Origin: a virus
Virus record (IMG/VR): IMGVR_UViG_3300034104_003230
Coordinates: 1-26,378 of that record
Strand: one strand, 5' to 3'
Length of the DNA: 26,378 nt
The notes beneath the pieces were generated by a model that had not been told where the DNA came from, did no database searches, and worked only from the letters and a program-made list of their open reading frames with translations. Each line of letters starts with the position of its first letter. Within the stretch, counting starts at the first letter, position 1. Positions 1 to 26,378 of this stretch are shown here, in pieces. A program made the position numbers and the translations under genes.

Positions 1-1988
1 TCTAGGTTAGATCCATTAGCCGTAATGTTTGAAGTACCAATATACAACGATGTACCTAGATATGCATTATTCCATCGGTTAGTGTTGTTACCTAAGTTAT
101 AAGTTATGTTAGCATTAGGTATTAAGTCTGTCCCGATGTTACCACTGATATTTAAATTGTTTAAATTTGCAGTACCTAGTACAAACAATCCACCATTAGA
201 TATGATGTTGGCATTAGATCGTATATTACCATTAGCTGTTACGGTAGTACCAACAACGACACCATTAGCAGTACCAAGTTTATCTATTGATGCCAGGTTG
301 CCTACGTTGACGTTAAAGAAGTTACCTGTGTTAGCACCCAAAGAACTTATAACTGTTATGTTGTTAGCACCTACATTACCTACAGCACTTATATTAAGGT
401 TTGCTGTGATGTTGCCACTCGCAACAATATTACCGCTAACTTCTAAATTAGTTAGTGTACCCACAGTAGTAATATTTGGCTGTGATGCTGTAGTTAGTGT
501 ACCTGTAAAGAAGTTTGCAGTAGCTACATTACCTAAATTAGCATTACCCGATACAACATTACCACCAACTGTTAATTGATCGGTAGTTTGATCGAACGTA
601 AAGTTGCTTGATGCGCCAAAGTCACCATTAGCATTATACTGAATGTATGTGTTTGAACCAGCGGCTTGTTGGAAGTCCCATGGTGTACCGTTTGCGTAAT
701 ATAAGTTATCTGTCTTAACACCACCGACTGAAGCATTACCTGAAACGTTTAAATAACCCTGTGTGTATATGCCTTCTGCACCATCTGTAGTTTCAATACC
801 AAAGATGTTTGCTTTACCTGAAGAATTAAACATCAATGCAGAGTTTGAATCATCTGCTAGGTCCCATACTAAATTGTCTGTCTCAATAGAAGCAATATTA
901 CCTGATTGAACATAGAAAGCGTAGTTACCTAAACCAGATCCAGCGGCATTACCTAGAACACCAATATTATATCCACCTGCGTGAGTTTGTGTAGCGTATC
1001 CACGTACACCTACTGCCGCTCCTGAATCAGAAGTGTTTGTTACGTATGCGCCGCCTTGAACACCGGTTGCTTTTGTTGCGCCATTTGCACGTGCTTCACC
1101 TAATACACCAATACCCCAAGTACTTGTATTTCCTGAATCAGCTACTGCTTCACCAACTATACCAATATTTTCTGAGTGAGTTTGTCCACTATCATTTTGC
1201 GATACGATAACTTTAGCGTTGGGGAAATCTGATTGTATTGCATTCGCACCAACGAATAATCCGCCGGCTCTAGTTTTACCCAATGTATTAAATGTTACTA
1301 CGTCACTAGATACTGAAACGTTACTACCAAATGCAAATTCACCGTTTGAGTTGTCCCAACCCATAAACCCTGTTACAGGGGTACTTGTATAATATTGTAA
1401 TAATGTACCACGATCTTTGCCGTCGTCACTTGTTAATGCATTACCGTTTGGTCCACCACCGACAGAAATTAAAGGATCTTCAATTGCTAATGTTTCAACA
1501 TTGATATATGTTACATTTCCATTAACTGCTAGATCACCTGTTATAACTGCATTACCAGTTACTGATAAGTTAGCAGTTGTTAACGTACTTGTAGCAGTGT
1601 CAAATGTAAACGATGAACTTGCACCAAAAGAACTATTGTTATTGAATTGAACTTGTGTATTTGAGCCAGCTGGTTGTTCTAAGTCCCATGGATTACCGTT
1701 TGAATAATATAAGTTGTTAGTTACAACACCTGTAGCTGCCACATTACCTAATACTGTTACTGTGTTTGTTGTATTGTTGAACGATAAATTAGCTGAAGTA
1801 GATAGTGCTCCTTGATCGTTATAGAATATACCCGTATTGCCCGCCGCAGATACTGTAGGGAATACTGAAACATTACCCGTACTATCTTTAGTGACCAGCT
1901 GGTCAGAAGTATTTACAAACACTGTTGTCTTACCTGACGACGGGGTAGGAACAGAGCTTGGGGTTTGTTGATTTAAAATTAATGACAT
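1..1988 (-). CDS. Tail fibre / adhesin-like protein, truncated by window start (at least 662 aa)
   Basis: The minus-strand frame is open from an ATG at 1988 to the window edge, so the C-terminus is missing. The start follows a good ribosome-binding site (AGGATAAT) just past the stop of the gene at 2001. The protein is rich in Asn, Gly, Thr and Ser. It has 'GSNTQVQFN' near residue 120 and a second copy, GSNTYIQYN, near residue 435. A block near residues 175-235 reads EDPLISVGGGP ... DDGKDRGTLL ... GFMGWDNSNGEF, a pattern I know from marine phage tail fibres. Near the window edge it has NITYNLGNNTNRWNNAYL, also typical of phage fibre shafts. Its N-terminus (MSLILNQQTPSS) does not match the short N-terminal tag shared by the three genes upstream, so it may attach differently. 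Role inferred: host-binding virion fibre. Not distinguished from a short tail fibre or whisker. Confidence 0.75.
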   Translation of the reverse strand, partial: MSLILNQQTPSSVPTPSSGKTTVFVNTSDQLVTKDSTGNVSVFPTVSAAGNTGIFYNDQGALSTSANLSFNNTTNTVTVLGNVAATGVVTNNLYYSNGNPWDLEQPAGSNTQVQFNNNSSFGASSSFTFDTATSTLTTANLSVTGNAVITGDLAVNGNVTYINVETLAIEDPLISVGGGPNGNALTSDDGKDRGTLLQYYTSTPVTGFMGWDNSNGEFAFGSNVSVSSDVVTFNTLGKTRAGGLFVGANAIQSDFPNAKVIVSQNDSGQTHSENIGIVGEAVADSGNTSTWGIGVLGEARANGATKATGVQGGAYVTNTSDSGAAVGVRGYATQTHAGGYNIGVLGNAAGSGLGNYAFYVQSGNIASIETDNLVWDLADDSNSALMFNSSGKANIFGIETTDGAEGIYTQGYLNVSGNASVGGVKTDNLYYANGTPWDFQQAAGSNTYIQYNANGDFGASSNFTFDQTTDQLTVGGNVVSGNANLGNVATANFFTGTLTTASQPNITTVGTLTNLEVSGNIVASGNITANLNISAVGNVGANNITVISSLGANTGNFFNVNVGNLASIDKLGTANGVVVGTTVTANGNIRSNANIISNGGLFVLGTANLNNLNISGNIGTDLIPNANITYNLGNNTNRWNNAYLGTSLYIGTSNITANGSNL

Positions 1989-2000
1989 TATATTATCCTA

Positions 2001-2387
2001 TTATACTTGAACTAAAATACCTTCAACTTCCAATGTACCGTCTATCGTAATTGGTAGTGAAAAGAGTCCTTGTTTATTTACTAGCACTGTATAAGTTTCT
2101 CCATCAGGTATATAGTATGGCATCATACCACCTGTTGCACTAACTGTAGCAAAGGATAAATTTCCATTACCATCAGTTGAAATTACTTGACCTTCTGCGC
2201 CGCCTAAAATCTTTACATTGCCGATGTTTCCTAAATTAGCTACACCTGTAACGTTTAAATTTAAGGTACTGACACTGGCATTGGCAACAATTATGTTACC
2301 AGAGATATCTGAGTTAGCGTAGATGACGATATTACCGTCTGCACCTACGCCAAAACCACCGACAGAATTTAATGTTTTAAGTGCCAT
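2001..2387 (-). CDS. Small fibre-family protein with shared N-terminal tag (128 aa)
   Basis: I chose the ATG at 2387 rather than an upstream in-frame ATG at 2432. It gives the N-terminus MALKTLNSVGGFGVG, which aligns with MAIKPLNSVAGFSVG of the preceding gene, and it begins one base after that gene's stop (TAAAATG), implying translational coupling. Its middle has VKILGGAEGQVISTDGNGNL, matching the NGYVLQTDGTGNLSW motif of the 518-aa fibre. The end (YYIPDGETYTVLVNKQGLF ... GTLEVEGILVQV) looks like a small beta-rich domain. It is much shorter than its neighbours, so it may be a cap, a connector or an alternative tip carrying the same attachment tag. Function is inferred from family resemblance and operon position only. 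Confidence 0.72.
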   Translation of the reverse strand: MALKTLNSVGGFGVGADGNIVIYANSDISGNIIVANASVSTLNLNVTGVANLGNIGNVKILGGAEGQVISTDGNGNLSFATVSATGGMMPYYIPDGETYTVLVNKQGLFSLPITIDGTLEVEGILVQV

Positions 2388-2388
2388 T

Positions 2389-5300
2389 TTATATGTAGTT
2401 ATACTGTGTTGTCCATACCGTAGAATTTCCACTTGCAGGTGTTACTTGTAATCTCAAGTATCCGCCTTGTATGTTTACTGCCAATGCCCCGGTATAGCCA
2501 CCTAAATTGACAGTACCGTAAGTAGCATAATCTACGTTGCTGGTTCCGTTTGTTACTGCTTGTACAGTAGCAACACTATATTTACTTCCCGATGCATCCA
2601 CACCTTTAACTAGGAATTGAACCCCTGTAATGCCTGTTACAGGTACACTAGCAATAGTTTGATTTGCAGTTACAGTAGAAGTAGTAAATGTTCCCCAAGT
2701 AGTTGTAGTATTACCTATAACAACTGAGTTAGAAATGTTTGCCGAACCTATAACTCCAAATATACCTGTTGTAGGATTGAATGTTAAGTTTGCGTCTGCC
2801 GCAAAGTTATCGTTCAAGTTAAACTGAATTTCAGTATTCGAGCCAGCAGCTTCTTGTAAGTCCCATGGCACGCCATTGCTATAGTACAAGTTATCAGTCA
2901 ATACACCCCAGTTTGCAGTGGCGTTAGATATTAACAGATTACCACTAATTGTGGTCTGACCTGCAGCCAATGTTGACGAGAAGTTAGCGGTATTACCTGA
3001 CAACTCTAAATTAACCGTTAGGTTATTAGTGAGTGTATTACTACTAACATTAACGTTTACTGCACTAACATTGCTGTTAGCAGATATGTTATTAGCTAAA
3101 AGATTTGCACCAACGTCAACAAAATTAGTAACAAATAAATTATTTGAATTTACATTAGCATTACTGTTGATGTTACCATTACTTTGAATAATGTTTCCAA
3201 CAGTTAGGTCTAATGTTATGTTTGCATTTGATGTGATGCTAAAATTATTTGCATCAATGTTACCTGTTACGTTTAAACTTGTACCGGTGGCCGCGCCAAT
3301 GTTAGGAGTAGTAAATTGTGCGTTAGCAATAACAACTATGTTTCCTCCTACTATACCAGTAGTTACACCATCGGTATTTGCAGATATAGTAGTACCGGTT
3401 ATATCAATACCACTACCTGCAGAATATGATCCGGCAGCACTGAATTGCGTAAAGGTTAAGTTATCAGTACCAATTATGACTTCACCTGTTGGTGAAGTCA
3501 TAACGTAAGATTCACCGGCTCCTGTTACACCCTGTGTTACGAATACGTATGAGCCTGCACTCAGTCCGTTAGGAGAGTCAGGGCTGTATTTGTTAAAATC
3601 TGTTGCTCTTGTTAAGACCCAAGCAGTCGAGCCATTACCCACTGTTGTTACAGTGTATACTCCGTTTTCATATGCATTTACTTGAGTATAAACTAAAACA
3701 CGATCACTAGTACTTAGGTTAATTCCGTCAATCTGTAAGGCAGCGTTTGCTCCCGCATTTGTCAGTGTTGCCCCTACTCCTGGATTAGCACGTGACGCTT
3801 GAGCTAAACTTGTGCCATTTGTAAGTGTTGTTACTTCTGGACCATAGTATCCATCTTTAACAGTGATGCTTGTTGATGAGGGTATACTGTAGACCCAATA
3901 TGCTTCACCACCGACTAAGCCATTAAATGAATTAGTAAACACGATACCGTCATTGACGCTTAAGCCGTGTGCAGAACCAAAGTCAATAGTAGTACCGCTT
4001 GTGATAGAGTCAACCGTTGGGGTTGTGCCTCCCTGAGCATATGTTGCAGTAAGTGCAGTTGGAGATTCAACACGAACCGGTGTGTGAATATCAAGACCTT
4101 CTCCAGCCATTGCATCAACATATTCTTTTGTTGCAGCATCAGTTGGATTAACTGGATCACCAAGCTGGATAATTTTCTTTCCAGATACACTGATAGCTCC
4201 TGTGCCAGTTGGAGCAAGAATAATGTTTTCATTAGTACCCGCGGCACTAATTGTGATATTACCAGTAGGTGCTACGATTGTTGCCGTCTTAACACTACCA
4301 ATTAATGCTTCACCTGATACGTTTGCATTGGCCGCATTAACAAAGCCGTTAGCAATTACATTGCCGTTAGCAGTGATGTTGCCTGTAGTAGAATTGATGT
4401 TTCCTAAAACCAACAACCCAGTCTCAGTGAAGGTAGCAACGTTTGAAGATCCATTGATCGTGATTTCTACGTTAGCATTTGAATAAACTTTAACATTACT
4501 ATTGCCGTTCGCCAATGAACCAACTAAATTGGCTCCGGTAATGTTGCCTAGAACATTCAAATCATTTGCCACGTTTACATAGTTAGCACTAGCCAAGTTA
4601 CCTAAATTAGCATTTAATGAAGTAATATTTCCTGAAAAGTTAGCAGTATTACCCGCAATATTATTGTTAACTGTTAATGCATTAGTGATTGTATTGGCTG
4701 CAACATTCACGTAGTTAGCAGTAACCAAATTACCTAAATTAGCATTTAATGTGGTAACATTACCAGTGAAGTTAGCCGTGTTGCCACTTAGTTCTAGGTT
4801 AATTGTTAAATTACTAGTTGTTACATTGGATGCTACATTCACATAGTTAGCTTTTACCAAGTTACCTAAATTAGCATTCAATGCACTATTGATATTGCCG
4901 GTGAAGTTAGCCGTGTTACCACTTAGTTCTAGGTTAACATTTAAAGCATTAGTAGTTGCTGTTGCGGCAATATTTACATAGTTAGCAGTTACTAAGTTAC
5001 CTAAATTAGCATTTAATGCACTATTAATATTACCAGTGAAGTTAGCTGTGTTACCACTTAGTTCTAGGTTAATTGTTAAATTACTAGTTGTTACATTGGA
5101 TGCTACATTCACATAGTTAGCAATAACCAAATTGCCCAAATTAGCATTTAACGTAGTAATATTACCAGTGAAGTTGGCTGTGTTGCCACTTAGTTCTAGG
5201 TTAACTGTTAAATTATTAGTAATAGAATTAGATGCTACATTCACATAGTTAGCAGTTACTAAGTTACCTAAATTAGCATTTAATGCACTATTGATATTAC

Positions 5301-5838
5301 CAGTGAAATTAGCAGTATTGCCACTAATTTCATTGTTGACTGTTAAATTACTAGTAGTAGCATTGGCATTAATATTTAAGATATTACCAGTAATATTTGC
5401 ATTAGCTGAAACATAATTAGCTAATAGCGTATTGGTTACATTTACATTTGAATTTGCATTAACGTTATTAGCCAGGACGTTAGCGTTAGCATAAAGATAA
5501 TTTGCTCTAGTAATGTTTGTAACATCTAGATTACCAATAATACTTAATAATTGTTGTGAGTTATCCCATACAAAATTAGCAGATGCCCCAAAGTTTTGAT
5601 TATCATTGAACTGTACCTGTGAGTTACTTCCTGCGGCTTGTTGCAAATCCCAGGGGACGCCATTACTGTAATATAGGTTATCTGTGAGAACTCCCCAAGT
5701 AGATGTAGCGTTGGATATTAGCAGGTTACCAGAGAAGGTTGCATTACTTGCAGTAACATCACCGTTAGCCAATATTATATTAGCCGGTACTTCACCTACA
5801 GAGAATCCGGCTACTGAGTTTAAGGGTTTAATTGCCAT
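2389..5838 (-). CDS. Long Asn-rich tail fibre protein with tandem repeats (1149 aa)
   Basis: The ATG at 5838 follows AGGAAAAC and lies 18 bases after a GATAAATA element. In order: N-terminal tag MAIKPLNSVAGFSVG; a module with YYSNGVPWDL and GSNSQVQFNDN (about residues 36-101); Asn-rich shaft; about six tandem 44-45 residue repeats (about 166-435); the DAATKEYVDAMAGEGLDIHTP motif near 560; a beta-rich domain with LTRATDFNKYSPDSPNG and YVFVTQG; more shaft; a second copy of the N-terminal module; and a roughly 100-residue C-terminal domain ending YLRLQVTP ... TTQYNYI. That last domain resembles the C-terminus of the 518-aa fibre, so it is a candidate receptor-binding or trimerisation domain. The layout is typical of phage fibre proteins. 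Late virion product, likely co-transcribed with the two genes downstream. Confidence 0.82.
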   Translation of the reverse strand: MAIKPLNSVAGFSVGEVPANIILANGDVTASNATFSGNLLISNATSTWGVLTDNLYYSNGVPWDLQQAAGSNSQVQFNDNQNFGASANFVWDNSQQLLSIIGNLDVTNITRANYLYANANVLANNVNANSNVNVTNTLLANYVSANANITGNILNINANATTSNLTVNNEISGNTANFTGNINSALNANLGNLVTANYVNVASNSITNNLTVNLELSGNTANFTGNITTLNANLGNLVIANYVNVASNVTTSNLTINLELSGNTANFTGNINSALNANLGNLVTANYVNIAATATTNALNVNLELSGNTANFTGNINSALNANLGNLVKANYVNVASNVTTSNLTINLELSGNTANFTGNVTTLNANLGNLVTANYVNVAANTITNALTVNNNIAGNTANFSGNITSLNANLGNLASANYVNVANDLNVLGNITGANLVGSLANGNSNVKVYSNANVEITINGSSNVATFTETGLLVLGNINSTTGNITANGNVIANGFVNAANANVSGEALIGSVKTATIVAPTGNITISAAGTNENIILAPTGTGAISVSGKKIIQLGDPVNPTDAATKEYVDAMAGEGLDIHTPVRVESPTALTATYAQGGTTPTVDSITSGTTIDFGSAHGLSVNDGIVFTNSFNGLVGGEAYWVYSIPSSTSITVKDGYYGPEVTTLTNGTSLAQASRANPGVGATLTNAGANAALQIDGINLSTSDRVLVYTQVNAYENGVYTVTTVGNGSTAWVLTRATDFNKYSPDSPNGLSAGSYVFVTQGVTGAGESYVMTSPTGEVIIGTDNLTFTQFSAAGSYSAGSGIDITGTTISANTDGVTTGIVGGNIVVIANAQFTTPNIGAATGTSLNVTGNIDANNFSITSNANITLDLTVGNIIQSNGNINSNANVNSNNLFVTNFVDVGANLLANNISANSNVSAVNVNVSSNTLTNNLTVNLELSGNTANFSSTLAAGQTTISGNLLISNATANWGVLTDNLYYSNGVPWDLQEAAGSNTEIQFNLNDNFAADANLTFNPTTGIFGVIGSANISNSVVIGNTTTTWGTFTTSTVTANQTIASVPVTGITGVQFLVKGVDASGSKYSVATVQAVTNGTSNVDYATYGTVNLGGYTGALAVNIQGGYLRLQVTPASGNSTVWTTQYNYI
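4540..5345 (-). repeat. Six tandem 44-45 codon repeats in the fibre shaft
   Basis: The encoded unit begins LELSGNTANFTGN, continues LNANLGNLVTANYVNVAS and closes TNNLTVN. Units alternate between a GNINSALNA form (45 residues) and a GNITTLNA form (44 residues). One typical unit has 13 Asn in 45 residues. Two units, around 4777-4860 and 5041-5124, are almost identical at the DNA level over some 80 bases, including silent positions. That points to recent duplication or gene conversion. Boundaries are approximate. Confidence 0.85.
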
Positions 5839-5856
5839 TTTGTTTTCCTATATTCG

Positions 5857-5864
5857 TATTTATC
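5857..5864 (-). promoter_or_regulatory. Putative late promoter -10 (GATAAATA)
   Basis: GATAAATA on the minus strand sits 18 bases before the ATG of the 1149-aa fibre. It differs by one base from the T4 late consensus TATAAATA recognised by gp55. The same spacing recurs in front of the 179-aa late gene. The call is by motif and position only. Confidence 0.5.
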
Positions 5865-5872
5865 TTTTTTGA

Positions 5873-7429
5873 TTAGTCAGCATAGACTGTAATTAACATC
5901 TTGTACGTGACTGGTGTTGATGTATTAGGTGTTACTTTTAACTGCAACGATGCTGGAACTATAATATTCCCAGCATCATAATCTACTTCAAAGTTACCTA
6001 CTCCACCGTTAACAAACAAACTAGCATACTCAGTAAAAGCGACTGTGCTATTGTAATACAATGAACTAATCTTACATGATTGTCTTGATGGACCTGCGGG
6101 GTGAGTTGCAACGATTTCAAATTCAATACCGGATAGGTTAGCAACTGGTTTTGAATATAACAATTGCCCTACACCGGTACTAGCAGTAGTTGCAAAATAT
6201 ACTTCTGAATAAGACCATTTATAAACACCAGCACCCATTTGCAATGAGTTAGCTATTAAATTTCCACCAACACTAACTGTATTCGTATAGTCATTAAACG
6301 TAAAATACGGACTACCTTCAAAATTATCGTTTTTGTTAAATTGAACTTGTGTGTTTGAACCACCGGGTGATCCATTGCCTCCGCCACCGCCGTTGACTGC
6401 CCAACTTAGATTTCCACCGCCATCAGTTACTAATACATAGCCATTAACTCCACCAGATATATGTATGTTTGATATTGTGCCTAAATTAATATTAGCACTT
6501 CCAGCAGTATTTACATTACCTGCAACTCGTAATATGGCAGAAGAATTAACAGTGAGATTACTTCCTATTGTTACTTTGCTACTAAAGGCTGCGTTACTTG
6601 CATATACGTTTGTTGCGATAGTTAGCTCACCGCCTGATATTCTCTCAGACGTAGTGATGTTACCTAAACTCAATAAATCACCATCAATATTAACATAGGC
6701 TAAATTACCCAAACTAGTAATATTTGCTTGTGCATTCTGACGTACATAATTAGCTACATCAGTAGTAATGTTAGTAAGTTGAGATCCATTACCAATGAAA
6801 TATGTAGCAGTTATATTACCGTCAGAAATGATATTACCTATATCAGAAATATCTTGTGATATAGTTACATTACCTGTTACTACTAGATTGCCGGTGATGC
6901 TGACAGTATCATCTAGTGAATCTCCTGATGATATGTTTTCAACTTGTAGAGTGTTTGTTGTTTTGTTATACGTAAATCCGGAATCACCACCAAAGGTGCC
7001 GGCATCATTAAACTGTACTTGTGTGTTTGAACCACCGGGTATACCGTTTCCGCCACCATTGCCTGTTTGTGCAGTCCAACTTAGATTACCGGTTCCGTCT
7101 GTTTGAAGTACGTAGCCGTTAACTCCGCCACCAATGTTTAGATCCTCTACACTGCCTAAGTTTAGCGTAGACCCATTCCATGTAACGTTTGAGATTCCAC
7201 CAAATACGCCATTGGCATTGAATTGCAACTGTGTATTTGAGCCACCCGGTGTAGAGTTAAAAGGCTGCCCATTAGAATAATAGTAATTGTTAGAATAAAT
7301 CTTATTCGCAGAAACATTTCCTGATAGATTTAAAAAATTTGAAACTACATTTCCATGGGAGTCAATAACTTCAACGGCAGGTATACCAACAGAGTAACCA
7401 GTTAGCGTGTTAAATAATTCTGATGCCAT
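5873..7429 (-). CDS. Tail fibre / adhesin protein (518 aa)
   Basis: This is the first gene of the fibre cluster in transcription order, starting at the ATG at 7429 after CGGGAAC. The N-terminus MASELFNTLTGYSVG is a divergent version of the tag shared with the next two genes. The body has three copies of the marine-phage fibre motif: GSNTQLQFNANGVFGG, GSNTQVQFNDAGTFGG and GSNTQVQFNKNDNFEG. It also has two copies of an NGYVLxTDGxGNLSW motif. The last 120 or so residues form a probable beta-sandwich (GIEFEIVATHPAGPSRQSC ... LQLKVTPNTSTP ... MLITVYAD) similar to the C-terminus of the 1149-aa fibre. There are no transmembrane segments. Virion location and host binding are inferred from the family pattern. 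Confidence 0.78.
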   Translation of the reverse strand: MASELFNTLTGYSVGIPAVEVIDSHGNVVSNFLNLSGNVSANKIYSNNYYYSNGQPFNSTPGGSNTQLQFNANGVFGGISNVTWNGSTLNLGSVEDLNIGGGVNGYVLQTDGTGNLSWTAQTGNGGGNGIPGGSNTQVQFNDAGTFGGDSGFTYNKTTNTLQVENISSGDSLDDTVSITGNLVVTGNVTISQDISDIGNIISDGNITATYFIGNGSQLTNITTDVANYVRQNAQANITSLGNLAYVNIDGDLLSLGNITTSERISGGELTIATNVYASNAAFSSKVTIGSNLTVNSSAILRVAGNVNTAGSANINLGTISNIHISGGVNGYVLVTDGGGNLSWAVNGGGGGNGSPGGSNTQVQFNKNDNFEGSPYFTFNDYTNTVSVGGNLIANSLQMGAGVYKWSYSEVYFATTASTGVGQLLYSKPVANLSGIEFEIVATHPAGPSRQSCKISSLYYNSTVAFTEYASLFVNGGVGNFEVDYDAGNIIVPASLQLKVTPNTSTPVTYKMLITVYAD

Positions 7430-7459
7430 AAATGTTCCCGAAGATATTTTGTTATTATA

Positions 7460-7467
7460 TATTTATC
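7460..7467 (-). promoter_or_regulatory. Putative late promoter -10 (GATAAATA) for the fibre operon
   Basis: The minus-strand GATAAATA lies 30 bases upstream of the 518-aa fibre start and just downstream of a hairpin at 7491-7518. That is the expected position for a promoter opening a new late transcription unit. One base differs from the T4 late consensus. Confidence 0.5.
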
Positions 7468-7490
7468 TATTATGGTCAAATAAAACCTAA

Positions 7491-7518
7491 GAAAAAAACA
7501 CCAAGTAGTGCTTTTTTC
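7491..7518 (-). terminator. Hairpin terminator, minus-strand reading
   Basis: Read on the minus strand, this is AAAAAAGCAC, a six-base loop, then GTGTTTTTTT. The stem is continuous if one G-U pair is allowed; on the plus strand the same position is a mismatch, so it suits minus-strand transcripts. It would end the hydroxylase transcript, which must first cross the antisense HNH gene. It belongs to the same hairpin family as those near 9425, 10073 and 14021. Confidence 0.5.
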
Positions 7519-7528
7519 TAAATACGTA

Positions 7529-7894
7529 ATGTTAACACGACAACCTAGTAGACCTCTCTGTGAGCATTGCAAAATATCATTAGCTAAACCAAACGGCAAG
7601 AGTAAACACGGCTTTACTAAATGGCACAAGTACTGTGTTGCGTGTGCTAAGAGTGCATATAATAGTAAGTTTGGTTATTTGCTACACAAGAAAAATAGAT
7701 GTGAGAAGTGCAGTTTTATACCAGAAGACACCTGTCAATTAGATGTTGTGTATAAAGACGGAAATAAGAAAAACAAAGACAAGTCAAATTTAAAAACTCT
7801 ATGTGCAAATTGTAATAGAGTTTTTCAGAAGAAGCTAAAAGAGAAACAAAAGTCTATTTTAGATATAACAGTTGACACTGATTATAGATTATGA
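7529..7894 (+). CDS. HNH-like zinc-finger protein with degenerate catalytic motif (121 aa)
   Basis: Four CxxC pairs (CEHC, CVAC, CEKC, CANC) suggest two zinc sites. The C-terminal half follows the HNH endonuclease layout: CQLDVVYKDGNKKN, then SNLKTLCANCNR. The usual DH of the motif is replaced by VY and the usual final CH by CN, so the general-base His is not visible. I prefer the ATG at 7529 to a GTG at 7508, which lies inside the hairpin. Neither start has a clear ribosome-binding site. The gene is the only plus-strand gene between 1 and 19408. It converges with the hydroxylase gene, their stops overlapping by 6 bases. It could be a homing-type nuclease, an inactive DNA-binding derivative, or a family that always uses this variant. 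Confidence 0.65.
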   Translation: MLTRQPSRPLCEHCKISLAKPNGKSKHGFTKWHKYCVACAKSAYNSKFGYLLHKKNRCEKCSFIPEDTCQLDVVYKDGNKKNKDKSNLKTLCANCNRVFQKKLKEKQKSILDITVDTDYRL

Positions 7895-8653
7895 CCACTG
7901 CTTGTTTATATAAACTTTACCTAATTCCCAAGGCTTAGGAGTAGGGGATATAATAGAAGTCCCGTTTTTGTTTCTTATAAATGGTTTTGTTGCGATTGTT
8001 CGTGCTAGCTCAATTTTTTCACCCAAGTCTATCCCTACATATTCTCTAGTCAAATCTAAGAAAAACACTAGCCTATATTCGTCAGTTAGATTAAATGCAC
8101 TGTGCATTAATTGATTCGAAAACCCAAAGCAATCACTCCAGTTGACTTCTTGTCCATTCACTTCTAAAAATATATCCCCTTCAGGTATAATTAAAGGGAT
8201 ATGAATTCTGACATTCTTTCCATTAATGTTTTCAGGGTCAGTGTGTCTTTTAATTATACTGTTTGGTGCCATACAGCTATAATTTGCTAATGAACAATTA
8301 TCCCCAAACTCTTGGATCAATCTATATGCAGTTGGATATTTTTTAGCACGAGGATGATCTTCGCTTAAATTAAAACTAATGTCCATCACACCGTAGCTGT
8401 GTCGCTCACATTTAAATGCAACAGAACGCCAACTTTCAACATTAGATACGTATTCACCTTCACTATTAGCTGTAACGATAGAGCTACTAGCATCATATGT
8501 TCTGTTAGCTAGATTAGGAATGCCGTTAGTTTTAATTGCCTCTTTCAATGAAGAATATCCCTCCATGAATTCATCAGTTAGTGATTTTTGAAAGCTCATT
8601 AGATATTCAGCAACATCTCCTAATTCTTTCTTAGAGTAAATTGCCTGCATCAT
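7889..8653 (-). CDS. Asp/Asn beta-hydroxylase-like 2OG/Fe(II) oxygenase, HTD variant (254 aa)
   Basis: The C-terminal half follows the aspartyl/asparaginyl beta-hydroxylase family: KRHTDPEN (H137, D139), RIHIPL (R149, H151), a conserved NWSDCFGF segment, then HSAFNLTDEYRLVFFLDL (H184, R194). In this family His and His bind iron and the Arg residues hold 2-oxoglutarate. Most members have HTGP, with Gly where other 2OG enzymes have Asp; here that position is Asp, which could restore a full His-Asp-His triad. The start at 8653 overlaps the stop of the paralogue upstream (ATGATG), so the two genes are translationally coupled. Probably cytosolic, with no signal peptide. The substrate is unknown: protein Asp/Asn side chains are the family precedent, but free amino acids are possible. 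Confidence 0.72.
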   Translation of the reverse strand: MMQAIYSKKELGDVAEYLMSFQKSLTDEFMEGYSSLKEAIKTNGIPNLANRTYDASSSIVTANSEGEYVSNVESWRSVAFKCERHSYGVMDISFNLSEDHPRAKKYPTAYRLIQEFGDNCSLANYSCMAPNSIIKRHTDPENINGKNVRIHIPLIIPEGDIFLEVNGQEVNWSDCFGFSNQLMHSAFNLTDEYRLVFFLDLTREYVGIDLGEKIELARTIATKPFIRNKNGTSIISPTPKPWELGKVYINKQWS

Positions 8654-9393
8654 TTTAATTTTTTAATGAAGAAGTTAGGTGGCATAGCTGATAGTATTGA
8701 GTATCCGTTTTTATTTCTTATAAATGGTTTTGCCTTCGCTATCATCTCCGGGTCATATACTGTACCTGGCTCTAATCCTATAAACTCTCTATCAAGGTCT
8801 ATTAGAAAAATGAGTCTATATTCATTTGATAAATTGAAAGAACTATGTTCGAACTGATTGTTGAATCCAAAGCAATCACTCCAGTTAACTTCTTGACCAT
8901 GCACTTCTAAAAATATCTCGCCCTCAGGTATAATTAAAGGGATATGAATTCTGACATATTTACCTGATCTATTCTCGGGTCCAGTGTGTCGTTTTAATAC
9001 ACTATTGGGAGCCATTATACTATAATTTGCAATAGGACAATTATCCCCAAACTCTTTTATTAGCTTGTATGCAGTCGGGTATTTAATGGCATGTAAATGA
9101 TTCTCCGGAGTAGTAAAGCTACGTTCTACTATACCATCATGTCTTTCATATCTAAATGCAACTGCCATCCAACTTTCTACACTAGGTTCATACATACCTT
9201 TTTCATTTTTACTAACAATGGTACTTGCAGAATCGTATGGTCTACCTGCTAAGTTAGGAGTACCGTTTTCTTTAACAGCTTGCTCTAATGATTCATATCC
9301 TGCTAAAAATTCTTCAGTAAGTGCTTTCTGAAAACTCATTAGGTAGTCAGCTATGGGTCCTAATTCTTTGCGTGTATATATTGCTTTTGTCAT
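8650..9393 (-). CDS. Asp/Asn beta-hydroxylase-like 2OG/Fe(II) oxygenase, HTG variant (247 aa)
   Basis: This is a close paralogue of the gene at 7889 along its whole length. It carries the canonical family motif KRHTGPEN (H136, G138), RIHIPLIIPEG (R148, H150) and HSSFNLSNEYRLIFLIDL (H183, R193). I chose the ATG at 9393 because it aligns MTKAIYTRKELG with MMQAIYSKKELG of the paralogue. A longer frame from a GTG at 9492 would have to translate through a strong terminator hairpin. No clear ribosome-binding site precedes 9393; a GATAAATA ends six bases before the ATG. The pair forms a two-gene operon between the head genes and the tail fibres, suggesting late expression. The substrate is not known. 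Confidence 0.72.
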   Translation of the reverse strand: MTKAIYTRKELGPIADYLMSFQKALTEEFLAGYESLEQAVKENGTPNLAGRPYDSASTIVSKNEKGMYEPSVESWMAVAFRYERHDGIVERSFTTPENHLHAIKYPTAYKLIKEFGDNCPIANYSIMAPNSVLKRHTGPENRSGKYVRIHIPLIIPEGEIFLEVHGQEVNWSDCFGFNNQFEHSSFNLSNEYRLIFLIDLDREFIGLEPGTVYDPEMIAKAKPFIRNKNGYSILSAMPPNFFIKKLK

Positions 9394-9424
9394 TAGATTA
9401 TTTATCAGAAACTTATAGCCGTAA

Positions 9425-9448
9425 AAAAGAGCACCGAAGTGCTCTTTT
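9425..9448 (-). terminator. Rho-independent terminator with UUCG loop
   Basis: The minus strand reads AAAAGAGCAC-TTCG-GTGCTCTTTT, followed by two more T. It is a perfect 10-bp stem capped by the extra-stable cUUCGg tetraloop. It lies 27 bases past the stop of the 179-aa gene and would end its transcript. The stem is symmetrical, so it may also work on the plus strand. Confidence 0.85.
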
Positions 9449-9475
9449 GTTTCTGTCCATCCTTCGGGTTGATTT

Positions 9476-10015
9476 TTAATCTCTATCGTCACTCATACCT
9501 ACATAATACAATAATGTCAAACCATATATTATACACATTAAGGGTAATCCATAATTAATAAGCAATGCAGGTAAACGCTCATCAGCTAACATACTATTAA
9601 CCATGGAAGGATCATTCACAGGTGTTGACATGATGTGTGCCATAGTATCATAAATTTTATTTAATACTAAGTAAGCACTACCACCTAATACACCTAAACC
9701 ACCGGATATTGTTTTACCCATATTGTTTCCAAAGCCTTCAGAAATACCCGAACCAGCATCTGCTTTAGCTAGTGCTTCAGTTTTTTTCTTAGCTTCTTCG
9801 GCACTTTTACTAGTTTTTAAAATGTTTAACAATTCATTTTTACGACCTTGTGCTTGTTTATATGCTTGTTGTGCTTTAGGAGACGAAGCTAAAAACTTAT
9901 CTAATAAACCTGATACTTTTGATTGTAACCAATCACCTATTCCCTCATCAAGCTGTTGTTGTTCACTTGCTTCATTGATAAGGTCTATATAATTTCTAAA
10001 TAAGTCCGTACTCAT
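9476..10015 (-). CDS. Late protein with C-terminal membrane segment, candidate head protein (179 aa)
   Basis: I do not recognise the family. The ATG at 10015 has a strong ribosome-binding site (AAAGGAAT) and a perfect T4 late element TATAAATA 17 bases upstream, and the gene ends at a strong terminator, so it is a well-formed single-gene late unit. The N-terminus is amphipathic (MSTDLFRNYIDLINEA) and is followed by QLDEGIGDW. A Lys/Ala-rich helical region spans about 45-90, then a Gly-rich stretch (ISGGLGVLGGSAYLVL) and a hydrophobic segment near residues 150-172 (INYGLPLMCIIYGLTLLYYV) before the charged tail MSDDRD. INE (13-15) and LDE (22-24) match the (L/I)xE rule for T4 gp21 cleavage, so a processed internal head or DNA-ejection protein is possible. 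Any other membrane role remains open. Confidence 0.7.
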   Translation of the reverse strand: MSTDLFRNYIDLINEASEQQQLDEGIGDWLQSKVSGLLDKFLASSPKAQQAYKQAQGRKNELLNILKTSKSAEEAKKKTEALAKADAGSGISEGFGNNMGKTISGGLGVLGGSAYLVLNKIYDTMAHIMSTPVNDPSMVNSMLADERLPALLINYGLPLMCIIYGLTLLYYVGMSDDRD

Positions 10016-10031
10016 AATAATTCCTTTAATA

Positions 10032-10039
10032 TATTTATA
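10032..10039 (-). promoter_or_regulatory. T4-type late promoter -10 (TATAAATA)
   Basis: An exact TATAAATA lies on the minus strand, 17 bases before the start of the 179-aa gene and downstream of the gp23 terminator. It is the best match to the T4 late consensus in a proper promoter position in this window. A TATAAATA at 25444-25451 lies inside gp47, so the motif alone is not proof. Confidence 0.62.
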
Positions 10040-10072
10040 CTAGATTGATAAATTATCCAATAAAAAAGAGCA

Positions 10073-10095
10073 CCAAAGTGCTCTTTAGTTCCTTC
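10073..10095 (-). terminator. Rho-independent terminator after gp23
   Basis: The minus strand reads AAAGAGCAC-TTTG-GTGCTCTTT and continues TTTATT. It is a 9-bp perfect stem followed by a T-run, about 50 bases past the gp23 stop. It separates the capsid transcript from the single-gene unit that starts at 10039. Boundaries are good to a couple of bases. Confidence 0.82.
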
Positions 10096-10101
10096 CCGTA
10101 A

Positions 10102-10119
10102 CACAGACCGTAGTCTGTG
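10102..10119 (-). other. Extra-stable hairpin in the gp23 3' untranslated region
   Basis: The minus strand reads CACAGAC-TACG-GTCTGTG, a perfect 7-bp stem closed by C-G around a UACG tetraloop (UNCG class). It lies between the gp23 stop and the terminator and has no T-run of its own. It may protect the 3' end of the abundant capsid mRNA. Confidence 0.6.
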
Positions 10120-10143
10120 ATCTCGAACAAGAAGATTGCTTGA

Positions 10144-11340
10144 TTATTGGAATGTCAAGTTCTGAACAGCGATTTCACCAACATAGTCAGCCGCGTTACC
10201 GAAGCTGGATGCAGTGTTAGTCAATTCGATGTAACCATAACGTGTCATGAATGATACGACTGGTTCGAATGTTGACGGATCTAGAACAACACCAGAACTC
10301 ATCAATGGAATGTATGGGCAATAGAATGCTGCCGCATCAGTCTCAGATGAACCCTTGTATCCAACTAGAACAGGTGTTGTGTCAGGAGCATAAGAGTCAA
10401 CGAAAACTCTCATAGCACCGTTCAATGTACCAACAAACTTAGTGTTTGTAGGAGCTTCGAATGTACCTTCTGTTGTACGTGCAAAAGCAGAAGTAGTTGC
10501 AGATTGCAATACTGTCAATGCCGCAGAAGAAACAACAGCCCAGTTACCTGCGCCACGACGAGTGCGTTGAGCGATCAAGTTAGCAACACGGTTGATAAGA
10601 ACAGCCAAAGCAGCGTGTTCGTCACCAACGTAAGTAGCTGTACCAGATACAGTAGCTTGGTTGTATGTATACTCTGTAGATGCTAGAGTACGTAGAGATA
10701 ACAAGATTTCTTGGTCGATTTCAGCAGTAATTTCTTGTGCTAAAGCGGCCATGATTTCTGCTTCAACGTCAATACCATGTTGGCTTTGAGCGTCTTGAGC
10801 CGCTTCAAATGTCCAACGTGCTTGCAACTTACGTGACTTAGCTTCAACAGCCTGACGCAAGATTTGTACGCTGATTTGCTTACCACCATTGCCTTCTAAG
10901 GCAGCAGTGTTGTTAGCAGTATAGCTTGTTGAAGAACCATCAGCTTGTGGTGTACGTGAATATGCCTGTGCAATCAAGAACGGGCTTAATGCTTCTTGAC
11001 CAGCTGTAACAGAAGTTGCGGCTGCAGAAGTGTCAGTCAATGACTGAGCATAACGTACACGTAATGTGTGGATTTGACCAACTGGGCCGGTCATTGGCTG
11101 AACGCCTACCAATTCGTTAGCGATAACGGTTGGCATAACACGACGGATAACTGGAAGAATCACACGGTTTAATGTAGCGATGTTACCAGCAGTTGTAGTA
11201 CCAGCTGAAGATTCAGCTAATAACTGTTTTTTGGTGTTTTCTAAAATAACACCCATTGTTGAACGGCGAGTTCCTTTTAAGCCTTCTAACAGAGCTTCTT
11301 TGGTCTCGTCCCAACGGCTTTCTAAGAGTACTTTTGACAT
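10144..11340 (-). CDS. gp23: Major capsid protein gp23 (398 aa)
   Basis: Forms the hexamers of the icosahedral head. Recognised by the T4-family signature QRTRRGAGNWAVVSS, then FVGTLNGAMRVFVDSY, GYKGSSETDAAAFYCPYIPL and the end MTRYGYIELTN ... YVGEIAVQNLTFQ. It is shorter than T4 gp23 (521 aa). The N-terminal 45 residues are charged and helical and contain QLLAESSAG; L41-A42-E43 fits the gp21 cleavage rule (L/I)xE, so the mature protein probably begins at S44, matching the T4 pattern of removing an N-terminal scaffold-binding arm. The ATG has a strong ribosome-binding site (TTTAGGAGAAA). It directly follows gp22 with about 30 bases between them. I see no clear late promoter in that gap, so read-through from upstream is likely. 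Confidence 0.96.
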   Translation of the reverse strand: MSKVLLESRWDETKEALLEGLKGTRRSTMGVILENTKKQLLAESSAGTTTAGNIATLNRVILPVIRRVMPTVIANELVGVQPMTGPVGQIHTLRVRYAQSLTDTSAAATSVTAGQEALSPFLIAQAYSRTPQADGSSTSYTANNTAALEGNGGKQISVQILRQAVEAKSRKLQARWTFEAAQDAQSQHGIDVEAEIMAALAQEITAEIDQEILLSLRTLASTEYTYNQATVSGTATYVGDEHAALAVLINRVANLIAQRTRRGAGNWAVVSSAALTVLQSATTSAFARTTEGTFEAPTNTKFVGTLNGAMRVFVDSYAPDTTPVLVGYKGSSETDAAAFYCPYIPLMSSGVVLDPSTFEPVVSFMTRYGYIELTNTASSFGNAADYVGEIAVQNLTFQ

Positions 11341-11371
11341 TTTATATTTCTCCTAAATCTATGTCTTTATT

Positions 11372-12463
11372 TTAAAGCCCTGCCAGACGTTTGATATCAA
11401 TTACGTTATCACGTGCTTCGACTTCAACTTCTTTTTTGGCAGTTTTATTACCAGTTGCTTCTACAATACGTTCCTTGACAATCTTTGTAGATTTGTCAGC
11501 TCCGGTATTCAACACTGCTGGTAAATACTTATCGAAAGTGGCTTGCAACTTAGTTGTTTGCACACCTTCTAGTAAGCTCTGCATTACAGCGGCCTTTTCT
11601 TCGTTTAGAGTAGACAATAGTTGACCCATTGCTTTCTCACGATTAACAGACTCTTTAATAATGCGAACTTCACGTTCCTTACTTTCAACTAACTGTGCAG
11701 TTTGGTTTACTTGTTGTTTAGCTTCTGCTAGTTGAGATTCTTTCTCAGCTAATTTTGCTACTAGTTTGCGAGTTTCAGATTTCTCATTTAAATGAGTAAC
11801 GCTGAATTCACCTGCAAATGCTTCAAATAGTCGGCGACCAAAATTGTTCTCACGAGCAACTTTAATGTCTTCCTTCAATTGAGATAATTCACCCTTTAGA
11901 TGAGATGAGACTACTGTATTCAATCTCTTAGCACTTTCAGCCACAAAACGTGACTTCAATGATTCAAGTTGTTTACGACCTTCTGCAACTAACTTAACCT
12001 TAGCTTCAACTACAGCTTTCTTGTCTTGTGAGAATTCTTTAATCTCACGTGATAAAGCGTGAACAACGAATTGTTCTAACTTCTCTTGACTTTCTTTCTG
12101 AATCTTACGATCACTGCGTAGTTCTTTGATTTCTTCAGCTAGTTTAGTAACCATAAAATCATTGAATTTTGTTGCGGATTCACGTAATTTGTTTTGTGCT
12201 CTTACACGGTCTTCGTTCATTGCAATCTTTTCAGCACGAAATTCTTCAATTTCTTCTGATAGACTGTCTGTAACCATCTTATCAAGGGCTTCAACCATTA
12301 CGACTCTATCGTGTTCGTAACGTTGTGCAAATTCTTCACGTAATTCTGCACGTACTTGTTCTCGGGCTTCATTTAATTTTGTTTCCCAAGCTTCGTTAAG
12401 AGCTTGACCAACATCCTCATTGATTAGTCCACCGTCAAGTAATGGTTTGATAGCATCAAACAT
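11372..12463 (-). CDS. gp22: Prohead core scaffold protein gp22 (363 aa)
   Basis: The major internal scaffold of the prohead, degraded by gp21 during maturation. Nearly all of it is charged coiled coil. The family hallmark NNFGRRLFEAFAGEF is near residue 208, and the protein starts MFDAIKPLLDGGLINEDVG. From about 60 to 205 there are about four imperfect repeats built on (F/M)VVxxLxxEIKEFxxDKK, suggesting growth of the scaffold rod by internal duplication. There are many (L/I)xE sites for the protease. The ATG follows AAAGGGGAA. Its place between gp21 and gp23 is the T4 order. The C-terminal 60 residues (ADKSTKIVKERIVEA ... VIDIKRLAGL) probably contact the capsid protein, an inference from family precedent. 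Confidence 0.93.
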   Translation of the reverse strand: MFDAIKPLLDGGLINEDVGQALNEAWETKLNEAREQVRAELREEFAQRYEHDRVVMVEALDKMVTDSLSEEIEEFRAEKIAMNEDRVRAQNKLRESATKFNDFMVTKLAEEIKELRSDRKIQKESQEKLEQFVVHALSREIKEFSQDKKAVVEAKVKLVAEGRKQLESLKSRFVAESAKRLNTVVSSHLKGELSQLKEDIKVARENNFGRRLFEAFAGEFSVTHLNEKSETRKLVAKLAEKESQLAEAKQQVNQTAQLVESKEREVRIIKESVNREKAMGQLLSTLNEEKAAVMQSLLEGVQTTKLQATFDKYLPAVLNTGADKSTKIVKERIVEATGNKTAKKEVEVEARDNVIDIKRLAGL

Positions 12464-12475
12464 GCTTATTCCCCT

Positions 12476-13111
12476 TTATTTGATTTTCAAGTCTTTGATG
12501 AGGCGCATTACTTCCTCTTTCAAATACTTTTCTACTTTTTTGTCGGTCTGGGCATCTTTTGCAATATCAAGCGTTCTATGACCATGACGCATATTCATCA
12601 TGCCTTCATAGATTGCTTTAGGATATGCATTGGGAGCACTCGGTTGAGCGACAATATCCACAGTGACTATTTCAAAGTCACTGACATGGCCATTCATGTC
12701 GTTCACGTTACCGCTACCTCGACTTGATACACCTAGTTTGACACCACTCTCCAACATAGTAGACACTAACTGTCCCATTGGAGTTGGTAAAATCTTTAGT
12801 TTTCCGAAGCCGTTTGCGCCGTCCATCCACATAGATGTAATCATGTGTGACACACGGTCTAGGTTGATTTTTAAATCATCCGGGTGATCGACTTCACCTA
12901 AGACTGAATAGCCTTCTGAGACTTGTTTGTTAAGAGTTTCAACAGCATTAGTAATTTCGGAAACGGGGTAAACACGCTCATTTGCGTTCTTTACCCCGCC
13001 CTGAATGAAAATCCCCTTCATATAAAGGGATTTTTCTTTGCCTTCACCTGACGACTCAACGACCATGCTAGCACGGTCGAATGTCAGATGTTCTTTGAGA
13101 TACAAAGCCAT
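12476..13111 (-). CDS. gp21: Prohead core protease gp21 (211 aa)
   Basis: Serine protease that cleaves scaffold, capsid and core proteins after (L/I)xE during head maturation. The fold and motifs fit the T4 gp21 peptidase family: MKGIFIQGGVKNANERVYP at the N-terminus, the catalytic His in LGEVDHPDD (H76), the Ser in KLGVSSRGSG (S129 or S130), and a later acidic residue in VTVDIVAQPSAP (D152), a possible third member. Length matches T4 gp21 (about 212 aa). It lies in the T4 order between the core protein and gp22. The last 35 residues are basic and may be an autocleaved tail, an inference. Confidence 0.94.
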   Translation of the reverse strand: MALYLKEHLTFDRASMVVESSGEGKEKSLYMKGIFIQGGVKNANERVYPVSEITNAVETLNKQVSEGYSVLGEVDHPDDLKINLDRVSHMITSMWMDGANGFGKLKILPTPMGQLVSTMLESGVKLGVSSRGSGNVNDMNGHVSDFEIVTVDIVAQPSAPNAYPKAIYEGMMNMRHGHRTLDIAKDAQTDKKVEKYLKEEVMRLIKDLKIK

Positions 13112-13125
13112 TCTCTCAGATCCTA

Positions 13126-13965
13126 TTAGATACGTCTTTTAGCTGGAGTATTACGTGACTCAGCTACTGGGCTACGTACTTTACCTGCTTCGTCTTTAGT
13201 TACTGGCTTAGGTGTAGATTCACCTTTTTCACTAAAGTTGTTCTGAGCAGGAGCATTCTTAAATGATCCAGCACCTTTTACAGACGTTTCACCTTTTGTA
13301 TAAGCATTGCTTGGAGCTTTTGGGCTTGTAGGAACAGACTCAGATGCACCAGAGAATTTAACTGGCTTAGAATCCATACCAGCTTGACCGCTGTTTACTA
13401 AGCTTGGGCTCTTTGTTTGAGCGCCATTGTCACCCATTTGACCATACTTGTTATAAGTTGAGCCGCCGATTTGTTTCATTTGTACGGCTTCCATCATAGC
13501 TTCTTCAGCGCCTTCTTCTTCACCAGCACCAAAGTCGGCCATGCCTTCTTCTTCACCAGCTTCAAAATCGTCAGCACCTTCGTCAGCGTCACCGCCCATG
13601 ATGTCTTCAAACTCAGCCATTAGCTGGTCTAATTTATCTTCTAGGTCAACAACACGGTCTTCTAGACCGCCTTCTTCACCTTCATCGCCTAGTTCTAGCT
13701 CAACTTCTTCACCGTCTTCGTCACCGTCATCAAATTCGATATCGGCTTCGTCATCTTCAGTCATGCCGCCGGCTTCTTCAGCATTGATTTCGTCTAGTAG
13801 ATCACCTACTTGACCGCCCATGCCTTCACCCATTTCATCATCCATCATTCCTTCATAGATTTCGCGGGATTTTTCAACCACGATATCATGGAACAATGCA
13901 CGTGCTTGTTCTTCGTTCTCATTAATGATTAAATTAATAAGTTGTTCAAATTTTTTGTTATCCAT
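13126..13965 (-). CDS. gp67: Acidic prohead core protein, gp67-like (279 aa)
   Basis: The N-terminal 40 residues (FEQLINLIINENEEQARALF ... REIYEGMM) resemble the start of T4 gp67, a small core protein required for head shape. They are followed by a very acidic region (about 40-165), with runs of Glu and Asp such as EFDDGDEDGEEVELELGDEG and a coiled-coil stretch (VVDLEDKLDQLMAEFEDIM). The C-terminal 110 residues are Ser/Lys/Pro-rich and look disordered, ending NTPAKRRI. T4 gp67 is only about 80 aa, so this is a much enlarged version. The position just before gp21 matches T4. The ribosome-binding site TTTAGGAGAAA is identical to that of gp23, implying high expression. Identity rests on the N-terminus, acidity and synteny. 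Confidence 0.75.
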   Translation of the reverse strand: MDNKKFEQLINLIINENEEQARALFHDIVVEKSREIYEGMMDDEMGEGMGGQVGDLLDEINAEEAGGMTEDDEADIEFDDGDEDGEEVELELGDEGEEGGLEDRVVDLEDKLDQLMAEFEDIMGGDADEGADDFEAGEEEGMADFGAGEEEGAEEAMMEAVQMKQIGGSTYNKYGQMGDNGAQTKSPSLVNSGQAGMDSKPVKFSGASESVPTSPKAPSNAYTKGETSVKGAGSFKNAPAQNNFSEKGESTPKPVTKDEAGKVRSPVAESRNTPAKRRI

Positions 13966-14001
13966 TGTTTGTTTCTCCTAAATAGAATGGCTTTGTAGAA
14001 T

Positions 14002-14009
14002 TATTTAGT
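14002..14009 (-). promoter_or_regulatory. Putative late promoter -10 (ACTAAATA)
   Basis: The minus-strand ACTAAATA lies 37 bases before the gp67-like start and just after the terminator hairpin at 14021-14045. The same octamer occurs on both strands between the tape-measure-like gene and gp26. It would drive gp67-like, gp21, gp22 and gp23 as one unit. Confidence 0.48.
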
Positions 14010-14020
14010 GTGTATCATGG

Positions 14021-14045
14021 AAAACAGCACAATAAGTGCTGTTTT
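14021..14045 (-). terminator. Hairpin terminator between the 78-aa gene and the gp67-like gene
   Basis: A 10-bp perfect stem, AAAACAGCAC with GTGCTGTTTT and a 5-base loop. It lies 34 bases past the stop of the 78-aa gene. The plus-strand side has the longer T-run (7 T), while minus-strand transcripts get only the four T inside the stem, so termination toward the minus side may be partial. Confidence 0.65.
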
Positions 14046-14078
14046 TTTACGTTTTCGTTCAGAATAACATTTTTACTG

Positions 14079-14315
14079 TTAAACTGTAGGAGTTTCTGCT
14101 CCGGCGGCGGCTGCAGCCGCACCGTATTGCTCATGAACTTTCTTCATATACTTCTGTTTTTCGTAGTTACGAACATCTAACATCTTTCTTAACTTACGAA
14201 TTTGTTTTAATGTTAGTTTTGTTTTACGGGATTCACGCCACTTAGGCTTGCTGTTATCAGACTCTAAATCTTGATAACCTTGAATTGCCGCATCAAACAT
14301 TTCAAATAATTTCAT
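14079..14315 (-). CDS. Small basic protein in the head cassette (78 aa)
   Basis: I do not recognise a named family with confidence. The ATG at 14315 lies 16 bases after the gp20 stop and gives MKLFEMFDAAIQGYQDLES. A longer frame from 14390 would run back into gp20 and is rejected. The middle is strongly basic (WRESRKTKLTLKQIRKLRKM, then RNYEKQKYMKKVHEQYG), predicted helical, and the end is an Ala-rich tail (GAAAAAAGAETPTV). It has no clear ribosome-binding site; GATAAATA ends six bases before the ATG. T4 has gp67 and gp68 between gp20 and gp21, so it could be a small prohead core protein functionally akin to gp68. The position is suggestive; the sequence match is not shown. Confidence 0.68.
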   Translation of the reverse strand: MKLFEMFDAAIQGYQDLESDNSKPKWRESRKTKLTLKQIRKLRKMLDVRNYEKQKYMKKVHEQYGAAAAAAGAETPTV

Positions 14316-14331
14316 ATTACTATTTATCTTT

Positions 14332-16131
14332 TTACATGCCATTACCAGCAGGTGCGGGTGTTCCACCTGCCATGCCACCTGTTGCCGCATCGCCTACTGG
14401 TCCTGCTACACCACCATCGGGCATTGCTCCTTCTTCAGGTGGAGCTTCCATATCGGCTGCGGTTTGTTCATCTGTTTCTAAGTCTCCAACAGATACACCC
14501 ACACTACGTAAGTCTGAGCCTGCAGGATCGTTATCAGATTCTTTGTTATTTTCTTCACGCCACATAGTTTCGTTCTTAGAAATTTCTTCTTCAGTAAGAC
14601 CTAAGAAACGCTCTAGTGCAAAGCGTTTAGAGATATATGGATACTGTTCAATAGCAGTGAAAGAACTGATACGTGCGGTATCCAACTCACTTTGACGATA
14701 AGCCGCAAAGTTTTGCGGTGGATTGAATGTTAATTGGAATAGTCCTGAATCAATATTGAAGCCTCTCCAACGCAAGAATAATTTGAATTCTTCGTCTAAC
14801 TTCATTGCCATATAGCTTTGAAGACGTTCGCAATATTGATTGAAACGGAACTCTTGAATCATCGCAGTACCAACACGACCGTCACTCAATGGAGTTGTGT
14901 TATCATCTGGACCTGTAGGAAGATAGCTACTTGGTACTCGCAAACCACGAGCTAACCTATTGTTGAAGTAGCGCAAGTCATCAATCTCACCTAAGTTTTG
15001 TCCACCGGGTAGTACCTCAACACTTGATCCTCTGCCATCAGCAGTGACGGGGAAGAAGTAATCTTCGTTCATTGATAATGGGTTGTATGAAGCATCTACT
15101 ACAGATGATCCACCATATACACTAGGAATTCTACGTTGGTGAATTTCGTTTTTAATACGCTCAACGAAAGCCATAGCCATGTGACTTGGCATGTTACCAA
15201 CGTCAATCTTGAACATTCTACGTTCAGGCGCACGTTGTACACGATAGATAAGAACCGCATCTTCTAGTAATTCTTTTTGCTTATAAACTTTAAAGATGTT
15301 TTCTAGTACACTCTGACCAAAGGGCCAGAAACGATCCAGACCTTCTGTCAAACTTAGATGGACTACATGTTTAGCATCTATGGCTGACTCGCTCTGGCCC
15401 AAAGTGAATCGACTACCTGTTGTGTTATAGGGCATACTTGGTGCAGTATATCCACCGCTACCACCTGTACCGCCGCCACCTGTACCACCTAAACCTGTTG
15501 CAGGGTTAGCCGCAAAGTCTGTGTTGGTCTTTTGAGCCGCAGATAAGTTTTGTAAGTTAATGTTAATGTCTTTGATAACATACTGTTCGGGCTTCTTGCC
15601 TTCACTTTCATTAACAATAACTTTGATAATCTTAGTCATGTCAATCCAGTACAACTTAAAGTTCTCTGGATCTCTTACAAATACTTGATCTCCAAATTTG
15701 ATAGTGTTTCTAAAAATCTTAAAAACTCTTGTATCAAACTCGTTTAGTTTACACCACTGTTGTAATTGTGTTTTCAATAATTCAACTTCGTGTTGAGTAG
15801 GTTCTTCTTTGAATTCAAATGCAAACGGTGTTTTGTTGTGTTCATTTTTCTGAGTACTGAACTCAGAGATAATATCTAAGCAAGCGTTAATTTCTGCATC
15901 AACGTCCATCATTTCATATTGATTGTATCGTTCGATACGGTTTGGGTGACCTGTATATACTTCTGGTAATCTACTTCCATAGTTCTTGTACCCAAATTGG
16001 TCATTGTTCCAACCGCCGGTTGGTGACCCATTTTGTCCTGGACTACCATTCCATGCATCAGCATTACTGTTGCCACCTGAGATTGGACTGGATATACCAC
16101 TTCTGTTTAGAAAACGTTTTTTATATGTCAT
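14332..16131 (-). CDS. gp20: Portal vertex protein gp20 (599 aa)
   Basis: Forms the dodecameric portal through which DNA is packaged and ejected. The T4 gp20 core is clear: LTEGLDRFWPFGQSVLENIF, KQKELLEDAVLIYRVQRAPE, RRMFKIDVGNMPSHMA, IHQRRIPSVYGG, NPLSMNEDYFFPVTADGRGS, VEVLPGGQNLGEIDDLRYF and LRVPSSYLPTG. Length is somewhat above T4 (524 aa). The extra length includes a Gly-rich insertion near residues 215-230 (GLGGTGGGGTGGSGG), a Gly/Ser/Asn-rich N-terminus and an acidic then Gly/Ala/Pro-rich tail of about 70 residues, all likely disordered. The gene starts 16 bases after the stop of the tape-measure-like gene. In T4 it is preceded instead by the sheath and tube genes 18 and 19, so the order is rearranged. 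Confidence 0.95.
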   Translation of the reverse strand: MTYKKRFLNRSGISSPISGGNSNADAWNGSPGQNGSPTGGWNNDQFGYKNYGSRLPEVYTGHPNRIERYNQYEMMDVDAEINACLDIISEFSTQKNEHNKTPFAFEFKEEPTQHEVELLKTQLQQWCKLNEFDTRVFKIFRNTIKFGDQVFVRDPENFKLYWIDMTKIIKVIVNESEGKKPEQYVIKDININLQNLSAAQKTNTDFAANPATGLGGTGGGGTGGSGGYTAPSMPYNTTGSRFTLGQSESAIDAKHVVHLSLTEGLDRFWPFGQSVLENIFKVYKQKELLEDAVLIYRVQRAPERRMFKIDVGNMPSHMAMAFVERIKNEIHQRRIPSVYGGSSVVDASYNPLSMNEDYFFPVTADGRGSSVEVLPGGQNLGEIDDLRYFNNRLARGLRVPSSYLPTGPDDNTTPLSDGRVGTAMIQEFRFNQYCERLQSYMAMKLDEEFKLFLRWRGFNIDSGLFQLTFNPPQNFAAYRQSELDTARISSFTAIEQYPYISKRFALERFLGLTEEEISKNETMWREENNKESDNDPAGSDLRSVGVSVGDLETDEQTAADMEAPPEEGAMPDGGVAGPVGDAATGGMAGGTPAPAGNGM

Positions 16132-16147
16132 AGCGTAGTATTTAGCG

Positions 16148-19100
16148 TTAAGCTTTAGAATACTTTAATAACTGCTCTTGGGTGCTATGACTATCACTTA
16201 GTTTATCTATCATATCATCCATCTTTTCTTCCATCATTTCCATCAGTTTTGCAAGCATATCTACTGTAGCGGTGTCACCAGATTGCATGTTATTAGTGTT
16301 TTGTTGATTAAAAACAGAAGATAGCTCTTGTTTATCTACGTTGTTTTTCCCGTCAAACATCTTAGATACATCAGGAGTAGGAATAACCATTTCTCTACCA
16401 TGCAGAGTAACATCATATCCTGAATTTGGCCCGCTAAACAATCCACCGTTACGAGCTTGGAAGTGAACCGGATCATTAGGGACTTTTTGTGACAATCCCT
16501 GTTTGTTAAATGCGGCGACAGCAGCCGGATCGTTGTAATTTTGTATGTCAACTGCTTGTCCCTTTTCGTGCAAACTACGACCGGGTTTACCAACTGGCAT
16601 GCCAGTTTTGCCACGTGCAACCCAGTCATCATACAATCGTTGCTGATCTGCTGGATCTCTCTTAGCACTATTGAGTTGTATAATTTTACCAGTACTTGCC
16701 TTATACTCCTCAGCAGCATTAAGAACAGCATTTTTAATACCACCATCCAATGCGTCAAATGATTCTTTACTACCGGATCTAGCTGTGAATTTTATTACAT
16801 CTTCAGGTTTAATCTTGCTAGTTGAATCGGTGGAGCCGTCCGGTGCCTGCGGGGATAAGGTTGGAGGTGACGATCCTGCTTTACCACCACCGCTACTAGA
16901 TGGAGCAGTAGCTTTACCACCTCCACCGCCACCAGATGGTGCGGCTGCGCCACCACCTCCGGAGCCACCACCTCCGGAGCCACCACCTCCACTAAGTCTA
17001 GCATAAATTTGTTCTAGACGTTTTGCTTTATCTTCAGGTGATCCTGGTTGATCTTTAGATGTAGCAATGTTTGACAAGTCATTAATAGCTTGTGTCAAAT
17101 CTTCCATTGCTTTCTTATTTGACAAATATGTTTTGTTTAATGTGTCAGTTGCTTTTGTTGAATCTTTAGTGACTTCAGCTTTTTTGTCTTCTATTGCTTT
17201 CTTCTCAGAAGGTGTTCCTGTTTCTTTTAATGCTTCACCAGTTACTTTACCAACTTTCTCACCAACAACTTCACCACCTTTACTACCCAACCAACCACCG
17301 ACTGCGGCTCCTAATAAGCCACCAATAACGGTACCGACAACCGGAACAACTGAACCAATTGCAGCACCTGCGGCTGCGCCGCCCCATGCGCCGGCTGCTC
17401 CGCCGGCGGCACTACCTAAGCCTGAACCAACTGCTTCTGATTTTTTGACTGTACCTTCTGCTTTTGTTAATTCACCTGATTTAACTCTTTCATCTACATC
17501 TTTAGCACCTTCGTAGGCACTATGTAATCCCATACCAACTGACACCACTGCTCCGGCTGGTCCTGCAATCTTGCCTAATCCTGCGGCACCTTTACCTAAT
17601 GTCCCTACCATGCCGGCGCCTTTAGTTGCAGTCGCGCCTGCTTTAACAAATCTACCATCCGGTCCACGTGGCGCCGGTGTCTTGCCTTTTCCTCCGGCTT
17701 TTCCTTTACCTTCGCCGCCACCTATTTTACCCAATAGAGATTTGCCTGCCATAACACCCAAGGCTAGTGCGGCTGCGGCTGCGGCTGCTGCTAATGCAGT
17801 GGCTGCAATTGTTGTAGCATTAAATCCATTTAGCAACGGGTTCATTGATGCTACTAGTTCATCAACTTTAACCCTTGCTTTGATTTCCATCTCAGTAAGT
17901 TCGTTTCTTGCTTTCTGAGCCGGATCTGTAGCGGCTACACCACCTGCAGTTGAGGCTCCGGCTGCTGCACCCTTCGTTCTATTAGTAGCTTCTTGGTTAG
18001 CTTTGTTTTCATCACGTTCAGCAAACTTACCTGTTTCTTGTAACGACTCTTTACCTAAGAAAAACTTTTTACCTAAGTCTTCGCCACCGTACTGTAATGC
18101 TGTCCCTAATTGTCCTAATTTTTCAGATTGCTTTTCTTTAACAGTCTGTGTAAATGCGGCAGCGCCGGCTCTAGCTTCTTCTTCTGACTTACCTTTGTAA
18201 CCCTTTTGTACTTGATCTGGGGTTACGCCTAGTGCTGCCAATCCTGCAGTACTAGAATCATATGAACCGGTTCTTGCTACTTTACCTACTTGTAATCCAG
18301 CTTCTTTACCTAATTGGTTAGTTACTTGGGTGATGTATGCTTTTCTAGCCTTCTGTTCTTTTTCTAAACTATCAGCTTCTTCTTTTCTACCTTCAGCTTT
18401 TAACTTACGAATCTTATCATCTTCAATACGAGTAGCAACAATTTCCTCATACTCAAGCATGGCTGCATTTTGCTCACCTTGCAATTGATCTGCACTCTTA
18501 CCGGTTAGTGCTGATAATCTAGATAAGTTTTCTGCGTATTCTAATGATTGCTTTCTTAGTTTGTCTCCGGATTTAGCGTCTGATGCTAAAGACTTACCTG
18601 ACATTTCTTGTAATTTTACGTAGTCAGCTTGACGAGCCATCAATTCTTCTTGACTGACACCCAATCGTTGAAATGCTTGACGCTGTTCTGAGGTAACAGC
18701 AGTCATCTTACCAAACGCTACAATACCTTCACCAAGTGTACTACCCAAACCACCCATACCTGTGTTGGCTTTAGCGGCAGCTTTCGTCATTACTTCTAAG
18801 TTAGCGGCAGTGAGACCAGCTTTATGGCCCATATCTAAAACTTGTTTAGCAGTTAGTGCTCCTGCACCGCCTAGCTTACTAAAATTATCTGTAGCTTTTA
18901 GTACATCATCAGCTTGTTTGGTTGCCATTTCAGCAACTATAGACATACCTTTAATTACACCGCCTAATACTGTACCTAATATACCAAAGTTTTTACCTAG
19001 ACTCCAAGCCGCATCACCTGCATTCTTTATCGCATTGTTGTACTTCTCAAAACCATCTTTACCTGACAATACTGCACTTGTCATTGATGTCAATGCGGTG

Positions 19101-19408
19101 GTACTTGATGTTGCCGCTTTAGAGAAATTAGCCATGGCTTCAGCGTATTTCTTAGCCATTTCTGTATTAATCTTTTCTGCTTCGGTGTTTTCGTCTACTC
19201 CTTTTTGCAGATTCTTCAACGACTTTGCGGCTTGCTCAGCGGTTATCGTTGAGTCCTTCATTGACTTGCCTACGCCTGTCATGTTACCCATCATAGCCAA
19301 CATGGCAGCGGCCATCTGCTCGTTTCGCTCAGACATTTGACGCATTGAATCGTCTAGTTTGCGAACCGTTTCGTTCAGATTGTCCATATTTTCATTATTT
19401 TCAGCCAT
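16148..19408 (-). CDS. Tape-measure-like tail protein with embedded M15-type peptidase (1086 aa)
   Basis: The first 500 or so residues are helical, charged and low in Cys. A run of about 20 mostly Ala residues forms a hydrophobic segment near 530-555. A Gly/Ala-zipper region (AAGGAAGAWGGAAAGAAIG, then VIGGLLGAAVGGWLG) lies near 655-710, with a Gly/Ser-rich linker near 805-845. Residues about 870-985 form a D-Ala-D-Ala/L-Ala-D-Glu peptidase-like (M15) domain: NSAKRDPADQQRLYDDW, SLHEKGQAVDIQ (H947, D954) and NDPVHFQ (D979, H982). The H-x6-D and D-x2-H spacing fits M15 zinc enzymes. Then comes GGLFSGPNSGYDVTLHGRE, a motif seen near the ends of phage tape-measure proteins. Role inferred: sets tail length, helps pass the membrane and cuts peptidoglycan during DNA entry. 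Its divergent neighbour gp26 also belongs to the tail. A virion lysin without a ruler role is the alternative. Confidence 0.78.
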   Translation of the reverse strand: MAENNENMDNLNETVRKLDDSMRQMSERNEQMAAAMLAMMGNMTGVGKSMKDSTITAEQAAKSLKNLQKGVDENTEAEKINTEMAKKYAEAMANFSKAATSSTTALTSMTSAVLSGKDGFEKYNNAIKNAGDAAWSLGKNFGILGTVLGGVIKGMSIVAEMATKQADDVLKATDNFSKLGGAGALTAKQVLDMGHKAGLTAANLEVMTKAAAKANTGMGGLGSTLGEGIVAFGKMTAVTSEQRQAFQRLGVSQEELMARQADYVKLQEMSGKSLASDAKSGDKLRKQSLEYAENLSRLSALTGKSADQLQGEQNAAMLEYEEIVATRIEDDKIRKLKAEGRKEEADSLEKEQKARKAYITQVTNQLGKEAGLQVGKVARTGSYDSSTAGLAALGVTPDQVQKGYKGKSEEEARAGAAAFTQTVKEKQSEKLGQLGTALQYGGEDLGKKFFLGKESLQETGKFAERDENKANQEATNRTKGAAAGASTAGGVAATDPAQKARNELTEMEIKARVKVDELVASMNPLLNGFNATTIAATALAAAAAAAALALGVMAGKSLLGKIGGGEGKGKAGGKGKTPAPRGPDGRFVKAGATATKGAGMVGTLGKGAAGLGKIAGPAGAVVSVGMGLHSAYEGAKDVDERVKSGELTKAEGTVKKSEAVGSGLGSAAGGAAGAWGGAAAGAAIGSVVPVVGTVIGGLLGAAVGGWLGSKGGEVVGEKVGKVTGEALKETGTPSEKKAIEDKKAEVTKDSTKATDTLNKTYLSNKKAMEDLTQAINDLSNIATSKDQPGSPEDKAKRLEQIYARLSGGGGSGGGGSGGGGAAAPSGGGGGGKATAPSSSGGGKAGSSPPTLSPQAPDGSTDSTSKIKPEDVIKFTARSGSKESFDALDGGIKNAVLNAAEEYKASTGKIIQLNSAKRDPADQQRLYDDWVARGKTGMPVGKPGRSLHEKGQAVDIQNYNDPAAVAAFNKQGLSQKVPNDPVHFQARNGGLFSGPNSGYDVTLHGREMVIPTPDVSKMFDGKNNVDKQELSSVFNQQNTNNMQSGDTATVDMLAKLMEMMEEKMDDMIDKLSDSHSTQEQLLKYSKA

Positions 19409-19420
19409 GTATTTTTACCC

Positions 19421-19448
19421 ACTAAATATGTTTTATAATGTATTTAGT
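19421..19448. promoter_or_regulatory. Symmetric bidirectional late promoter (ACTAAATA on both strands)
   Basis: The plus strand has ACTAAATA at 19421-19428 and the minus strand has the same octamer at 19448-19441, forming an inverted repeat with a 12-base centre. Flanking CCC and GGG extend the symmetry loosely. The plus copy lies 58 bases before gp26 and the minus copy 32 bases before the tape-measure-like gene. Start sites about 6 bases downstream of each would fall almost on top of one another. Confidence 0.55.
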
Positions 19449-19486
19449 ATTGGGCTAACTACGACTTTTTAACACAAGGACAATAA

Positions 19487-20317
19487 ATGGCAATTTCAAA
19501 TAACCCCCTAAGACAGTATTTCCGCAGACCTGCGATTTATCTAAAACTACCTAGTGGCGGTGTAGGATACAAACCCGGAGTGATAGATTTACCTGAAACC
19601 GGTGATCTACCCGTGTACCCGATGACTGCGATTGATGAAATCACTGCTAGAACACCTGATGCATTGTTCAACGGAACTGCAATGGCTGAACTTATTAAGA
19701 GTTGCATACCTGATATTAAAGATCCTTGGGCTGTTAGCAGTACAGACTTTGATGCTATCTTAGTTGGTATCAAAGCCGCAACTAATGGCAATAGCATGGA
19801 CATCACTACTATATGCCCTGAATGCAAAGAAGTCGCTGACTACGGTGTCAACTTAGTTGGACTGTTAACCGGACTGAAGGCCGCTGATTATAATGAAGTC
19901 ATACAAATAAATGAGTTAGAAGTCAAGTTCAGACCTCTTACGTACAGAGAAATGAATCAGGCTGCTCTTGGTCAATTTGATGCGCAACGTACATTCCAAT
20001 CTATCGAATATGAAGAAGACATGGAAGTACGTAATAAAAAGACTCAGGAAGCTGTAAGAACTATTACTGAACTAACGATGAAGATTCTAGCTCAAGCAAT
20101 TGAGTATATCAAAACACCTACAGTAGTTGTAACAGAGTACGATTACTTGCTTGACTTCCTAACACATTGCGATAAAAACATGTATGTAACATTGCGTGAC
20201 CATAATACAAAATTGAGAGAAAGCACTCAAATTAAACCATTAAAGTTGAAGTGCATCCATTGTCAACATGATTACGAACAAATCTTTACGTTAAACACAT
20301 CTGATTTTTTCGCATGA
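19487..20317 (+). CDS. gp26: Baseplate hub subunit gp26-like (276 aa)
   Basis: Matches the T4 baseplate gp26 family. The N-terminus NPLRQYFRRPAIYLKLPSGG, then ETGDLPVYPMTAIDEITART, PDALFNGTAMAELIKSC and DFDAILVGIKAATNG are hallmark segments. Two CxxC pairs (C110/C113 in ICPEC and C256/C259 in CIHC) probably form one zinc site. It is longer than T4 gp26 (208 aa). The ATG follows ACAAGGACAATAA. It ends four bases into the next gene, and the last sense codons are TTT TTC GCA before TGA. The T TTT TTC there forms a canonical slippery heptamer in frame, with a hairpin after it, so a longer gp26 fusion may also be made. Baseplate hub assembly is the family role; a tail-assembly chaperone role is inference. 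Confidence 0.88.
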   Translation: MAISNNPLRQYFRRPAIYLKLPSGGVGYKPGVIDLPETGDLPVYPMTAIDEITARTPDALFNGTAMAELIKSCIPDIKDPWAVSSTDFDAILVGIKAATNGNSMDITTICPECKEVADYGVNLVGLLTGLKAADYNEVIQINELEVKFRPLTYREMNQAALGQFDAQRTFQSIEYEEDMEVRNKKTQEAVRTITELTMKILAQAIEYIKTPTVVVTEYDYLLDFLTHCDKNMYVTLRDHNTKLRESTQIKPLKLKCIHCQHDYEQIFTLNTSDFFA

Positions 20318-20354
20318 GGCTTCTACGCCTTGACCCCGGAGGCGTACAGAAGCT
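20305..20354 (+). promoter_or_regulatory. Candidate programmed -1 ribosomal frameshift site
   Basis: T TTT TTC at 20305-20311 is a slippery heptamer in the gp26 frame, one codon before its stop. After a 6-7 base spacer comes a hairpin: GCTTCT (20319-20324) and ACGCC (20325-20329) pair with GGCGT (20341-20345) and AGAAGC (20348-20353), with an 11-base loop and a 2-base bulge. A -1 slip reads TTT TTT CGC ATG and continues in the next gene, giving a 351-residue fusion. Confidence 0.6.
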
Positions 20355-20541
20355 GTTAGACGAAATGGAAAAAGATTGCAGTGATATAAAGAAGAATGCA
20401 TTGAGTTTAGCGTGGTACATGAGGGGTGGTATATCCTATGAGGATGCACTCAATATGTCCATGGATGAACGAATTCATATTAATGAATTGATTGAGAGTA
20501 ATTTGGATATTACTAAGAAGTCACAGTTACCATTCTTCTAA
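20314..20541 (+). CDS. Small gp26-linked tail/baseplate assembly protein (75 aa)
   Basis: The ATG overlaps the gp26 stop (ATGA). The sequence RLLRLDPGGVQKLLDEMEKD ... LAWYMRGGISYEDALNMSMD ... LIESNLDITKKSQLPFF is helical and ends in a motif (NLxTTKK ... LPFF type) that I associate with small proteins encoded just after gp26 in T4-like phages, sometimes labelled baseplate hub assembly catalyst (gp51). I am not certain of that name. The overlap, slippery site and hairpin suggest it may be made mainly or partly as a C-terminal extension of gp26, as in the gpG/gpGT chaperones of lambda. The hairpin covers its first 12 codons, so independent initiation may be controlled by structure. Its stop codon is inside an inverted repeat. 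Confidence 0.75.
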   Translation: MRLLRLDPGGVQKLLDEMEKDCSDIKKNALSLAWYMRGGISYEDALNMSMDERIHINELIESNLDITKKSQLPFF

Positions 20542-20640
20542 CCGTAACATGTCATTTATCTTACCGGGTTTCATTTAGAGATGAACTTCGTTCATCTAAC
20601 TCATTCGTGCTTTGCACTCATTCGTTATTTCTTACGGTTA
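20539..20640 (+). other. Inverted-repeat region past the gp26 operon (possible structured RNA or terminator)
   Basis: TAACCGTAA (20539-20547) and TTACGGTTA (20632-20640) form a 9-bp outer pairing that includes the stop codon of the 75-aa gene. Inside are a hairpin AGATGAAC/GTTCATCT with a 3-base loop (20579-20597), GTGC-TTT-GCAC (20607-20617) and a direct repeat ACTCATTCGT at 20599 and 20616. No T-run follows, so it is not an ordinary intrinsic terminator. Confidence 0.5.
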
Positions 20641-21039
20641 ATCAATCTATCTCTATACGGGATATGATTGCCGCTTAGAAGCCATGGTAGTGCTATTAAG
20701 CACTACCAATGGTAAAGGGAATATGCCATGCCCGTCATCCTTTGTTATCTTTTCCCCGTCTAATTAGCTATTTGATGCTATTAAACGCTACCGGTTACAC
20801 TGTAAAGTTTATGGGACTGTAGTGAAGCTGTCAAGTTTTGATGTTGATTCTTCTGTAACGCACATTCTATATCGCAAAGATAAAGTAGATATAGACTTGT
20901 TAGAGGTTCGCTTTTCCGATTGCCTCTTCGGTATTCCATGACTATCGCTAATCATGCTTACTCCAGATCCGTCAGCACAGCACAATCTGTACAAACTCAA
21001 GGAGGTCCTGCAGCCAGGACAACAAATTTTTATATTAAA
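20641..21039. other. Gene-poor convergent intergenic stretch with hairpins
   Basis: No convincing intact gene is visible. A strong hairpin, GGTAGTGC-TATTAA-GCACTACC (20686-20707), is extended by CCAT/ATGG on its flanks. CTATATC/GATATAG (20867-20873 and 20888-20894) and AGAGG/CCTCT (20902-20906 and 20923-20927) are further pairings. The part from 20768 contains a coding-like plus-strand frame that is interrupted, listed separately. I found no tRNA and no clear intron core. Confidence 0.5.
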
Positions 21040-21043
21040 TTAA
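20768..21043 (+). pseudogene. Interrupted coding-like frame (possible gene remnant)
   Basis: One plus-strand frame opens after a TAG at 20765. It reads 57 codons with plausible protein composition (RLHCKVYGTVVKLSSFDVD, VTHILYRKDKVDIDLLEVRF), meets TGA at 20939, and continues in the same frame for 33 codons (LTPDPSAQHNLYKLKEVLQ ... IFILN) to a TAA at 21041. That TAA overlaps the stop of the convergent nuclease gene by two bases, much as the other convergent pair in this window overlaps. No good ATG start is present in the first part; a GTG lies near 20821. It may be a decayed gene, two very small genes, or chance. No family recognised. Confidence 0.3.
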
Positions 21044-21609
21044 TTGATTTGAGGGATTTGTATTGGGGTTGTTGTAAAGGTAATAGTTGACGTGGTGTCT
21101 GTTTTGCCCGAATATAGTTTGAGAAGGTCTCTGTTGTGTTTAAAGAAGTCATTAAACTCAATGATTAGCCAATCACCAAGTTTACTTGAAGAATAATACA
21201 TAAAGTTATCAGTTTTCCAAGTAGCGCCGCATTGCACAGCGACATAACGACCTTTGCGGTTAAACTTCATGAACAATAGATTTATATCGCCTTCTTCGGC
21301 AACATCCATCAACTGTTCAATCCAAGTATTTAACTGCTTACACTCGCCTGTAAGTACTAAGTGAAAAGGAAAATCAGCATAAAACTTGCACTCAATGTTC
21401 ATTTTACTGAAACTTTGACCGGGTACAATGTCACCCTTGAAAGAGCGAATTTGACCTTCATGCAAGAATTCTGTACGTGATTGATTCTTTCCACCCACAT
21501 AAGCTCCAGATCCAGGCGCACGAATAAAACTCTCTCCGTAAATATCAGAAAGAAATTTTGCGACTTCTCGCTCGAAACCTGAACCTTTTGCTTTTTGTGG
21601 ACTTGTCAT
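21040..21609 (-). CDS. PD-(D/E)xK nuclease, Holliday-junction-resolvase-like (189 aa)
   Basis: The N-terminal half has the restriction-type nuclease layout: KGSGFEREVAKFLSDIYG (helix with a conserved Glu), RAPGSGAYVGG, then GD at 59-60 and IECK (E73, K75), the metal-binding acid pair and catalytic Lys of PD-(D/E)xK enzymes. This arrangement resembles archaeal Hjc-type resolvases and RecB-like phage nucleases. I chose the ATG at 21609 (MTSPQKAKG); a GTG at 21624 overlapping the upstream stop is an alternative. It would act on branched or broken DNA, consistent with gp46/gp47 upstream in the same direction. The C-terminal 60 residues, ending in a Thr-rich stretch, are not recognised. Resolvase activity is an inference; another DNA end-processing nuclease is equally possible. 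Confidence 0.65.
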   Translation of the reverse strand: MTSPQKAKGSGFEREVAKFLSDIYGESFIRAPGSGAYVGGKNQSRTEFLHEGQIRSFKGDIVPGQSFSKMNIECKFYADFPFHLVLTGECKQLNTWIEQLMDVAEEGDINLLFMKFNRKGRYVAVQCGATWKTDNFMYYSSSKLGDWLIIEFNDFFKHNRDLLKLYSGKTDTTSTITFTTTPIQIPQIN

Positions 21610-21620
21610 AGTAATACTTA

Positions 21621-21899
21621 TCACTTGGGAGTAGCGTCTTTAATTTTCCATTGCTTTTCAAAATTTATCATGTTGCTAGGATTATTAATGGTACTGTCAT
21701 CACATAATCTATAACAAGGTGCGAATGGTTTATCAGTGTTCCATGAATCTGTTATTGTTTTGAAATTGGGAGATTTTATAGCTTCTCTAATTTCCGCAGT
21801 GAGCGTTGGTCCACCATCATACATGTAACAACACGGTAATATGTCACCATTAGAAGTAACAAATATACTCTTTTCAGTTAATACTCTACATTTAATCAT
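21621..21899 (-). CDS. Separate SPASM-like C-terminal half of a radical SAM protein (92 aa)
   Basis: The short protein has the Cys pattern of a SPASM-type auxiliary iron-sulfur domain: C4, CC at 23-24 within SNGDILPCCYMYDGG, and C62 and C66 in FAPCYRLCDD. In radical SAM/SPASM enzymes this domain normally follows the core in the same chain. Here it begins at an ATG overlapping the stop of the core gene (ATGA), in the -1 frame. A split protein made by coupled translation is one reading; a frameshift mutation or sequencing error in a single gene is the other. On its own it cannot be a radical SAM enzyme. The substrate is unknown. Confidence 0.65.
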   Translation of the reverse strand: MIKCRVLTEKSIFVTSNGDILPCCYMYDGGPTLTAEIREAIKSPNFKTITDSWNTDKPFAPCYRLCDDSTINNPSNMINFEKQWKIKDATPK

Positions 21900-22546
21900 T
21901 GATATTCGATTCCTTTTGGTGGCTTGAATGTTTCACGCAAGTGCATGAAGATAGGTTTTTTCATGCGACTACTGACTTTAGTTCGGAACCCTATGAACCC
22001 CATGTCAATTGCTAACTTTCTAGCTTCCTCAACTTGGTGTTCATTATATTCGAACACCAAGTATTCCCAATGTGCTCTGCCGCCCGCGGCAATAAATGCA
22101 GAGGCATTTTTCATTATCTTTTCAAAGTCAGTGTTTACACGATGTATATGGTTTGTGTCTTTTAATCCATCAATACCAAAATAACATTCATCGCCTAGTT
22201 TAGATAGTACGCTACCTAGTTCTGTCCACCAAGATGTATTACGTAACCCACCGTTTGTATGTATACCTAATCTGATATTATCATTTACATGTCTAAAGTA
22301 TTTAAATATGTCGATGCACTCGGGTGCCGCCGCCGGGTCTCCGTAATTGCCGCACATCCACATATATTCTAGATTACTAATAAACTGGTCATTAAACAAT
22401 TGTTTTATTTTTTCTAGTGATAATGATTTTGGGTCAGTAGCTTTATTAAACTTTGGATCAATTTCTCTCCCGCACATAGGACAAGCCGCGTTACAAACAC
22501 TACTTGTTTCTAGATGCAGGGATTTAATACTATCAAGTTCGAACAT
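21896..22546 (-). CDS. Radical SAM core protein (216 aa)
   Basis: The CxxxCxxC motif at C18, C22 and C25 (SSVCNAACPMCGRE) would bind the 4Fe-4S cluster that cleaves S-adenosylmethionine. The following segments fit the partial barrel of the family: LEYMWMCGNYGDPAAAPE (strand plus the Gly-rich SAM-binding loop), RLGIHTNGGLRN and CYFGIDGLKDTNHIHRVNTD. I chose the ATG at 22546 (MFELDSIKSLHLE), preceded by GCGAGAT, because this N-terminus puts the Cys motif at the usual distance; longer frames reach back to 22618. It overlaps the end of gp46 by 14 bases. The chain stops where a SPASM domain would begin, and that domain is encoded by the next overlapping gene. Target not known: a peptide, tRNA or nucleotide modification are all possible. 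Confidence 0.78.
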   Translation of the reverse strand: MFELDSIKSLHLETSSVCNAACPMCGREIDPKFNKATDPKSLSLEKIKQLFNDQFISNLEYMWMCGNYGDPAAAPECIDIFKYFRHVNDNIRLGIHTNGGLRNTSWWTELGSVLSKLGDECYFGIDGLKDTNHIHRVNTDFEKIMKNASAFIAAGGRAHWEYLVFEYNEHQVEEARKLAIDMGFIGFRTKVSSRMKKPIFMHLRETFKPPKGIEYQ

Positions 22547-24617
22547 CTGATATCTCGCTATCATTGCTATATGAAGTAAAGCCGTTTTCTTTGATAACCT
22601 TGAGAACGTTTGGTACACGACCTGCTAGTTCTTCACGGTGTGACACAAGCCAAATTGACTTATGACGACGGCGACTCATATCTTTGAGAATTGCTAGACT
22701 GTTCTCAACACCCATAGTGTCAAGACCACTGTCAATCAACTCGTCAATGAACAATGTGTTAACCGGAGCATACAAGTTCTCCCATACATCACGGAAAGCA
22801 AAACTCAGTCCCAAGATCAAACGATTACGTTCACCGCGACTCAAGTTGTCAAAGTCAAGTTCACGACCTAACTCAGTGATTTCAACTGTCAAGTCGTTCT
22901 TAAATACGACATTATGAGGCAAGCCAATCTTATCTAAGTAATGCGTCAGTCGTGCGTTCAAGTAACTCAAGTTCTGGTCAATAATCTTCTTACGAACGAA
23001 ACTGTCTTTACTAGTTAACAAGTCTAGTAAGAACTTTTGATGTTCCATTGCTTTTGTGATATTGTTAATCGTATCAAAATTTATTTCTTGCAGAGCTTGT
23101 GCTTCCATTTCAAGAATCTGCTCTTGATACGGATCAGTTTCCTGCGCTTTGTTCTCAATCTGTGATAATAGATTTGATATCTTAGTCCTGTGCTCCACTG
23201 CTTGGGCTTCGGTATCGTAATGAGTAGATGGCTTACTACCCAAAGTGACGCTAGGCGTGTCAAAAAGTTGTTCACTAAAGGGGTTATTCTCGCTGGATTT
23301 TTCGTCAATCTGCTTTTTGATGTTATCAATCTCCGTTGACTGACGTACTGCTTCAACCTCTGTCTTATAATGTGTAACAGGTTTATCTCCTACAACGATT
23401 GGATTAGCAACAAGTTCATCTAACTGAAAACGCAAATCATCCAAATGACTCTTGCTTGTATTCCACAATTCAATCTTGCTGTTTAGAACACTAGTATGTT
23501 GGTCATCATGGAAATCTTGTCCACATGCATAGCATTTATGTTCTTTAAGTGTATCAACTTCTTGGGTTAACTTATTGTAGTTCTTACTTTCTTTAGTAAT
23601 ATCTTTACGTAAACTATCAACCTTACTGTCGTGCGCAGTCTTTAGTTGAACTTGTTGGTTATGCACAGCCAAATCAGTGTGAGCTTGTAGTTCATGAACA
23701 AAGTCAATATGGCTCAACTCATCCATTTTAAGTTTGAGTGTAGCAATGTCTTTGTCTTGTTTTTGCATCCAAGCTGTTTGTCTAGCAATCAATGCATCGT
23801 ATGCCTCTTGCTGTTGCTTTTGTGAGTTCCAAACCACTAAGTCTTTGTGAGCCTGTAGTTCAGTATCAATGTCAACTTTACTCAACTCGTCATACTCAGT
23901 GGCAATGAAAGACAAGTCTTCATCATGCTTTCGTTGCCACAGTGTTTGTCTTCTTCTAACACTATCGATCTGTTCTTTGACTCGCTTGTTAGCTTCTTCA
24001 ACTGCTTTGATTCTAAATTCTTCTTGTTGGATATCATCCTTGCTTTGACGGATCAAGTCTTTAACTACTTCTGCTTTCTCACTCAATAAAGTGATACCCA
24101 AAAGTTGTTCAATGATATCTTTTTGCTCGTTGTTTTTTAGTGCAAGGAATGGTTCGGAATAAGTGTTCAACACAACAATGTGTTTGAACATTTCGGGACT
24201 CATATTCAACACACGCTCAATTGCCGCTTGTGTTTCTTTGTTCTCACCCTGTTGGTCTTCAGTAGCTTTCTGTTGAACATCGTTTACATAAAACTTCAAT
24301 ACGTTGGGCTTACGACCACGCTCAATCTTGTACTCAGTGCCGTTAACGTTAAACTCTAATGTAACTAACATGCCCTTACCATTTGTACGATTAACTAAAT
24401 TATCTTTACGAATAGAGTTAATGGGCACACCAAACAAGGCATAGGATAGACCTTGAATCAACGTAGTTTTACCAGTACCATTACGAGCACCATCACCTCC
24501 TAAGTCTAAATTCTCACCTAGAATAAGTGTAATGTCTTTCTTGTCAAAGTCAACTGCTTGTGTTACGTTACCGATAGATAGGAAGTTGCGTAGTGTAATA
24601 TTCTTTATAGTTATCAT
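22533..24617 (-). CDS. gp46: Recombination endonuclease subunit gp46, Rad50/SbcC-like (694 aa)
   Basis: ATPase subunit of the gp46/gp47 complex that resects DNA ends for recombination-dependent replication and host DNA breakdown. Walker A is GARNGTGKTT (43-52), the zinc hook KCYACGQ (C362, C365), the signature LSRGERN (592-598), Walker B TLFIDE (621-626), and the switch His in WLVSHREE (H660). The two coiled-coil arms flank the hook. It is longer than T4 gp46 (560 aa). The extra length is explained by duplications: residues 223-278 and 279-334 are an ungapped 56-residue tandem repeat, and about 408-457 and 458-507 a 50-residue tandem repeat on the other arm. Its ATG overlaps the gp47 stop (ATGA), so the subunits are translationally coupled. 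Confidence 0.95.
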   Translation of the reverse strand: MITIKNITLRNFLSIGNVTQAVDFDKKDITLILGENLDLGGDGARNGTGKTTLIQGLSYALFGVPINSIRKDNLVNRTNGKGMLVTLEFNVNGTEYKIERGRKPNVLKFYVNDVQQKATEDQQGENKETQAAIERVLNMSPEMFKHIVVLNTYSEPFLALKNNEQKDIIEQLLGITLLSEKAEVVKDLIRQSKDDIQQEEFRIKAVEEANKRVKEQIDSVRRRQTLWQRKHDEDLSFIATEYDELSKVDIDTELQAHKDLVVWNSQKQQQEAYDALIARQTAWMQKQDKDIATLKLKMDELSHIDFVHELQAHTDLAVHNQQVQLKTAHDSKVDSLRKDITKESKNYNKLTQEVDTLKEHKCYACGQDFHDDQHTSVLNSKIELWNTSKSHLDDLRFQLDELVANPIVVGDKPVTHYKTEVEAVRQSTEIDNIKKQIDEKSSENNPFSEQLFDTPSVTLGSKPSTHYDTEAQAVEHRTKISNLLSQIENKAQETDPYQEQILEMEAQALQEINFDTINNITKAMEHQKFLLDLLTSKDSFVRKKIIDQNLSYLNARLTHYLDKIGLPHNVVFKNDLTVEITELGRELDFDNLSRGERNRLILGLSFAFRDVWENLYAPVNTLFIDELIDSGLDTMGVENSLAILKDMSRRRHKSIWLVSHREELAGRVPNVLKVIKENGFTSYSNDSEISDVRT

Positions 24618-25630
24618 AGGTTGTTATAGATGTCCAATAGTACTTTTTTGTCAAAGTTTTTACTTTCAATAGCGTTGATTTGGTCAATGACGATTTGGTC
24701 AACTGACTCAAACTTAAGACCATCACTGTTCTGACCCTGCTCAATAGCCTCACCCTTTATAGGGATCAATGTCATTTCACGTAGTTTGTATTCGGGGATG
24801 AATGTTTCACGTAGGAAGTTAGCTTCCTCATATGAAATATCAATGTCAAGATGTACTCTAACATGACTGTCAATTAATAGATAGCCTTCCGGGTTCTCTA
24901 ATATTTCACTCAGTTTGTGTACACGATAGATAGGTTGTCTAGGCCATGACTTGAATTCAGGTTCTTTGTCCCACTCTAAAATCATCATGCCACGTGCATC
25001 ATCACCTGCATCAGCATAGTTATGTGGGAACGCATTACCTACGTACCAAATGTTCTTTCTACTTTGACGTTTGTGAAAATGCCCACTGAACACTTTTTCG
25101 AAACCAGTCATGTGTTCTTCACTGATTTCTCCGTGATCGGGCATCTCTACCATAGCGTTCATATAGAAGCGTGGTAACTCAAGATGACCAAACAAATACT
25201 TGCCCTTCATCTTCTGTAGCTTTTTGTAATCCTCTGATACAAGCCAGGGTGCGATAACTACTTGTCCTTCTTGGAAGAAGTCATTGATGACCTGTACGTT
25301 CGGTAGATGTTTAGCCCATTCCACACTGTGGATATCCCTGCGATCACGATAATAAAGATCGTGATTGCCTGGAATAAAATATACCCGATTGAAGTTAGCA
25401 TTTAATTTCTCCAGTGCTTGTAGACCAAATTGCAAAGTCTGAATATTTATACTCGCACGGTGATGATTATAATCACCTAAGAAGAAGCAAGTTTCACATC
25501 CCTCTTTCTTTGCAGTTTCAATAAACCAATCTACGAAATTGGCACAGTCTTGATTGTGTTGTAAGCTGTTACTCTTTAGACCAAAGTGAATGTCTGTGAA
25601 TACAGCGGCTTTTTTGAAAAGATTACTCAT
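24614..25630 (-). CDS. gp47: Recombination endonuclease subunit gp47, Mre11/SbcD-like (338 aa)
   Basis: Metallophosphoesterase nuclease partner of gp46. The motifs run in order: FTDIHFG (D13, H15), FFLGDYNHH (D53), IPGNHDLYYRD (N89, H90, D91), LFGHLEL, and SGHFHKRQ, which together bind two metal ions. Length matches T4 gp47 (339 aa). I chose the ATG at 25630 (MSNLFKKAAVFTDIHFG); an upstream TTG at 25660 lies inside a hairpin and is unlikely. There is no strong ribosome-binding site. The gene follows gp55 and is coupled to gp46 by a 4-base overlap, keeping the T4 order 55-47-46. Confidence 0.96.
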   Translation of the reverse strand: MSNLFKKAAVFTDIHFGLKSNSLQHNQDCANFVDWFIETAKKEGCETCFFLGDYNHHRASINIQTLQFGLQALEKLNANFNRVYFIPGNHDLYYRDRRDIHSVEWAKHLPNVQVINDFFQEGQVVIAPWLVSEDYKKLQKMKGKYLFGHLELPRFYMNAMVEMPDHGEISEEHMTGFEKVFSGHFHKRQSRKNIWYVGNAFPHNYADAGDDARGMMILEWDKEPEFKSWPRQPIYRVHKLSEILENPEGYLLIDSHVRVHLDIDISYEEANFLRETFIPEYKLREMTLIPIKGEAIEQGQNSDGLKFESVDQIVIDQINAIESKNFDKKVLLDIYNNL

Positions 25631-25650
25631 ATGTTGATTATAAAGGAAGA

Positions 25651-25670
25651 GGGAGTGCAATGCAACTCCC
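25651..25670 (-). other. Hairpin between gp55 and gp47
   Basis: GGGAGT and ACTCCC form a 6-bp stem with an 8-base loop in the 53-base gap between the genes. On the minus strand it is followed by TCTTCCTTTATAA, a poor T-run. It could be a weak attenuator or a translational element controlling the gp47/gp46 pair, whose first gene lacks a clear ribosome-binding site. Confidence 0.35.
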
Positions 25671-25683
25671 TTGGTTAAATTGA

Positions 25684-26376
25684 TTATTCTTCGTATGAAA
25701 CAGAACTGGATCCAGATCCTTGTCTAGACCAACTTGGGTTTAGGCCGTTTAGTTCTAAGATATCATCACGTATGTTTTGATTGCGTTTTTCAGTGTTAAG
25801 AACACGACAGAAACTGTTAGTGATAGCGGCTGTATAGTAAGCGAAAGGGTTAGCTGATTTCGCTTCATTGAATCGCAAACCAACATAGGTTAGTTGTAGA
25901 ATCGCCGAATTACGCATTTCATCGTTGTATGTGTACCCGCGCCAATTATACTTCATTGCATATTTTTCGCACATCATAATGTACATTCGGGCTAATTTGT
26001 TTGTAACTTGACCGTGATCTTTGCTGAACTCACCGGTTTCTAAATCACCTTTCCAATGACTTTTACCAATACAACGTGCAGTATTAGTGTCATCAAATCT
26101 ATAGTGTTGAAAAGGTGGGAAGTTTACTTTGACATGAACCATGTCATCAACATCAGCTTTGATAGGAGCCGCATCTTCTAAGTCAGCAAAAATAGCATCT
26201 GGATCTTCTTCGTCAAACTCAAAAATATCTTTTGCTGTTTTCTTTTTGACAGTTTTACGTGGTTGTTTTGGTGCGACCGGGACATGATCCCAAGTCATAA
26301 CACGAAACACTAAATCAGTGATTGGAATAGACAACGGATCAATTGTGCCTTTAGTCAAGCCCTGTTCAATGTCCAT
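25684..26376 (-). CDS. gp55: Late-transcription sigma factor gp55 (230 aa, N-terminus may extend beyond the window)
   Basis: Directs host RNA polymerase to late promoters. The conserved core is in the C-terminal half: KLARMYIMMCEKYAMKYNWR, a region like sigma region 2 including NEAKSANPFAYYTAAITNSF, and FCRVLNTEKRNQNIRDD. The end (LNGLNPSWSRQGSGSSSVSYEE) does not show an obvious hydrophobic clamp-binding tail as in T4 gp55. The first 100 or so residues are an extension not found in T4 gp55 (185 aa), with a basic stretch (KQPRKTVKKKTAKD) and an acidic one (FDEEDPDAIFADLEDA). The ATG at 26376 is 2 bases from the edge and the upstream context cannot be seen, so the true start is uncertain. It is followed by gp47 and gp46 as in T4. 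Confidence 0.88.
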   Translation of the reverse strand: MDIEQGLTKGTIDPLSIPITDLVFRVMTWDHVPVAPKQPRKTVKKKTAKDIFEFDEEDPDAIFADLEDAAPIKADVDDMVHVKVNFPPFQHYRFDDTNTARCIGKSHWKGDLETGEFSKDHGQVTNKLARMYIMMCEKYAMKYNWRGYTYNDEMRNSAILQLTYVGLRFNEAKSANPFAYYTAAITNSFCRVLNTEKRNQNIRDDILELNGLNPSWSRQGSGSSSVSYEE

Positions 26377-26378
26377 TC

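Follow-up and report, generated by a model that had tools for sequence, protein, structure and literature searches.

Tandem predicted Fe(II)/2-oxoglutarate oxygenases of a phage differ at the carboxylate-ligand position, where Asp has arisen repeatedly within a Gly clade

The window, a 26,378 nucleotide stretch of DNA from a large phage, carries two tandem PF05118 oxygenase genes that share a four-base overlap (8650-8653) and whose products are 61% identical, with little divergence outside the tail (Table 1). Both proteins score above the curated PF05118 (Asp_Arg_Hydrox) gathering cut-off of 22.6 bits, the upstream copy at 61.7 and the downstream copy at 55.3 bits, and both conserve the HxG/D...H arrangement and the 2-oxoglutarate (2OG)-binding Arg of the family. 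The initial annotation had described tandem paralogues that differ as HTG versus HTD and that each keep the second His and the Arg residues, and the two genes are indeed found where it placed them, with H183/H184, R148/R149 and R193/R194 present (upstream/downstream numbering throughout). The same HTG-then-HTD pair is seen in two further phage contigs (L003 and L004), at 76-80% protein identity to the window pair, so the Gly/Asp difference is no artefact of sequencing. Shortly past the differing codon the two copies share a 34-base identical run (8181-8214 and 8924-8957) that covers codons 147-158; with P 0.0004 by codon shuffling and P 0.09 by a synonymous-codon test the statistics are weak, and the run is only suggestive of local gene conversion between the window copies that left the Gly/Asp difference intact.

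Table 1. Coordinates of the oxygenase pair, its predicted active-site codons and associated loci
Feature	Location	Strand	Remarks
Upstream PF05118 oxygenase, HTGPEN copy (P0002)	8650-9393	minus	247 aa
Downstream PF05118 oxygenase, HTDPEN copy (P0001)	7889-8653	minus	254 aa
Gly138, upstream copy	8980-8982	minus	codon GGA; aligns with AspH Gly681
Asp139, downstream copy	8237-8239	minus	codon GAC; predicted third iron ligand
His136, upstream copy	8986-8988	minus	in HTGPEN
His137, downstream copy	8243-8245	minus	predicted first iron ligand (AspH His679); 132/132 homologues
His184, downstream copy	8102-8104	minus	predicted second iron-ligand His (AspH His725); 132/132 homologues
Arg194, downstream copy	8072-8074	minus	predicted 2OG C5-carboxylate anchor (AspH Arg735); 131/132 homologues
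Terminator-like hairpin	9426-9447	minus	just before upstream (HTG) copy
T4-type major capsid gene	10144-11340		PHROG 138
nrdA-hydroxylase-nrdB locus, L045	2435-4314		
nrdA-hydroxylase-nrdB locus, L051	180-4299		
nrdA-hydroxylase-nrdB locus, L073	83-2850		
Further nrdA-hydroxylase-nrdB loci			L043, L048, L049, L052, L054, L065, L068, L069, L084

The pair is located between the T4-type major capsid gene, whose product has its nearest counterparts (~66%) in PA5oct-type and other large myoviruses, and a set of repetitive fibre-like genes. A GTG-start form of the upstream gene (280 aa, to 9492) was rejected and probably does not mark the gene start, as the added stretch runs across a terminator-like hairpin that is also present after the capsid gene. 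The second occurrence of this hairpin is at 10065-10086, and the two flank a 179-aa gene (9476-10015). The matching position holds a fatty acid desaturase gene in L003 and no gene in L042, a pattern suggestive of a site behind the capsid gene at which cargo genes are inserted.

AspH famously departs from the 2-His-1-carboxylate rule, and the human enzyme is the best solved match to the AlphaFold models of both copies (pLDDT 91.3 downstream, 93.5 upstream; Z 17.4 and 18.0, respectively). By sequence, phmmer aligns the upstream HTG directly to the HTG segment of AspH, and AspH is the only plausible match when a nine-sequence profile is compared with solved structures; the profile was required, as P0001 used singly retrieved no true relative among solved structures. 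The metal of AspH is bound by His679 and His725, 2OG is anchored by Arg735 and Ser668, and His690 and Arg688 lie nearby (PMC6817910), while water occupies the place of the carboxylate (PMC13168262). All six of these residues are matched in both phage proteins (S125/126, H136/137, R148/149, H150/151, H183/184 and R193/194). The upstream copy has in addition the Gly of the AspH-type two-His class, and as AspH itself has Gly with two His ligands only, the earlier description of HTG as a form without a carboxylate ligand is borne out. The downstream copy has no such Gly and instead combines HxD...H with a fold known from solved 2OG oxygenases, from which we predict a 2-His-1-carboxylate enzyme. 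Alignment and modelled fold place Asp139 at the usual carboxylate-ligand position, in agreement with what had been proposed for the differing residue, and Asp139 would accordingly be expected to ligate iron in the downstream copy. That it falls short of the metal, the motif being a coincidence, is very improbable given that the HxD...H arrangement and fold are shared with LpxO-type proteins, proline 3-hydroxylase and cis-proline 4-hydroxylase, and that in the model position 139 comes two residues after the invariant His which ends strand E132-137.

The likeness to AspH takes in Pfam family, fold, second His and 2OG-site residues, and the HTG of the upstream copy, but the phage proteins have only ~20% identity to it and are without a TPR domain or known EGF-like substrates, and the downstream one has Asp where AspH has Gly681. 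LpxO (NF033391) and OlsC (NF052565) are likewise of PF05118 type and have the HxD...H triad seen in the downstream copy, which matches LpxO at E 7e-10; however, the phage copies reach only 38.4 and 28.3 bits against the NF033391 cut-off of 500 and lack the HRDP[FY]AGS motif, and are not LpxO. Proline 3-hydroxylase (1e5r) and L-proline cis-4-hydroxylase (4p7x) are among the other 2OG oxygenases that form the next solved matches (Z 11-12) and share the HxD...H iron site (PMC9968057), but they act on small molecules, have other lids and C-terminal parts, and are 13-16% identical. Compared by annotation only, related phage genes are the aspartyl/asparaginyl beta-hydroxylases of cyanophages P-HM1 and P-HM2, with two in one genome (PMC3037559), and of pelagimyophages, in which the gene is core (PMC7029224); we found no report in the literature of a Gly/Asp split in either group.

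Both His residues are invariant among 132 distinct homologues, in which the ligand position is Gly in 84, Asp in 46 and Ala in two, and the 129 distinct viral sequences obtained after one further scan have Gly in 84, Asp in 43 and Ala in two, proportions that are only rough, because the scans relied on conserved peptide patterns, one of them derived from D-type sequences. The residue that replaces Gly is Asp, never Glu, Asn or Ser, apart from the two Ala (HLAPEN, at 2435-3166 in both L083 and L086), a form known from 2OG halogenases. Bacterial proteins of LpxO type (HRDP[FY]AGS) have Asp in all cases, and of four compared with the NCBIfam LpxO cut-off two exceed it. Beyond these, the only matches among named phages were weak ones to Acinetobacter phage MD-2021a, and a scan of genome contigs gave two distant bacterial ones. 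Neither the Gly nor the Asp state is unusual in the family. As Asp is common both in viral clades and in LpxO, the downstream copy simply has the ordinary HxD...H triad of the superfamily, and a view of it as a rarity is not supported. The initial annotation had also allowed that Asp might prove common and unrelated to metal binding; common it is, but in a structural relative, cis-P3H, Asp109 ligates the metal alongside H107 and H158 (PMC9968057).

A quick tree of 108 rows, built with column 139 removed and having many weak inner branches, requires eight changes between states versus ~31 in shuffles, which indicates that the Gly/Asp state is stable over long periods. A 66-row viral clade (support 99) comprises 60 Gly, five Asp and one Ala, and another viral clade has Asp in 13 of 13 rows. 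The five Asp rows of the former are scattered over four positions: the Asp copies of the window and of L003 adjoin their own Gly copies (support 99), L080 adjoins the Gly row L070, L073 lies inside an nrd-linked Gly group, and the second gene of L150 adjoins the first (support 99). A single origin of the five is rejected by 286 log units (p-AU 2.6e-57), and no column other than 139 has gained an identical residue in each of the four lineages, nor is any other parallel change shared by three or more of them. With the direction of change taken from parsimony inside the 66-row clade, Asp arose convergently on at least four separate tips of a Gly clade. Two of the four events are associated with mixed tandem pairs, Gly upstream and Asp downstream, in the window lineage and in IMG/VR 3300001282_000010; the second, independent pair, that of L150 and L162, is HTG then HWD, nine bases apart, and the remaining two events (L080 and L073) show no tandem pair in the available contigs. 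Tandem arrays of two or three Gly-type copies without Asp are also common, so duplication is frequent and the Gly to Asp change follows just sometimes. Of the possibilities raised at the outset, reversion after duplication is the history we favour, the Asp copy being nested in the Gly clade and a second independent pair existing. Divided functions, the other suggestion, are at most a candidate, as the copies have diverged little outside the tail and the Asp copy is missing from a near-identical relative.

We consider it probable that the window encodes two active oxygenases with different iron sites, produced by tandem duplication and convergent restoration of the triad. Both genes are tandem duplicates of a predicted phage Fe(II)/2OG oxygenase of the AspH/LpxO/proline-hydroxylase superfamily, and the ancestor of the phage clade probably had HTG, the two-His site of AspH type. 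Once the gene had duplicated, its downstream copy gained Asp139, most likely at the third facial position of the iron to give a His-Asp-His triad, the upstream copy retaining a two-His site in which a substrate group or water may take the third place. The two proteins would bind 2OG via Ser, Arg and His, activate O2 and hydroxylate their substrate with release of succinate and CO2; the default guess at this substrate would be an Asp or Asn side chain in some protein of the phage or its host. The Gly/Asp change may alter iron affinity, oxidant or substrate choice. FIH stays active when its carboxylate is removed (D201G; PMC6817910) and AspH still works with a single His ligand, loss of either His being tolerated (PMC10947486), so that lost activity is not to be predicted from gain or loss of the carboxylate alone, and altered iron affinity or substrate geometry would be the likelier outcome.

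Since FIH D201G is active, the Gly/Asp difference need not change function at all, and it could be near-neutral, the same job being done with two or three ligands while the phages drift. The tolerance of AspH to loss of either His would fit such drift, as would the wide spread of both residues and the fact that the Asp copy can be lost. We nevertheless regard it as unlikely, because Gly is kept in 60 of 66 rows and Asp in all 13 of another clade, the eight changes against ~31 describe long-lived states, and the window-lineage change, GGA to GAC, takes two base substitutions, with Asp alone replacing Gly except for the two Ala.

Both copies are under purifying selection, with dN/dS between the window and L003 of 0.063 for the Asp copies and 0.101 for the Gly copies, values obtained with dS near saturation. 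This bears on the suggestion that one copy is a pseudoenzyme, HTD being catalytic and HTG its partner or regulator, or the reverse. The gene overlap, which suggests co-expression, and the double origin of mixed pairs speak for it, but all other ligand and 2OG residues are kept in both copies, selection is purifying on both (0.10 and 0.06) and HTG is the active form in AspH, which together make a pseudoenzyme quite improbable. The Asp copy is retained where present, yet is readily gained or lost. Contig L005 has flanks 97-99.6% identical to the window and a single hydroxylase gene (3001-3744) with no Asp copy, which is therefore dispensable in that relative. The L005 gene is a mosaic, its first ~118 codons matching the window HTG copy and the remainder resembling L042, which carries just one HTG copy at the corresponding location; L005 represents either presence/absence variation or an assembly chimera. 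Recombination of this kind, joining a window-like 5' half to an L042-like 3' half, could in principle have imported the Asp copy from a D-type phage gene in place of mutation after duplication, but there is very little to recommend this origin, as the Asp copy is nearest to Gly copies of its own lineage (support 99) and not to the Asp clade.

Among relatives of the pair, 12 distinct viral tree rows have an AspH-like gene flanked immediately by nrdA on one side and nrdB on the other (the subunits of class Ia ribonucleotide reductase), in many cases with a few bases of overlap with nrdB, and in four more rows it adjoins just one of the two. The lone HTD copy of L073 is among these loci, and one contig has a copy in the nrd operon (L051) as well as one in the capsid-fibre setting (L042). 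We found no description of the nrdA-hydroxylase-nrdB order in the open-access literature. The link might implicate ribonucleotide reductase, or the supply of nucleotides, and not virion proteins, although co-location is no evidence of substrate. A broader view would be that phages repeatedly switch Gly and Asp after tandem duplication to give co-expressed pairs in which metal centre and reaction both differ, the Asp copy carrying out ordinary hydroxylation, for instance, and the Gly copy chemistry of a substrate-ligated or halide type, in a family tied to ribonucleotide reductase. This we hold to be unlikely.

Both Gly and Asp versions are common in the family and the triad itself is ordinary family-wide; what is added here is the independent, repeated switch in phages, twice in tandem pairs, and it is this convergent phylogeny that is informative, and modestly interesting. 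The repeated, closely related Gly/Asp pairs of single-domain, ~250-residue phage proteins amount to a natural experiment on the missing carboxylate of AspH, in which the two states, and swaps of the one residue, can be set side by side against an almost unchanged background. HxG and HxD are also unfit for dividing 'AspH' from 'other' family members in phage annotation.

Structural genes are not supported as a conserved neighbour, and hence as a pointer to substrate, capsid and fibre linkage being limited to the nearest relatives of the window. Other relatives have tail-tube, nrd, ligase or radical-SAM genes as neighbours. B12-binding radical SAM genes lie near viral PF05118 copies at 3612-5099 in L081 and 987-2507 in L156 (both by Pfam) and at 1-798 in L150 (judged from sequence only), and the window itself has a radical SAM gene at 21896-22618.
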